A stretch of 59,844 bases of DNA from Peptococcaceae bacterium CEB3 (GTDB lineage: Bacteria; Bacillota; Desulfitobacteriia; Desulfitobacteriales; Desulfitobacteriaceae). Shown here one piece after another: positions 1 to 59,844 of this stretch. The DNA lies in the NCBI GenBank assembly GCA_001029295.1, contig LDXJ01000042.1, forward strand, positions 81 through 59,924. The letters run 5' to 3'. The stretch's first letter is position 1; each line of letters begins with the position of its first letter. Made by a program: the position numbers and the translations under genes. The notes below the pieces were generated by a model that did no database searches, had not been told where the DNA came from, and saw nothing but the letters and a program-made list of their open reading frames with translations.

Positions 1-56
1 GATTGAGTCCGATCTTTTTTTAACTTTACTTTTTGACCGAAGGGTTTACTGAACAT
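1..56 (-). CDS. Possible start of a gene running off the left edge
   Basis: An ATG at 56 (minus strand) opens a frame that reads MFSKPFGQKVKLKKD and stays open to the window edge. No strong ribosome site is seen in front of it, only GAAAG about 8 bases upstream. It lies downstream of a good leftward promoter. Two very short frames precede it: a 24-codon frame at 100-26 with a strong GGGAGGTGAT site, and a 9-codon frame at 85-57 whose stop abuts this ATG. Which of these is the true product cannot be decided from the part seen. No family is recognised. Confidence 0.25.
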   Translation of the reverse strand, partial: MFSKPFGQKVKLKKDRTQ

Positions 57-100
57 TTACAAACTTTCAATCCTCTTCTTTTCCATAAAACTTCCTCCAT
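26..100 (-). CDS. Possible 24-residue leader peptide
   Basis: The frame runs from ATG at 100 to TAA at 28-26 and encodes a basic peptide beginning MEEVLWKRRGLK. It is preceded by GGGAGGTGAT, an excellent Shine-Dalgarno sequence, 7 bases before the ATG. It lies about 60 bases below the predicted start point of the promoter at 164-192. It overlaps the start of the frame that leaves the window, so it could be a leader peptide or simply an accident in a leader. Confidence 0.3.
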   Translation of the reverse strand: MEEVLWKRRGLKVCKCSVNPSVKK

Positions 101-163
101 GAGTCTTATCACCTCCCAAAAGAGGCAGTATTTTTATGAAACTTTAATCTATCATAATTATGC

Positions 164-192
164 ATTATACGAATATGGGCACTTCTTGTTAA
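164..192 (-). promoter_or_regulatory. Sigma-A type promoter facing the left edge
   Basis: On the minus strand TTAACA (192-187) is followed, after a 17-base spacer, by a perfect TATAAT (169-164). This matches the housekeeping sigma consensus at 11 of 12 positions. It drives transcription leftward into the small frames at 100-1. The DNA around it is much more AT-rich than the rest of the window. Confidence 0.6.
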
Positions 193-309
193 GAGTTTTT
201 TGCGATTCTCCATGCTTTTATCTTAACACAAAGGAATTGTAAATAAACGTGAGGTGTTCCCGGTTCTCCCGTCTTAATTCCGTTCAAATTCTCCAGTAAT
301 CAGACAAAT

Positions 310-1203
310 CTACTTTAGCCATTCCTTCACAGTCGCCTGGTTATCGGTGAGCCATTTCTTGGCCGCATCCCGGGGCGGCATTCCTGTATTCAGCAGACTC
401 TCAAGACTTCCGACTTGCCGGTCACTCAGCTTGAAATTTTTAAGAAGGTTGACCACAGCCGGTTGCTTCCTGGCGAACGATTTATTGGCCAAAACGTGCA
501 GATTTTCAGCTTGACCAAAGGAGATCTTCGGATCAGCCAAGTATTTCAGTCGGTACTTAGCGAACATCCAGTGGGGGCTCCAGCCCGTCACAACGATCCA
601 TTGTTTCTCCCGGTACGCCTTGCCCAAAGCCGCCAGCATGGCCGCTTCGCTGCCCGGAATAAGTTGATAATTAAGCCCATAGCCCTTAACTGCCTGCTCG
701 ACTGTTTTCATTTCGCCGGCGCCCGGGTCAATCCCAATTATCTTACCGCCAAATCTAGCCTGAGACTTATTCAAGTCCGCAATCGAATTAATGGTTACGT
801 ATTGTGGTACAACCAAGCCCACCTTCGCTTCCCCTTCATACCAAACCCCTAAATCCTCTAGCTTTCCTCGATACCTTTGCCAGTAAGTCCTTTGGGTAAC
901 AGGCAGCCAAGCATCCAAAAAGAGGTCCAGGTCCCCCCGGCTGAGACCGACATAGAGAGGAGCCACATCCAGATTGCGCAATTGAACATCGTACCCCTTT
1001 TCTTGAAGAAGCACCTGCCAAAGATACGTCACCGCAATATCTTCCTGCCAGTTGACGTAGCCGATCTTAACGGTCGGCTTGCCTACTCCAGCTTGGCTTC
1101 CGGCCTGGGGACTACATCCGGACAACAGCAGGACAAAAATCAACAATCCTATCAGCAGAAAATTCCCCATTTTCCCCTTAACTCTCAGTCCTTTTTCTTG
1201 CAT
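310..1203 (-). CDS. opuAC: Glycine betaine/proline ABC transporter substrate-binding lipoprotein
   Basis: This is the extracellular solute-binding subunit of an osmoprotectant importer. It captures glycine betaine or a related quaternary amine and delivers it to the permease encoded just upstream. The first 30 residues are a lipoprotein signal ending in the lipobox LSGC (Cys30). The mature part is an OpuAC/ProX type-2 periplasmic-binding fold of about 265 residues, starting KIGYVNWQEDIAVTYLW, a typical family opening. The start has GGGGGGA 5 bases upstream. It is the last gene of a three-gene minus-strand operon in the order ATPase, permease, binding protein, with a 215-base gap before it. 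The exact ligand cannot be told from sequence. Confidence 0.9.
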   Translation of the reverse strand: MQEKGLRVKGKMGNFLLIGLLIFVLLLSGCSPQAGSQAGVGKPTVKIGYVNWQEDIAVTYLWQVLLQEKGYDVQLRNLDVAPLYVGLSRGDLDLFLDAWLPVTQRTYWQRYRGKLEDLGVWYEGEAKVGLVVPQYVTINSIADLNKSQARFGGKIIGIDPGAGEMKTVEQAVKGYGLNYQLIPGSEAAMLAALGKAYREKQWIVVTGWSPHWMFAKYRLKYLADPKISFGQAENLHVLANKSFARKQPAVVNLLKNFKLSDRQVGSLESLLNTGMPPRDAAKKWLTDNQATVKEWLK

Positions 1204-1418
1204 AAAAATCCCCCCTCGTGTTTCAAGACTCCCTAGCTTTAAACAAATAAACGACGACCCGGCACAAGGACTCGGCTCTAGCTAACCATAGGCAAGCCTC
1301 GCAAAGACCCCGGCCAGACTTCATGCAACCCCCAGACACACCGCCTTAGTCCCTAAGATGCCCGCCACGCCACCTTCGGTGCCCCTCCGCAGATGCTACC
1401 GAAACGTGCCGTTCTCTC

Positions 1419-2246
1419 TCAGCGGCGCTCTGTGCGGGTCAGTCCTTGCGTCACACGATCCAAAATCATGGCTAGGATAACAACCGCCAAGCCATTCTCA
1501 AACCCCTTCCCAATGTCCATCTGTGAGATACCGGACAATACCCCTTGACCAAAACCGCCTGCACCAATCATGGCCGCTATGACGACCATGGAGAGCGACA
1601 ACATCATCGTCTGGTTGACCCCCGCCATGATGGTCGGCAGAGCCAAAGGTAATTCGATCTTCCACAACATTTGTCCCGGAGTTGAGCCAAATGCCTCACC
1701 CACCTCGACTAAGTCTACCGGAACCTGCCTGATTCCTAAATCTGTCAGCCGAATAACCGGTGGCATGGCGAACACAACCGTAGCAAAAACAGCCGGTACA
1801 GTCCCCAGCCCGAAGAACATCAGGGCCGGAATCAAGTACACAAAGGACGGCATCGTCTGCATAATGTCGAGAACCGGTAGGATAACTCTCCGCAGGTACT
1901 TCCCATGAGCCGCCAAGATACCCAGCGGGATTCCTATGATGATGGAGACAAAGGCAGATATTAAGACCAAAACCAGCGTGTCGATGAATGCTGACCACAA
2001 CCGCAAATCATAGATCAATAACAACCCCAAGATCGAGCCGAATGTTAGCTTTCTCCCTCCGCTTCGCCAGGCTAGGATCGCGATGACCAAAACGATTAAC
2101 CACCACGGGGATGCGGTCAATACGCTCCTCAAACCCTGGATGACCATACCGGCGGTACCGGAAAAAGCATCGAAACCCGGACCGTAATGGTTCAAAAGCC
2201 AGTCCACCCCTTGGCTAACCCACTGGCCTAACGGCAAGCGATACAT
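1419..2246 (-). CDS. opuAB: Glycine betaine/proline ABC transporter permease
   Basis: This is the inner-membrane channel subunit (ProW/OpuAB family) of the osmoprotectant importer, about 275 residues with six or so hydrophobic segments. The binding-protein-dependent transport loop (EAFGSTPGQMLWKIELPLALP) contacts the ATPase. An upstream ATG at 2273 gives nine extra residues (MSGKKGVPR). The ATG at 2246 (MYRLPLGQW) fits family length better. Either way the gene overlaps the 3' end of the ATPase gene by 32 bases or more, which indicates translational coupling. Confidence 0.9.
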   Translation of the reverse strand: MYRLPLGQWVSQGVDWLLNHYGPGFDAFSGTAGMVIQGLRSVLTASPWWLIVLVIAILAWRSGGRKLTFGSILGLLLIYDLRLWSAFIDTLVLVLISAFVSIIIGIPLGILAAHGKYLRRVILPVLDIMQTMPSFVYLIPALMFFGLGTVPAVFATVVFAMPPVIRLTDLGIRQVPVDLVEVGEAFGSTPGQMLWKIELPLALPTIMAGVNQTMMLSLSMVVIAAMIGAGGFGQGVLSGISQMDIGKGFENGLAVVILAMILDRVTQGLTRTERR

Positions 2247-3087
2247 GCGTGGCACCCCCTTTTTCCCCGACAATAGCGTGGATAAAGCGTTTCACATAAT
2301 CGTCAGCCGGGTTTTCAATAACTTCCCGAGGTGTACCGACCTGGACCAAGGTTCCTTCCCGGACGAAAGCGATCCGGTCACCCAATTTCAGGGCTTCTTG
2401 CAAATCATGCGTTATAAAAACGATTGTCTTGTTCAGGTGTCTTTGTAGCGCAAGCAACTCGTCCTGCATCTCTTGGCGAATGAGCGGATCCAGCGCGCTA
2501 AACGCCTCATCCATTAGAAGAATCGCAGGATCGTTAGTTAAAGCACGCGCCAACCCCACCCTCTGCTTCATGCCACCACTAAGATTATCCGGGTAGGAAT
2601 TCTCCCAGCCAGACAGCCCCACCAAATTTAAGGTTTTTCTTGCCTTCTTTTCCCTGTCGTCCTTGCCTACGCCCCGGACCTCCAATCCGTAAACAGTGTT
2701 TTGCAAAACCGTACGCTGCGGCAAGAGAGCAAACTGCTGGAAAACCATACCCAATTGCTTCTGCCTAACTGAGCGCAGTTCTCGCCGCGGCAGAAACGTG
2801 ATATCTTTGCCATCAACAACAATTCTTCCAGATGTTGGTTCGATTAACCGGTTGATGCAACGCAGGATCGTGGATTTTCCGCTTCCGGACAAACCCATCA
2901 GCACAAAAATCTCCCCGTTTCGGACTGAGAAACTGACGTCATTTACTGCCACGGTTTGCCCCGTCGCCCCTAAGATCCGTTCCTGGCTTACTCCCTGTTC
3001 CAGCATGGCGATAGCCTTCCCAGGCTGCGACCCGAATACTTTGACCAACTCTTTAACTTCCAACTTAACTTCTAGGTTCTCTGACAT
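2215..3087 (-). CDS. opuAA: Glycine betaine/proline ABC transporter ATP-binding protein lacking CBS domains
   Basis: This is the ATPase subunit of the osmoprotectant importer. Walker A GLSGSGKST (about residues 65-73), signature LSGGM, Walker B ILLMDEA and the switch ITHDLQEA are all present. The N-terminal extension of about 45 residues is typical of ProV/OpuAA. ProV and OpuAA proteins are usually about 400 residues and end in two CBS domains that sense ionic strength or c-di-AMP. This one stops at 290, right after the nucleotide-binding domain. The reading frame ends cleanly and overlaps the permease gene, so it looks like a natural short form. First gene of the operon. Confidence 0.9.
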   Translation of the reverse strand: MSENLEVKLEVKELVKVFGSQPGKAIAMLEQGVSQERILGATGQTVAVNDVSFSVRNGEIFVLMGLSGSGKSTILRCINRLIEPTSGRIVVDGKDITFLPRRELRSVRQKQLGMVFQQFALLPQRTVLQNTVYGLEVRGVGKDDREKKARKTLNLVGLSGWENSYPDNLSGGMKQRVGLARALTNDPAILLMDEAFSALDPLIRQEMQDELLALQRHLNKTIVFITHDLQEALKLGDRIAFVREGTLVQVGTPREVIENPADDYVKRFIHAIVGEKGGATHVSLAVRPVG

Positions 3088-3392
3088 CCTCCCCGCCCCC
3101 CAACCTTCTCTTCTATAGCTTCGCGCTTCTGACTAGTCTGCCTGTAATTCTGCCCAAGTTTGGCGTAAGGAATTCGGGATGTAACGAAACAATATCTCGT
3201 ATTATGCTTAATCATACCATTGAGTAGAAGTGGGGTGATTGATGCATTTCTGCTCGTTTTATCTCATTTGGGTCATGTGAGAATATTATCTTAATTCTTT
3301 TCCTCCCCTGTGCTTACCGACTGCAGAAATATGATTTTGTTGACAGCCAATTCTGTAATTTCAGTCTTCCCCGATAACGCTCACGAGACTAG
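3088..3392. other. Intergenic region upstream of the opuA-like operon
   Basis: This 305-base stretch separates the start of the betaine transporter ATPase gene (3087) from the stop of the MFS gene (3393). It should hold the transporter promoter on the minus strand, where an AT-rich segment with CATAAT occurs near 3206. No riboswitch or clear terminator was recognised. The leader is rich in G just before the ATG. Confidence 0.3.
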
Positions 3393-4901
3393 CTATGCAA
3401 CCGGGACCTGTTTCTTCCCGACAAAAAAGGCTGAGAGCAAACCGACCACCGTAAACATCGCGGCCACCGTCAAGGCTTCCCTAATTCCATTTTGGAAGGC
3501 AATCTCTTTCAACACCAACATGAAGCGCAAGAGCGCCGAAGGGGCCTTGGGAGCGAAGATCGAAGGCTTGATCCCGTAGGTGTTCACTCCTTGCAGGGAC
3601 TGCGCGCTGGTGTTCTGTAGGTAGCTGATCAAACTGTAATTTTCGTGATTCTGCATGATTGTACTTAAAATGGCCGTGCCGAAGGAACCGGCAACATTGC
3701 GCAGGGTATTTTGCAGCGAGGACGCCTTGTTGTAATAGCGGCGCGGAACAGAGTTCATCCCGGCCGTACTTAGAGGCATATTGCTCAGCCCCATGCCCGA
3801 CTGCCGGAACATATAGATCATCATAATTGACGTAAAAGTCCAATTGTAGTTCAGGTTGATTAAGAAAAAAGAAGAGACCATCATGATACTCAATCCCAGA
3901 ACGGCTAAGGGCCTGGCTCCCACCTTGTCAAACAAGGCCCCGCTGATCGGCAGCAGAACCGCCGTAAGAAGCGCTCCCGGCATCGTCAAAAGCCCTGTCT
4001 GAAGCGGCGTTAATCCTAATCCATTTTGCAGAAACACGGGCAGGAGAAACAGCGTTCCCATCATCGCAATTCTCAGGATGCCGGCGGCAATATTCGCGAC
4101 CAGAAAGGGCCGGATCTTTAAGAGCCGGAGTTCGACCATGGGATTGTCCGTGGTCAGTTCCAGCACCACAAAGAGCGAGAGAAAGATTCCCGCCGCCAGG
4201 AAGAGAGAAATGATTTCGGCAGAGCCCCAACCACTCGCCGGCACATCGGAGAATCCATAGAGGAGGCAAAAAAAGCCAATGAGCGAAGTGACCATGCCAG
4301 GCCAATCAAATTTCCCGGTTTCTCTGGCTTCAAATTTGGGAATTGCGCTGCGGGCTATCAGGATGTTGAATAGTCCAACCGGCACATTGATGTAGAAAAT
4401 AAGGCGGAAATTCAGGTTCTGGACAATGTACCCGCTCAGCGTTGGGCCAAAGGCTGGAGCAAACATGCTGGCAATCCCCCAGATGCCCATCATTAGCCCC
4501 CGCTTTTCCGGTTTGGAGAGACTGAACAAGATAGTCATACTGATAGGCAAAAGGAGCGCCCCGCCGACGGCTTGAAGAACACGAAAGGCAATAATAGATG
4601 AGGAACTCCAAGCCGCTCCGGACAGGGCCGAACCGACAACGAAAATGAAGAGAGCCAGTATATACATGCGTTTCATCCCGAAAAGGTCCGCTAAGTAACC
4701 ACTGGCCGGGGTCAGCATTCCTACCGTCAGGGTGTAACCAGTGATTACCCACTCGATCGTGTTTTGATCCGTGGCAAATACAGACATCATCTTGGGAATA
4801 GCCACATTGACGACACTCGTATCCAAGATCACCATGAAAACCCCTAAGACGACGCTGATCATCGTCAAGCCCTTGATACCAAACCGTTCTTCAAAGCTCA
4901 C
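3393..4901 (-). CDS. DHA2-family (14-TM) MFS multidrug exporter
   Basis: This is a drug:proton antiporter of the EmrB/QacA type, 502 residues, the usual length for the 14-helix DHA2 group. The opening is diagnostic (VLGVFMVILDTSVVNVAIPKM). Motif A follows helix 2 (GYLADLFGMKRMYI), and the antiporter motif C lies near helix 5 (FGPTLSGYIV). It starts with GTG after a GGGGG-type site. No MarR or TetR regulator and no membrane-fusion partner lies beside it, so its substrate and control are unknown. It is followed by an opuA-type operon and preceded by a PhzF gene on the same strand, with 268 bases between. Confidence 0.9.
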   Translation of the reverse strand: MSFEERFGIKGLTMISVVLGVFMVILDTSVVNVAIPKMMSVFATDQNTIEWVITGYTLTVGMLTPASGYLADLFGMKRMYILALFIFVVGSALSGAAWSSSSIIAFRVLQAVGGALLLPISMTILFSLSKPEKRGLMMGIWGIASMFAPAFGPTLSGYIVQNLNFRLIFYINVPVGLFNILIARSAIPKFEARETGKFDWPGMVTSLIGFFCLLYGFSDVPASGWGSAEIISLFLAAGIFLSLFVVLELTTDNPMVELRLLKIRPFLVANIAAGILRIAMMGTLFLLPVFLQNGLGLTPLQTGLLTMPGALLTAVLLPISGALFDKVGARPLAVLGLSIMMVSSFFLINLNYNWTFTSIMMIYMFRQSGMGLSNMPLSTAGMNSVPRRYYNKASSLQNTLRNVAGSFGTAILSTIMQNHENYSLISYLQNTSAQSLQGVNTYGIKPSIFAPKAPSALLRFMLVLKEIAFQNGIREALTVAAMFTVVGLLSAFFVGKKQVPVA

Positions 4902-5169
4902 GTGTTTCCCCCATTTCCTGTGTCAGTAGACCGTCTCGCCCCTAAACCAAACCAAGGCGAAGGGGTTCCAACAACAATGCTGAATGTGCTGAGAGTGCTT
5001 GGGGCTTAATCTCTTTAGCACGCAAACTAATTATACGGCTAGCAACAACGCACTACAAGTATTTTCGGTACCTGAGAAGCCCTAGCTCTTGCGCTTAACT
5101 TTTGGATGGGCAATCCGTTTCCCCCAAGAATGGCCGCCCTCAGAAGGGCTGCCCCTAGAAGGGCCACTT

Positions 5170-5961
5170 TTAAAACAGCTCCCCTTTCAGAACTGTCACC
5201 GCCTGCCCCCCAATGTGTACCCGTTCATTCTCCAGTCGAACCGTTAGCTTGCCGCCCCGCCGTGAAAGCTGGCGGGCGACAAAATGCTCTTTGCCAAGCC
5301 TCTTTTTCCAATACGGAGCCAGGCAACAGTGGGCCGAACCTGTCACCGGATCTCCGTTTATTCCCAAACTGGGAGCAAAAAACCTTGAAACGAAATCATA
5401 CTCTTTCGAGGCTGATACGCTCGTGACGATCACTCCTTCACACGGCATCCGCCGCAATGCATCGAAGTCCGGTTCCAGATTCCTGACCGTCTCTTCGCCG
5501 TCAACCTCGACGATGTAATCGAAACGATTCTTCCCGACGTAGCCCGCTTCTACACCCAACCCTGCCAATAAACCCTTGGGCGGGCGAGTTTCGGCAGCTT
5601 CTTCAACTGGAAGATTCAAGACAATGAGGCCGTTTGCTTCTCTTTTAGCGATTAAAAGTCCGCTCCGGGTGTAAAATCTCGCCACTTGGTCTTCCGGTAA
5701 ATAGTTTTCTGTCCAGAGGACATGGGCACTCGCCAGAGTAGCATGACCGCAAAGATCGACTTCCGTCGTTGGTGTGAACCAGCGCAGGCTATACCCTCTT
5801 TCTTGTTTAAGAAGAAAGGCCGTTTCCGACAAATTCATCTCTTGGGCAACCTTTTGCAGCCATTCGTCGGCAACTCTTTCAGCCAGAATACAAACAGCGG
5901 CCGGATTGCCCGCAAACGGTTGATCCGTAAAGGCATCAACCTGGTACAAACTCAATCTCAT
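5170..5961 (-). CDS. PhzF-family isomerase/epimerase-like protein
   Basis: The product has 263 residues, the family norm, and carries the two-lobed diaminopimelate-epimerase-like fold of the PhzF group. The family opening (YQVDAFTDQPFAGNPAAVC) and the conserved segments with the catalytic acidic residue (MNLSETAFLL) and CGHATLASA are intact. Its relatives include the phenazine enzyme PhzF and many proteins of unknown substrate. No phenazine genes are nearby. The ATG overlaps the stop of the upstream livF remnant frame, so transcription may once have come through that gene. It probably isomerises a small carboxylic acid or amino acid, but the substrate is unknown. Confidence 0.88.
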   Translation of the reverse strand: MRLSLYQVDAFTDQPFAGNPAAVCILAERVADEWLQKVAQEMNLSETAFLLKQERGYSLRWFTPTTEVDLCGHATLASAHVLWTENYLPEDQVARFYTRSGLLIAKREANGLIVLNLPVEEAAETRPPKGLLAGLGVEAGYVGKNRFDYIVEVDGEETVRNLEPDFDALRRMPCEGVIVTSVSASKEYDFVSRFFAPSLGINGDPVTGSAHCCLAPYWKKRLGKEHFVARQLSRRGGKLTVRLENERVHIGGQAVTVLKGELF

Positions 5962-6133
5962 TATTTCCTCCTTGTTCCCAGACTTCTGTTGCTCTTATGA
6001 ACTTCGCACATAACCACGCTTCCCGTTTCCAATACATAAGCCCGATGGGTAATCTTCAAGGCCATATGGGCATTTTGCTCAACCAAAAGGACTGTCGTTC
6101 CTTCGCGATTGATGTCGACCAAGACGCGAAAGA
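5961..6133 (-). pseudogene. livF: Fragment of a LivF-type branched-chain amino acid ABC ATPase
   Basis: Reading the minus strand from about 6133 gives FFRVLVDINREGTTVLLVEQ followed by NAHMALKITHRAYVLETGSV. This is the D-loop/H-switch end of LivF (the usual text is INKEGTTVLLVEQNAHMALKIADRGYVLETG). Only about 45 codons remain. There are no Walker A, signature or Walker B segments upstream, where the DNA becomes a purine-rich spacer. The normal C-terminal 15-20 residues are replaced by an unrelated tail ending at TAA 5963-5961. It is a clear relic of a deleted liv operon. Confidence 0.8.
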
Positions 6134-6280
6134 ATACTTTCTCTTCTCCCCTTCTTTCGTTCGTCTCTCCCCTGCTCCCGGTCTTGCTCCCTCTGCTCTC
6201 TTTTTCCTTCAGCCCGCCGCTCGCCTACCTCGCGATCAGCCGTCTACTCTATATCCCAAGAGTCCGGAGTGAATGCCTCC

Positions 6281-7645
6281 TCACCCAATCGTCGCTAACG
6301 CTTCCTTCAAGACGCCTGCGATAAAGTCAATATCCTCACTCGTCGTGGAAAACGGAGGGGAAAGGGTGAGGATGTTGTTAAAGCCCGGAATGGTGTCACC
6401 GTTTTTGCCGATGATGAGCCCCCGCTTTTTGCATTCATTGATGACTGTAACCACTTTGTCAGGAGCAGCGGGCTCTTTCGTTTGCTGATCTTCCACCAGT
6501 TCAATCCCGGCAATAAAACCGAAGCTGCGGATGTCGCCCACGTACGGATGGTCCTCCAGAGCGGAGAGCTTCCGGCGCAGTTCCAAGCCCAGCTGGCCGG
6601 AGCGTTCGACGAGTTTCTCTTCTTCCATGATCTCCATGTTTTTCAGGGCCAACTTGCAGGATACTGGGTTTCCGCCAAAAGTATTGACATGACGGAAATG
6701 CTGGTTGGGAGCGGTCCCCATGAAAGTGGCGGCTATGTCGGCCCGCACGGCTGTTGCGGATAAGGGGAGGTAACCGCTCGTAATCCCCTTGGCCATCGTC
6801 ACAATATCGGGCTTGATTCCGAAATTTTGATGCCCAAACTTCCGCCCGGAACGGCCAAAGCCGCAGATCACCTCATCAATATGCAAAAGGACACCATGCT
6901 TGTTACAGATTTCCCGCACTTTGGCCAAGTACTCCGGCGGAGGGACAATCACTCCGCCTCCGGTGATGGCCGGTTCCATGATCACTTCGGCTACGCTTTC
7001 TTCCCCTTCCCAATGGATCACTTCGTCAAAAACCTGCGCACACTCCAGATTGCAGCTGCCATAGGTTTTGCCAAAAGAACAACGGTAACAGTAGGGAGGC
7101 GGCACGTGCAAAAATCCGGGGGCCAAAGGTTCGTAGTCCATTTTCCTGATAGACTGCCCGGTAGCCGCCAACGACCCCAGGGAGTTCCCGTGATAAGCCC
7201 GGTAGCGGGAAATAATCTTGTAGCGGTTAGACTGACCGCGGTGATGATGGTACTGGCGGGCGATTTTAAAAGCCACCTCGTTGGCTTCCGAACCGCTGTT
7301 GGAAAAGAAGATGCGGTATTCGTCCCCCAGCCAATCGCTGATTTTCTGAGAGAGTTCGATGGCAGGGATATGGCTTTGGGTCAAGGGGAAAAAGGCCAAC
7401 GTCTTGAGTTGTTCGTAAGCCGCCTCCGCCAATTCCGGCCGTCCGTAGCCGATGTTGGTGCACCAAATTCCCGCCATCCCGTCCAAATACCGGTTTCCCT
7501 CTACATCCGAAATCCAGGAGCCTTTGCCCTCCGTCACGATCATGGGATTGGGATTGTACTGGGATATATGGTGCCACATATAAGTACGGTCTTTTTCCAG
7601 TAAGTCTTCTTTGTTCCAGGTCTTCAAGTCCTCAGCTTCCGCCAC
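6281..7645 (-). CDS. Class III pyridoxal-phosphate aminotransferase (beta-alanine/taurine:pyruvate type)
   Basis: This is a PLP enzyme of the omega-amino acid:pyruvate aminotransferase group, about 454 residues. Seen are the N-terminal signature YMWHHISQYNPNPM, the phosphate-binding SNSGSEANE, the cofactor aspartate in LLHIDEVICGFGRSG, and the Schiff-base lysine in MAKGITSGYLPLSA. A GTG at 7645 preceded by AGGGG at 8 bases is preferred; the ATG at 7681 adds a 12-residue tail without a good ribosome site. The next gene upstream is mmsA. Together they suggest removal of the amino group from beta-alanine, 3-aminoisobutyrate or taurine, followed by oxidative decarboxylation of the semialdehyde. 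Which amine is used cannot be settled by eye. Confidence 0.88.
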   Translation of the reverse strand: MAEAEDLKTWNKEDLLEKDRTYMWHHISQYNPNPMIVTEGKGSWISDVEGNRYLDGMAGIWCTNIGYGRPELAEAAYEQLKTLAFFPLTQSHIPAIELSQKISDWLGDEYRIFFSNSGSEANEVAFKIARQYHHHRGQSNRYKIISRYRAYHGNSLGSLAATGQSIRKMDYEPLAPGFLHVPPPYCYRCSFGKTYGSCNLECAQVFDEVIHWEGEESVAEVIMEPAITGGGVIVPPPEYLAKVREICNKHGVLLHIDEVICGFGRSGRKFGHQNFGIKPDIVTMAKGITSGYLPLSATAVRADIAATFMGTAPNQHFRHVNTFGGNPVSCKLALKNMEIMEEEKLVERSGQLGLELRRKLSALEDHPYVGDIRSFGFIAGIELVEDQQTKEPAAPDKVVTVINECKKRGLIIGKNGDTIPGFNNILTLSPPFSTTSEDIDFIAGVLKEALATIG

Positions 7646-7768
7646 CAGGCACACCCCTCTCATCCATGTTTCATACTGCATGCTTCATACTTTGTACTCC
7701 GTGCTTCATACTCCATATCTCATTCTCCCCATTGTTTCTGAGCCCCAGCTGCGGCAAGCTGCGGACTC

Positions 7769-9274
7769 TTACTTGACAAACACTTTCTGCGATCCGATTT
7801 CCGTATCCCCATCCCCAAACCAGCGGGCCGTAACCGTTTTCTTCCGGGTATAGAACTCTACCCCATCCTTGCCGTTGACATGGAGGTCCCCGAAGAAAGA
7901 ACGCTTGGAGCCTGAGAACGGGAAAAAGCCCATGGGGGCAGGAACTCCCACATTAACCCCGATCATCCCGGCTTCGACCCTGAGAACAAACTCCCGGGCG
8001 TAATGACCGCTCTGGGTGTAGATCGTCGCCCCGTTGCCAAAGCGGGACTTCCGGATAGTGTCCAGCCCTTCCTCAAAATCCTTGATCCGCATGACACTGA
8101 GGACCGGAGCGAAAATTTCCTCGCGCACGATTTCCATATCCGGATGGCAATCATCGAAAATCGTCGGACCCAAGAAATATCCTTGTTCGAGGGCTTCGGC
8201 ATCCTCACGCCCGTCCCGGACCAGAGCAGCCCCGGCCGCCAATCCTTTCTCAATCCAACCATGCACCTTAGCAAGGTGCTTCGCTCGGATCAGCGGTCCC
8301 AAATCGACCCCTTTTTCCAGACCATTGCCCATCTTCAAAGCATCCGCTTCTTCCAGCAACAGACTCATGAACCGGTCGGCGACTTCAGCCGCCACGACTA
8401 CAGCACTGGCAGCCATGCAGCGTTCTCCGGCGGAGCCGAAAGCGGAACTGATGATCGTTTTGGCAGCCCGGCGCAAATCGGCATCAGCCAGGACGAGGTG
8501 ATGGTTTTTGGCTCCCGCCAAAGCTTGAACCCGTTTCCCGTTGGCCGCCGCCGTCCTGTAGATATACTCGGCCACCGGCTCCGAACCGACAAAAGAAATT
8601 GCCTTGACCTCCGGGTGTTCCAAAAGGCCATTGACCACCTCGTGCGCACCGTGGACGAGATTGATCACCCCAGCCGGCAACCCCGCCTCCCGCAATAAAT
8701 CCATAGCCCGCATGGAAGAAAGAGGCGCCCTTTCGGAAGGTTTCAAAACAAAAGTATTTCCCGCCGTGAGTGCAAGCGGATACATCCACATCGGCACCAT
8801 GAGCGGAAAATTGAAAGGGACAATTCCCCCCACGACTCCCAAAGGCAGGCGGATGGTCTCACTGTCGATTCCCCGGGCGATATTGGGCAAAGCATCCCCC
8901 ATCATCAAGGTGGGCATTCCGGCGGCAAATTCGACCATTTCTATGCCACGCAGGACTTCGGCACCGGCTTCGTTCATGTTCTTGCCATTCTCGGTGGTTA
9001 TGGAGCGGGCTAACTCATCCCGGTGCTCCCAGAGAAGATGTTGAAAGCGAAACATGACACGGGCCCGCTCCACAACCGGAGTGGCACTCCAGGCGGGAAA
9101 AGCCTCCGCAGCTGCCTGCACCGCGGCATCCACCTCCGCCCGACCTGAAAACGGGACCTCGGCCAACACCTCTTCTGTAGCCGGATTGTACACTTCCTCA
9201 TAGCGAGCCTGGGAAGGATCCACCCATTGACCCGCGATATAATTTTGCAATCTTTTGACTTTCTCTTCCCGCAA
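7769..9274 (-). CDS. mmsA: Methylmalonate-/malonate-semialdehyde dehydrogenase (CoA-acylating)
   Basis: This is an aldehyde dehydrogenase of the MmsA/IolA branch, 501 residues. It converts malonate semialdehyde to acetyl-CoA, or methylmalonate semialdehyde to propionyl-CoA, with NAD and CoA. The family-specific stretches IRLPLGVVGGIVPFNFP and ALAGAKNHHLV and the catalytic cysteine in SAGERCMA are present. The start is TTG at 9274, with AGGGGG 7 bases upstream. It is followed by the class III aminotransferase gene and preceded by a regulatory region that is partly duplicated in front of pucR at 24.1 kb. It probably works on products of beta-alanine or 3-aminoisobutyrate breakdown; a role in inositol use is less likely because no iol genes are present. 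Confidence 0.92.
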   Translation of the reverse strand: MREEKVKRLQNYIAGQWVDPSQARYEEVYNPATEEVLAEVPFSGRAEVDAAVQAAAEAFPAWSATPVVERARVMFRFQHLLWEHRDELARSITTENGKNMNEAGAEVLRGIEMVEFAAGMPTLMMGDALPNIARGIDSETIRLPLGVVGGIVPFNFPLMVPMWMYPLALTAGNTFVLKPSERAPLSSMRAMDLLREAGLPAGVINLVHGAHEVVNGLLEHPEVKAISFVGSEPVAEYIYRTAAANGKRVQALAGAKNHHLVLADADLRRAAKTIISSAFGSAGERCMAASAVVVAAEVADRFMSLLLEEADALKMGNGLEKGVDLGPLIRAKHLAKVHGWIEKGLAAGAALVRDGREDAEALEQGYFLGPTIFDDCHPDMEIVREEIFAPVLSVMRIKDFEEGLDTIRKSRFGNGATIYTQSGHYAREFVLRVEAGMIGVNVGVPAPMGFFPFSGSKRSFFGDLHVNGKDGVEFYTRKKTVTARWFGDGDTEIGSQKVFVK

Positions 9275-9434
9275 GGTGACGCCCCCTTTATTTTCCTATC
9301 AGAAAGTATAAGTCTCCCGCAGGATAAGAAAACTAGCGTCAGCCGCCTTCGCCAAAAGGCTCGGCGCCAGCCGAGTTTTCTTACTTGCGCAAATTCTGTT
9401 AGCTTTATCTTAACAGAATTTGAGAATTTCTCAG
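9266..9434. promoter_or_regulatory. mmsA upstream region, copy 1 of a region shared with pucR
   Basis: This stretch contains the mmsA ribosome site and start, an inserted palindromic element (9295-9384), an inverted repeat AATTCTGTTA-N9-TAACAGAATT (9392-9420) and a perfect 13-base palindrome TGAGAATTTCTCA (9421-9433). The flanking parts reappear at 24060-24138 in front of pucR. The palindromes are good operator candidates. The promoter itself was not fixed. The rest of the gap to psuG (9435-9622) shows nothing clear. Confidence 0.6.
9295..9384 (+). repeat. Palindromic interspersed repeat, copy 1 (about 90 bp)
   Basis: The element opens with CCTATCAGA, carries CCCGCAGG and TAAGAAAACT, and closes with CCAGCCGAGTTTTCTTAC. 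The TAAGAAAACT near one side is the reverse complement of AGTTTTCTTA near the other, so it folds into a stem with an inner GCC-AAAA-GGC hairpin. A related element in inverted orientation lies at 49217-49318. The second copy of the surrounding region at 24.06 kb lacks this segment, as expected if it moved in. Confidence 0.65.
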
Positions 9435-9622
9435 GGGGCAAAGTGTCAGCTGTTACCCCAGGTATTTTAGACAGTGCGTAAACTACCCCCACCGCGCCGG
9501 GATTTACTTTGCCGGCCTTCCGCCAAGCTCATTCGCTAAAGCCGAGTGGCGTGCATGGAGGTCTAGGTTCTCCCTTGCACCTTTGACCGGTTCTGCCTCT
9601 CCTTCTCCCGCAGGCGGTCTTG

Positions 9623-10540
9623 TTAAGATTTCTTTGCCAATTCAACCGCCAAATTGGCCCCTAGCGCGGCATTGCTGTAGATGAGCTGCACATTAGAACG
9701 GAGGCTGTCACCCCCGGTTATATCCTTGATCTTAGCCAGCAGATATGGTGTCGTATCTTTGCCGCAGACGTTTTCCTTGCTCGCGTCTGCCAAAGCTGCT
9801 TCGATTGCTTGGTTTATGACAGCCCCGTCCATCTGGAACTCTTCCGGAATGGGGTTTGCGATCACCAACCCGCCGTCCAGACCGAGTTCCCATTTCGTTT
9901 TCACGGCAGCGGCCAGTTCCTGCGGCGTGTCGACCCTGTAATCCACATTTAAACCGCTCTCGCGCGTGTAAAAAGCCGGAAGCTCATCAGTCCGGTAACC
10001 AACAACCGGAACTCCGCGCGTTTCGAGATATTCCAGCGTCAAGGGCAAGTCAAGGATAGACTTGACTCCCGCACAGACGACGGCAACATTGGTGCGGGCC
10101 AGCTCTTCCAGATCGGCGGAGATATCAAAAGTCTGCTGCGCCCCTCTGTGCACCCCTCCTATGCCGCCGGTAACAAACACCCTGATTCCGGAGAGCGCCG
10201 CTATGATCATCGTAGCAGCTACGGTTGTCGCGCCATCTGCTCCTCTGGCAATGACAAAGGGGATGTCTCTTCTGCTCGTTTTGATGACATTGCCATTCCT
10301 GCCAAGATACTCAAGCTCGTCATCATTCAAGCCTGTTTTTATCTTTCCACCTATGATGGCAATGGTAGCCGGTTCCGCTCCCTGTTCTCTGATGATTCGT
10401 TCCACGTTGCGGGCAGTCTCCACATTTTGCGGATAGGGCATGCCATGTGAAATGATGGTCGATTCCAAGGCAACCACTGGTTTGCCTTCGGCTAAAGCAT
10501 TCTGAACGCTCTCTTTGATTTCAAGAAAGTCTTTTAACAT
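9623..10540 (-). CDS. psuG: Pseudouridine-5'-phosphate glycosidase
   Basis: This enzyme cleaves the C-C glycosidic bond of pseudouridine 5'-phosphate, giving uracil and ribose 5-phosphate. The 305-residue length is normal. Conserved family segments are all intact: VALESTIISHGMPYPQN, the metal and phosphate region TGGIGGVHRGAQQTFDISADL, VVCAGVKSILDLPLTLEYLE, and GLVIANPIPEE. It is the last gene of the nucleoside operon and its start overlaps the end of psuK by 20 bases, with GGAGAG 8 bases before the ATG. Its product uracil could feed pyrimidine salvage or catabolism. Confidence 0.95.
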   Translation of the reverse strand: MLKDFLEIKESVQNALAEGKPVVALESTIISHGMPYPQNVETARNVERIIREQGAEPATIAIIGGKIKTGLNDDELEYLGRNGNVIKTSRRDIPFVIARGADGATTVAATMIIAALSGIRVFVTGGIGGVHRGAQQTFDISADLEELARTNVAVVCAGVKSILDLPLTLEYLETRGVPVVGYRTDELPAFYTRESGLNVDYRVDTPQELAAAVKTKWELGLDGGLVIANPIPEEFQMDGAVINQAIEAALADASKENVCGKDTTPYLLAKIKDITGGDSLRSNVQLIYSNAALGANLAVELAKKS

Positions 10541-11627
10541 AATTCATTCTCTCCATTACTTTATTTATGTTCTCCACTGAGATGTTCGGGTTGACCGTAT
10601 TGGCATGCGACAACGCCATGGCTGAGGCAGCCGTGGCGAATTTCACCGTGAGTTCTGCCGAAAACTCCTCAAGCCTGCTATAAACAAGCCCTGCCATAAA
10701 TGCGTCTCCCGCCCCCGTCGCATTTACGACATCTAACTTATCCGCTTCAAGGACAAATTCACTGTTTCCGTCGTTGTAGTAATTTCCGCCATTGCCAAGA
10801 GAAATGACGACATGTTTGACCCCCTTTTCAAGGAAATGTGATCCGCATCTTCTTAAGTCATCAGAATTCCCGATGGCTATGCCTGCCAGTTTTTCGGCTT
10901 CGAGCTTATTTGGCTTGATGAAATAAAGCTTATCCAAAATGTTTTTTGCTTTTATCGCTTTGGCCGTGGAAACCGTATCAAAAAAAAACTCCTTGCCCGG
11001 GAAACTCGCCGTCAGATATTCAATGCTCTCCTCCGGTAAGTTTGCATCGATGACACAGAGCCTGGCATTCTTGACGATCTGCCTCCTTCTCTCGATGAAG
11101 TCTATGTCGAGCTTTTTCAGGACGTCCATTTGAGATATGGCCGCCTTCATATCTCCGTCCGCATCAAGAATCGGCAAATACGTAGAAGTCGGGAATTCAT
11201 CGGATACCATAGAATATTGGCAGTCAATCTCACTGATCTTGAGCTGGTTCAAGATGCTTTGACCATAGTCATCGTTTCCCACCGCTGTTATGAGCTTGGT
11301 CGGAATGCTCATCCTGCTCGTGTTTTCGGCGATGTTTCTGCCTACGCCCCCGAAAGATATTTTGATCTGCCCCGGGTTGGAGTCAGCCAGCACCAACCTC
11401 TCGTTGGGGAAGCCCTGAATGTCGACATTTGAACCCCCGATCACACATATGTAAGGTGTCTCATCCAAAATATAGCGTTTTCCCTTTATCAATCCTTTCT
11501 TCATCAGGTTGGCAATATGAACGGCTACAGACGAACGCGCGATTTCCAACTTCTCGGCCAGCTCGTTCTGGGTGATCATCGGGTTCTTTCTGATTAGATC
11601 AATGATTTCGTTTTCTCTGTTTGTCAT
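10521..11627 (-). CDS. psuK: Pseudouridine kinase with N-terminal winged helix (PsuK/YeiC type)
   Basis: Residues 1-55 form a MarR/Lrp-like helix-turn-helix (ITQNELAEKLEIARSSVAVHIANLMKKG). Residues 60-368 are a PfkB/ribokinase-family sugar kinase, with GGSNVDIQG near its start, a second signature ATGAGDAFMAGL, and the catalytic Asp in GAGD. It phosphorylates pseudouridine for PsuG. The fused DNA-binding domain is common in the YeiC-like branch and may let the kinase sense its substrate and act on its own operon. The ATG has AGGAG 8 bases upstream. It follows the URO-D-like gene by 41 bases. Confidence 0.92.
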   Translation of the reverse strand: MTNRENEIIDLIRKNPMITQNELAEKLEIARSSVAVHIANLMKKGLIKGKRYILDETPYICVIGGSNVDIQGFPNERLVLADSNPGQIKISFGGVGRNIAENTSRMSIPTKLITAVGNDDYGQSILNQLKISEIDCQYSMVSDEFPTSTYLPILDADGDMKAAISQMDVLKKLDIDFIERRRQIVKNARLCVIDANLPEESIEYLTASFPGKEFFFDTVSTAKAIKAKNILDKLYFIKPNKLEAEKLAGIAIGNSDDLRRCGSHFLEKGVKHVVISLGNGGNYYNDGNSEFVLEADKLDVVNATGAGDAFMAGLVYSRLEEFSAELTVKFATAASAMALSHANTVNPNISVENINKVMERMNYVKRLS

Positions 11628-11668
11628 ACCGTAAGCTCCTAAAACTAGTGAACACCTGTACTTCCAAT

Positions 11669-12733
11669 CTAAGTCCGGAAGTTTCGGGCAAAATCATATA
11701 GGGCCAAGATTTGTTCCACGGGCGTGTCGGCCTGAATATAGTGAGCGGACGCCAAAATATAACCTCCGTTGTCACCCAAAATCCGAATCCGTCGTTCCGC
11801 CTCCTTCAGCAATTCTTCGCGTGTACCGTGCGGCAAAAGGTGCTGGATATCTATACCCCCGTGAAAGCTTATTCGCCTTCCAAATTTCTCTTTAATGAGT
11901 TCAATGTCCCCCATGTCTTTAGCCAGTGGCTGCAAAGGATTAAGGACATCTATGGAAAGTTCCATTAACCGCTCAATCATAGGGAACACCGCCCCACAAG
12001 AATGGTACATAATCGTTTTACCATGGTTTTTGATCACTTTGTTCAATTTGACATGATACGGTTTTATAAACTCTTCCCACATAGATGGCGAAATTAACAG
12101 GTTCGATTGACCGGCTATGTCATCGTAAGTATAAACCATATCAATTTTCTCCCCGGTCAATTGTAAAACCTCATCTATGTAGGCACAATAGAAGTCTGTT
12201 ATCCTGCCCATGATGCCATGGACTATCTCGGGAGACATAATCAAGTCCATCAGAAACCGTTCGTAACCACGTAAAGCCCAAGCCAGTTCAAACAGCCCAC
12301 CGGTCTCAATCTTGATGTAATAACGTGTATGAAGATCGCCGATCTTTTCTGATAAATGCTCAATATCCCACCACTCAACTTGCGGCCAGTTAAAGTTAAT
12401 CAAATCCGCCTCTGATTGTGCCTTGCTCAGCGGAAAACTTGCATATTCCTCGTAGGCGCCAAACTGATTGTGAACGATTTTTCGGTGAGTTCCTTTAGGT
12501 TCGAGAAACGAACCATCCGCAAAGACCGGCATAACCGGTCCTATGTAATCCGGTGCTACTTCCCGTACATCTACACCTAATCTCTGTAATATCACTTCTT
12601 TATCCGAGACACGCATACTTTCTGTAATTTTTCCCCATGTCTCTGGTACAGCCCAAAAGTCCAGTGGCACCCTATCAGGTTGTTGATGTCGTAAAGACAG
12701 TAAAACACGTTCACGTGGTAACAAATCGTTCAT
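11669..12733 (-). CDS. Uroporphyrinogen decarboxylase/cobalamin-methyltransferase superfamily protein
   Basis: The product is a 354-residue TIM-barrel protein of the URO-D superfamily, which also holds the corrinoid methyltransferases MtaA and MtbA. Seen are PRERVLLSLRHQQPDRVPLDFW at the start, the zinc-ligand-type motif MYHSCGAV and the late GGIDIQHLLPHGT. It lacks the N-terminal arginine cluster of true HemE, so haem synthesis is unlikely. The start at 12733 has AGGGGGAATTCCT before the ATG. It lies between the nucleoside permease gene and psuK in the same operon. No corrinoid protein is nearby. A role on a modified nucleoside is possible but unproven. Confidence 0.85.
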   Translation of the reverse strand: MNDLLPRERVLLSLRHQQPDRVPLDFWAVPETWGKITESMRVSDKEVILQRLGVDVREVAPDYIGPVMPVFADGSFLEPKGTHRKIVHNQFGAYEEYASFPLSKAQSEADLINFNWPQVEWWDIEHLSEKIGDLHTRYYIKIETGGLFELAWALRGYERFLMDLIMSPEIVHGIMGRITDFYCAYIDEVLQLTGEKIDMVYTYDDIAGQSNLLISPSMWEEFIKPYHVKLNKVIKNHGKTIMYHSCGAVFPMIERLMELSIDVLNPLQPLAKDMGDIELIKEKFGRRISFHGGIDIQHLLPHGTREELLKEAERRIRILGDNGGYILASAHYIQADTPVEQILALYDFARNFRT

Positions 12734-12787
12734 AGGAATTCCCCCTTGTTGATAAACTTCCACAATATTTAAGGATTATTCCGTTTC

Positions 12788-13720
12788 CTAATGACCCTTT
12801 ACATAAGGTATGCCGTCTGCCTTAGGCGCGCTCGAATGCCTGACAAACAAGACCAGACTGATTAATGTCAATACATAAGGCAGCATTGAAAGGAGCGACG
12901 ACGGGATCTGAATTTTCGAATTGCTCCCCCCGAGAAGTACGACCAGAGCCTGAGCAAACCCGAAGAGGAGGCAGGCAGCCATTGTGCCGTGAGGCTTCCA
13001 TTTACCAAAAATGACCGCAGCAAGCGCAATAAAGCCCTGACCCGAAATTGTTGACTGGGTAAAATAGTTCATCACTGCCAAAGTCATAGTTGCACCGCCA
13101 AATCCGGAGAGCACGCCGGAAACAAAAACTGCCAGATACTTGATCCTGTAGACGTTAATGCCAAGCGTATCGGCAGCGGCAGGATTCTCCCCGACCGAGC
13201 GAATTCTCAAACCCCAGCTCGTCTTATACAGGACAAACCACAGGACGAAAGCGCAAATAAACACAATGGGCACAGTCATCTCGATATTCGCAGCCTTTAT
13301 CAGCACGTTAGATGACTTGGCTGCATAACTGCCAAATATCGTAGGGATTGGATGCTCAACAGGTTTGGTCATGGCGCTTCCGGCGAACAACTTCCGTGAG
13401 AGAAAAAGTGCCAAGCCCGGCCCGATAAAGTTAAGCGCGACACCTGATATTGTTTGATCCGCTCGAAAAGAGATACTGGCAACGGCATGCGCCAGGGCCA
13501 GCAACCCGCCCGAAAGTCCTCCCGCCAGAAAACCTAACCACGGATTGCCTGAGAAATAACCTACGGCGGCCCCGAAAAATGCTCCTATGGTCATCATACC
13601 TTCGATACCAATGTTCACTACGCCGGCGTTTTCCGATATGACTCCGCCCAAACCGGCAAACATGAGGGGAGCAGAATACATCAGGGTGATGCTTACTGCG
13701 AGTAGTATGCTAACCAGCAA
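12788..13720 (-). CDS. nupQ: Nucleoside ABC transporter permease (NupQ/YufQ type)
   Basis: This is a branched-chain/BMP-type permease of 310 residues with about 8-9 membrane segments. The family features ENAGVVNIGIEGMMTIGAF, the coupling region GLRIRSVGENPAAADTLGI and GQGFIALAAVIFGKW are visible. It pairs with NupP to form the membrane channel of a nucleoside importer. The start is TTG at 13720 with GGAGGG 7 bases upstream, and it overlaps the end of nupP by 11 bases, which implies coupled translation. Confidence 0.9.
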   Translation of the reverse strand: MLVSILLAVSITLMYSAPLMFAGLGGVISENAGVVNIGIEGMMTIGAFFGAAVGYFSGNPWLGFLAGGLSGGLLALAHAVASISFRADQTISGVALNFIGPGLALFLSRKLFAGSAMTKPVEHPIPTIFGSYAAKSSNVLIKAANIEMTVPIVFICAFVLWFVLYKTSWGLRIRSVGENPAAADTLGINVYRIKYLAVFVSGVLSGFGGATMTLAVMNYFTQSTISGQGFIALAAVIFGKWKPHGTMAACLLFGFAQALVVLLGGSNSKIQIPSSLLSMLPYVLTLISLVLFVRHSSAPKADGIPYVKGH

Positions 13721-14840
13721 TCTTAACCCTCCTCCTCTTGATCCTTTCAGATATCATGGTGAACATGGAGGCTACCGCAACGAAGAAGACGATGACTCCA
13801 ATCATAATATTGACAACTTCTGAAGGCGCACCGAGGTTCATCTGGATAGTGCTGCCGCCAAACTGGAGTGCGGACAGCAACAGAGCCGTAAAGATACATC
13901 CGATGGGTGAACTGTTAGCCATCAAGGCCACAGTTATCCCGTTGAAGCCGTATCCCGGCTGGTTCGCCAGGGTCACCAAAGCGTGCGGAAGTGTACCAGT
14001 CATTTGCAGAGCACCAGCTAGGCCGGAGAGCCCTCCGGCTATAAACATTGTCATGACGATGCTTTTCTTAACCCGGATTCCGGCCGCCTCTGCCGCATCT
14101 TTGTTCAAGCCCACCGCTCGGATCTGATAGCCGAAGGTTGTCCTATACAGTAAAAACGAAACGGCAATAGCAACGACAATAGCAATGATGATTCCGTAAT
14201 TGATATCCGTGCCCAGAAGAATGGTCGACAGTGCCGGATGGGTGGACAGATAGGCCTGCCCGTGAGGCGACGTTTTCCAGCCGTTGAGCACGTTTGTCCA
14301 AGCGCTCTGTTTGATGGGAAAGGAATACTCCGTATTCTTCACCCCAATACCCGGCAGGGACACTAGATAGTTATTTAGGTACAGCGCTATCCAGTTCAAC
14401 ATGATGGTGGTGATGACTTCATGAATACCGAACTTGGCCTTGAGAAAGCCGGCCAAAGCGCCGTACAGTCCCGCGGCGACAAAAGCGACCAATACAATGA
14501 CAATCACATTGATGACCGGTGGCAGATTGAGCACCCCGCCGACCATAACCGCCGCAATGGCTCCTACGATATACTGCCCCTCGCCGCCGATATTAAAAAG
14601 TCCCGTCTTGAAAGCGAACGCGACACTGAGCCCAGTGAGGATATTGGGCATCGTCAGGATAAGAACCTGAATCATGTTCTGCGGACTCGAGAAAATGCTT
14701 GTAAACATCATGGAATAAGATGTCCCCGGATCGTAGCCGGCCACAGCCAAAGCAAGAGCCCCCGCTATAAAGCCGAGAACAATAGCAAGGATGATTTTCG
14801 TGGCCGTCTTATTCAGCAACTCGGCGATTTTAGATCCCAT
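13710..14840 (-). CDS. nupP: Nucleoside ABC transporter permease (NupP/YufP type)
   Basis: This is the longer of the two BMP-type permeases, 376 residues, with a large extracytoplasmic loop around residues 150-195, as in YufP. The helix-coupling motif GYQIRAVGLNKDAAEAAGI and the segment GLFNIGGEGQYIVGAI are typical. It begins with ATG after a GGAGGA site, inside the last codons of the ATPase gene (11-base overlap). It forms a heterodimeric channel with NupQ. Confidence 0.9.
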   Translation of the reverse strand: MGSKIAELLNKTATKIILAIVLGFIAGALALAVAGYDPGTSYSMMFTSIFSSPQNMIQVLILTMPNILTGLSVAFAFKTGLFNIGGEGQYIVGAIAAVMVGGVLNLPPVINVIVIVLVAFVAAGLYGALAGFLKAKFGIHEVITTIMLNWIALYLNNYLVSLPGIGVKNTEYSFPIKQSAWTNVLNGWKTSPHGQAYLSTHPALSTILLGTDINYGIIIAIVVAIAVSFLLYRTTFGYQIRAVGLNKDAAEAAGIRVKKSIVMTMFIAGGLSGLAGALQMTGTLPHALVTLANQPGYGFNGITVALMANSSPIGCIFTALLLSALQFGGSTIQMNLGAPSEVVNIMIGVIVFFVAVASMFTMISERIKRRRVKIAG

Positions 14841-16368
14841 TCTTTCTCTCTCCTCCCGCCATCAACAACCCGATCCCGTTTTCGTCAACCTCGCCCTGTT
14901 GAAACTCCGCAACGATCCGGCCATCGTAGAGAACGCAGATCCGGTCGGAAACATTCATGATTTCATCCAGCTCAAAAGAAATCAGCAGGATTGAATGCCC
15001 GCTGTCGCGGTGCTTAATCAGCGCACTGTGGATGAATTCAATGGCTCCTACGTCAAGCCCCCGGGTCGGCTGAAAGGCGAGCAGGAGTTCCGGGTTGTCG
15101 GAAAGCTCCCTCGCGATAATGACCTTCTGTTGATTACCGCCAGATAAGGCCCGGGCCAGTTCGGACGCACAGTTTTCCGGACGAATGTCATACCTGCTGA
15201 TGGAATCTTGGGCAAACTTATGGATGGCCTGTTCATGCAGGATGGCATGCCCGGCAAATCGAGGCCTATTGTAATTTTCAAGGATCAGGTTGTATTTCAC
15301 CGGAAAATCGAGAACGAGTCCCCGCTTGTGTCTATCTTCATGAATCGTGGTAATACCGTTTTTGATGACATTGTGCGGCGAGGTATTCTGCAAGTCGACG
15401 CCGTTGATGGAGATCCTCCCGGCTTTCACCTTCGTCAGGCAAGTTATCGCCTCAACAAGTTCTTTCTGACCGTTCCCGTCAATACCCGCAATGCCGACGA
15501 TCTCTCCCTTTCTCACGGATAAAGACAACTCTTTCACTCTTTCTATTTTTCGGCTGTCTTCGACTGTCAGATTATCTATGCGAAAGACAACATCTCCCGG
15601 GTTAGTTTTGGTCTTGGCCACAACTAAATTGACTTCCCTCCCGACCATCATGGAAGCCAATTGCTGTTCGGTGACATTCTTGACGTCAACCGTATCGATA
15701 TATTTGCCCCGGCGAATAATCGTGCAGTACTCTGAGGATTTCTTAATTTCTTTCAGCTTGTGGGTGATAATGATAATCGTTTTACCGCCCTCGGTAAGGT
15801 TACGCATGATATTTACGAGTTCGTTGATTTCCTGGGGAGTCAAAACTGCCGTAGGTTCATCTAAAATGAGAATTTCCACACCCCGATACAGCGCTTTTAA
15901 AATTTCGACTCTTTGCTGCATCCCGACAGAGATATCCTCTATTTTGGCATCGGGATCGACGGTAAGTCCGTAAGTTTTGGAGAGTTCCACGACTTGTTTC
16001 CGGGCCCTGCTTATGTCTAAGACGAAGCCGGCTTTGCTGACCTCTTTGCCCAACATAATATTTTGCACAACCGTAAAATTTTCAACCAGCTTGAAATGCT
16101 GATGAACCATACCGATTTTGTGCTCAATAGCTACGTTCGGGTTCTTCATTTCCACTTGCTCGCCGTTAATCAAGATCCTGCCGCTGTCCGCTTTGTAAAG
16201 CCCGTAAAGGACATTCATCAGCGTCGTCTTTCCCGCCCCGTTTTCGCCCAAGAGCGCATGAATGCTCCCTTTCTTGACCTTAAGGTTCACCGCGTTCAAC
16301 GCACAAAAGTCGTCAAAGTATTTGTAGATGGACTGCATTTCAACCGCGTATGCTTGTTGACTTTGCAA
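14830..16368 (-). CDS. nupO: Nucleoside ABC transporter double ATP-binding protein (NupO/YufO type)
   Basis: This 512-residue protein has two ABC domains in tandem, as in sugar and nucleoside importers of this class. The first has Walker A LLGENGAGKTT, signature ISVGMQQRVEI and Walker B ILILDEPTAVLTPQE. The second has the degenerate Walker A GIDGNGQKEL, signature LSGGNQQKVIIARELS and the Walker B region LLLAFQPTRGLDVGA. In the second site the usual DEP is replaced by FQP, a pattern typical of such transporters and probably a low-activity site. The start is TTG with AAGGAGG 7 bases upstream. Confidence 0.92.
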   Translation of the reverse strand: MQSQQAYAVEMQSIYKYFDDFCALNAVNLKVKKGSIHALLGENGAGKTTLMNVLYGLYKADSGRILINGEQVEMKNPNVAIEHKIGMVHQHFKLVENFTVVQNIMLGKEVSKAGFVLDISRARKQVVELSKTYGLTVDPDAKIEDISVGMQQRVEILKALYRGVEILILDEPTAVLTPQEINELVNIMRNLTEGGKTIIIITHKLKEIKKSSEYCTIIRRGKYIDTVDVKNVTEQQLASMMVGREVNLVVAKTKTNPGDVVFRIDNLTVEDSRKIERVKELSLSVRKGEIVGIAGIDGNGQKELVEAITCLTKVKAGRISINGVDLQNTSPHNVIKNGITTIHEDRHKRGLVLDFPVKYNLILENYNRPRFAGHAILHEQAIHKFAQDSISRYDIRPENCASELARALSGGNQQKVIIARELSDNPELLLAFQPTRGLDVGAIEFIHSALIKHRDSGHSILLISFELDEIMNVSDRICVLYDGRIVAEFQQGEVDENGIGLLMAGGERKNGI

Positions 16369-16420
16369 GATTTAACCTCCTTCCTTCTCCGGACATCTGA
16401 CCGCGGAACCGGGGTGAACA

Positions 16421-16455
16421 CCCTGTAAGGTAAGAAAAATTCTTACCTTACAGGG
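16421..16455. promoter_or_regulatory. Perfect hairpin between the binding-protein and ATPase genes
   Basis: The sequence has perfect 16-base arms (CCTGTAAGGTAAGAA with one more base on each side) around a 3-base loop. It lies 110 bases after the BMP lipoprotein stop and about 50 bases before the ATPase start. There is no T-run on the minus strand, so it is more likely an mRNA-stabilising or processing hairpin that keeps the binding-protein message more abundant than the rest. The flank TTCTTACC-T-CAGGGAAACTT resembles one end of the palindromic repeat at 49.3 kb. Confidence 0.6.
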
Positions 16456-16564
16456 AAACTTGAGCAGGAAATCCTTAACAAGTGTTACGCGGAAAACCTC
16501 AGTACCCGAAAAACCTCTGCACTCGAAAAGTTCACCTCGTCTTGTCCCACATTACGAACCCGAG

Positions 16565-17632
16565 TTATCTTAAGGAGCTAAGGTATCCCTTATAAGTCGC
16601 CTTGTTGTAAGGAGGCACAATTTTCCCGTCAATAATGTCCTGTTGTACCTTTTTCGTTTTGTTGATGACATCCTGACCGCACATCTTGATCGCTTGAGCG
16701 GTGTATGGAATTCCTACGCCGCCGTCTTTCAGGCCATAGCTAATCGTCTGCCCGCCGACTTTTTGCCCTTTCATGACATCTTTGGAGATGAGTTCGACCG
16801 CGTCATTGACATTTTTCAAGGCGGAGGTCAGAACATTGTTGGGAGCGAGCTTGGATTGGTCCATATCTACACCCTCGCAGAGCTTGTTTTCGGCCTTTGC
16901 TTCCGCAATCATGCCTTGCCCGACATTACCCGCGGCCGCAAAAACGATATCTGCGCCCTGTGCATACATGTGCTGGGCAATGGCCTTGCCCAAGGATGCA
17001 TCACTGAAGGAGTTTGCATACTGGACATTCACTGCAATGTTCTTGCCGAGCTCTTTGGCCCCATAAGCGACACCCGCTCTGAAACCGTACTCAAATTCAT
17101 CAATGACAGTCCCCGGAACCCCACCGATAAATCCGACTTTGTCAGTCTTGGTCTTCAGTGCGGCAATGTAACCGACCAGGAAGGAAGATTCTTGAGCCCG
17201 GAAGAGTACACAAGTGAGATTACTCGGCGTGGGAGTGATCGAGTCGTCCACAATCGCAAAATTAACTTTAGGATACGCTTTAGCCGAGGCTTTGACGGCA
17301 TCGGCCATCAGATACCCGATAGCCCACACGAGATTGTAGTTGTTGCTTGCAAACTGGTTCAAGTTGGGAGAATAATCGGAGCTTTGGCTTGATTCCAAGT
17401 ATTTGACCTGAACGCCGGGATTTTCTTGGCCGAACTTCTGCAGGCCGTTCCAAGCCCCCTCGTTGAAGGATTGGTCATTGATCCCCCCAACGTCCGTCAC
17501 CATACCATCCTTGAATGTCGTTTTGGCCGCCCCAGAAGGTGCCCCGGGCGTTGAACCTGAGGAACAGCCCGAGAGCAAAACCGCAACAATGGCCAGAGAA
17601 GTGACAATACTGAGCGCTTTTTTCCCTTTCAT
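16565..17632 (-). CDS. nupN: BMP-family nucleoside-binding lipoprotein
   Basis: This is the extracellular substrate-binding subunit of the nucleoside ABC importer (PnrA/Med/NupN family), 355 residues. The signal peptide ends in the lipobox LLSGC (Cys about 23), followed by a Ser/Gly/Pro linker. The mature part shows the family landmarks VTDVGGINDQSFNEGAWNGL, FAIVDDS, KVGFIGGVPG and ADIVFAAAGNVGQG. These match the PnrA purine-nucleoside receptor, so nucleosides are the likely ligand. It starts at ATG 17632 with AAAGGGGGA upstream. It sits between deoD and the ATPase gene, with hairpins on both sides. Confidence 0.93.
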   Translation of the reverse strand: MKGKKALSIVTSLAIVAVLLSGCSSGSTPGAPSGAAKTTFKDGMVTDVGGINDQSFNEGAWNGLQKFGQENPGVQVKYLESSQSSDYSPNLNQFASNNYNLVWAIGYLMADAVKASAKAYPKVNFAIVDDSITPTPSNLTCVLFRAQESSFLVGYIAALKTKTDKVGFIGGVPGTVIDEFEYGFRAGVAYGAKELGKNIAVNVQYANSFSDASLGKAIAQHMYAQGADIVFAAAGNVGQGMIAEAKAENKLCEGVDMDQSKLAPNNVLTSALKNVNDAVELISKDVMKGQKVGGQTISYGLKDGGVGIPYTAQAIKMCGQDVINKTKKVQQDIIDGKIVPPYNKATYKGYLSSLR

Positions 17633-17656
17633 GTGTAATCCCCCTTTTTTTATTAC

Positions 17657-17695
17657 CGGCCTTTAACTGACTGGCCCAGTCACAGTTATCGGCCG
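17657..17695 (-). promoter_or_regulatory. Long hairpin in the deoD-nupN spacer
   Basis: Arms CGGCC, TAACTG and ACTGG pair with CCAGT, CAGTTA and GGCCG around a single central base, with small bulges. The hairpin lies between the deoD stop and the lipoprotein ribosome site. On the minus strand it is followed by an A-run rather than a T-run, so it is not a classical terminator. It may protect the 5' end of a processed nupN message. Confidence 0.5.
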
Positions 17696-17724
17696 ATTTA
17701 ACGGATTATGAAGAGAGTACTCTT

Positions 17725-18429
17725 TCAAGCAATCTCCAGCGCGAGTTCCATCATTTGCCGAAATGAAGTCTGTCGCTCTTCTGAAGTGCATTCCTTCCCA
17801 GTGAACGGGCAGTCGGAAATGGTACAGATACAGAGAGTATTCTTTCCGCTCCTGGCCGCATTCATGTACAAGGCCGCGGCCTCCATTTCCACCGCCAGAA
17901 CCCCCATCTTCTGCCACTGAGCCAAGCTCGCGGCGTCATCATAGAACGTATCCGAAGAGAAAATGTTGCCAATCTTGTAATTCAGCCTCATCTCGTCCGC
18001 CCGTTTGACCGCTTTGCTCAGGAGCGCATAAGAGGCGATCGGTGCATAAACCCCTGGAAGTCCGAACTGGGCACAGTAGTTCGAATTTGTGCAGGCACCC
18101 ATGGCAATCACGATGTCTTTCAGATCTAGCGTAGGATCAATAGCCCCGGCCGAGCCGATCCGGATAATATTGTCAACTCCATAGAAATTAAATAACTCGT
18201 AAGAATATATACCCATAGACGGCATGCCCATACCGCTGGCCATAACCGAAACTTGCTTGCCATGGTAAGATCCAGTATAGCCCTTTATCCCCCTGACGTT
18301 GTTGACTAAAACGGCCTTTTCCAAATATGTCTCAGCAACAAATTGGGCCCTTAGCGGGTCCCCGGGCATCAACACCGTCCCGGCAAAATCCCCCGCCTCG
18401 GCGCTGATGTGCGGTGTCGGTATACTCAT
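17725..18429 (-). CDS. deoD: Purine nucleoside phosphorylase, DeoD type
   Basis: This is a hexameric purine nucleoside phosphorylase that converts purine (deoxy)nucleosides and phosphate to base and (deoxy)ribose 1-phosphate. The 234-residue length is standard. Conserved features are TPHISAEAGDFAGTVLMPGDPLRAQ at the start, the phosphate-site arginine in IIRIGSAGA, EMEAAALY and the catalytic Asp in ISDCPFTGKE. It is the first enzyme gene after the lacI-type regulator, with GAGGAGGA before the ATG. It acts on nucleosides brought in by the importer that follows. Confidence 0.95.
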   Translation of the reverse strand: MSIPTPHISAEAGDFAGTVLMPGDPLRAQFVAETYLEKAVLVNNVRGIKGYTGSYHGKQVSVMASGMGMPSMGIYSYELFNFYGVDNIIRIGSAGAIDPTLDLKDIVIAMGACTNSNYCAQFGLPGVYAPIASYALLSKAVKRADEMRLNYKIGNIFSSDTFYDDAASLAQWQKMGVLAVEMEAAALYMNAARSGKNTLCICTISDCPFTGKECTSEERQTSFRQMMELALEIA

Positions 18430-18531
18430 AACACAATCCTCCTCTTCTACCTGTCTGATACAGGCCTTCCGGGACTGAAACCCAGACTTATCCGCGGCCC
18501 AAGCGGCTCCGCCACGCTGCGGACTAGTGAA

Positions 18532-19572
18532 TCAATCCAGCGGGCCGGTCCCGCGTGGAGCCGCCGTACTCTCCCGTACGATCAGGCTGGGCTCAAGCAC
18601 GTCGCACCTACGCGGCAACTCCCTGTTCGCAACTCTCTCAATCAGCAGTTGCACCGCTCTTTCACCCATCTGGCGGATGGGAAGCGCCACCGAAGTCAAG
18701 GGCGCGTAAAGCATCTTGGAAAAGAAAATATCATCAAAACCTACCACCGACATTTGGTCGGGAATCCCGATCCCTCTATCTTTCAAACACTGGTAAACGC
18801 CATAAGCCATCAAGTCGTTAAAGGCGTAGATAGCTGTGACCGACGGATCCGCTGTCAGAATTCTCTCCGTCCCTGCATACCCGGACTCAATGTGATAATC
18901 CCCTTCGACCACAAGCTCTGGCCTGAACTCTACTCCGTTTTCCGCGAATACGTCCTTAAGCCCCTTAAGCCGGCGGCCGGTAGCCTCCAGGTGGGAAGGT
19001 CCCGTAATGCACCCCACCTTGCGATGCCCCAGTTTCAATAAGTGATCCGCTGCCAGGCGACTGCCCTTTTCGTGGTTGACATTCAAACAGTCAGCCATAA
19101 CCAGCCGGTCCACCCTTTCAATTAAGACCACTGGGAGAGTGTGATTTTGTAAAAAGTCGGAAAGGACTTTCATCTTTTCGTCTCGAATTTCATCAGACAA
19201 GGTCATGACGACGCCATCCACATTCTTACTGGCCAAAAGTTTGAGAGAACGCATCGTCTGTTCGTAGCTGTCTCCGGTGTCACAAAGTATAATATCAAAC
19301 GCGTACGCGGACGCTTTGGCACTTATTCCTTTCGACAGTTCCGCGAAAAAGGGATTCGCGATATCCATTATGACGAGGCCGAGTGTTTTCGTCTCCTTTG
19401 TCACGAGACTGACCGCCATTTGATTGGGAATATAGTTCAGTTCCCGCGCCGTATCAAAAATGAGTTGCCTGGTCTTGGGGGAAATCCGCGATTGCTTGTT
19501 ATTTAAAACAAGAGAAACTGTGGTGATCGACAATCCTGTTCTAGCCGCAATGTCCTTTATCGTCGCCGTCAT
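18532..19572 (-). CDS. LacI-family transcriptional regulator
   Basis: Residues 1-50 are a LacI helix-turn-helix and hinge (TIKDIAARTGLSITTVSLVLNNK). Residues 60-346 are a periplasmic-binding-protein-like sensor with the family segments GLVIMDIANPFFAELSKG and PDQMSVVGFDDI. It is the promoter-proximal gene of the nucleoside/pseudouridine operon and is most likely its repressor. The inducer could be ribose, a nucleoside or a purine base. A LacI-type half-palindrome lies 68 bases upstream of its start. Confidence 0.9.
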   Translation of the reverse strand: MTATIKDIAARTGLSITTVSLVLNNKQSRISPKTRQLIFDTARELNYIPNQMAVSLVTKETKTLGLVIMDIANPFFAELSKGISAKASAYAFDIILCDTGDSYEQTMRSLKLLASKNVDGVVMTLSDEIRDEKMKVLSDFLQNHTLPVVLIERVDRLVMADCLNVNHEKGSRLAADHLLKLGHRKVGCITGPSHLEATGRRLKGLKDVFAENGVEFRPELVVEGDYHIESGYAGTERILTADPSVTAIYAFNDLMAYGVYQCLKDRGIGIPDQMSVVGFDDIFFSKMLYAPLTSVALPIRQMGERAVQLLIERVANRELPRRCDVLEPSLIVRESTAAPRGTGPLD

Positions 19573-19639
19573 ATGGACCCCTTTTTTGAGATTTTGGTTG
19601 TTAAGATTTAGGCTATTAAATTTAGGTTGTTGATTTAGG

Positions 19640-19651
19640 TCAAACGTTTTA
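19640..19651. promoter_or_regulatory. Candidate LacI-family operator TCAAACGTTTTA
   Basis: The core AAACGTTT is a perfect palindrome centred on CG, the hallmark of LacI-family operators. It lies in front of the lacI-type gene and so would give autoregulation of the whole nucleoside operon. It also faces the divergent nucleotidase gene. Confidence 0.5.
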
Positions 19652-20116
19652 CCGAGCAGATAATACCATTTGGCTGTCAGAATGTCAACAAAATACTAGC
19701 AACGCTGCCTTTACTGGGCAGCGACCCGTCGGATGCTTTCCTCTGGCCAGGCACGTCTGCCGATCTCGCCCCTCGGCTTCTTCCACGCCAAGAGGCATCT
19801 CGCAATCCTTCCTTTTCATAATTCGCTGTCGTACGAACTCTGCATTATTTGCCAAATTTCTATTTACTTCTACCGCGATCAATGCTATGCTTTTCCATGG
19901 TAAAACCTTTTATCATCTGCCTCAACGCCAATGTCAACCAAACTTGTTAGAGCCAGCTGTGAGGCCACCCGGTATGAGACCCTTTGCCTCGATGAGAAAG
20001 GGGGCGATATGTGCAGATATTTCTTAATATTAAGACTGGCTGGGCAGGCTCAGTGTTTTCTATTAAAGCCGTCACCTTCTTAGACAGTTGCGAGACTTTT
20101 CTTCAAGTGCCTAACG

Positions 20117-20132
20117 CATTGATCGATCAATG
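20117..20132. promoter_or_regulatory. Perfect 16-base palindrome upstream of the nucleotidase gene
   Basis: CATTGATCGATCAATG reads the same on both strands and lies 84 bases before the nucleotidase start. Its TTGATC could also act as a -35 element, so a repressor bound here would block a promoter. No cognate regulator is identified. Confidence 0.45.
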
Positions 20133-20215
20133 TGGATTTACCGATCCTAACAACCGAACGCGATATAAAGGTTCTCTAATTAATGAAAAAGCCAATTAGG
20201 AGGAGAAAACAAGAC

Positions 20216-23200
20216 ATGCAGAGAAAAAAGAGCATATTTTCTCGGCTCAAGGGCCAAAAAGTACTGAGTCTGGTCCTGGTGTTCGGCATGATCATAACCA
20301 TGGTTGCTGGTATTCCCCAGACGGCTTCGGCCACCACAAGCGGAACGGGGAAAACCTTTGACTTTATCGAGGTAACAGACTTTCACGGGGCACTTCAAGG
20401 CAGCGGTAAATTAAGCGACGGGACACCGATCACTCAGCAAATCGCCGGGGTCCTGGCTCAACAGATCAAAGCGATCAAGGCAGCTAATCCCGACACAGTT
20501 GTTTTGTCGGGCGGGGACATGTTTCAGGGCACACCAGTCTCCAATGTGCTCAAAGGCCAGCCAGTCATAGACATGATGAACAGTATTGGTTTTGATGCCA
20601 TGACTTTGGGCAATCATGAGTATGACTGGGGAATTGACTCCGTCATCAACACCAAAAAAGCCACCTTAATGAATTCGTCGATTCCGGTTCTCGCCTGCAA
20701 TGTTTACGATAAGACTACCGGCCGCCCAGTTGACTACACCAAGCCTGACGTCATGTTAAGCAAAGATGGCGTCAAAATAGGGGTTATCGGTGTAGTTGAC
20801 AACAAGGAATTTGAGACCTCCATCACCCCTAAATACATTGCCAATATTGATTTCAAAAACCCAGCTCCTATCGTGAACGACTTGGCCAAACAGTTAAGAA
20901 ACCAAGGTGCCCAAATTGTGGTCGTGGTCGCTCACATGGGAGCGTTCACCAACAAAAGCGGCGTGACCACAGGCAACCTAATCGATTTCGCCAAACAAGT
21001 TTCTGGGGTCGACGCGATCTTTGGCGGGCATACACATACGATCGTTACGACAAAAGTAAACGGAATCCCGGTTGGAGTAGCCAACCACGCCGGTCAGGGC
21101 TATATTGACTTGAAGATCACTCTGAATCCGGATGGCACGGTTAGCAGCGGGAACATGGTCTATAAAAACGACCAGCCCCTATACAATGTCAAGAATCCGA
21201 ACGTCGATCCGGCTGTGCAGGCTATTGTCGACAAAGCGGTAAAAGCGATCGGCCCGAAATTCAACCAAGTCATCGGCACGGCGGCTGTGGACTTGACGCG
21301 GACACAGAGCGCCGCTCCCTACGGGGACTCGAGTCTGGGCAACTGGGTAGCCGAAGTAACGAAAGACGCAGGTAAAACCGACTTTGGTTTTACCAATAAC
21401 GGCGGGCTGCGCTGCGATATTCCTAAAGGGAATATCACCCTGGGAGAAATCTACCAGCTTTGGCCGTTTGATGACACGATCTATACCATGAATATGACAG
21501 GGACTCAAATTAAAACGGTGCTGGAGGAAGCTGTCCAGGACGGTGGAAAAGGAATTCAAGTAGCGGGCCTCACGTTCAGATACAATCCAGGTAAACCTAC
21601 CATGCAACGGGTCACTGACATGAAAAAGTCTGATGGAACGCCGATTGACCCAGGCAAGACCTATTCCGTGGCAACCAACGATTTCATGGGAACAGGCGGC
21701 GACGGATTCAAAGGATTTGTTGATCCGTCCATTAAGGCAACAGACACCTTTCAATTGGTCAGGGACGCCTTGAGCAACGCCATAAAACAGCAAAAGACAA
21801 TTACTTCCGCAATTGATCACAGAATCCAACCCGATACGGCCATAATCACCGTCTTGGCGACTTCCGATGTGCACGGCCACATCTTTCCCTGGAGTTACAG
21901 CGCCGCCAAGCCCGCCAACCAGGGCCTGGCCAAGGTATCCACCTATGTCAATGAAGTGAGGGCGAGCAATCCCAATGTCGTGTTGGTTGATAACGGAGAC
22001 AGTATTCAAGGCACCCCGCTTTCCTATTACTATGATAAAATCGATACCAAGTCGGAATATCCTTTCGCCAAGGTCATGGGGGCAATGCACTACGATACCT
22101 GGACTCTGGGAAATCACGAATTCAATTACGGTCTGGGCGTATTAAACCGCGTCATCAGTGACATGAGAAAAGAACACATTCATGTACTATCAGCCAATAC
22201 TTATAAAGCAGACGGGTCCAATTTTGTCGACCCCTATTATCTGAAGACGCTTTCCACCTCCCAAGGTGATGTTAAAGTAGGGATTTTAGGTCTGACGACC
22301 AAATGCATCCCCGACTGGGAAGATAAGTCCCATTATGCGGGACTAACCTTCAAAGACCTCGTTGACGAAGCCAATAAATGGGTACCCAAAATGAGAGCAG
22401 CCGGGGCCAATATCGTCGTAGTGGCTATGCACTCCGGCGAAGAATCTCCTTCGGACACGATTCCGGAAAACGAAGTTAAAGCAGTCGCCACCGGTGTGAA
22501 TGGGATTGATGCCATTGTTGCCGGACACACGCACGCTTTATTCGGACAGCATACCTACACCGACCCTGCCGGCAAAAAGGTCATTGTCACGGAACCCGGC
22601 AAGTGGGCCCAGGATGTGTCTCAGATTGATCTCACCGTTTCCCAAAACGCAAAGGGCCAGCCCGTTCTCGTCAATGCGGCAAGCAAGGTTGTGCCGATGG
22701 ATGACAGTGTCCCAGCAGACCCGGCCATCCTCAAACTGGCACAGCCCTATCAGGATGCGACTTTGGCCTATATTGCTACCAAGATCGGAACTGCTACCGG
22801 TGATTTTCTCGGCGCCAAACAGCTAACCCAAGAGACAGCCTTGATGGATCTGATTAATAAGGTCCAAAAGCACTATGCCAAGACCGAGCTGTCCATAGCC
22901 GCTCCGCTTAGCAATACAGCTAAAATTGCCAAAGGGGATGTGACGATTCAGGACTTAATGGGCGTCTACGTATTTGAAAACTATCTCTATGGCATTAAGA
23001 TGACAGGCAAACAGCTGAAGGATTGGATGGAATGGTCAGCCCGCTACTACCAGCAGGTTTCCTCCGCGAAGGCACCGATTACGAAGGACAAGACTCTGAA
23101 TGTTCCGGACTACAACCTCGACCAGTTGTACGGAGCCACGTATACTATTGACTTAACCCAACCAGCCGGCCAGCGGATCAAGAACCTCGAAGTCAACGGG

Positions 23201-23869
23201 AAACCCGTAAAAGACACTGATGTGTTCACGGTGGCCATCAACAACTACCGCTTCAACGGGGGCGGCGGTTTTATGAAAGCAGCCGGCATCACAAATCCCG
23301 CAGTAACGTTTGATTCAGCAAAACAGTACGGTGATGACGGACAGGTGCGCAACTTGATGATCAAATATATTCAAGACAAAAAGACGATTACCCCCACTGT
23401 GGCGCACGATTGGACCATTTCCACTACTCCCGTCACCGCCACAAGTCCCGCTCAAAATTCCGGCTCCGGTGCAGGGGAGACAACCGGTACACATGTTCAA
23501 GTCACTGTCTCATCTCTCAACTTGCGGACCGGACCGGGATTAAACTACTCTGTCGCCAGCTCCCTTCCCCGGGGCAGTGTCGTAACCCTGCTGACAGCCA
23601 CAGGTGCATGGGATCGGATTAACTACCAAGGCAAAACCTATTATGTCTACGCAAAGTATGTCCAGCCGGTGAGCGGCAGTGTCATTAGAACCGTTAAGGT
23701 CATCGCCGGGATAGGGCTAAACGTCAGGAACAGAGCCAGTTTATCTGCCGGCGTCGTCGGGGCCCTTCCTTATGGAACGACGATCCAAGTCGTAGGTGTT
23801 GAAGGTAGTTGGTACAAGATTCTCTACCACGGTCGCGATGCCTTTGTCTATTCCAAATACGCCGCTTAA
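20216..23869 (+). CDS. Secreted double-headed 5'-nucleotidase/2',3'-cyclic phosphodiesterase with two SH3b domains
   Basis: A 1217-residue secreted protein with a signal peptide ending near QTASA. Unit 1 (about 45-545) is a metallophosphoesterase plus 5'-nucleotidase C domain, with DFHG, SGGDMFQGTP, LGNHEYDWG, GGHTHT and NNGGLRCD, UshA-like. Unit 2 (about 550-1080) repeats the plan in CpdB style (TSDVHGHIFPW, DNGDSIQGTPL, LGNHEFNYG, AGHTHALFG, FENYLYGIKMTG). Two bacterial SH3 domains end the protein (LNLRTGPGLNYSV and LNVRNRASLS), which probably hold it on peptidoglycan. It should release nucleosides and phosphate from nucleotides and 2',3'-cyclic nucleotides outside the cell, next to a nucleoside importer. 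The start at 20216 has GGAGGAG 10 bases upstream; an ATG at 20183 is less likely. Confidence 0.92.
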   Translation: MQRKKSIFSRLKGQKVLSLVLVFGMIITMVAGIPQTASATTSGTGKTFDFIEVTDFHGALQGSGKLSDGTPITQQIAGVLAQQIKAIKAANPDTVVLSGGDMFQGTPVSNVLKGQPVIDMMNSIGFDAMTLGNHEYDWGIDSVINTKKATLMNSSIPVLACNVYDKTTGRPVDYTKPDVMLSKDGVKIGVIGVVDNKEFETSITPKYIANIDFKNPAPIVNDLAKQLRNQGAQIVVVVAHMGAFTNKSGVTTGNLIDFAKQVSGVDAIFGGHTHTIVTTKVNGIPVGVANHAGQGYIDLKITLNPDGTVSSGNMVYKNDQPLYNVKNPNVDPAVQAIVDKAVKAIGPKFNQVIGTAAVDLTRTQSAAPYGDSSLGNWVAEVTKDAGKTDFGFTNNGGLRCDIPKGNITLGEIYQLWPFDDTIYTMNMTGTQIKTVLEEAVQDGGKGIQVAGLTFRYNPGKPTMQRVTDMKKSDGTPIDPGKTYSVATNDFMGTGGDGFKGFVDPSIKATDTFQLVRDALSNAIKQQKTITSAIDHRIQPDTAIITVLATSDVHGHIFPWSYSAAKPANQGLAKVSTYVNEVRASNPNVVLVDNGDSIQGTPLSYYYDKIDTKSEYPFAKVMGAMHYDTWTLGNHEFNYGLGVLNRVISDMRKEHIHVLSANTYKADGSNFVDPYYLKTLSTSQGDVKVGILGLTTKCIPDWEDKSHYAGLTFKDLVDEANKWVPKMRAAGANIVVVAMHSGEESPSDTIPENEVKAVATGVNGIDAIVAGHTHALFGQHTYTDPAGKKVIVTEPGKWAQDVSQIDLTVSQNAKGQPVLVNAASKVVPMDDSVPADPAILKLAQPYQDATLAYIATKIGTATGDFLGAKQLTQETALMDLINKVQKHYAKTELSIAAPLSNTAKIAKGDVTIQDLMGVYVFENYLYGIKMTGKQLKDWMEWSARYYQQVSSAKAPITKDKTLNVPDYNLDQLYGATYTIDLTQPAGQRIKNLEVNGKPVKDTDVFTVAINNYRFNGGGGFMKAAGITNPAVTFDSAKQYGDDGQVRNLMIKYIQDKKTITPTVAHDWTISTTPVTATSPAQNSGSGAGETTGTHVQVTVSSLNLRTGPGLNYSVASSLPRGSVVTLLTATGAWDRINYQGKTYYVYAKYVQPVSGSVIRTVKVIAGIGLNVRNRASLSAGVVGALPYGTTIQVVGVEGSWYKILYHGRDAFVYSKYAA

Positions 23870-23905
23870 GCGAACCGCCGGAAAGGCTAAAATCGAAGGA
23901 GCAGC

Positions 23906-23940
23906 AAAGAGCCGTAATCCCGAAGGGAAGGCGGCTCTTT
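23906..23940 (+). terminator. Rho-independent terminator of the nucleotidase gene
   Basis: AAAGAGCCG and CGGCTCTTT form a 9-base stem around a 17-base loop, followed by TTTGTTCT. It lies 37 bases after the nucleotidase stop. Confidence 0.8.
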
Positions 23941-24059
23941 GTTCTCCATCACTTATTGTTCTCCATCACTTATGACCACGTCATCCAAAACGGCCTGAGC
24001 GGTTTTCTCCGCTTGCGCCAAGGCAGTAGCGGCCGGAATATTTTCTATTTCTACCTCAC

Positions 24060-24138
24060 TTCCCGCAAGGTGACTCCCCCTTTATTTCTTGCGCAAATTC
24101 TGTTAGGTTTATCTTAATAGAATCTGAGAATTTCTCAG
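24060..24138 (+). promoter_or_regulatory. pucR upstream region, copy 2 of the mmsA control region
   Basis: This stretch nearly matches 9266-9434 but lacks the 90-base palindromic element. It keeps TTCCCGCAAGGTGAC, which in copy 1 is the mmsA start and ribosome site; on the minus strand the TTG here is followed within six codons by TAG, so it is a start-site relic. It also keeps AATTCTGTTA (24096-24105) and the palindrome TGAGAATTTCTCA (24125-24137). The shared palindrome suggests one regulator, perhaps PucR itself, controls both genes. Confidence 0.65.
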
Positions 24139-24212
24139 CCACGAGAACGTGAGTCCCACCCTTGGGTAAAGCGCCCAAAGAAAGCCGGTAAGACGGGAGG
24201 CCTGGACGTTCT

Positions 24213-25901
24213 ATGAACAAAGAACCGTTGCTCACCATTGCCGACGCCTTAAAGCGGCCCTTATTTGAACATGCCGAGGTGATCGCCGGCAGCCGTGGTC
24301 TGACCCGCCCGATTCGCTGGGTTCATGTGCTGGAGAGTGCGGAAAACGCTTCCTTTCTCAATGGCGGCGAACTCCTGCTCTCAACCGGGGTGGGGTTCGG
24401 AGGGAGCACAGCCGCACGTCTCGCTTATCTCAATGAAGTGATTCAGAGGCAGGCGGTGGGTCTCTGTCTTGAGCTCGGTCCCTACATCGGGGAGATCCCT
24501 CAGGATATGCGTGAGCTGGCCGACCGCCATGAATTCCCCTTAATCGTCTTTCATCAAAGCGTACGCTTTGTTGACATTACCCTCGACCTGCACGAAAATC
24601 TGGTCAACTGTCAAACCCAAGCCTTGAAGAGTTTGGAACGCTACGCTCGTGACTTGCAGAGACTCACTCTGCAAACCCAAAGCTTTCCTCGGATTTTAGG
24701 CCATTTCCAAACCATGGTACAAGCTCAGACATTCTTCTTAAGCCTGCAAGGTCCACCCCTTTTCTCCCCGAACATATCTCAGAGTGTTCAGGCGGAACTT
24801 ACCGCATTGCTTCACACTTCCCTTCTGAGTCTCAATCCTTTGCCGGAAAGCGGCGGCTGCCTTCCCTTAGACGGGCTTGAGTACCTGCTTTACCAACCCG
24901 TCATGGCCATGGGCCAAGTCCTCGCCTATTTGGGACTCGTTTTCCGCGAAAATCAGCCGGATGGGGTCTTGAACCTGATTCTGGACTATACCGGGATCGC
25001 CATGGCCCAGATCCTGTTACGCCGGATGTTTGCCCAAGAACGCTCTTTGGATAACGAAAACCGTCTTCTGGAAGACATCCTGCAAAACCGTCCCGGAACC
25101 GAAGACCAACTCCGGGCCATCCTGGGCTTGCAGTCCAGATCTTCCCGTCGTCCGCGCTATAGGGCCGCTATTCTGGAAGCCCGTTCGGACGAAGACCGAC
25201 TTCCCACGACAAACGAGACGGATTCCCCGTTTCACGATCAGCTCCCGATCTTCCGTTTCCTCCTAACCCGGCAATCTTTTCGCTGCCTTTTCAGCAGCAG
25301 AAGCCATCGTCTTTACTTTCTACTCGTGGAAGCGGGCTCCGCACCCGGCAAGCGGCCGTCACCCCACGAAAACGGGCGGCTTTCTCTGGAAAAGGCTCTC
25401 AACGGTATGGTGGAAACTGCCCGCAGGGCTCTCCCACCGGATGTCCGTTTGCGCCTCGGAGTGAGCAATGCCTCATCAGACTACACCCACGCCGGTCAAG
25501 CCTTTGCGGAAGCGGAACAAGTTCTCGCCTTTGCAGCGAAATTCACCAGTCCTTTTTTCGAAGACCTGGGGGTCTACAGACTCCTTTTACAATCTGACCG
25601 TAAAACTTTGGAGTCTTTCATTGAGGACTACCTCGGTCCCCTTCTGAATTATGATGCCAAGTCGGGCAGCCAGCTTCTCTTGACCCTCCGCGTCTTCCTT
25701 GAGGGGAATCTTTCCAAACAAGAAGCTGCCGGGAAGCTGTTCATCCGTCGCCAGACCTTGTACCAGCGTCTGGACAAGATAGAAAAACTCCTCGGCAACC
25801 ATTGCCTTACACCTGAAAACCGTCTCAGTCTGGAATTAGCTCTGCGGGCCCATGCCTGGCTGCATCGCAAAGATGATGAAACGGAAAGAACCAGTCAATA
25901 G
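24213..25901 (+). CDS. PucR-family transcriptional activator
   Basis: This 562-residue regulator has an N-terminal PucR (purine catabolism regulator-like) sensor domain, about residues 5-125 (TIADALKRPLFEHAEVIAGSRGL, HVLESAENASFLNGGELLLSTG). A GAF-like middle and GGDEF-like relic region (about 400-450, RLRLGVSNASSDYTHAGQAFAEAEQ) follow, and then a C-terminal HTH of the PucR/CdaR type (LSKQEAAGKLFIRRQTLYQRLDKIEKLLG). Such proteins usually activate purine, allantoin or amine catabolic genes. Its own upstream region shares a palindrome with mmsA. No obvious target follows it directly on the plus strand. Confidence 0.9.
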   Translation: MNKEPLLTIADALKRPLFEHAEVIAGSRGLTRPIRWVHVLESAENASFLNGGELLLSTGVGFGGSTAARLAYLNEVIQRQAVGLCLELGPYIGEIPQDMRELADRHEFPLIVFHQSVRFVDITLDLHENLVNCQTQALKSLERYARDLQRLTLQTQSFPRILGHFQTMVQAQTFFLSLQGPPLFSPNISQSVQAELTALLHTSLLSLNPLPESGGCLPLDGLEYLLYQPVMAMGQVLAYLGLVFRENQPDGVLNLILDYTGIAMAQILLRRMFAQERSLDNENRLLEDILQNRPGTEDQLRAILGLQSRSSRRPRYRAAILEARSDEDRLPTTNETDSPFHDQLPIFRFLLTRQSFRCLFSSRSHRLYFLLVEAGSAPGKRPSPHENGRLSLEKALNGMVETARRALPPDVRLRLGVSNASSDYTHAGQAFAEAEQVLAFAAKFTSPFFEDLGVYRLLLQSDRKTLESFIEDYLGPLLNYDAKSGSQLLLTLRVFLEGNLSKQEAAGKLFIRRQTLYQRLDKIEKLLGNHCLTPENRLSLELALRAHAWLHRKDDETERTSQ

Positions 25902-25946
25902 CGCGTTTGTCATAGCATAGGATTCTTTGCATATAAACAAGCCTTC

Positions 25947-26138
25947 TCAATCTTTTCTTGGCGATTTTTCATCAATCTTTTCCAGTACTCTGTCAATTCT
26001 TTCTAACTTTTCTAAAATCTCTACCTGTACATTCTTCATCCTTAAAAAGATCCTAATCAAGAGCACTACTACGAGAATAGGCAAGGCAATTAAAAGTAAC
26101 GAAAGCACCTGTGCCAAAACAGTATAATCGATCGTCAT
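25947..26138 (-). CDS. Small membrane protein with coiled-coil tail
   Basis: A 63-residue protein with one hydrophobic helix (about residues 8-30, VLSLLLIALPILVVVLLIRI), followed by a charged heptad-like tail (VEILEKLERIDRVLEKIDEKS). AAGGAGAAA precedes the ATG by a good distance, so it is probably expressed. No family is recognised; membrane-anchored short coiled coils of this kind are common in Clostridia. It lies just downstream of the PNPOx-like gene on the same strand. Confidence 0.65.
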   Translation of the reverse strand: MTIDYTVLAQVLSLLLIALPILVVVLLIRIFLRMKNVQVEILEKLERIDRVLEKIDEKSPRKD

Positions 26139-26194
26139 TAAAATTTCTCCTTTTGCGGTCGCGGGGCATCAACGCTGGGCAGAACACCCCTGAA

Positions 26195-26647
26195 TCAGCT
26201 TCTGATCTTGCCCGAGACCTCTTTAATCTCCAGCTTGAGGACCATAGTTTGCCCTTCCGTCTTCTCCAGATAGAGTTGCCCAGCCTCCAGGTAGTCAGCC
26301 GAATACTTGTCTAAAAAGCCCTGTAGGGCGTCCCTTTTTTCCGGGCCCTCCGCTTCTGTGATTTCCCCGGAAACGATAACGCTGCGGTAACGCATGCTGA
26401 ACCTTTCCGGCAACGGCTCTGCCCCGTCCACGACACAAAACGAAACCCGCTTATTTTGCCGGACATGGATCACTTTCCGCCCCTCATAAGCACCGTGGAA
26501 GTAGATATTCCCACCCCTGTATACATAGCTCAGAGGAACCCCATAAGGATTCCCGTCAGCATCTGCCGTGGACAGGATGCCGTAAGTACCCTCCCGCAGT
26601 AACTCCCGGGCCTGATCGTCCTCTGTTTTCCGGTCCTGTCTGCGCAT
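26195..26647 (-). CDS. Pyridoxamine 5'-phosphate oxidase-like flavoprotein (NimA-type)
   Basis: About 150 residues with the split-barrel flavin-binding fold of the PNPOx-like/5-nitroimidazole-resistance family. The typical opening MRRQDRKTEDDQARELLREGTYGILST and GNPYGVPLSYVYRGGNIYFHGA are visible. It is probably an FMN- or haem-binding oxidoreductase of unknown substrate. The ATG at 26647 has GGGAG 5 bases upstream and matches family N-termini. An ATG at 26659 (MGVPMRRQ) also has AAGGA and adds four residues. Confidence 0.85.
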   Translation of the reverse strand: MRRQDRKTEDDQARELLREGTYGILSTADADGNPYGVPLSYVYRGGNIYFHGAYEGRKVIHVRQNKRVSFCVVDGAEPLPERFSMRYRSVIVSGEITEAEGPEKRDALQGFLDKYSADYLEAGQLYLEKTEGQTMVLKLEIKEVSGKIRS

Positions 26648-26713
26648 CGGTACTCCCATCGTGCATCATCCTTTCATCTTGATCGTTGTCCCCTTGCCAG
26701 AAGTGGGAATCGC

Positions 26714-26941
26714 TTAAGCAAATACGTCTCTTAAATCAACCACCAAATCGAGGAAACTCTCTGAGAACACGACATCCAGTCCTTTGTAAATACCTGACTG
26801 CTCATATAGCCCATCCTCATTTAGAACATTCACCTCAACTGTTTTAGACTTTGGATGGACGAGCCAATATTCCAATCTCTCATCTGCCTGGTTCAGGCGC
26901 AGGAATTCTTCGTAACTAACCTTGGTCCTTTCAGGAAGCAT
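26714..26941 (-). pseudogene. Internally deleted Uma2-family (DUF820) protein
   Basis: The 75-codon frame opens like a Uma2 protein (KVSYEEFLRLNQADERLEY, compare the usual YEEFLxLPExxRYELIDG) and then jumps directly to the family's C-terminal part (YWLVHPKSKTVEVNVLNEDG ... YKGLDVVFSESFLDLVVDL). Roughly 100 central residues, which carry the nuclease-like core, are missing, and the joint is in frame. AAAGGAGGGG lies 5 bases before the ATG, so it may still be translated. It is most likely non-functional as a nuclease. Confidence 0.7.
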
Positions 26942-27216
26942 ACTAACCCCTCCTTTCCCGGGAAAGCCCTTGTTTCCATTATATCCCTCGACCACTTCCG
27001 CGTCCAGTGCGCGCGTCCCAATCCCGTTCCCAGCTTGCCCACCATGTGGCTAAAGTCTGTGGCATGGGGCGAAGCTTTTTGGTCATAGGCGCCGGAACGA
27101 ACGATTAGGAATCGTGGTACAATGGGTCCGGAACGAGGAGCCGGGTCAAAACCAAGCAACTATCATAATCTTCACAAACAGACCGTCCGCACAGTGTAGT
27201 AGAGGAGTGATTAACT

Positions 27217-28179
27217 TTGTTCAACGCTATTACGGATGTTTCCGGGATCGAAGTCGGGCAGGCGGACAACCGCACCGCCTTGACAGGCTGTACGGTTGTC
27301 CTCTGCCGCGAGGGAGCTGTGGTCGGAGTCGATGTCCGTGGCTCGGCCCCCGGTACACGGGAGACGGATCTCTGCCGCCCGGCTACCCTGGTGGAGAAAG
27401 CGCAGGCCATTCTCTTGGCGGGAGGGAGCGCCTTCGGCTTAAATGCCGCCGCCGGGGTGATGCGTTATTTGTGGGAACAGGGAATCGGTTATGATGTCGG
27501 CGTGGCCAAAGTGCCCATCGTACCGGGAGCGGTTATTTTCGATCTGCCCCTCGGCCAAGTTGCCTGGCCGGATGAAAGCATGGGCTACCAAGCCTGTCAG
27601 AAAGCCCGGACGGGGGAGGTTACCCAAGGATGTGTGGGGGCCGGAACCGGCGCTTCTGTCGGTAAGTTGTTCGGACCCGGGCAGGCAACTAAATCCGGAG
27701 TGGGTACAGCCAGTGTCAGGGTGGGGAGGGCCACCGTCGGAGCCTTGATCGTCGTCAACGCCTTTGGCGACGTAATCCGCCCGGAAGACGGCACCATCCT
27801 GGCGGGGACGCGCCACCCGCTGACCGGAGGTTATGTGGATACGGCCCGAGAAGTGCAAAAAGGTCTCGGACAGCCGCCCCGGGGTGCCACAAACACTACC
27901 ATCGGCGTGGTAGCGACAGACGCTGACCTGAGCGTGGAGCAGGCCAATCACCTGGCCAAATTGGCTCATGACGGCCTGGCCCGGACCATTCGACCCGTCC
28001 ATACCCTTTTCGACGGGGACACTCTCTTCGCCCTGGCGACCGGTAAGGTCAAAGGTACAGGACAGGGAGAAATCCTGGCTTTGGCCGCCGCAACAGTAGA
28101 AGCCGTCGAGAAAGCAGTCCTTAACGCTGTCAAATACGCCACACCCGCGGGAGGACTTCCAACGGGAGAGACACTATAG
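27217..28179 (+). CDS. P1 family (S58, DmpA/NylC-like) peptidase
   Basis: A 320-residue N-terminal-nucleophile hydrolase precursor. Family landmarks are TDVSGIEVGQADN at the start, ILLAGGSAFGLNAAAGVMRYL, and the autocleavage segment GATNTTIGVVATDADLS, where chain cutting between Asn and Thr frees the nucleophile as in NylC. Relatives are aminopeptidases (DmpA, BapA) and nylon-oligomer hydrolases; the natural substrate here is unknown, and beta-peptides are a possibility. The start is TTG with GAGGAGTG upstream. It converges with the anti-sigma-like gene, with 17 bases between. A decayed fragment of a related gene lies at 43.3 kb. Confidence 0.9.
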   Translation: MFNAITDVSGIEVGQADNRTALTGCTVVLCREGAVVGVDVRGSAPGTRETDLCRPATLVEKAQAILLAGGSAFGLNAAAGVMRYLWEQGIGYDVGVAKVPIVPGAVIFDLPLGQVAWPDESMGYQACQKARTGEVTQGCVGAGTGASVGKLFGPGQATKSGVGTASVRVGRATVGALIVVNAFGDVIRPEDGTILAGTRHPLTGGYVDTAREVQKGLGQPPRGATNTTIGVVATDADLSVEQANHLAKLAHDGLARTIRPVHTLFDGDTLFALATGKVKGTGQGEILALAAATVEAVEKAVLNAVKYATPAGGLPTGETL

Positions 28180-28196
28180 CCCACTCCCACCTCATT

Positions 28197-29693
28197 TCAC
28201 GCCGGATCGTAACCGACCACAGTCCAAATTCCGGTCGCGTCCTGGCGCACCAGCCGCTTCAGATAGACGGTTCTGATCGGTCCCTTGTCCACCCGGACAA
28301 CGGCTTCTACCCCTGTGTTCACTACCAGCTTGAGGGAGGAATAAGCGATCGGCGGGTTTCCTTTGATTCCTCCCGGTGACATCTTGAGAGCCACAAAAGT
28401 CTGAGCTACCTGAAGAGGATCGAGTTGCCAAGGGCTGCTGCCCGCATCCACCTGCTTCTGGTTATTCTTAACCACTGCCAAATCTACGGGAACTTGAACC
28501 TCCGCTGCCTTGCCCGCCCCCGGTTTCGCTTGCGGCAAGGTGATCTTCGTCAGCTGCCCGGCCAATTCAAGCGCCTGAGGCCCTTCCGCTTTAATTTCCA
28601 AACCACTTTGGCGCCAGCGCAGACTATCCTTCAACACTTCCAGTTGGCCGCCGTCCGCCTGCCCAAGGCTGGCTCCCGGGGACAGAACGAAGGGGGCATC
28701 GGGTACCGTTTCCGAAACGACGGTGTCTCCGTAAGCGAAAACGACCCTTTTCGCCCGGGCATAGATCTCTTGCGGCTTTTTCTTTGGCTCCAACGGTGTA
28801 ATGCCGCTGATTTTCTCCGCCTCCGCCGGATTTGCCACCGTTTGCCCATAATTCCGGTCCACAATCTTATACCCCTGGGGCGGTTTGTAAGCGAAGACAG
28901 ACGCCGGAACGCTAACATTCGGCTCAAAACTTATAAAAGTATAAGTCGTTTGCACCGCGTTTTGCATCGCGGTCTGCAAGCGAACGGGCAAGTGAGTTTC
29001 ACTGTCAACCCAGAGAAAGTAAGGGAGTCCCCCCGGGGGTGAAATTTCAATGCGTTCGGCACTGCGCCCGGCCACTGGGTCCCGGCCCACCGTTTTATGT
29101 GGATACCGGACTGCTTTGGCCGCTTCCTCGCGCAAATCAAAAGCCCGCTGATCCGGATAGAGCGGCAAGAGAATCACTTCTTTGTCTTTCGGATCTACCT
29201 GCCAGTGCTCTTTTCCGTTGTTTACGGTCATACTCCCATCCTGGGCACGCACCGCATAATGATTTCCTTGTGACCAGATTTCCAGGCGCTGGAATACTTG
29301 ACTCCGGCCGGTCGCATTGGTGGTGATCTTCTCCAGCACGCCATGATAGCTTTGCAGTTTGCTCACCGTCTGCTCCATAGCTTGAACCGGGTCGTTCCCG
29401 CCGAAGGACCAGGGCGCAAGCAGTATCACCACTGCCAACAAGCCCGCCACCAGGGCGGCCCAGGGCAGTATAACCCGTCTGTGCTTTCGACCAGTCGAGT
29501 ATGGCTCGGGCAACTTCCGAGCCAGGTTTCTGACGAATTCGCGGCTGGGTTCGGCGTCGCCTCGCAGCCCTTTGACCATGCGGACGAGAGACTGCAGTTC
29601 CGCCGTGTCGGGATCTCGGCTTGCCACAGGTCGGTGTTCCATATTAAGGCTGTCGATAAACTCGTCAAGTTCTTGTTCGGGCGCTTTTGACAT
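28197..29693 (-). CDS. Membrane anti-sigma-like protein with RseB/LolA-like outer domain
   Basis: A 498-residue protein. Residues 1-70 are cytoplasmic, acidic and basic, with a pattern like the sigma-binding part of anti-sigma factors but without a zinc motif. One membrane helix follows (about 74-94, VILPWAALVAGLLAVVILLAPW). The rest is outside: about 105-290 resembles the LolA/RseB lipid-sensing fold (MEQTVSKLQSYHGVLEKITTN, FLWVDSETHLPVRLQT, FAYKPPQGY), and the C-terminal 200 residues are unassigned. The gene follows an ECF sigma gene by 4 bases with GGAGGA. It most likely holds that sigma factor and releases it on an envelope signal. Confidence 0.75.
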   Translation of the reverse strand: MSKAPEQELDEFIDSLNMEHRPVASRDPDTAELQSLVRMVKGLRGDAEPSREFVRNLARKLPEPYSTGRKHRRVILPWAALVAGLLAVVILLAPWSFGGNDPVQAMEQTVSKLQSYHGVLEKITTNATGRSQVFQRLEIWSQGNHYAVRAQDGSMTVNNGKEHWQVDPKDKEVILLPLYPDQRAFDLREEAAKAVRYPHKTVGRDPVAGRSAERIEISPPGGLPYFLWVDSETHLPVRLQTAMQNAVQTTYTFISFEPNVSVPASVFAYKPPQGYKIVDRNYGQTVANPAEAEKISGITPLEPKKKPQEIYARAKRVVFAYGDTVVSETVPDAPFVLSPGASLGQADGGQLEVLKDSLRWRQSGLEIKAEGPQALELAGQLTKITLPQAKPGAGKAAEVQVPVDLAVVKNNQKQVDAGSSPWQLDPLQVAQTFVALKMSPGGIKGNPPIAYSSLKLVVNTGVEAVVRVDKGPIRTVYLKRLVRQDATGIWTVVGYDPA

Positions 29694-29697
29694 TTCT

Positions 29698-30210
29698 TCA
29701 GTCCTCCTTCACTTCAACCTGCTGCATAAAACCACGCAGCATCTGCAAAGCCCGGTATTGCAGACCCCTGATAGCATCCTCACTCTTACCCATGCGTTCG
29801 GCTGTCTCCCTGCGGGAGTAGCCCTGAACAATGCGCAGATCCAAGACCTTGCGGGCCTCAAGTGGCAATTTGTTTAAGAGGTCCCGCAGGAAAAGTTTGT
29901 TCACGACTTCGTCTGCCTCCATCCGTTCATCCGGTCTGTTTTCGTCCACGTTCGAAATGGGGTGGGCCGATAAACGCCTGTAGCGATCATAAATAAGATT
30001 TTGGGCTGTCTGCCGCAGATACGCATAAGGAGGAAGGCCGTTTCTGCCTTTATACATTTTCAAACAACGAACATATGCCTCTTGCGTGATGTCTTCCGCC
30101 TCGGCTCTGTTTTGCAATTGCCCGTAAACGAATCGATAAAGCCGCGTCACGCTTTGGTTGTACCATGTTTCGGTTTCATCTTCCATGGACCGGTTTCCGT
30201 CCGCTCCCAT
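29698..30210 (-). CDS. ECF-type RNA polymerase sigma factor
   Basis: This 170-residue sigma-70 family protein has region 2 (about 15-85, SVTRLYRFVYGQLQNRAEAEDITQEAYVRCL) and region 4 (about 110-165, LPLEARKVLDLRIVQGYSRRETAERMGKSEDAIRG). It lacks regions 1 and 3, as ECF factors do. It is co-transcribed with the RseB-like membrane partner. A GGGGGTG site precedes the ATG by about 12 bases. Its target promoters are unknown; autoregulation from just upstream is likely. Confidence 0.9.
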   Translation of the reverse strand: MGADGNRSMEDETETWYNQSVTRLYRFVYGQLQNRAEAEDITQEAYVRCLKMYKGRNGLPPYAYLRQTAQNLIYDRYRRLSAHPISNVDENRPDERMEADEVVNKLFLRDLLNKLPLEARKVLDLRIVQGYSRRETAERMGKSEDAIRGLQYRALQMLRGFMQQVEVKED

Positions 30211-30271
30211 CGCTTTTATTCACCCCCTCGTACGTTAAGACGGGTCCACAGAAAAAACGTCACGTCACTAA

Positions 30272-30308
30272 GAAAAAAACCGCGGCACCGACATTTCGGT
30301 ACTGCGGT
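30272..30308 (-). terminator. Rho-independent terminator below the YopX-like gene
   Basis: On the minus strand a 13-base stem with two mismatches (ACCGCAGTACCGA with its complement) around loop AATG is followed by TTTTTTTCTT. It ends the riboswitch/YopX transcript before the sigma gene. Confidence 0.8.
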
Positions 30309-30436
30309 ATGGTGAAACCATGGGACTTGCGGCGGATTACGGTTCTGTCAAATACCACCTGCTTTTTACTATCCGGTTCTTACTACCTAGTTCTTACGAC
30401 TTGGTTCTTACGACTGGTTTTTCTCTGAACCGCAAA

Positions 30437-30799
30437 CTATCGCACGAGATCGCTGTTTTCGAACTGGTTACCCACCAGTATGCCCTTGCCAACGTCGATA
30501 ATACTGCGATTGCCGGAATCTCCCACCTCGACAAGTTCAAAGCTTGCTGCCTCTTGGCTCCAAGTCACTCGGTAGATTGTCCCCGAAATCTTAACAAAGT
30601 CACCTTCGTACACCTCTTTGCCCTTAGTGTCAGATAAACCCGTCCACTGGAGCAACTCGAATTTCCCGACAGGTTCCCACGAGCGGCCGGGGACACTGAC
30701 GGCGAAAGGGGCCAGACTCTGGATATCAAACGTAATAGCCTGCGGCTTCAACATCGTTCTTTTGACTTTGTCCCAGACCTTGAACTTAAACTCCTTCAA
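30437..30799 (-). CDS. YopX-domain protein (phage-like)
   Basis: A 120-residue protein of the YopX family, which is usually found in Gram-positive prophages. The opening KEFKFKVWDKVKRTMLKP and the diagnostic LLQWTGLSDTKGKEVYEGDFVKISG are clear. The start is TTG at 30799 with GAGGAG upstream; the frame is open for 33 more codons but those overlap riboswitch-terminator DNA. No other phage gene is near. It lies directly behind a c-di-AMP riboswitch and terminator, so its expression is probably controlled by that nucleotide. Its biochemical function is unknown. Confidence 0.8.
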   Translation of the reverse strand: MKEFKFKVWDKVKRTMLKPQAITFDIQSLAPFAVSVPGRSWEPVGKFELLQWTGLSDTKGKEVYEGDFVKISGTIYRVTWSQEAASFELVEVGDSGNRSIIDVGKGILVGNQFENSDLVR

Positions 30800-30882
30800 A
30801 TTGCCGTCTCCTCTCTCACTGGACTGAGCCTTGAACTGAGCTTGCGTTGCAAAGAAACTCCGACGCGTGCAGCCAAAACGGG

Positions 30883-30922
30883 AAAAGCACAAACACAAAC
30901 CCCGGCTTCAGCAAGCGCGGGG
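30883..30922 (-). terminator. Terminator of the c-di-AMP riboswitch expression platform
   Basis: On the minus strand CCCCG-C-GCTT-GCTG-AAGC-CGGGG folds into a stem and is followed by TTTGTGTTTGTGCTTTT. It lies about 40 bases below the aptamer and about 100 bases before the YopX start, where a riboswitch terminator would be. Confidence 0.75.
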
Positions 30923-30961
30923 TCCAAAGGTACATAGACGTATGAAAGCTATACCCAGCCA

Positions 30962-31106
30962 CTACATCTCCTTTCAACGCTTACGAAGTTAGCTGACGGG
31001 TTCGGGTCGAAAGATAACCCTACCGCACGAAGTAAAACACCCGTGTGGATTCACCCCGGAAATTTGGTTCCCCCGTTTCTCTGACAGAGAACTCAGCGCT
31101 TGAAAA
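30962..31106 (-). ncRNA. c-di-AMP (ydaO-yuaA) riboswitch aptamer
   Basis: The minus strand contains the conserved blocks of the ydaO class in order: CGCTGAG, GGGGGAACC, CCGGGGTGAATCC, a variable hairpin, GGTAGGGTTATCTTTCGACC, CGAACCCGTCAGCTAAC, TTCGTAAGCG and TTGAAAGGAGA. All are in the usual spacing. In most species this RNA turns off cell-wall hydrolase, potassium or osmolyte-transport genes when c-di-AMP is high. Here the only gene before the next terminator is the YopX-like one. Confidence 0.93.
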
Positions 31107-31246
31107 ATCATCACCTTATGCAGTTTTTGCTGTCTTTAGGGTTTCCGGCCACGAATGGTCAGGCAACAGCCTGTAATTATTTTACCATGCCGGGCCGGGT
31201 CTGTCAAAAATCTCCCCCGCCCACACTTTCAGTCCCGCGTTGAGGC
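31107..31246 (-). other. Spacer between panB and the riboswitch
   Basis: This stretch should hold the riboswitch promoter on the minus strand, reading from panB's stop. No convincing -35/-10 pair was fixed. Confidence 0.3.
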
Positions 31247-32128
31247 CTATCGATCGCGCTCGAACTTTTCCTTGATTTGCGCCAGCACCTCATCGCCCAT
31301 GCCGTAGCAATGCTCGGCCGCCGGGAACGTGCGCCCGGCTACGTCATCCATGTAAGCCCGCAGACCGTCTTTCATAACCTGATTCAGGTTGGCGTATTGT
31401 TTGACGAATTTCGCCACATGTCCGCCGAAGAAACCCAAGGCATCATGAACCACCAGGACTTGACCATCGGTGTGCGGGCCCGCCCCTATCCCGATGGTGG
31501 GTATGTCAACCCGCTCTGTGATCAATTCCCCCAGTTGCGCCGGAATCGCCTCCAGCACAAGGGCAAAGGCCCCCGCGTCCTCCAGGATCTTCGCGTCTTC
31601 TATCAGGCGCACGGCTCCGCTGAGATCCCGTCCCTGGGCCCTGAATCCCCCCAAAGCCGACACGGACTGGGGTGTCAAGCCGATATGTCCCATGACCGGG
31701 ATACCCGCTGTGGCGATGGCCCGGACTCGATCGGCCATTTCCCGGCCGCCTTCCAGTTTAATCCCGTCCACGCCCGCTTCTTTCATAAGGCGACCGGCAT
31801 TCTGAATGGCCTGCTCGACCGACACCTGGTAAGACAGGAAAGGCATGTCCCCGACGACAAAACTATGAGGAGCACCGCGTTTTACGGCCTCCGCATGAAG
31901 CAGCATCTGTTCCATGGTCACGGAGATCGTCCCTTTGTAGCCGTAAACCGTATTCCCCATAGAGTCCCCGCAGAGGATCATGTCGATCCCCAATTCGTCT
32001 TCTATTTGCGCTGTCGGAAAATCATAGGCAGTCAGCATAGTGATGGGCTCACCCGCGGCTTTTTTTCCCTTTAGCCCCGTAATTGTCACAACTTTCCGCG
32101 TCTTCAAGGCGTCCTCACCGTAAGGCAT
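31247..32128 (-). CDS. panB: 3-methyl-2-oxobutanoate hydroxymethyltransferase
   Basis: This enzyme adds the hydroxymethyl group of methylene-tetrahydrofolate to 2-oxoisovalerate, the first step to pantothenate and CoA. The length is about family norm (293 residues). Family segments seen are PITMLTAYDFPTAQIEDELGIDMILCGDS, KRGAPHSFVVGDMPFLSYQ, KLEGG, GHIGLTPQS and TIGIGAGPHTDGQVLV. The metal-binding Asp residues and the catalytic Glu region are intact. panC and panD are not beside it, so it stands alone. It has a 300-base upstream gap. Confidence 0.95.
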   Translation of the reverse strand: MPYGEDALKTRKVVTITGLKGKKAAGEPITMLTAYDFPTAQIEDELGIDMILCGDSMGNTVYGYKGTISVTMEQMLLHAEAVKRGAPHSFVVGDMPFLSYQVSVEQAIQNAGRLMKEAGVDGIKLEGGREMADRVRAIATAGIPVMGHIGLTPQSVSALGGFRAQGRDLSGAVRLIEDAKILEDAGAFALVLEAIPAQLGELITERVDIPTIGIGAGPHTDGQVLVVHDALGFFGGHVAKFVKQYANLNQVMKDGLRAYMDDVAGRTFPAAEHCYGMGDEVLAQIKEKFERDR

Positions 32129-32434
32129 ACTTTATTCCTCCCTCGTCATTGACTCTGCTGCAAGTCTCTAAAATTAGGTCAAGGTAGCCGGCTGTTCGCC
32201 GCTAAGCAGCAACAAGTTTGATTCACTATGTACCGCTTTTTCGTGCTATGGAAAACTCGCGATCTGGCGCAGCAAACATGCCTTGTGCCGCCTCCCGCCT
32301 GGCGTCCGGCTCCTTGTAGCCCCTGGCCCCTGGCGTCCGGCTCCGGAAGAGCGAGGCCAAGCCTCGCTCTTTCCCTGTCCGACTTTGCCCGACTCACGCT
32401 TTCCTGTCGCCGGACGCACCGCGCCAAACCAATC
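32129..32434. other. Spacer with hairpin and short direct repeat upstream of panB
   Basis: A perfect 11-base stem AAGAGCGAGGC/GCCTCGCTCTT with a 3-base loop lies at 32347-32371, a likely terminator for the small gene at 32435. A 16-base direct repeat CCTGGCGTCCGGCTCC occurs twice within about 50 bases (32300-32345). The remaining part up to panB probably holds its promoter. Confidence 0.45.
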
Positions 32435-32647
32435 TTAGCTGGGTCTGCGCCATGACAATCTGGGACTCCCCGTGTTGATCCGATTCATGAGATCTTCTTG
32501 AGATGTGATTCCCTTTTTGTTCAAAAACCTCTGCAAACCGAGCGGCATAGCGGCACCCGCGCCGACAGGCGCACCTTCCATAACATTGCCTTCTGCCGCC
32601 TCCGCCCCCGCGGTCCCCTGGAATCTGCTCCGGCCAAGAAACATCAT
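32435..32647 (-). CDS. Small hypothetical protein
   Basis: A 70-residue frame starting with two methionines, behind GAGGAGGTG, a very strong ribosome site. The middle is rich in Gly and Ala, and the C-terminal half (LGLQRFLNKKGITSQEDLMNRINTG) could form helices. No family is recognised. It is preceded on the same strand by a small membrane protein gene and followed by a good hairpin, which supports its being a real transcription unit. Confidence 0.5.
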   Translation of the reverse strand: MMFLGRSRFQGTAGAEAAEGNVMEGAPVGAGAAMPLGLQRFLNKKGITSQEDLMNRINTGSPRLSWRRPS

Positions 32648-32702
32648 TGAACACCTCCTCTTTATAGGTTATTCTTGGGCGTTCTGTAATGTTTCTCCTT
32701 AA

Positions 32703-33056
32703 TTAAGCTCTGTCTTCACGTCCCTCGCTCCAGAGTGTGAAAAGGTCAACGATCAAGCAGGACGTAGCCTTTATGGATCGACCCAGGCGCCGGTAGACAC
32801 GTCCTCCCAGCCACTGTCCGGCGAAAAAGGCGCCGACCAGAACCGGATAGGTTGTCCAGTACCAGCCCAAACGAAAATAGATACGCATAAAGATAACGAA
32901 AGGAACCGGTAAGTGTACCGCCAAGAACCAGGGCCGAGAAAACTTGCGGACACTCGCCCGCCAATAGCCAAAAGGCAAATTGAAAAGGATCACGGCCGAA
33001 ATCACACCAAACCAAAGAATTACCACTGAAAGCACTTCCGACCGGACGATAGCCAT
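32703..33056 (-). CDS. Small integral membrane protein of unknown function
   Basis: About 117 residues with three hydrophobic segments (about 5-27, 40-62, 68-88) and a basic segment before the tail. GAGGGGAGTG lies directly before the start; GTG at 33059 or ATG at 33056 are both possible, and ATG is taken. The family is not recognised. It precedes the small hypothetical gene at 32647 by 55 bases. Confidence 0.6.
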   Translation of the reverse strand: MAIVRSEVLSVVILWFGVISAVILFNLPFGYWRASVRKFSRPWFLAVHLPVPFVIFMRIYFRLGWYWTTYPVLVGAFFAGQWLGGRVYRRLGRSIKATSCLIVDLFTLWSEGREDRA

Positions 33057-33250
33057 CACTCCCCTCTCACTGGCGCCGACGGAGATACGGGGAAACTGGG
33101 TTCCGCCCGCACCCGACCATTTGGAACAAAGAACAAAGTTCGTAGGTTTCCACAGCCTTGTGTCCTTATCTTAGAGGGACCGAAGAAAGTCTGTCAAGAA
33201 CTTTTCTCAAAAACCTTTCTCGAAAACTCTTCTGCAGGAAACTCTTCTTA

Positions 33251-33889
33251 TTAAGGACCTTTCTCAAGACCTCTAAGAAGAACCGCCCTGACCGGTGCCG
33301 CCTCAAGTCCTTTGATCCTCAAGGGAAAAGCGCAAAGCACATATTCACCTGCCTCCACATCTTTTAATCTGAGGCCTTCCAGGATAATAATACCCGCTCC
33401 CAGGAGAATTTTATGGGTTTCGTGCCCGGGCTGGGATCTTTCGATGCCCAGAGCGTCAATTCCGACCCCTGCCACTTCCTTTTCCTTCAGGTATTGCGCT
33501 CCCCGCCAGTCCAAATAAACAAAGCCGGGGTCAAACGCGTCCTGCGCAGAGTTCCGGGTCTTCAAGAGCAGAAAATCCCCGGCTTTGATCCCTTGATTCG
33601 CACAGTCTTCCCGGGAGATCTTGTCCTTGATCCCCGTCATATCGAGTACCCGGCAGTTCACCCAGAGCCGGCTGAGATCAACGGTTTCAATCGTCCCTCC
33701 TCCCTCGATCATATGCAGTGGCGCGTCAAGATGAGTTCCTGTGTGCATATCCAAGCAGAGGGAAGACTCATAGGCTTTCCCGCCCCCGCTGAACTCCTGA
33801 TTAACCCGAAAGAGCGGTCTCTTTTCCGCCTTATTCTTGTAAACCGTCATATCCGGGGCGATCACCATCGAGATATCATAAATTTCCAC
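33251..33889 (-). CDS. Cyclase/kynurenine formamidase-like metal hydrolase
   Basis: A 212-residue member of the cyclase family (pfam04199), which includes bacterial arylformamidase KynB. The metal-site motif HTGTHLDAPLHM is perfect, and GDFLLLKTRNS and GVGIDALGIERS are typical. These enzymes hydrolyse N-formylkynurenine, isatin or similar amides or cyclic esters. No tryptophan-breakdown genes are near, so the substrate is open. It lies between zwf (upstream on the same strand, 280 bases) and small membrane genes. Confidence 0.88.
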   Translation of the reverse strand: MEIYDISMVIAPDMTVYKNKAEKRPLFRVNQEFSGGGKAYESSLCLDMHTGTHLDAPLHMIEGGGTIETVDLSRLWVNCRVLDMTGIKDKISREDCANQGIKAGDFLLLKTRNSAQDAFDPGFVYLDWRGAQYLKEKEVAGVGIDALGIERSQPGHETHKILLGAGIIILEGLRLKDVEAGEYVLCAFPLRIKGLEAAPVRAVLLRGLEKGP

Positions 33890-34171
33890 GGCTATCCCTT
33901 CCTCCTCCTTTCCCCTCTGCCCCGTCGCAGACTTCGGCCACGGTCTACCCGTCCCCTCGCTTCCGGTCGGCTTCCCTCACTCCTGTAATTTCTCCGCTTC
34001 CGGGCTCGTTTCGTTGCAGCCTACACTTCCCCGTTCCTCTCATTTCCCCTCTTATTGCTCCCACTTCCTCACTCCTGTATTCCTCCCTTTCACTTCTTCC
34101 CACTCCTCTCACTCCCATCCTTCCCGCCGGGCTTTGCTCCCTGCCAACTTCCGCTCATACTTCTCCTTCTC
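33890..34171. other. Pyrimidine-rich (plus strand) spacer
   Basis: This 280-base gap is almost entirely C and T on the plus strand, thus purine-rich in any leftward transcript. CTCACTCCTGTA occurs twice about 90 bases apart. No gene, terminator or binding site stands out. Confidence 0.4.
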
Positions 34172-35710
34172 TCACCCTTCGACCGACCACCAGTCCCTCT
34201 CGTCCCGGGCAAGAAGTTCGTTGGCCGCGGCCGGTCCCCAAGTCCCGGCCGCATATGTGGTCAGGGATGAGGCTTTTTCCTCCTCCCCCCAGGCTTGGGC
34301 TATTTGGTCGACGAATTTCCAGGAGTATTCGACTTCATCCCAGCGGGTAAAGAGGGTGGAATCCCCGCGCATTACATCCAAAAGTAATTTTTCGTAGGCT
34401 TCCGGGGAATTGCTTTCAAAATCACAGTTTTGACAAAAGTCCATTTTGACCGGGGAGATACCCGGATCCATCCCCGGCTTTTTAGCGTTGAACTGAAAAT
34501 AGACCCCTTCTTTGGGCTGAATGCGAATGATTAAAATATCAGGCTGCAGGGCCCCGTGTTCTTTAGCATAGAGGATCTGGGGCAGATTCTTAAATTGAAT
34601 AATAATATCCGTGGACTTGGCACGCAAGCGTTTGCCCGTCCTTATGTAGAACGGGACCCCAGCCCAGCGAAAATTGTCGATCCCCAGCTTGAGCGCGAGG
34701 AAAGTATCGGTGGTCGAGGTGGGTGATATCCCCTTTTCCTCACGGTAAGCGGCCACCCTCCTGTCCTCAATCCGACCCCGGTCGTACTGTGCCCGCACGA
34801 CATCCGCGGCCATTCTCTCCGGAGTCAATGCTCTGAGGGCCCGCAGAACTTTGACCTTTTCGTCCCGCACCGCTTCCGTAGCCAAGCTCACCGGCGGTTC
34901 CATGCCGGTCAGGGTAAGGAGCTGAAGTAAGTGGTTTTGCAACATGTCTCTCAAGGCTCCGGCTTGTTCATAATATCCGGCCCTGGTCTCCACTCCGACC
35001 GTCTCCGTGGCCGAGATCTGAATATTGTCAATGTGTTTGTTGTTCCAAACCGCTTCAAAGAGTGGGTTGGCAAAACGCAAGACCATGATATTTTGAATCA
35101 TCTCTTTGCCAAGGTAGTGATCGATCCGGAACGTGTTCGCCTCCGTGAAAATCGCGGTGATTTTTTGGTTAAGCCTGCGGGCCGAAGTCAGATCCCGGCC
35201 AAAGGGTTTTTCAATGACGACCCTCTGCCAACCCCATCCGTCGCGGTTGCGCACCAGTCCGTTGGCTTGAAGTTTGTCCACAATCACTTCAAAATGTTCC
35301 GGCGCCACGGCCAGGTAATAAATCCGGTTACCCCCTGTCTGATAAGCCTCATCCATTTGCTCCAGCAATTCTCTTAACCCCTTGTATCCCTGCTCATCCT
35401 GAAAATCAAAGCGGCGGTAAACAATCCTCTCCTTTAACCGTGCCCACGCGTCATCCCGCAGGTTCTCCCCCACAGCCCGACTTAAAGTCGGATAGAGGCT
35501 TTCCCTAAAACCCTCATCCGACAGGTCCCGCCGCCCTACGCCCACAACAGCGAAATGTTCCGGCAACGCTCCCTTCGCCTTCAGGTTGTGAAGGGCCGGA
35601 ATCAACTTGCGGGATGTCAAATCCCCCGTGCCTCCGAAAATAACCAAGACCGCCCGGATAGGCTGTTGCTGAGTCAATCGTCTCACCCTTCGTTCCTCAG
35701 ATTTCTCCAC
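34172..35710 (-). CDS. zwf: Glucose-6-phosphate 1-dehydrogenase
   Basis: This enzyme oxidises glucose 6-phosphate to 6-phosphogluconolactone with NADP (or NAD). The 512-residue length is typical. The nucleotide-binding motif VIFGGTGDLTSRKLIPAL, the substrate signature FRIDHYLGKEMIQN with the active histidine, and GVPFYIRTGKRL are intact. The pentose-phosphate partner genes gnd and pgl are not in the window. It is divergent from ggt, with about 180 bases between. Confidence 0.95.
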   Translation of the reverse strand: MEKSEERRVRRLTQQQPIRAVLVIFGGTGDLTSRKLIPALHNLKAKGALPEHFAVVGVGRRDLSDEGFRESLYPTLSRAVGENLRDDAWARLKERIVYRRFDFQDEQGYKGLRELLEQMDEAYQTGGNRIYYLAVAPEHFEVIVDKLQANGLVRNRDGWGWQRVVIEKPFGRDLTSARRLNQKITAIFTEANTFRIDHYLGKEMIQNIMVLRFANPLFEAVWNNKHIDNIQISATETVGVETRAGYYEQAGALRDMLQNHLLQLLTLTGMEPPVSLATEAVRDEKVKVLRALRALTPERMAADVVRAQYDRGRIEDRRVAAYREEKGISPTSTTDTFLALKLGIDNFRWAGVPFYIRTGKRLRAKSTDIIIQFKNLPQILYAKEHGALQPDILIIRIQPKEGVYFQFNAKKPGMDPGISPVKMDFCQNCDFESNSPEAYEKLLLDVMRGDSTLFTRWDEVEYSWKFVDQIAQAWGEEEKASSLTTYAAGTWGPAAANELLARDERDWWSVEG

Positions 35711-35887
35711 CTATAGGATGCGGCCTTCCGCGCAAAATTAGTCGGGCCAAAACCACTTTACCCCGCGCCGGCGCTCAAATCGCGCCGGAAAAAGAGGGTT
35801 TCCCTCGGGTGTGCCGAAATCTTCTCTCGTTTGAACATTGGTGTATTTGCCGCAACCAAAAAAGATAAAGGAGGCAAAACGGAAGCC

Positions 35888-37495
35888 ATGAACTACGACC
35901 CCCTGTTCTACCCCTATGCTTCACGCAGAACCACGGTCTACGCCCGTTACGGGATGGTGGCCACTTCGCAGCCTCTGGCCGCCCAAGCCGGCCTCGATGT
36001 TCTCCGCCGGGGCGGAAATGCCATCGATGCGGCCATTGCCACCGCAACAGCCCTGACCGTGGTCGAACCGACATCCAACGGTATCGGCGGCGACGCCTTC
36101 GCTCTCATTTGGGCCCATGGGAAACTGCACGGCTTGAATGCCAGCGGCCCCGCTCCGCAAAATCTCTCGCCTCAAACCCTGACGGCCAAAGGGTGGCGCG
36201 AGATCCCCAAACACGGCTGGATTCCGGTCACCGTTCCCGGCGCTCCGGCGGCCTGGGCGGCACTCTCCCAGCGTTTCGGGCGACTGCCCTTGCCGGACGT
36301 TATGCAATCAGCCGTTGCCTACGCCCAAGAAGGCTACCCCATTTCCCCTACGCTCGGTTATAACTGGAACTTAGCCTTTAGCAGCTATCGCCGGGAACTC
36401 AGCGGGAATGAATTCAAACCCTGGTTTGAGACTTTCGCACCCCGGGGCCGGGCCCCCAGAATCGGCGAGATCTGGCGTTCGCCGGCCCATGCTCAGACTC
36501 TGCGGCAAATTGCCGAAACCGGGGCGGAGTCTTTTTACCGGGGAACTCTCGCCGAACAAATCGATCATTTCTCCCGGCAAACAGATGGGTACCTACGGTT
36601 AGAAGACTTGGCCGCGTTCAGGCCGGAATGGGTAGAACCGATTCAAGTTGACTACAGGGGCTTCCAGGTTTGGGAAATCCCTCCGAACGGACACGGCCTG
36701 GTGGCCTTGATGGCCCTCAACATCCTGAACGGACTCGACTTGCCCGAGAGGGACAGTGCCGAGCGCTACCACCTATGCATCGAAGCTATGAAGCTGGCCT
36801 ACGCGGACGGCCGCAAGTTCATAGCTGAACCCCCAAGCATGCGGGTCCGGGTGGAAGACCTCCTCTCCCCCGCCTATGCCGAAGACAGAAGAAAGCTCAT
36901 CAGCCGGGAAGCCTCCGAACCGCAACCCGGCCGGCTGCCTCAGGGAGGAACTGTCTACCTGGCCACAGCGGACAAGGAAGGGAACATGGTCTCTTACATT
37001 CAGAGTAATTACATGGGCTTCGGCTCCGGCCTGGTGGTGCCCGGAACCGGCATCAGCCTCCACAACCGCGGCTGTAACTTCACTTTAGAGCCGGACCATG
37101 CCAACATCCTGGCACCTGGCAAGCGCCCCTATCACACCATCATACCGGGTTTTCTGACCCGAGGCGGCTCTGCCGTCGGTCCTTTTGGCGTCATGGGGGG
37201 GTTTATGCAGCCCCAGGGCCATCTCCAGGTTATGGCGAACACCCTGGACTTCCATCTCAACCCCCAGGCCGCCTTGGACGCACCCCGCTGGCAATGGCTG
37301 GAAGGCACAAGAGTCGAGCTCGAACACTCCGTCCCTGAACACATCGCCGAAAGCTTGGCCCGACGCGGTCACCGGATTGACCGCCCTGTGGGGTCGGGAA
37401 GTTTCGGCCGCGGACAGATCATCTGGCGGGATGAAGACGGCGTCCTGGCCGGTGCCACCGAACCCCGCACGGACGGTCAGGTAGCCGCTTGGTGA
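35888..37495 (+). CDS. ggt: Gamma-glutamyltransferase family protein
   Basis: A 535-residue Ntn-hydrolase precursor that cleaves itself to expose a threonine nucleophile. Family features are the N-terminal GMVATSQPLAAQAGLDVLRRGGNAIDAAIA, GNGIGGDAFALIW-type glycine loop (here SNGIGGDAFALIW), the cleavage site GGTVYLATADKEGNMVS and the C-terminal AALDAPRWQW. Natural substrates are gamma-glutamyl compounds such as glutathione, though this short branch lacking a signal peptide may act on other amides. ATG 35888 is taken because family proteins begin near FYPYASRR; AAAGGAGG lies about 13 bases upstream. Confidence 0.88.
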   Translation: MNYDPLFYPYASRRTTVYARYGMVATSQPLAAQAGLDVLRRGGNAIDAAIATATALTVVEPTSNGIGGDAFALIWAHGKLHGLNASGPAPQNLSPQTLTAKGWREIPKHGWIPVTVPGAPAAWAALSQRFGRLPLPDVMQSAVAYAQEGYPISPTLGYNWNLAFSSYRRELSGNEFKPWFETFAPRGRAPRIGEIWRSPAHAQTLRQIAETGAESFYRGTLAEQIDHFSRQTDGYLRLEDLAAFRPEWVEPIQVDYRGFQVWEIPPNGHGLVALMALNILNGLDLPERDSAERYHLCIEAMKLAYADGRKFIAEPPSMRVRVEDLLSPAYAEDRRKLISREASEPQPGRLPQGGTVYLATADKEGNMVSYIQSNYMGFGSGLVVPGTGISLHNRGCNFTLEPDHANILAPGKRPYHTIIPGFLTRGGSAVGPFGVMGGFMQPQGHLQVMANTLDFHLNPQAALDAPRWQWLEGTRVELEHSVPEHIAESLARRGHRIDRPVGSGSFGRGQIIWRDEDGVLAGATEPRTDGQVAAW

Positions 37496-37500
37496 AAGCA

Positions 37501-37533
37501 GAAGCTGCCGGGATTTTGACTCCCGGCAGCTTC
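37501..37533. terminator. Hairpin between convergent ggt and SLH genes
   Basis: A perfect 13-base stem GAAGCTGCCGGGA/TCCCGGCAGCTTC with a 7-base loop. There is only a weak T-run on either side, but its place between two convergent stops suggests a bidirectional terminator. Confidence 0.65.
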
Positions 37534-37563
37534 GCTGAACGTGTCACTTAGCTGGCTAACAAA

Positions 37564-39888
37564 TCATGAGCCACTTTGGCCCAAGACCAGGGCCTTGACC
37601 AAACCGTAGGCAGCCTCCGCTCTGGTCATGCCATGGCTGGGGTCAAAGGTATCGCCGCTAATATTAAACATGCCCATTCCCTTGGCTAAAGCGGCATAGC
37701 CGGTGAAATCCTTGCTCACATCGGAATAAGGGGCCTTATAGATGCCCTGCAGCTGGGCAACCGGTTCCAAGTTCAAATAGCGGATCATCCACTTGGTAAA
37801 CTCTTCCCGGGTGACAGTCGCGCCTGGTTGCAAATCCTGCTTCAGCCAGCCCTGTTGCTGAGCGGTTTTGATAACGTCTTGGTCCGTCGCCGCATTGTAC
37901 GGCATCGGTCCGCCATACCCATTCTTTAAAAACAACATGGCTTTAAACAGAGAACCCGCCGTGATCGGCTCATTCGGGTGGAACAGGTTCCCGTACTCGC
38001 CAAAGACCCCGGCCTGCCCCAGAAGGGCGATCTCTTTACTGGCAAAACTATTGGCAATGTCCGTGAAGTGATGGGCTCCCGGCATCTCTGAGACAGGTTG
38101 GCCGTTCCAATCCAGAAATTCCCCGGTTTTGGCATCCATCATCGCACTGGCGAGGGTTCCGCTTGCGGGCATCGGTTGGTAAACCAGACGAATTTCGGGC
38201 TTATTGTTGGCGGAACCCGGCTGGAAAACCTGGGTGTACACAAGCTTGAGCGGCTCGGCTTTGAGGAAATCCTCGCTCACCTGTTGAGACGTCAAGATGC
38301 CGGTGACTGCAGGGAAATTAAGTTTAGCCCAGTTGAAATTGTAGTTGATGATTTGTTTGCTTACTGTGTCCACTGTGATATTAATGCCGTTGGCTCGATA
38401 AGGAATGCCATTGACAAGTCGATCATAATTGAATACTTGCACTCCGCTGGCGATCTCGGGTCCGCCCGGACCGCCGGGGAAAGCAGCGCCCGCGAGTTTT
38501 AACTCGGCAAAATGGCCCGGTTCAATTTTCTTAATGAAATTTTCCGCCACGGCTAGCGCTCCTGTCCGGTCAAGCACCGGCTTGCCGGCTCCCGGTCCCG
38601 GGTAAGGCAGATTAAAACCGAGAAGTTCGCCCGTAACCGCGTCGACCCGGGCAGACATATACTGCGGTGGGATCTGTGTTTTATCCCCCATCCAGCTCAA
38701 ATTCCAGACCGGATTACCCCCGAACATATTATCCGTGCTTAGGTTGGAACCGCGGAGAACCAGGGAATCCGGGATACTGACCCAGCGTTTGACCGCGGCT
38801 ACCGCCTCGTCCTGGCTGATCAGCTTGGCGTTCTTGTCGACCGCACTCTGTTCCGACGGGGTGAGGGGTACTGGAAATGAACCGGCAAATCCCGCCCTCT
38901 GCATCCCGCCAAACCCGCCTTTACCGTAAGGATAAACACCCGGGTACTGTGCTTTGAGCGGTTCGCCTGTAAGGGCGTCGATCGCTCCGCCTTGGTAAGC
39001 GTTGTTTAATTGGTACACCAATTGCACCACAGTTTTCTGCCCGGCGGCTAGGGGCCGGAATGGAGGAGGTGTAAAGTACTGGAGTTCGAACATCGGGTTC
39101 TTGAGAAAACGCGCTTCGGCCTTACTCTGCGAAATAACCCCTGTCGCGGCCGGAATCCCACTCAGAGGAGCCCAATTGAGCGAGTAGCTTTGGATGTCCC
39201 CGTTTAAAGCATTCACCTGGACATAGACTCCGTTTCCGGGAAATGGAATACCGTTAACAAGGCGCTGCCACCCCACAGTGTAGCTGACCGGACCATACCT
39301 ATTGAGAGGAATCACATTGTCATTCATCGGCATAAGCCGGAGTTCCGCCAGTTTGCTTCCGGCCAAACGCTGCACGAGTTTTTGCGCAATCGCTTGCGCG
39401 GCATCCGCCTGGATTTTGGGAATCTGCAGGGACGGTCCCGGCTTATTGTTGGCCTTCCAGTTGTTCATGTTCAAAATTTCTCCGGTGTTGGCGTCCACCT
39501 GAGCGGAGAATTGTCCCCCCGGTTGGTCAGGAGAACTCCAGTTCAGTGACCAGGTTTGGCTTTGATTGTACATGCTCAACCCGGACGAAAACTGAGTGTA
39601 TTCTTGCGGAACGCTGAAGTTGTCCTTCACAATACTGATCGCTTTGCTCAAGGAAACGGCCGTGTTTGACTGAGCCTGATTCCCTCCGGCCGGGCTTGGG
39701 GCCCCTTGACTACTTGGCGCCCCGCCCGCGGGCGGCGCCGCGACTATTGAACCCATTCCTCCCGCCAAGGCGAAGCCCGGGAAGACCAATTGACACAGGA
39801 GAATAGCAACTGCCGGCAGGGCGAAATAGCGCTTTGCGGCACGTCTCCCCTTGGCATACCTCCCCTTACTGAAAAACACCGTCATCAT
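37564..39888 (-). CDS. Surface protein with YcdB/PepSY-like repeats and three SLH domains
   Basis: This 774-residue exported protein has a signal peptide ending near FALAGG (residue about 44) and a Pro/Ala/Gln linker. Several YcdB/YcdC-type modules of about 100 residues follow, each ending in a phrase like SARVDAVTGELLGFN or AQVDANTGEILNMNN. From about residue 610 there are three S-layer homology units (FTDIANSFASKEIALLGQAGVF, TREEFTKWMIRYL, YSDVSKDFTGYAALAKGMGMF) that should tie it to cell-wall polysaccharide. The modules are thought to be inhibitory or binding domains, not enzymes. It has a 600-base upstream region. Confidence 0.85.
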   Translation of the reverse strand: MMTVFFSKGRYAKGRRAAKRYFALPAVAILLCQLVFPGFALAGGMGSIVAAPPAGGAPSSQGAPSPAGGNQAQSNTAVSLSKAISIVKDNFSVPQEYTQFSSGLSMYNQSQTWSLNWSSPDQPGGQFSAQVDANTGEILNMNNWKANNKPGPSLQIPKIQADAAQAIAQKLVQRLAGSKLAELRLMPMNDNVIPLNRYGPVSYTVGWQRLVNGIPFPGNGVYVQVNALNGDIQSYSLNWAPLSGIPAATGVISQSKAEARFLKNPMFELQYFTPPPFRPLAAGQKTVVQLVYQLNNAYQGGAIDALTGEPLKAQYPGVYPYGKGGFGGMQRAGFAGSFPVPLTPSEQSAVDKNAKLISQDEAVAAVKRWVSIPDSLVLRGSNLSTDNMFGGNPVWNLSWMGDKTQIPPQYMSARVDAVTGELLGFNLPYPGPGAGKPVLDRTGALAVAENFIKKIEPGHFAELKLAGAAFPGGPGGPEIASGVQVFNYDRLVNGIPYRANGINITVDTVSKQIINYNFNWAKLNFPAVTGILTSQQVSEDFLKAEPLKLVYTQVFQPGSANNKPEIRLVYQPMPASGTLASAMMDAKTGEFLDWNGQPVSEMPGAHHFTDIANSFASKEIALLGQAGVFGEYGNLFHPNEPITAGSLFKAMLFLKNGYGGPMPYNAATDQDVIKTAQQQGWLKQDLQPGATVTREEFTKWMIRYLNLEPVAQLQGIYKAPYSDVSKDFTGYAALAKGMGMFNISGDTFDPSHGMTRAEAAYGLVKALVLGQSGS

Positions 39889-40489
39889 CCTCTCTCATTT
39901 GCCTGATCGTTTCGAATCTTCTTTCCCTTTTTCCCCGGCTGCTTTTTCCTCTCCCTGTTCTTCTCCGTCTCTGCTTTGCCAACCCGAGACGTCCGGCCCG
40001 GATATGTTTGCCGCCCGCCGGCCCGCGGAGAGTCACGCCGGATACTTGGACCCCCAGCGGGTCAGCCCGCTCCCGGCCCCGTCACCGTTTTTCTGTCTTT
40101 TCTAACATCCCCCCCTCTGAGCCTTAAGCCGGAAGTATCTTAATTCCGCGCCGTAACCCCGCGGGATTCCCGGGGGTCGGACCTGGGGCTCTTCTTCCCC
40201 CAGAAACGCAGATCTTCCCTTACATCATATAGACGTTTGTCAAGCAAAAAAAGTGGCGCCCTAAGTAAACAATCCCCGCCAAAAGTTTTCTCTTCTCTTC
40301 GCCCCAAAACTTCCTCTTTTCTGATAAACCGACAATAAGTACCGGACCTTGACCCTCCCCTGACTGAAGTCAGGCCTACAACAAGCATACACTAGGCTCT
40401 CTCAACAACCTTTACAAATTGGTTAACAATTGGTTAATAAAGGTTACAGTTTAGGGGGCGCTCGGGCCAAGACCGCAGTTGCACTTGCC
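39889..40489. other. Long upstream region of the SLH gene
   Basis: It holds a polypyrimidine stretch (39900-39970, plus strand), GC-rich small hairpins near 40155-40200, the hairpin CCTGACTGAAGTCAGG (about 40360-40376), a TTGACA on the minus strand at 40243-40238, and a box of direct repeats at 40407-40445. No gene with a credible start was found. Confidence 0.35.
40407..40445 (-). promoter_or_regulatory. PHO-box-like direct repeats within an inverted repeat
   Basis: On the minus strand TTAACC-N5-TTAACC-N5-GTAAAG gives hexamers at an 11-base period, the layout bound by OmpR/PhoP-type regulators. The same stretch is framed by AACCTTTA/TAAAGGTT. It lies about 520 bases before the SLH gene. Confidence 0.35.
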
Positions 40490-40521
40490 AAAAAATGACC
40501 CGGGTCACAACCGCCCGGGTC
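40490..40521 (-). terminator. Rho-independent terminator of the 3-hydroxyisobutyrate dehydrogenase-like gene
   Basis: On the minus strand GACCCGGG and CCCGGGTC form an 8-base GC stem around a 9-base loop, followed by ATTTTTT. It lies about 40 bases below the stop at 40563. Confidence 0.85.
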
Positions 40522-40562
40522 GAGATTCGTCTATTTCGGCTCAGTTGACTTGTCGACCTACT

Positions 40563-41465
40563 TCAGTCCAAGGGACGTTCTTCCAGGTAGAGCTTAAACA
40601 AAACCTGGGTTCCCCGCTCGTTTTCCCCCTTGGCCGCCAGCTTATCATATAACGACTTGGCCAGTTCCAGGCCGGGAGTCATCAGGCCCATTTCGCGGGC
40701 GGACTCGAGCGCAATTCTCATATCCTTAATCATGTGTTTGACATAAAAGCCCGGTTCAAAATCACCCGCGATCATCCGGGGAGCAAGGTTGCTCAAAGAC
40801 CAACTGCCGGCGGCACCGCTGGCAATGCTTTTCAAGACCACATCAGGGGCTAAACCCGCTTTCACCGCATAGGCCATGGCCTCACATACCCCGACCATAC
40901 CCGAAGCGATGGCTATCTGGTTGCACATTTTCGTATGTTGACCCGCACCCGCTGGCCCCTGAAGAACGATGTTCACACCCATAAGACCGAAAATGGGCAA
41001 AACAGCCTTAAAGTCTTCTTCCTCTCCGCCCACCATAATGGCCAAACGGGCTTCCTTCGCGCCTACATCCCCCCCGGAAACCGGCGCGTCGAGCGCACAC
41101 AGGCCTTTAGCCCGGGCCTCGGCGAAAATCCGCCGAGCCAGAGAGGGTGTGGAAGTCGTCATATCGATCAAGTAACTGCCGGGCTTGGCTTCCCGGATGA
41201 TCCCGTTATCTCCCAGATAGATATCCTCCACATCCTGCGGGTACCCGACCATGGTGATGATCACCCCGCATTCGGCAGCCAGTTCGCCGACGCTGTCTTT
41301 CCATTCGGCTCCCAGACTGACGAGTTCGGCCGCCCTAGCCTTCGTCCGGTTGAAGACTTTGACCCTATACCCCGCTTTGACCAGGTGGCTTGCCATGCTC
41401 TTTCCCATAACTCCGGTGCCGATAAAACCGATCGCGGTATTCTCCTTGTTCATTGCCACTGCCAT
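40563..41465 (-). CDS. 3-hydroxyisobutyrate dehydrogenase/tartronate-semialdehyde reductase family enzyme
   Basis: A beta-hydroxyacid dehydrogenase of 300 residues. The NAD(P) motif GFIGTGVMGKSMASHLVKAG, the substrate loop LDAPVSGGDVGAKEARLAIMVGG and the catalytic lysine in GAGQHTKMCNQ are all present. It oxidises or reduces a 3-hydroxyacid such as 3-hydroxyisobutyrate, tartronate semialdehyde or succinic semialdehyde. An MmsB role beside mmsA is conceivable, but the genes are 31 kb apart. The true start may be ATG 41453 (MNKENTAIGF) or GTG between; an AGGGGGG site precedes all of them. Confidence 0.85.
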   Translation of the reverse strand: MAVAMNKENTAIGFIGTGVMGKSMASHLVKAGYRVKVFNRTKARAAELVSLGAEWKDSVGELAAECGVIITMVGYPQDVEDIYLGDNGIIREAKPGSYLIDMTTSTPSLARRIFAEARAKGLCALDAPVSGGDVGAKEARLAIMVGGEEEDFKAVLPIFGLMGVNIVLQGPAGAGQHTKMCNQIAIASGMVGVCEAMAYAVKAGLAPDVVLKSIASGAAGSWSLSNLAPRMIAGDFEPGFYVKHMIKDMRIALESAREMGLMTPGLELAKSLYDKLAAKGENERGTQVLFKLYLEERPLD

Positions 41466-41886
41466 ACCCCCCTAAATCCTAACTTTGTTAACAAGTTTCT
41501 TAAGGTCTAGCCGGATGCACCAAGTGCACTCGCTGCGGCTGTTTGAACGGCTCAAACCACTTTGCTAAGAGGCCTTCCTTTTTTACGTTCTTTACTTTCC
41601 ACTTTCCTGAAACCGTTCTGGTTTCCTTGAACCCAGCCGCTCAATGATAGTTTTCCTGGCCGTTGCCATAGCCCGCAACCCCTATCAACGGAACTCCTGT
41701 TCTTATTATAAACTACGAACCATCTTTTGGGAAGTGTTTCCTCAAGCGTTTGGGCTCAAGCCCACGAACAAAGCCGCCTTTTCCCGATGGTTAAAACCAC
41801 GGGGCTTGCGGTGGCAATGCCCGACATGGCAATGCCCGACAAGCCGTAGCAGATCATGACGATTGGTTCGGTGCGATAGTGTCTGA
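41466..41886. other. Spacer with tandem and inverted repeats
   Basis: This 420-base region holds the palindrome TGGGCTCAAGCCCA (41751-41764) and a perfect tandem duplication of TGGCAATGCCCGACA (about 41812-41841). It should also hold the promoter of the dehydrogenase-like gene upstream end. No gene was recognised. Confidence 0.35.
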
Positions 41887-43182
41887 TTAGGAGACCGAAG
41901 CCCCGTCCTCCCGCCGGTAAAGCCAAAACTCGTAGATGAAAACGCACACCAAAGTCCAGAGCAGGCTCACCACCCAACCTGTGACCGTGGCGCTTGGAGG
42001 GTGCAGGCGCAGATAAACCGGACTGATCCCCAGAAGGGTGAGGAGAATGACTTCACCCGTCAGGATAAGGACCTGCTTAGGCCTGCCCCGTTCCCTGCCA
42101 AAAACATAACCAAGTACCGCGTAAAAGCTGATCGCTCCCAACAAAAAACCGGAACTCGGCGCTTGGAAAGGAGTAAGGTCTTCCCAGACACTGAACTCCA
42201 CGCCGCGAAAGATCAGTTGGAAGAGACGATCGATCAGGGTACCCCCGCCCCAAGCCAAAATAAGGGGCAGCACAAGACTCCAGTTCCGTCGGAAATGATA
42301 GAAAACCAAAATGGCGGCCACGAACACCAGGCCAATGACAACGTGTGTTCCTAAAGCGTTCACACCTTGCATAAACCTAATCACCAACAGGGGAGAACCG
42401 ACCTCCAGCCACTCCGCCACAATGTGATCAAACTGCCCCACCTCCTGAGCCACAAAATCCTGAATCAAACCGGCAAGGATGATAAAAAGTGTCACAAAAC
42501 TAAGGCTGCCCACTGCTACCACAAAACGTCGTTTGCCAAGGGACATGTACTTTTTTGTCCAATGTTTCAAGACTCGATAGAGTCCGGCACTCCAAGAAAC
42601 CCTGTTCTTGTAAAAGAGATAAAAAGCTAAGGACAGAAGAATCGCTCCTATCCCCATAAGCAGCGCGTAGTGGTGAATGATGGGCAAGATCGTCTGCCAG
42701 CGGCTGCCCAAGAGACGTCCCAGAAAAATAAAGACTGTGGTCCAGAGCGCAGCCCCGAGATAGGCAAAAAAAGCAAAGCTGGGATAAGGCAAGCCGCTCA
42801 AGCCCGCGACATAACCCGACAAATGACGGACACCCGGGATAAAATATCCGGCTGTCAGAAGTTTTCCCCCCTGCCGATGGTACCAGTGCAGGACCTTTTC
42901 CAGGCGCTCCCCCCCGGCATGTCGCTCCAGGTAAGCCTGCACCCTATCGTGAAATAGGCGTCCAAGCCAGTACGCCAGCGTGATCCCGCTCATGCTCCCG
43001 ACCGCCGCGGAAGCTATAGCCAAGACAGGATTGAGTTTCCCCACGTATGTGAGAAAGCCCACGTAGGTCATGATGAATTCATCCGGCAGCGGAATACCCA
43101 AAATCGACACGCCCAGGACCAAATACAGTCCATAATAGCTATAGTGAGTGATAAACAGGATCACTTGGGATGACATTTGCAC
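41887..43182 (-). CDS. DedA membrane protein fused to a degenerate PAP2 domain
   Basis: 431 residues with about ten membrane helices. Residues 1-190 are a DedA/SNARE-associated domain with its hallmark VSILGIPLPDEFIMTYVGFL and the basic FIPGVRHLSGYVAGLSGLP region, linked to undecaprenyl-phosphate or phospholipid flipping. Residues about 215-420 have the helix plan of a PAP2 phosphatase (GGGTLIDRLFQLIFRGVEF, PSSGFLLGAISFYAVLGYVF, SPVYLRLHPPSATVTGW). The three catalytic motifs are decayed: the KxxxxxxRP is lost, PSGH has become PSSGF, and SRxxxxxH has lost its Arg. It is thus probably a transporter with a non-catalytic lipid-binding part. An intact PAP2 gene lies at 45.7 kb. Confidence 0.85.
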   Translation of the reverse strand: MQMSSQVILFITHYSYYGLYLVLGVSILGIPLPDEFIMTYVGFLTYVGKLNPVLAIASAAVGSMSGITLAYWLGRLFHDRVQAYLERHAGGERLEKVLHWYHRQGGKLLTAGYFIPGVRHLSGYVAGLSGLPYPSFAFFAYLGAALWTTVFIFLGRLLGSRWQTILPIIHHYALLMGIGAILLSLAFYLFYKNRVSWSAGLYRVLKHWTKKYMSLGKRRFVVAVGSLSFVTLFIILAGLIQDFVAQEVGQFDHIVAEWLEVGSPLLVIRFMQGVNALGTHVVIGLVFVAAILVFYHFRRNWSLVLPLILAWGGGTLIDRLFQLIFRGVEFSVWEDLTPFQAPSSGFLLGAISFYAVLGYVFGRERGRPKQVLILTGEVILLTLLGISPVYLRLHPPSATVTGWVVSLLWTLVCVFIYEFWLYRREDGASVS

Positions 43183-43284
43183 CGGACTCCTTTTTTCCTC
43201 AAACTAAACTACCACCAAAGCCTCCTACCGGCCCGGCCGACGGACCAAACAATTGGTCCCCGGCAGACCAAACGAACAGGTTCC

Positions 43285-43345
43285 CAGCGGAGAGACGGAT
43301 CCGAATCATTCTCTTGGCAGGGGAAAGCGCCTTCGGCTTGAAGTT
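43285..43345 (+). pseudogene. Short relic of a P1-peptidase-like gene
   Basis: The sequence around 43290-43345 matches part of the P1 peptidase gene at 27361-27445: GAGACGGATC, then CATTCTCTTGGC and AGCGCCTTCGGCTT in the same order. It reads IILLAGESAFGLK against AILLAGGSAFGLN in the intact gene. About 35 bases of the intervening sequence are lost and nothing recognisable follows. Confidence 0.5.
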
Positions 43346-43385
43346 CCCAACAGACAGACGGATCCGGGTTAGACTCGCGCGTGTC

Positions 43386-44240
43386 CTAAGTAAGCCGCCT
43401 CCGTTTCCTCTCCTTGAAAAAACTCCATAACAAGACCGTCGTCAGCCCGAAACCGACAGCCCCAAAAATCAGAAGAAACAAGAAGCCGAGCAGGGGGATA
43501 TTGATCAAAGCGGTAAAAAGACTCGCCAAAAGCAGCCAACGGGTGATAGGCGGATAGGTCTGCACCCTCGCGTTGAGAAATTCCCGGCCCAAATAATCTA
43601 TAAGCGGCAGAACACCCAGAAAAGCCGCCAAGAAACTAAGGAAAAAAACGAACACAGCGACGGGAATACCGACAATCGTCAGAGACAAAAGCACCGTCAG
43701 AGCCCAGCTCACCAGAGCACCCGCCACCCCGATGGCAAAAAGGCGTCCGGGTGCATGCTCAAGAAAAGCCGCGGCACGCTCAAAATGCCGGTGCAGGGCA
43801 TAGCCCAAACCGGTCAGCAAAAGAATGCCTACCAAACTGGCCAGCAGGCGCACCAGCCAAGTCCCGATCAGCAATAGAGCGCCGACCAAAAAATCTTGCG
43901 TCACTCCCGACGTAGGATTCATCTCAAAAACTCCGGTCTTGACCTTTTCCGAAGCAAAGTTGGCGACATGTCCCCCCAGATCAATGACCAAATCCACCCG
44001 GGCCGAGGGAGCGAGGATGACATTACCGTTAATAACCAAGACGATGTCCTTAACCCAACCCGCAATCCGGGCATCTGTGCCGACCGCCACCACTGTGTCT
44101 ACCCGCTGGCCCGCTCCTACCTCGGCAGGGTTCCCACCCAATTGGGTCAACATGTCGGAAGCTTGCGCCTGAGCAGGCCAAGAGACAAGGAACAAGAGCA
44201 TCAACGCCAGGAAAGTTCCAGTGATTCCGGCCTTCTTCAT
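43386..44240 (-). CDS. Membrane protein with bactofilin-like extracytoplasmic segment
   Basis: 284 residues. A signal peptide ends near AQAQA (residue about 26). Residues about 45-100 read TVVAVGTDARIAGWVKDIVLVINGNVILAPSARV, a short polymer-forming (bactofilin-like) beta pattern. Four membrane helices fill the C-terminal 170 residues, then a basic tail. Its ATG overlaps the TAA of the anti-sigma gene by one base, so it is translated with it. It may be a sensor or effector of the sigma system; its function is unknown. Confidence 0.7.
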   Translation of the reverse strand: MKKAGITGTFLALMLLFLVSWPAQAQASDMLTQLGGNPAEVGAGQRVDTVVAVGTDARIAGWVKDIVLVINGNVILAPSARVDLVIDLGGHVANFASEKVKTGVFEMNPTSGVTQDFLVGALLLIGTWLVRLLASLVGILLLTGLGYALHRHFERAAAFLEHAPGRLFAIGVAGALVSWALTVLLSLTIVGIPVAVFVFFLSFLAAFLGVLPLIDYLGREFLNARVQTYPPITRWLLLASLFTALINIPLLGFLFLLIFGAVGFGLTTVLLWSFFKERKRRRLT

Positions 44241-44743
44241 TACGAGAACACCTCGTTCGCGGGAATATCGCGCAAAAGCCTGCGCACCAAATAGCCCCCT
44301 AACCCCATGACCAACAAGCCTGCCACTCCCAGGCTCAGGCTCAGGGGCGCCGGAGCGGACTCCAATAATGTGAACCCTGTGCGCCACAACGCTTCTGTCG
44401 AAACGTACGCCAAGTTGAGAAACATGGCGAATATCGGGGAAAGTAAAAGGAAGAATGGGCAAAAAAGTGAGGTTAACAGTAAAGCGGTCCAAACAGTCCG
44501 AACCTGCCTGACTTTCCTCTCACTCACCCACAGAGAACTGATAATCCTTTCTTCCAAACCGCGCGGCGGCACCAAGCTTTCCACAGCCCCCCTGATTTCC
44601 CGCCGAAGGTCACGGAGTTCCCGTTCCGAAGCCCGGCAGGCCGGACAACCTTCCAGGTGGTTTTCCAGATCCGATACCCACTCCTCAGGCAACTCATCAT
44701 CCACATATTCTGAAATTAAGCCCAAACACTCCCGGCATTCCAC
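44240..44743 (-). CDS. Zinc-finger (zf-HC2) membrane anti-sigma factor
   Basis: 167 residues. The N-terminus has the cysteine-rich anti-sigma pattern CRECLGLISEYVDDELPE then HLEGCPAC, with one His and the two Cys of the usual H-x3-C-x2-C site. Two membrane helices follow (about 85-110 and 135-155). It should hold the sigma factor encoded 106 bases upstream. The start is GTG after GGAAGGAG. The next gene overlaps its stop. Confidence 0.85.
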   Translation of the reverse strand: MECRECLGLISEYVDDELPEEWVSDLENHLEGCPACRASERELRDLRREIRGAVESLVPPRGLEERIISSLWVSERKVRQVRTVWTALLLTSLFCPFFLLLSPIFAMFLNLAYVSTEALWRTGFTLLESAPAPLSLSLGVAGLLVMGLGGYLVRRLLRDIPANEVFS

Positions 44744-44849
44744 TTTCAGTCTCTCCTTCCTTGAACGTAAAGGCAGCCGGAACCCCGGGATGCAAAAGGC
44801 GTTGGGTCCCTTTCAGGCGCGGGTTCTGGCCACCGTGCGGACGAGCGCC

Positions 44850-45404
44850 TTAACAGTCATGTCCCGGGGACGAGCTCCGAACATCGGTTTCTTCTTCCAG
44901 CACGTTCTTTAAGTGCGCCCGCGCACTGAACAGCCTCGACTTCACGGTCCCCAGCGGAATTCCCATCAGTTCGGCGATTTCCCGGTACTCGTAGCCCTGC
45001 CATTCCCGGAGAAGCAACACCTGGCGTTGCTCGAGACTCAGCTCGGCCAGAGCTTCCCGCAGGATCAGCCTGGTTTCCCATTGCTCCGCACCCGTGGGCG
45101 CGGCCCGATCCAAATTGAGTTCAGCAGTTGGCAGAGGCGGCTTTTTTTTCAATTGATCCAGGCAGGCATTCGTAATCAAACGTTTGAACCAGGCCGGAAA
45201 GGCCCGGATATCATGGAGTTGCGACAAAGAGCGATGAACTTTCAAAAATATTTCCTGAGTCAGGTCCTCCGCTTCAACGCGGTCGTGCAAAAAAGCTACG
45301 GCTGTCCGGTAGACATAAGGGGTGTAGTGCAGCACGAAATCGGTAAATGCCTCTTGATTACCAGAGCGGCATCTCAGCACAATCTCCAAATCTTTGTCGG
45401 TCAC
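44850..45404 (-). CDS. ECF sigma factor (RpoE/SigW-like)
   Basis: About 185 residues. Region 2 is clear (HYTPYVYRTAVAFLHDRVEAEDLTQEIFLKVHRSL) as is region 4 (LSLEQRQVLLLREWQGYEYREIAELMGIPLGTVKSRLFSARA). It is the first gene of a sigma/anti-sigma/membrane protein trio. GTG 45404 is preferred, with AGGGGACGG upstream; GTG 45422 adds six residues. The C-terminal tail carries CRSGNQEAF-like sigma start segments at the other end, typical of the SigW group of envelope-stress factors. Confidence 0.9.
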   Translation of the reverse strand: MTDKDLEIVLRCRSGNQEAFTDFVLHYTPYVYRTAVAFLHDRVEAEDLTQEIFLKVHRSLSQLHDIRAFPAWFKRLITNACLDQLKKKPPLPTAELNLDRAAPTGAEQWETRLILREALAELSLEQRQVLLLREWQGYEYREIAELMGIPLGTVKSRLFSARAHLKNVLEEETDVRSSSPGHDC

Positions 45405-45740
45405 AAACTTCCGTCCCCTCACACGGATTATCTCTTATTATATTGCCAGAACCTGACCTAAATAGCCATACCTATGTCATGGCTTGCACCGTGCGAACAG
45501 ACCCGTAAATTGTTACCACACATTAATGATGATACATATCTTAAGACGACACATATCCATCTAAAGTTCAAAACCGTCTCATGTGACACTCAGCCCAGAA
45601 GACGCGAACTTTTCGCTCTTTCCCACCGTCTTTATCTTTGAAGATCGTTTGCGTGCACGTTCATCGTTTGCCGGTGGCGTTTGAAGGGCATCGGAATCCG
45701 AAAAACAAATTCGATAAGGTAAAAAAATTATAGGGGGTTT
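45405..45740. other. Divergent spacer between the sigma operon and the PAP2 gene
   Basis: AT-rich for this window. It should carry promoters in both directions, probably including an ECF-type site for autoregulation. No consensus could be fixed by eye and no gene is supported. Confidence 0.3.
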
Positions 45741-46340
45741 TTGGGTTTGAATTCTTTTGATGTTGCGGGTTTTCACTTTCTCAATCAGTGGGCGGGGCAT
45801 ATTCCCCTCTTGGACGGGGTAATGGCCTTTGTCGCCCAGTACGCTCTGGAACTCTATGTGGTGCTCTTCCTGGCAGCTTGGTTCTTTTTACCGCGGCAGG
45901 AAGGCAAACAGCGTCACGCCTTGTTTATTATGGGGTTGTCAGGCATTTTGGCACTCCTCTTCAATGTAGTCATCGCCCACTTTTGGTTCCGGCCGCGACC
46001 TTTCGCAACACTCGCCCGCGGCACTTTTACCAAACTTATTCCTCACCCCGCAGATGCTTCTTTCCCCAGTGATCACGTCTCAGGCAGCTTCGGTTTTGCC
46101 GTCGGTTCCTTCGGGAAAACGGCGCGCTGGATTCAGGTGAGTTTCACCTTGCTCGCGGTTTTGGTCGGCATCGCCCGGGTTTACACCGGCGTGCACTGGC
46201 CGACCGATGTCTTGGGCGGGGCCGTTGTCGGCGCACTCGGTTCCTTCATCATGTGGCGTTTCAGTTCTCTTCTTCAACCGATCAGCCGCTGGGTCTTAAG
46301 GTTGTTCCATTTTGGTGAATACGCCGGTGTTCGGCGCTGA
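45741..46340 (+). CDS. PAP2-family phosphatase, undecaprenyl-diphosphatase (BcrC-like)
   Basis: 199 residues with six membrane helices, the size of BcrC/YwoA. All three catalytic motifs are present: a variant first motif ending FRPRPF, FPSDHVSGSFGFAVG, and ARVYTGVHWPTDVLGG with the catalytic His. It should remove a phosphate from undecaprenyl diphosphate at the membrane surface and so recycle the cell-wall carrier. It begins with TTG after an AGGGGG site. It diverges from an ECF sigma operon, which fits the usual control of bcrC by envelope-stress sigma factors. Confidence 0.88.
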   Translation: MGLNSFDVAGFHFLNQWAGHIPLLDGVMAFVAQYALELYVVLFLAAWFFLPRQEGKQRHALFIMGLSGILALLFNVVIAHFWFRPRPFATLARGTFTKLIPHPADASFPSDHVSGSFGFAVGSFGKTARWIQVSFTLLAVLVGIARVYTGVHWPTDVLGGAVVGALGSFIMWRFSSLLQPISRWVLRLFHFGEYAGVRR

Positions 46341-46361
46341 GCATATCTTTCGCTTCCAAGC

Positions 46362-46466
46362 GCTTGGCCATAACGTCAACCGGATCCCAACAAATCGCTT
46401 AGCTGTAACCTTAACCGAATTCCTGCAAATCGTCTGGCCGTAACCTTAACCAAATCCTAACAAAAA
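46362..46466 (+). repeat. Three imperfect 35-base tandem repeats
   Basis: Units begin at 46362, 46397 and 46432 with exact 35-base spacing. The shared core is G-TT-GCC-TAACCTTAACC-AAT-CC--CAAATC. They lie in the 330-base gap before sqdB. Confidence 0.75.
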
Positions 46467-46468
46467 AC

Positions 46469-46485
46469 ACGTTAAACGTTAACGT
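46469..46485. promoter_or_regulatory. Palindrome ACGTTAA-ACG-TTAACGT upstream of sqdB
   Basis: Perfect 7-base arms around a 3-base centre, directly after the tandem repeats and about 185 bases before the sqdB start. It is an operator candidate; no regulator is known. Confidence 0.4.
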
Positions 46486-46667
46486 CCGTTTGCTAACCTT
46501 ATATCTTGGGTATGAGCGGATATTTCTCTCACCCATACCCTCTTCATTCGGCCCGTGCTTCCGCGAGGCCCACAGAGTCATCACGTGAAAGCGGCGAAAC
46601 TCCCGGCATAGGAATATTACTTAGGGGTTCGGGGAATATCGTAAATCAAGAGCAAGAAGGGGAATAA

Positions 46668-47819
<1,152 letters not shown>

Positions 47820-47909
47820 TACGACTTGTAAACCTTGCGCTTGAGAAAAAGGAGAGACGGGCCCGGCCGCCGCGAGTCAAAGTTTGCCTTGTCCGAGCCC
47901 CCAGCAAAT

Positions 47910-49127
47910 ATGAAAATAGCAATTATTACCGAAACCTTTCTTCCTTCCACAGACGGCGTCGTTACCCGTCTTTGTGCCTCCATACGCTGGCTGCGGCGCA
48001 ACGGGCATGAAGTCCTGGTGATCGCACCCGACTTGGGGGAGCAAGAATACATGGGCGCCAAGGTGGCGGGGGTTCCTGCCCGGACTTTTTTCTTCTATCC
48101 GGATCGAAAGTTTTCTCTGCCCACTTCGAAAGTAAAAAAATACCTGCGAGAATTTCAGCCGGACATAGTTCACGCGGTGAACCCGGCTTTTTTGGGATTG
48201 GCAGGCGTCTACTACAGCCGGCGGTTGAGACTGCCGCTTGTGGCCTCTTATCACACAAATATCGCCCAATATATGAAATACTACCACTTGTCGTTTCTTC
48301 AGCCGTTGACTTGGAAATACCTGCAGCTCTTGCACAATCAGGCCCGGCTCAACCTCTGCACCTCCCAAGCCGCCCAAAACGCTTTGACCGGGCGGGGATT
48401 CCGCAATGTACATGTTTGGTCGCGCGGTGTAGCCTTGGATCGTTTTCACCCGAGTCACCGCGAGAACTCCTGGCGGGAATGTCTCAGCGGCGGCCATCCG
48501 GAAAAACTTCTGCTCCTCTACGTCGGCCGCCTGGCGCCGGAAAAGGGTATTGAAGGAATCCGTCCGCTTTTAACCAAATCCCCGGACTTGTGCTTAGCTC
48601 TTGTCGGTGACGGGCCCCACCGCCAGGCTTTGGAAAAATATTTTCAGGGCACTCAGACTGTTTTCACAGGTTTTCTCCATGGCGAAGACCTGGCGAAAGC
48701 TTATGCCTCCTCCGACATGTTCATCTTCCCTTCCTTGACCGACACTTTGGGCCTAGTCATTTTAGAGGCTATGGCTTCCGGTCTGCCGGTCATCGCCGCC
48801 GACAGCGGTCCCGCCCGGGAACAGATCGCTCCTGAACTGAACGGCTTTCTCTACAACCCCGCCGAACCCAAAAGCCTGGAGCAAGCGGCCGAAGGCTTGC
48901 GGGATCAACGGATACGCCGGGACATGGGCACCCGGGCCCGGACCACCGCGGCTGAGTTTGGCTGGGAGAGACCCGCCGAACAGTTGCTGCAATTCTACCG
49001 GCAGGCCCTTGCCGGTGACCCCGCACCCGCTCAAGAACCCGGCCTCACGCTCGGCCGCGGCGCCGGCTTGGAGGCCAGCCCCGAACCCGGTCAAGTTTTG
49101 CGTTCGACAAGTCACATCAAACGCTGA
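47910..49127 (+). CDS. sqdX: Sulfoquinovosyltransferase-like GT4 glycosyltransferase (SqdX/SQD2 type)
   Basis: About 405 residues with a GT-B fold. Strong SQD2-like phrases are EYMGAKVAGVPARTF, ASYHTNIAQYMKYY, VWSRGVALDRFHPSHR, VGRLAPEKGIEG, VFTGFLHGEDLAKAYASSDMF and DTLGLVILEAMASGLPVIAA. The first acid of the EX7E motif is Asp here. It should transfer sulfoquinovose from UDP-sulfoquinovose to diacylglycerol, making SQDG. ATG 47910 matches family N-termini; the frame is open upstream from 47835. The C-terminal 40 residues are Pro/Ala/Gly-rich and not conserved. Ninety bases separate it from sqdB. Confidence 0.85.
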   Translation: MKIAIITETFLPSTDGVVTRLCASIRWLRRNGHEVLVIAPDLGEQEYMGAKVAGVPARTFFFYPDRKFSLPTSKVKKYLREFQPDIVHAVNPAFLGLAGVYYSRRLRLPLVASYHTNIAQYMKYYHLSFLQPLTWKYLQLLHNQARLNLCTSQAAQNALTGRGFRNVHVWSRGVALDRFHPSHRENSWRECLSGGHPEKLLLLYVGRLAPEKGIEGIRPLLTKSPDLCLALVGDGPHRQALEKYFQGTQTVFTGFLHGEDLAKAYASSDMFIFPSLTDTLGLVILEAMASGLPVIAADSGPAREQIAPELNGFLYNPAEPKSLEQAAEGLRDQRIRRDMGTRARTTAAEFGWERPAEQLLQFYRQALAGDPAPAQEPGLTLGRGAGLEASPEPGQVLRSTSHIKR

Positions 49128-49216
49128 ACCCACCCTTCCGATGCTGAAGAAACAATCATGAACTATCCGTTTGCAAAGCAGAATGAAAATGCCACTGGAA
49201 CCCGCGACAGATTTTC

Positions 49217-49318
49217 GTAAGAAACTCGGCTGGCGTTATGAGCACCCGCTGGGCTATCGGTTAAATCACGCTGACACGAGTTTTCTTACCCTGCGGGAAA
49301 CTTATATTGTCTGATAGG
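49217..49318 (-). repeat. Palindromic interspersed repeat, copy 3 (about 102 bp)
   Basis: Read on the minus strand it begins CCTATCAGACAATATAAG, carries CCCGCAGG and TAAGAAAACTCG and ends CGCCAGCCGAGTTTCTTAC. It shares ends and arm sequence with the 9295-9384 element; the centre differs. It abuts the T-run of the thiolase terminator. Confidence 0.65.
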
Positions 49319-49367
49319 AAAAAAATGGTCCTGGCCGGAAAGCACCGCGTGCTTCCCGACCAGGACC
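49319..49367 (-). terminator. Rho-independent terminator of the acyl-CoA operon
   Basis: On the minus strand GGTCCTGG-CGG-AAGCAC pairs with GTGCTT-CCG-CCAGGACC around loop GCG (about 19 bases long with two mismatches), followed by ATTTTTTT. It lies about 90 bases below the thiolase stop at 49461. Confidence 0.9.
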
Positions 49368-49460
49368 TTCACTTGTCGCCACGGATGCGTAAACCGGTTC
49401 CCCAGGCCGCCGCATCCGCTTCCCGGGTCCGCTGCTTCCCGAGTAAGAGGAATAACCGTC

Positions 49461-50639
49461 TTAGCGTTCCACAATCATACTGATACCTTGGCCGCCGCCG
49501 ATACAAAGGGTGGCCAGACCCCTGTGGGCCTCCCGGCGGCCCATTTCGTAGAGCAAAGTCACCAGAATGCGCGCCCCGGAGGCGCCGATCGGATGCCCGA
49601 GGGCCACGGCTCCGCCATTGAGATTGGTCTTCTCCATGTCCAGGTTAAGCTCTTTCGCCACCTCCAGAGCCTGAGACGCGAAAGCCTCGTTGGCCTCCAC
49701 CACGTCTATATCTTCGATTTTCAACCCCGCCTTGGCTAAGGCTTTGCGGGTCGCCGGGATCGGGCCGGTACCCATAATCAGGGGATCCACCCCCGCGGAA
49801 GCCCACGACGTGATTTTGGCCAGGGGTCTGATCCCCAAGGCCTCCGCTTTGGCCGCACTCATGACCACGACCGCCGCGGCACCGTCGTTGATCCCCGAAG
49901 CATTTCCGGCGGTCACCGTACCGTCCTTCTTAAAGGCCGGGCGCAGCTTGGCCAGGGTCTCCGCGCTCGTGCCGAAGCGGGGAAATTCATCCTGGCTGAA
50001 GACGACGGGATCCCCTTTCTTTTGCGGGATGACCACCGGAACAACCTCTTCCGTAAACTTGCCCTCTTTAATCGCCTTCTCGGCCCTGTTCTGGCTGCGC
50101 ACTGAAAATTCATCCTGCTCCTGGCGTGATATGCCGAATTTCTCCGCGATGTTTTCGGCGGTCAGGCCCATATGAATGTTGTGGAAAGCATCGCTGAGGC
50201 CGTCTGTGATCATCGTATCCACGACGGCGGCATTCCCCATGCGGTAACCGGTACGGGCCTTAGGCAAAGCATAGGCCGCCAGTGACATGCTTTCCATTCC
50301 CCCGGCGACAATGACTTCGGCATCTCCGGACACTATGGCCTGAGCGGCGCAGACGACGGCTTTCAGACCTGAACCGCACACCTTACTCACTGTCCAAGAA
50401 GGGACCTCTTGTGGAAGGCCAGCTTTCATAGCGGCCTGACGGGCCGGGTTTTGCCCGAGACCCGCGCTCAGCACATTGCCCATGATCACTTCATCCACCT
50501 CTTCGGGGGTGATGCCCGCCCTCTTGATACTCTCCTGGATAGTCAGCGCCCCCAGGTCCACCGCCGGTACCTGGCTCAAGGCACCGCCAAAGGAACCTAC
50601 AGGAGTGCGAACCGCACTGACTATAACAACTTCGTTCAT
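49461..50639 (-). CDS. thlA: Acetyl-CoA C-acetyltransferase (thiolase)
   Basis: A 392-residue biosynthetic-type thiolase that joins or splits acetoacetyl-CoA. Nucleophile Cys in [11 protein letters not shown], His in [11 protein letters not shown] and the second Cys in TLCIGGGQG are intact. ATG 50639 ([13 protein letters not shown]) has GGAGG 9 bases upstream and matches family starts. It is the last gene of the six-gene acyl-CoA operon and the second thiolase in it. Confidence 0.95.
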
Positions 50640-50745
50640 CTCTGTTTTCCTCCGCTTAATCTTCTTATTTACGGGACATGGGGGTCTGCTCTGAAAACTG
50701 CGCGCACTTTTCATCGCCTGAGAACGCCACTTTGTCGTCCACGCC

Positions 50746-51888
50746 CTACTCGCGCAAAATGTGGCTGCTGATCACGATGCGCTGCACTTCGCTCGTCCCC
50801 TCATAAATCTCGGTAATTTTGGCATCCCGCATCATGCGTTCTACCGGATACTCCCGGATATAGCCATAGCCACCGTGGATTTGCACCGCCTGCGTAGTCA
50901 CCCACATGGCGGTTTCAGAGGCATGAAGCTTGGCCATGGCCGAAGCCTTGGAAACCGGCTTGTGCTGGGAAGCCAGGTAAGCCGCCTGATAGACGAGAAG
51001 GCGGGCCGCTTCGATCTGAGTAGCCATGTCCGCCAGCTTAAACTGATTGATCTGGAATTGAGCAAGTGTCTTACCAAACTGAACCCGTTCTTTGGCGTAC
51101 TTTAGAGCCTGCTCGTAAGCCCCCTGGGCAATTCCCAAAGCTTGGGACGCGATCCCGATGCGCCCGTAATCCAAAGTGATCATGGCGATCTTAAAGCCCT
51201 GACCTTCCTGCCCCAACAGGTTTTCAGCCGGAACACGGACATTGTCAAAAACCAGTTCGTAGGTGGCAGAGGAGCGAATCCCCATCTTTTGTTCTTTCTT
51301 ACCGAAAGTAAAACCGGGCATGCCCTTTTCCAGAATGAAAGCGGCAATTCCTTTGTTTCCTTTGCTCTTGTCCATTTGGGCAATAATGATATAGATGTCT
51401 GCCTCGTGGCCGTTGGTGATAAAAATCTTGGAACCGTTAATGATATAATCCCCGCCGTCACGCACCGCCGTGGTCCGGGTTCCGGAAGCGTCCGAGCCTG
51501 CCATCGGCTCCGTCAAGCCCAAAGCTCCCATCTTCTCTCCTTTGGCCAGGGGAACGAGATATTTCTGTTTCTGTTCTTCCGTTCCGAAAAGATTGATGGG
51601 GTTGGCACCCAGACTGGAGTGGGCCGAAACCGTCACCCCCACGGAGGCGTCCACCCGGGAAAGCTCTTCCACCGCAATGGCATAGGAGATGTAGTCAGCT
51701 CCGACCCCCCCGTATTCTTCCGGAAAAGTGATGCCGGCCAGGCCCAACTCCGCCAGCTTGACCCAAATCTCGCGGGGAAATTCTTCCTTCTCATCCCTCT
51801 CGCCGGCACCCGGCCCGCATTCCTTCTCGGCAAAATCACGTACCATCTTCCGCATCATGATATGGTCTTCCGTTAAATCAAAAATCAC
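50746..51888 (-). CDS. Acyl-CoA dehydrogenase (butyryl-CoA type)
   Basis: 380 residues, the size of bacterial short-chain acyl-CoA dehydrogenases. Seen are [19 protein letters not shown] (FAD loop), the substrate region and the catalytic Glu in [16 protein letters not shown]. It exchanges electrons with electron-transfer flavoprotein while interconverting butyryl-CoA and crotonyl-CoA or a similar pair. GTG 51888 ([19 protein letters not shown]) with GGAGTG upstream is preferred over ATG 51951. It is the fifth gene of the operon. Confidence 0.92.
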
Positions 51889-52000
51889 AGTCAACACTCC
51901 TTCATTTCCATTTCGGCACCCGCCAACCTGGTACGTGCAGCCATTAGCCATCCGTACGGCGTCCGTACGGTCTTTCTATGCTTATACCTTGCGGTCTGTT

Positions 52001-53299
52001 CTAGAGCAAGTGCAGCTTACGGGCCGATTGTCTCAAATCCTCCCTGAAATCCGGATGGGCAATCCCAATTAAAGCTTCCGCCCTTTGTTTCAAACTCTTT
52101 CCCCTCAGCTTGGCCACTCCGTGTTCGGTCACCACATAGTTAACGTCATTTTTTCCGGTCGTCACCACGGCACCGGGTGTCAAGAAAGGCACAATGCGGC
52201 TGATGCTGCCTTTTTTCGCGGTCGAAGGCAGAACGATGAACGACTTTCCCCCCCGAGACCGGTTCGCTGCCCGGACAAAGTCCGCCTGGCCGCCCGTGCC
52301 GCTGTACGGCAGCGGACCAATGGATTCAGAGTTGCACTGGCCCATAAAATCCACTTCGATCGAACCATTGATGGAGACCAGCTTATCATTTTGGCCGGCC
52401 AACACAGGATCATTGGTAAAATCCACCGGATGCATTTCCAGCGCGGGATTCATGTCCATGAAGCGGTAGAGCCGTCGTGAACCGAGAGCAAAAGTGGCCA
52501 GCATCTTGCCGGGATGATAATTCTTCTTGCGGTTCGTCACCACCCCGCTCTCCACCAGGGTCAGGATTCCGTCCCCGACCATCTCCGTATGAATACCTAA
52601 GTCATGCTTATCCTTCAACTGCATGACCACCGCATCCGGAATCGCCCCATAGCCAATCTGCAAGGTCGAACCGTCCTCAATGAGTTCCGCAACCTGCCTG
52701 CCGATAGCCTCCTCCACCGCGCCGATTTTAGGCAAACCCACTTCCAGCAGTTCCTCCTCCGTTTCCACCAGTCCGGCTACCTGGGAAATGTGCACCCAGC
52801 AGTTACCGCAGGTGGAAGGAACATTAGGGTTTACTTCCAGAAGTATGGCCCGGGCCTTCTCGATCCCGGCCATGGTGTAATCCGTTCCCAAGCTGATGGA
52901 AAAGTACCCATGCTTATTCATCGGCGAAGCCATAGCCATGACGACGTCTACCGGAATTGCGCCTTCTCGGATGAGTTGGGGGAGCTCGTAGAAATAGTTG
53001 GGGATGACGTCTACCCAACCTTCACCGATACCCAAACGGGAAGGTCCACCCAGGAAAAAACCCAAATGGCGTACGTTTTCCACAGTCTCCGGATCATAGT
53101 AGCCGTATTTGCGGATAGGAAGAATCTGCATCACCTTAACATCCCGGTACTCCCGGCGATGATCCGAGAGGGCCGTCAGAAGAGCCGGAGGCTCCCCCAC
53201 ACCCACAGGAATAGAAATGTAATCCCCGTCCTGAATAAGCTTGATTACCTCTTCCGCGCTCATCCTTTTCCGCTGATAAAGTTCTTTGACATCGGCCAT
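52001..53299 (-). CDS. Acetyl-CoA hydrolase/CoA-transferase family protein (butyryl-CoA:acetate or 4-hydroxybutyrate CoA-transferase)
   Basis: 432 residues with the family's two-domain fold. The active glutamate lies in LGIHTEMVGDGIL and the CoA/oxyanion loop in SGTGGQADFVRAANRSRGG. It moves CoA between acetate and butyrate, 4-hydroxybutyrate or related acids, gaining or spending acetyl-CoA without ATP. In this operon a butyrate-producing or butyrate-activating role is the most natural. It begins with ATG after AAAGGAG. Confidence 0.9.
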   Translation of the reverse strand: MADVKELYQRKRMSAEEVIKLIQDGDYISIPVGVGEPPALLTALSDHRREYRDVKVMQILPIRKYGYYDPETVENVRHLGFFLGGPSRLGIGEGWVDVIPNYFYELPQLIREGAIPVDVVMAMASPMNKHGYFSISLGTDYTMAGIEKARAILLEVNPNVPSTCGNCWVHISQVAGLVETEEELLEVGLPKIGAVEEAIGRQVAELIEDGSTLQIGYGAIPDAVVMQLKDKHDLGIHTEMVGDGILTLVESGVVTNRKKNYHPGKMLATFALGSRRLYRFMDMNPALEMHPVDFTNDPVLAGQNDKLVSINGSIEVDFMGQCNSESIGPLPYSGTGGQADFVRAANRSRGGKSFIVLPSTAKKGSISRIVPFLTPGAVVTTGKNDVNYVVTEHGVAKLRGKSLKQRAEALIGIAHPDFREDLRQSARKLHLL

Positions 53300-53346
53300 T
53301 CCCGTACTCCTTTCTGCGATCCTTGCTGCGATTCATCTTCAAAGTA

Positions 53347-54186
53347 TCAGTATTGGTAGAAGCCGCGGCCGGTCTTCCGACCCAGCCAACCCGCTTTGAC
53401 ATACTTGCGCAGCAAAGGACAGGGACGGTATTTGTCGCCCAAACCCTCGTGCAGCACCTCGCAAATGGCCAGCACCGTATCCAGGCCGATGAGGTCCGCC
53501 AGGGTCAACGGACCCATCGGATGGTTCATGCCCAGCTTCATCACCTGGTCGATCTCTTCGATACCGGCAATCCCTTCGTAGAGCGTCCAAACGGCTTCGT
53601 TAATCATGGGAATGAGAATCCGGTTGGCGACAAAGCCAGGCGCATCATTGACCTCGACCGGGGTCTTGCCCATCTTGCGGCTCAAAGCCTCAATTTCCCG
53701 ATATACCTCGTCGCCGGTCGCCAGCCCCCGGATGACCTCGACCAGCTTCATCACCGGCACCGGATTCATGAAGTGCATGCCGATCACTTTTTCCGGCCGC
53801 TTGGTCGCGGCCGCCACTTCCGTAATCGGTAGAGAAGAAGTGTTCGTCGCGAGAATCGTGGCTTCAGGGCAAATGGCGTCCAGCTTCTTAAAGATCTCGC
53901 CCTTGATCGCCATGTTTTCCACCGCCGCTTCAATGACCAGGTCCGCAACGGCCGCGTCTTCCAGCGCCACAGAGGGCTTCAAGCGGCTCAAAACCGCCTC
54001 TTTTTCCGCGGGCTCCATCTTGCCCTTTTCCACGCTGCGGCTCAGATTTTTGGCAATCGTCTGCAATCCCCGCTGAACAAACTCATCTTTAATATCGTTC
54101 AAGATCACCGAATATCCGGCCTGGGCAGCCACTTGAGCAATGCCGGAACCCATCTGACCGGCTCCGACCACCATAATCGTTTCCAT
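53347..54186 (-). CDS. hbd: 3-hydroxybutyryl-CoA dehydrogenase
   Basis: 279 residues, family norm. The NAD fingerprint is [20 protein letters not shown], the catalytic His lies in [16 protein letters not shown], and the C-terminal [17 protein letters not shown] and [11 protein letters not shown] are conserved. It converts acetoacetyl-CoA and 3-hydroxybutyryl-CoA. It is the third gene of the operon; no enoyl-CoA hydratase (crt) gene adjoins it. Confidence 0.95.
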
Positions 54187-54325
54187 TTCTTTTTCTCTCC
54201 TCTCACCTGAACGAATTTCATATCTCCAGGATAAACATGCCGACCGGCGCCTTTTGTTTCTTTGTCGCTCAAAGGTGCCGCCGCTGTTTATGGGTACCCC
54301 ATCCTCACTTCGGCACGGGGCGGCG

Positions 54326-55465
54326 TTACTTGCGTAAATGTTTAGCGATGACCATCCTCTGAATCTGGTTCGTCCCTTCGTAGATTTGGGTGATTTTGGC
54401 GTCCCTCATATAGCGTTCGACTTTATACTCCCTTGTGTATCCATACCCCCCGAAGATTTGCACGGCATCCGCGGTCACTTTGACCGCTGTGTCGCTGGCG
54501 AACAGCTTGGCCATCGAGGCTTCTTTACTGTAGGGGAGGCCGGCTATGCGGAGTGCCGCCGCCTGATAGATGAGGAGCCGGGCGGCCTCCAGCTGGGTGG
54601 CCATGTCGGACAACATAAACTGAATACCCTGAAAGTTGATGATCGCCCGCTTAAACTGGACCCGCTCCTGCGCGTAGGCCAAAGCCGCTTCAAAAGCCGC
54701 CTGGCCGATGCCCAGAGCTTGGGCTCCGATGCCTATCCGGCCGCCGTCTAAGAGGGACATGGCCACCTTAAAGCCCTGCCCTTCGGCACCCAGCCGATTT
54801 TCCAAGGGAACAAGCGCGTCCTCAAAGATCAATTCACAAGTAGCCGAACCGTTGAGCCCCATTTTTTTCTCAGCTTTGCCGACGCTGAACCCGGGTGTGT
54901 CTTGGTCCACCAAGAAAGCCGTGACCCCATGCGGACCTTTGCTTCGATCCGTCGAGGCCATTACGGTGTAGACGCCGGCGTAGCCGGAATTCGTGATAAA
55001 GCGCTTGCTCCCGTTCAAGACATAGTAATCGCCGCGCCTTTCCGCCGTCGTGACCAGACTGGAGGCGTCGGATCCGGAATTGGCCTCCGTCAGGGCAAAG
55101 GCGCCAATCATCTCTCCGCGCGCCAACTTGGGCAGGTAACGACGCTTCTGCTCCTCTGTTCCAAAATAGAGGATGGGGAAGGTCCCCACCGAAGTGTGGA
55201 CTGCCAAAATCACGGCCGTGGAAGCACATCCCCGGGCGATTTCCTCAATCGCTATGATGTATGAAAGAAAGTCAGCCCCCGCTCCGCCGTAGTCTTCCGG
55301 AATGGGGATACCCATCAAACCGAGTTCGCCCATCTTCTGAATGGAGGCCAGAGGAAATTCATGTGTCTCGTCTGTGACGGAAGCCAGAGGCACGATTTCC
55401 TCTTCCACGAAGTCCCGTACCATTTTGCGCATCATCAACTGGTCACTGTTTAGACTGAAATCCAC
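54326..55465 (-). CDS. Acyl-CoA dehydrogenase (second copy)
   Basis: 379 residues, similar to but distinct from the copy at 50.7 kb. FAD loop [19 protein letters not shown] and the catalytic Glu in [16 protein letters not shown] are intact. GTG 55465 ([15 protein letters not shown]) has AGGAG at a good distance and fits family starts; an ATG nine bases earlier has no room for its ribosome site. It is the second gene of the operon. Two different acyl-CoA dehydrogenases suggest two chain lengths or branched substrates. Confidence 0.92.
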
Positions 55466-55636
55466 GCCGTCCATCTCCTTTTCTCTCTCCCCGACCCCAC
55501 GAAGCATGCCGTCGTCCGGGATCCAGAAAGCCCGGTTACCCCAGACCAACTCGGCCCCTCTGCCCGACCCGCTGTTTAATCCTCCCCTCGCATACAATTT
55601 CCTTAAGGCATCCCGCACAATCTCCCGCAGGCGTTT

Positions 55637-56827
55637 CTACCTGGCACCCGGAACTTCCAGGAGAATGGCATCCCCTTGCGCCGCCCCGCTGCAGATGGCC
55701 GCAAGGCCCAAACCCCCGCCCCGACGCCGCAGTTCGTAAATCAAAGTCATAATGATCCGGGCCCCGCTGGCCCCGATCGGGTGGCCGAGAGCAATGGCGC
55801 CGCCGTTGACATTGACCTTCTCCGGATCCCACCGGGCAATTTTCTGACTGGTCAAGGCCACCGCCGCAAAAGCCTCGTTGGCTTCGATCAAGTCGATGTC
55901 TTTGATATTCATGCCTTTCTGCTTTAACAGTTTGTTAATGGCCAAGCCGGGAGTTGTCGCGATGTAGGCCGGCTCCTGCGCCACCGTGGCATGACCGAGA
56001 ATATAGGCCAAAGGCTTCTTGCCCAGTGCCGTCGCTTTCTCTTCACTCATCAAGACCATTGCCCCAGCCCCGTCGTTCACCCCTGGCGCATTCCCGGCCG
56101 TCACAGTCCCATCCTGAACAAAGATGGGGGGCAATGCCGCTAATTTCTCCGGATTCGTATCTCGCCGCGGAGCCTCGTCCACGGCAAAGATCTTAGTTTC
56201 TCCCTTTTTCTGGGGTACGGCTAACGGAGCTATCTCCTCACTGAAGCGCCCTTCATCAATGGCCTTCAGGGCCAAACGATGAGAACGGAAAGCAAATTGG
56301 TCCTGCTCCTCCCGGGTGATTCCGTATTCCTTAGCCACCGTTGAGCCGTGCACGGCCATATGAACATTATGAAAAGCACACCAGAGCCCGTCGTGAACCA
56401 TGAGGTCAATCACACTGTCGTTCCCCATGCGATAACCGAACCGGGCCCTCTTGAGAGCAAAAGGAGCACCTGACATGCTTTCCATTCCCCCGGCCACGAT
56501 TATTTCAGCATCCCCGGCCCGTATGATGGTTTCTCCCAAGGTCACCGCTCTCAGGCCAGACGCGCAGACCTTATTAATCGTTTCCGAAGTCACCGTAGTG
56601 GGCAATCCGGCTTTGATTCCCGCCTGACGTGAGGGAATCTGACCCGCGCCCCCTTGAATCACCATACCCATAAGAAGATTATCCACCATCTCGCCGCTGA
56701 TCCCAGCTCGGCGGATAGCTTCCCTGATGACATGGGCGCCCAAATCGACCGCCGGGACCTCTTTGAGACTGCCACCCAAAGTGCCAAACGGCGTGCGGGC
56801 TGCACTGACTATCACGGCCCTTGCCAT
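55637..56827 (-). CDS. Acetyl-CoA acyltransferase (thiolase, first copy)
   Basis: 396 residues. Active Cys in [11 protein letters not shown] and His in [11 protein letters not shown] are intact; the last motif is [10 protein letters not shown], where the usual GGG is SGAA but the Cys is kept. This divergence from the other thiolase hints at a different acyl preference. ATG 56827 has GGGAGG at a good distance. It is the first gene after the sigma-54-type promoter. Confidence 0.93.
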
Positions 56828-56912
56828 TCTCTTTCCTCCCATCTTTCAAACTTAGCCCGGCTTGCTTATCTCCACAATAGCAACTCTTGCCAATAGCATC
56901 AATTACCCAAAC

Positions 56913-56928
56913 TGCAAGAACTGTGCCA
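56913..56928 (-). promoter_or_regulatory. Sigma-54 (-24/-12) promoter of the acyl-CoA operon
   Basis: The minus strand reads TGGCACAGTTCTTGCA, matching TGGCAC-N5-TTGCA with the exact 16-base layout. The GG and GC elements have the right spacing. Transcription would start near 56901, about 75 bases before the thiolase ATG. Confidence 0.85.
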
Positions 56929-57063
56929 CAATTACCCGCATTTCGGTTGCGCTTCTCCTGCCTATGACAGGAGTCTTCAGAACTCGCCCTGTCTCGCCTT
57001 TTTTCTTCCTTTTCCAGCCGGTCGCCTGTTGGCTTTCTACCCTGGAATTCCGGCCCTGCCCCT

Positions 57064-57202
57064 TGTCACATTGCCTGACAAAGCAGGGCAAGTGTCCACT
57101 ATGGAAGACACTTGCCCTGCTTGAAATACCGTAAAGGCCCTTTCCGCGGCCCCCTCTGCACACGTGTCCATTTTTGGAGACATATGTCTTCTTAAATAGA
57201 CA
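57064..57202. promoter_or_regulatory. Array of TGTC-N9/10-GACA activator sites
   Basis: Four sites: 57064-57080 (N9), 57093-57110, 57165-57182 and 57185-57202 (N10 each). The last two are centred exactly 20 bases apart, on the same helix face. They lie about 140-290 bases upstream of the -24/-12 promoter, where a sigma-54 activator binds. The second site lies in a longer hairpin and may be coincident. Confidence 0.7.
57081..57122 (-). terminator. Hairpin between the activator gene and the enhancer sites
   Basis: A perfect 16-base stem (AAGCAGGGCAAGTGTC and its complement) with a 10-base loop, 168 bases below the stop of the sigma-54 activator gene. No long T-run follows, so termination would be weak; the stem could also serve as a binding site. 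Confidence 0.5.
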
Positions 57203-57289
57203 CTTTTTTTAATCCGTCCCTCTTTATTATCCGTCCCTCTCTAACTAATTTCGTTCCGCTTAATCCGTCTCGATTCATCCCCTCTCTCT

Positions 57290-59122
57290 TTACCCCCTTC
57301 CGTCATGTTCTGTCTCGTCTCGATTCGTCTCACCCGCTTCCGGCCGTTTTAACACGGCAACAGCGGGATTTAGGTTTTCATGCGGGGGGAGCAGATTATG
57401 CCGGGCCAACTTTTTGTAAAGGGCTGAGCGATGGATACCCAAAGCTTTGGCCGCCTGCAGCTTGTTGCCCCGGCTGCGCCGCAAGGCCTGGCTGAGAATT
57501 TCTTTTTCAGCCGCCTTCAGAGCTTCCTCTAAAGAAGATAAAGAAAAGCTTTCCGGGAGAGATGTCTCTTCCCCTCCCCTCCCACCAGACTCCTCCCCGC
57601 CTCCGGAGCGTAGAGGCGGAGCAAGGTGCTCAGGAGATATATGGGGTTCGTCCGATATGATCATCGCCCGTTCGAGGACATTTTCCAGTTCCCGAATGTT
57701 GCCGGGCCAGGCGTAGCCGCGAAAAATGTCCAGTGTCTCCTGAGTTACCCCTTCGATAAAAGTTCCCAGTCTCCGGTTCAAACGTTCCAACAGCGTGCTA
57801 ATAATCCCCTCCAGATCTTCAACCCGCTCCCGCAGAGGAGGAAGCTCCAGAGTCACCACATTAAGGCGGTAGTACAGATCGAGCCTGAACTTGTGTTCCA
57901 TAACCATCCGGTGCAGGTCGCGATTCGTAGCGGAAATCACCCGCACGTCCACTTTAATCGGATGGGTTCCCCCGATCCGGTCCACTTCCCTTTCCTGAAT
58001 GACCCGCAGAAGTTTGGCCTGCATGCCGAGACTCATATCTCCAATCTCGTCGAGGAAAATAGTTCCTTTGTCGGCGAGTTCAAATTTTCCCGGTTTTCCG
58101 CCTTTACGCGCTCCGGTAAACGCGCCCTCCGCATAACCGAAAAGTTCCGATTCGAGCAGGCTCTCCGGCAGAGAGGCGCAATTGATTCTGACAAACGGTC
58201 CTCGGCGGCGCAGGCTGGCCTGATGAATGGCATGGGCGAAGACCTCTTTTCCTGTCCCACTTTCGCCCAAGAGGAGGATCGTCGAGGTCGTACGCGCCGC
58301 GCGCAGAGCCAAGGCCTTGGCGGCCAGCATGTGTTCGTTTTCGCCGCTGATGTCGGCAAAGCTGAATTGGGAGCTGTGGATCTTGCTCAATTCCTCTTTA
58401 TAAAAGGCGAGGTCCTCTTCCAGGCGAACCACTTTGCGGGCGAACATCTTGGCAATCTCCATATTCTTGAAGAGAGTCTTGCCCAAAGCCCCTATAATCT
58501 TGCCATCCCGCTTAATCGGGACCCGCATGATCAGGAAATCCCTGCCGCCCACATGCCAGGGCTCGCCAAACTGGGCAACGCCCGTCTTCAGGGTTTGAGG
58601 CAGTTGGGATTCGGGGCTCACCTCATGGATATGCCTGCCCACCACGTCTTCCGACGTATAACCCATCAGTTCAAGAAAAAACTGGTTAATCAAGACTACC
58701 CGTTCTTGGTCATCGATGACGACGATCCCTTCATAGGAATTCTCCACGACAGCCTCCAGAGTGGCCGCCAATTCCTGGACACTGCCGAGCCGTCCCGCCA
58801 CCGCCTCCAGTTCGGTAACGTCTTTGACAATAGCCGCCGCCCCCAGAATATTCTCATGACTGGTTATCGGAAGGAAATCAACCTGGAGGTTCAAACCGTT
58901 ACAAGCATAGGGACAGTCAAACTCCGGTTGACCCGTCTGCAAGACGCGATAGGTTCGTGACTCAGGAAAAAAATCGAGTATGGGCCCGCCCAAGACCTCA
59001 GCGGCGGATATATTAAAAACCCTCTCCGCCGCCTTATTGCACAGAACGACCTTACCCTCCGCGTCGATCGCCAATACGCCGTTGTGAACGGCTTCTATCA
59101 CGCCCTGCCTGAGACTTTCCAT
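57290..59122 (-). CDS. Sigma-54-dependent activator with two PAS domains
   Basis: About 610 residues. Two PAS domains fill residues 1-235 ([23 protein letters not shown] and [24 protein letters not shown]). A coiled linker follows, then an AAA+ domain with Walker A GESGTGKE, the sigma-54 contact loop GAFTGA, Walker B-type [10 protein letters not shown] and an arginine finger region. A Fis-type HTH ends it ([21 protein letters not shown]). It should turn on the acyl-CoA operon beneath it from the TGTC-N10-GACA sites. The PAS ligand is unknown, perhaps an acyl-CoA or redox signal. ATG 59122 has GGAGG 5 bases upstream; longer starts lack a ribosome site. Confidence 0.92.
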
Positions 59123-59420
59123 GTAAACCTCCATCTCGCCGCTGTCGCGGCGACACAAATAGTAATGAAAACGGGATCTGTACCCCCGGACTGTGATAGA
59201 ATCGATCCGGGGAGTAGGCACACTACAGAGCACGGTAAGGTGAGTTGTAGATGCCCTTTGGCGCATAAACAGTATGTAAACCAGTGTAAGAACTGCTGTT
59301 AAGCACAAATAAGTGGTCCTCCGAGACCGTACGCTAATCATTGTTTCAACTCTTGTTGAATGTGTGGCAGTTCAGTCACTGCCTTCTCCCCACCTATTTT
59401 TAATTGAGGGAGGTAGTAAC
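59123..59420. other. Spacer between the activator gene and the IS110-type element
   Basis: It holds TTCAAC-tctt-GTTGAA (59345-59360) and GGCAGT-N6-ACTGCC (59366-59383), small inverted repeats just before the transposase start that may belong to the left end of the element. The activator promoter should also be here. Confidence 0.4.
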
Positions 59421-59844
59421 TTGGAGGTCGTTTATCCCACTTGTTGTGGTGTCGATGTGCATAAGAAATTTCTCGTCGCCACAATCGTTACTTCTGATCA
59501 GTTCACGCCTCAGTACCAGAAAAAACGCTTTTCCACATTCAACAACTCAATCTTACAATTCAAGAAATGGCTTCTTGACAACCATTGTCGAGACGTTTGT
59601 ATGGAGTCTACTGGGAAATATTGGGTTCCCGTGTTCAACCTGCTTGAGGATTCCATCAACGTAACCATTGCTAACCCCAAGTGGGTCAGGGCTGTCAAGG
59701 GCAACAAAGACGATACCAAGGATTCAAAGTGGATTGGTGACCTGTTTCGCCTCGGACTTGTTCCGGGAAGCTTTATTCCCTGCAAAGCGATCCGAATTCT
59801 GCGGGAGTATACCCGTTACCGCTTCAAGCTCGCTTCCTGCAAGT
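59421..59844 (+). mobile_element. IS110-family transposase, N-terminal part, cut by the window edge
   Basis: From TTG 59421 (GGGAGG 7 bases upstream) the frame is open for 141 codons to the edge. It reads CCGVDVHKKFLVATIV, then VCMESTGKYWVPVFNLLED, then VKGNKDDTKDSKWIGDLFRLGLV, the DEDD (RuvC-like) catalytic domain of IS110 transposases with Asp, Glu and Asp in place. The serine-containing C-terminal domain lies outside the window. No frameshift is seen in the part present. Confidence 0.9.

Follow-up and report, generated by a model that had tools for sequence, protein, structure and literature searches.

Riboswitches of the ydaO class, as described in the literature, act through termination of transcription induced by c-di-AMP (PMC9960051). 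An OFF-switch layout of this kind is described for the ydaO/kimA switch of B. subtilis (RF00379; PMC9960051, PMC7266159), and the targets in the ydaO/yuaA, kimA class are mostly K+ or osmolyte transporters or wall hydrolases. The nlpC and rpfA riboswitches of Actinobacteria also respond to c-di-AMP and control genes for proteins acting on the cell wall (PMC9960051); they work without a canonical terminator, and the wall enzymes are controlled directly.

The locus that we analyze here lies in a 59.8-kb stretch of DNA (the window, meaning the whole stretch analyzed) from a close relative of Acididesulfobacillus acetoxydans (NZ_LR746496). It shares the OFF-switch layout of the B. subtilis switch and, with the ydaO/yuaA, kimA class as a whole, a full-length aptamer, a promoter, a terminator and a complementary antiterminator, but its target is a YopX-family gene. 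Unlike the nlpC and rpfA switches, it has a terminator, and it precedes the gene of a small protein to which no function is assigned. We found no paper joining YopX and a c-di-AMP riboswitch, and as regards the literature that we searched, YopX is a new target of the ydaO class. YopX proteins are a widespread phage family with solved structures, and to our knowledge no function has been reported for them. As an output of c-di-AMP signalling YopX would be a new candidate, and a chromosomal branch of the family on a c-di-AMP switch would give a first hint of what these proteins do outside phages, in a functional context that can be tested.

Aptamer, expression platform and target gene

The features of the locus are collected in Table 1. 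The c-di-AMP aptamer is the sole Rfam match in the window; cmscan aligns it to all of the model (positions 1-134 of 134, E 9.4e-23), with a score to be compared with an RF00379 gathering score of 38. The sequence-only reading had placed a ydaO-class aptamer at 31106-30962, one or two bases away from the ends found here (31108-30963), and a low score in the covariance-model check that it named was not observed. It also named yopX transcripts starting below the aptamer as a refutation, and the promoter scan gave no candidate site in that region. It had also described a terminator hairpin behind the aptamer and, further on, a single YopX-domain gene ended by a terminator of its own, and both descriptions hold. 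The hairpin (30925-30897, with a U-rich tail) is missed by a simple consensus scan but recovered by folding; the gene matches PF09643, and its closing terminator lies at 30308-30273.

Table 1. Features of the riboswitch-yopX locus, in window coordinates
Feature	Position	Strand	Evidence
Promoter TTGACA-17-TAAAAT, extended -10	31179..31207	-	11/12 consensus; A. acetoxydans keeps it, reading TTGACA...TGGTAGAAT
c-di-AMP riboswitch aptamer, ydaO class (RF00379)	30963..31108	-	cmscan, 100.6 bits
Antiterminator half 1: 5' strand of aptamer P1, CAAGCGC	31096..31102	-	7 perfect pairs with GCGCUUG
Antiterminator half 2: terminator 5' arm/loop, GCGCUUG	30912..30918	-	Folding, complementarity
Riboswitch intrinsic terminator, hairpin 30925-30897 and U-rich tail	30882..30925	-	Fold, -18.4 kcal/mol
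Ribosome binding site AGAGGAG	30808..30814	-	Sequence; kept in A. acetoxydans
yopX-like gene, TTG start, 120 aa	30437..30799	-	PF09643, 46.7 bits; 23 further genomes of the order have an orthologue
Intrinsic terminator closing the yopX unit	30273..30308	-	Hairpin and sequence

The two antiterminator halves form a duplex of 7 pairs (-12.1 kcal/mol), and this complementarity between the P1 strand and the terminator arm is identical in A. acetoxydans. When the leader is truncated right behind the terminator 5' arm, the predicted folds contain the CAAGCGC/GCGCUUG pairing and P1 is absent. By sequence and folding, therefore, the aptamer occupies a 5'-UTR position with a terminator/antiterminator expression platform. 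Given this pairing, a ligand-stabilized P1 would leave the terminator arm free, and without ligand the P1 strand would serve as antiterminator. From the arrangement of these elements and the gene, we predict an OFF switch of the standard kind, acting on transcription. At high c-di-AMP, the aptamer would fold, P1 would form, the terminator arm would stay free, and transcription would halt ahead of yopX. At low c-di-AMP, the 5' P1 strand would pair with GCGCUUG, no terminator would form, and YopX would be made. In other bacteria, low c-di-AMP goes with low osmolarity or low K+, or with wall stress. The window genome encodes a diadenylate cyclase (PF02457, 155.4 bits). We infer from the sequence both that the aptamer binds c-di-AMP and that the switch works in the OFF direction, and we consider it probable that this YopX-family gene, a chromosomal resident, is controlled by a canonical transcriptional OFF switch that responds to c-di-AMP.

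The aptamer-YopX pair in related genomes

Six genomes have a c-di-AMP aptamer and a YopX gene as a pair (the window genome, G000; A. acetoxydans, G001; and G009, G022, G024 and G030), in all of them on the same strand with the aptamer 120-330 nt upstream. If we assume about 3 such aptamers per 5-Mb genome, we estimate the chance of one standing at most 500 nt upstream of any given gene, in the correct orientation, at about 1.5e-4; the pairing is seen in 6 of the 24 genomes that have the gene.

The promoter is retained in A. acetoxydans together with the aptamer, its terminator, the ribosome site and the gene, and the synteny extends over the right flank. On the left the two differ, with panB in the window and an ABC-transporter operon, which by eye looks osmoprotectant-type, in A. 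acetoxydans; the breakpoint directly precedes the promoter. The window encodes an ECF sigma factor as well as an RseB-like protein downstream of yopX (28197-30210), and in A. acetoxydans (L073 10550-11395) these two are fused in a 281-aa frame, apparently by deletion.

At the other four loci the order is riboswitch, YopX, response regulator, histidine kinase. The response regulator is OmpR-type (PF00072, with PF00486 shown for the G009 copy), the kinase has HAMP, HisKA and HATPase_c domains, and G009 has, behind the kinase, a class A penicillin-binding protein, PBP1A (Transgly and Transpeptidase). These loci have a terminator at the equivalent position (-20 to -30 kcal/mol), and their P1/arm pairing is less simple than that of the window. 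The switch is absent in G054, which has response regulator, kinase, YopX and PBP1A in that order, and in G067, which has YopX and PBP1A; G067 apparently keeps a switch-type terminator (GGGACCTGCGTCTGGTTAAACGCCGGTCCC) without an aptamer, which reads as loss of the aptamer. Close orthologues of the kinase are found in 7 of 84 genomes, with none in the window genome or A. acetoxydans, so that the window carries a reduced, single-gene form.

Did YopX acquire its switch once or twice? In the phylogeny, aptamers group by target gene, and the nearest relatives of the two Acididesulfobacillus YopX aptamers are those of the citrate-synthase type (79-80% core identity), as opposed to the other four YopX aptamers (67-72%), which share 85-99% among themselves. 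A constraint that makes all six YopX aptamers a single clade lowers the log-likelihood by 23.5 units, with a p-AU of 0.054 that does not fall below 0.05, whereas a tree that places the window and A. acetoxydans aptamers with the citrate-synthase group is not rejected (p-AU 0.37); these tests rest on 108 columns. The expression platforms also differ between the two sets, and the YopX protein tree requires four changes of the switch trait. The aptamer phylogeny hints that YopX may have come under c-di-AMP control twice, and we tentatively entertain two independent recruitments, one from a citrate-synthase-type switch, in Acididesulfobacillus, the other in Desulfosporosinus and relatives, as a reading that has somewhat less than an even claim. 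On the other side, a FastTree run with the untrimmed alignment grouped both sets, together with a few other aptamers; the core CGCTGAGTTC is common to both; and the terminator apparently kept in G067 shows that losses occur. Two recruitments would be compatible with the OFF switch, YopX on the Desulfosporosinus side heading an operon with the two-component system.

For 18 of the 24 orthologues there is no c-di-AMP switch within 1.5 kb, a count in which adjacency may be missed because several of the surveyed genomes are fragmented MAGs; thus the role of the gene does not depend on c-di-AMP control. A permissive cmscan found no decayed aptamer before these 18, and a matching terminator was found in G067 only. 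Several switch-free orthologues (L045, L046, L048, L044, L038, L066) have in common a leader about 110 nt upstream of yopX, GTTTCC..ATGGTAAAAGATACAAGC..ACCCTCTTAAA..TTCCTnnTGCGTA..CTTTCGCAG..AAGGAGG. Its core occurs once in 47 genomes, ahead of yopX in G017, and the leader may be a YopX-specific cis element. As a known RNA it was rejected, with no match in Rfam, and RNAalifold gave it a weak structure (-2.5 kcal/mol) that lacks compensatory changes.

That switch-free orthologues possess a conserved leader of their own, and that 163 nt separate the aptamer from the yopX start codon, would suit an arrangement in which a genuine aptamer is followed by a genuine terminator that mainly insulates, yopX being transcribed from another promoter. 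We think this unlikely, since the promoter scan found no promoter-like site between the aptamer (30963) and the yopX start (30799), the strong promoter kept in A. acetoxydans is immediately upstream of the aptamer, and terminator and ribosome site are conserved. The OFF switch remains our preferred reading of the locus.

A chromosomal YopX subfamily

The YopX domain spans the whole protein (46.7 bits, cutoff 22.4). The start of the gene is best placed at the TTG at 30799, behind the ribosome site AGAGGAG; an alternative longer frame of 153 aa begins at 30898, within the terminator region. The match to NCBIfam TIGR01671 (phage conserved hypothetical) has 28.7 bits, below the curated cutoff of 41.3. 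With an alignment of 18 rows, the best of five AlphaFold2 models has a pLDDT of 83.8 and the remaining four 40-67. The predicted fold is beta-rich, and Foldseek matches it to the solved YopX-family structures 2qyz (TM 0.70, E 7.7e-7) and 2p84 (TM 0.73, E 9.5e-6), with 2ox7 matched as well; the structure search gave no confident match outside the YopX family that would point to a biochemical function. YopX is a small protein, beta-rich and presumably cytosolic. The window protein thus has domain and fold in common with the YopX family (PF09643, phrog_98), and it belongs to a chromosomal subfamily whose signature, PQAISFD..PFAVSVPGRSWEP.GKFELLQWTG, is not seen in phage records.

A profile built from 25 orthologues was searched against 74 genomes of the order and 398 genomes of the phylum. 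Exactly one copy each is present in 24 of the 74 (179-209 bits, 48-92% identical). One further copy of the subfamily is in a Pelotomaculum MAG, and the next best score in the 398 genomes, members of the subfamily set excluded, is 65 bits. The best phage relative has about 34% identity, and the best full-length viral contig about 31-34%. Nine window neighbours were tested, and none gave a specific phage signal, the matches being to widespread enzyme and sigma-factor families; around the orthologues, too, lie genes of the host, ScpA, methylmalonyl-CoA mutase and a glycosyltransferase among them. Neither adjoining phage genes nor close phage relatives were found, then, and the misleading 'phage' annotation of the gene is corrected. 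The window and A. acetoxydans proteins are 92% identical, and the low ratio of dN (0.033) to dS (0.73), about 0.05, together with the kept promoter, aptamer, terminator and ribosome site, indicates strong purifying selection on yopX. By these sequence comparisons, the YopX subfamily is single-copy, chromosomal and resident in the order; its deep origin may still be phage.

The sequence-only reading had called YopX an unusual target for a ydaO switch, which agrees with our survey of the order, where the other switches precede mostly wall, osmolyte, citrate-synthase and K+ genes. It had also proposed either that phage DNA had replaced an original target or that c-di-AMP controls a captured phage gene, and the reading of recent phage DNA behind the switch does not stand. 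A recent arrival of a phage gene behind the riboswitch after loss of the original target, YopX being incidental, could be argued from the mostly phage membership of the family, from the citrate-synthase-type affinity of the window aptamer and from a search, run without a positive control, that found no citrate synthase of that type in the window genome or A. acetoxydans, but it is largely refuted by orthology and we consider it very improbable in view of the single-copy orthologues, the distance of every full-length phage relative, the host neighbours, the dN/dS, the citrate-synthase loci, which show no synteny with the window, and the recurrence of the aptamer-YopX pairing in five other genomes, other genera among them. 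The citrate-synthase riboswitch loci being non-syntenic with the window, loss of an original target from the locus was rejected as a candidate: replacement at the site cannot be demonstrated. In a weaker form, another target may once have stood behind the window switch, its aptamer being closest to the citrate-synthase type.

YopX among the c-di-AMP targets of the order

We surveyed the 80 other aptamers of the order, taking the first downstream gene only, as mechanical open reading frames with one representative per group compared to Pfam. Behind them are NlpC/P60 hydrolases with G5/LysM (n=39), lysine-2,3-aminomutase-like radical SAM enzymes (n=19), citrate synthase (n=8), Kup K+ transporters (n=4), amino-acid permeases (n=2) and singletons, among them a CBS-domain ATPase of an ABC transporter. 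With a two-component system next to it, and in one case PBP1A, YopX fits the envelope and osmotic theme of this regulon. At the window and A. acetoxydans loci the two-component system is absent and there is no close kinase orthologue, so the envelope link rests on the relatives.

YopX is a lineage-specific member of the c-di-AMP regulon. Its most likely place would be the branch concerned with envelope or turgor, where it might serve as an adaptor or modulator tied to the OmpR-type two-component system and the class A penicillin-binding protein that are its operon partners in relatives. We propose an envelope role with some hesitation, as a suggestion drawn from these neighbours that may well be wrong. 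More speculative, and in our judgment rather doubtful, is the fuller proposal that a domesticated YopX is a dedicated c-di-AMP effector or adaptor, coupling to the OmpR-type system and PBP1A and recruited by the riboswitch twice independently.

Two of the other target groups deserve mention in their own right. In eight genomes of the family (L102, L103, L104, L105, L112, L119, L130, L143), the gene that follows a c-di-AMP riboswitch encodes citrate synthase, and these loci tie c-di-AMP to central carbon metabolism. Lysine-2,3-aminomutase-like genes stand at 19 riboswitch loci, including L107-L111, L114, L116 and L117; beta-lysine is a precursor of compatible solutes, so these targets fit osmolyte control. 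Finally, the second c-di-AMP switch of the window genome (L002 1501-1640, G000:C56) precedes an NlpC/P60 hydrolase gene, and an OLE RNA (RF01071, 2857-3140) is found on the same strand at a distance of about 1.2 kb.
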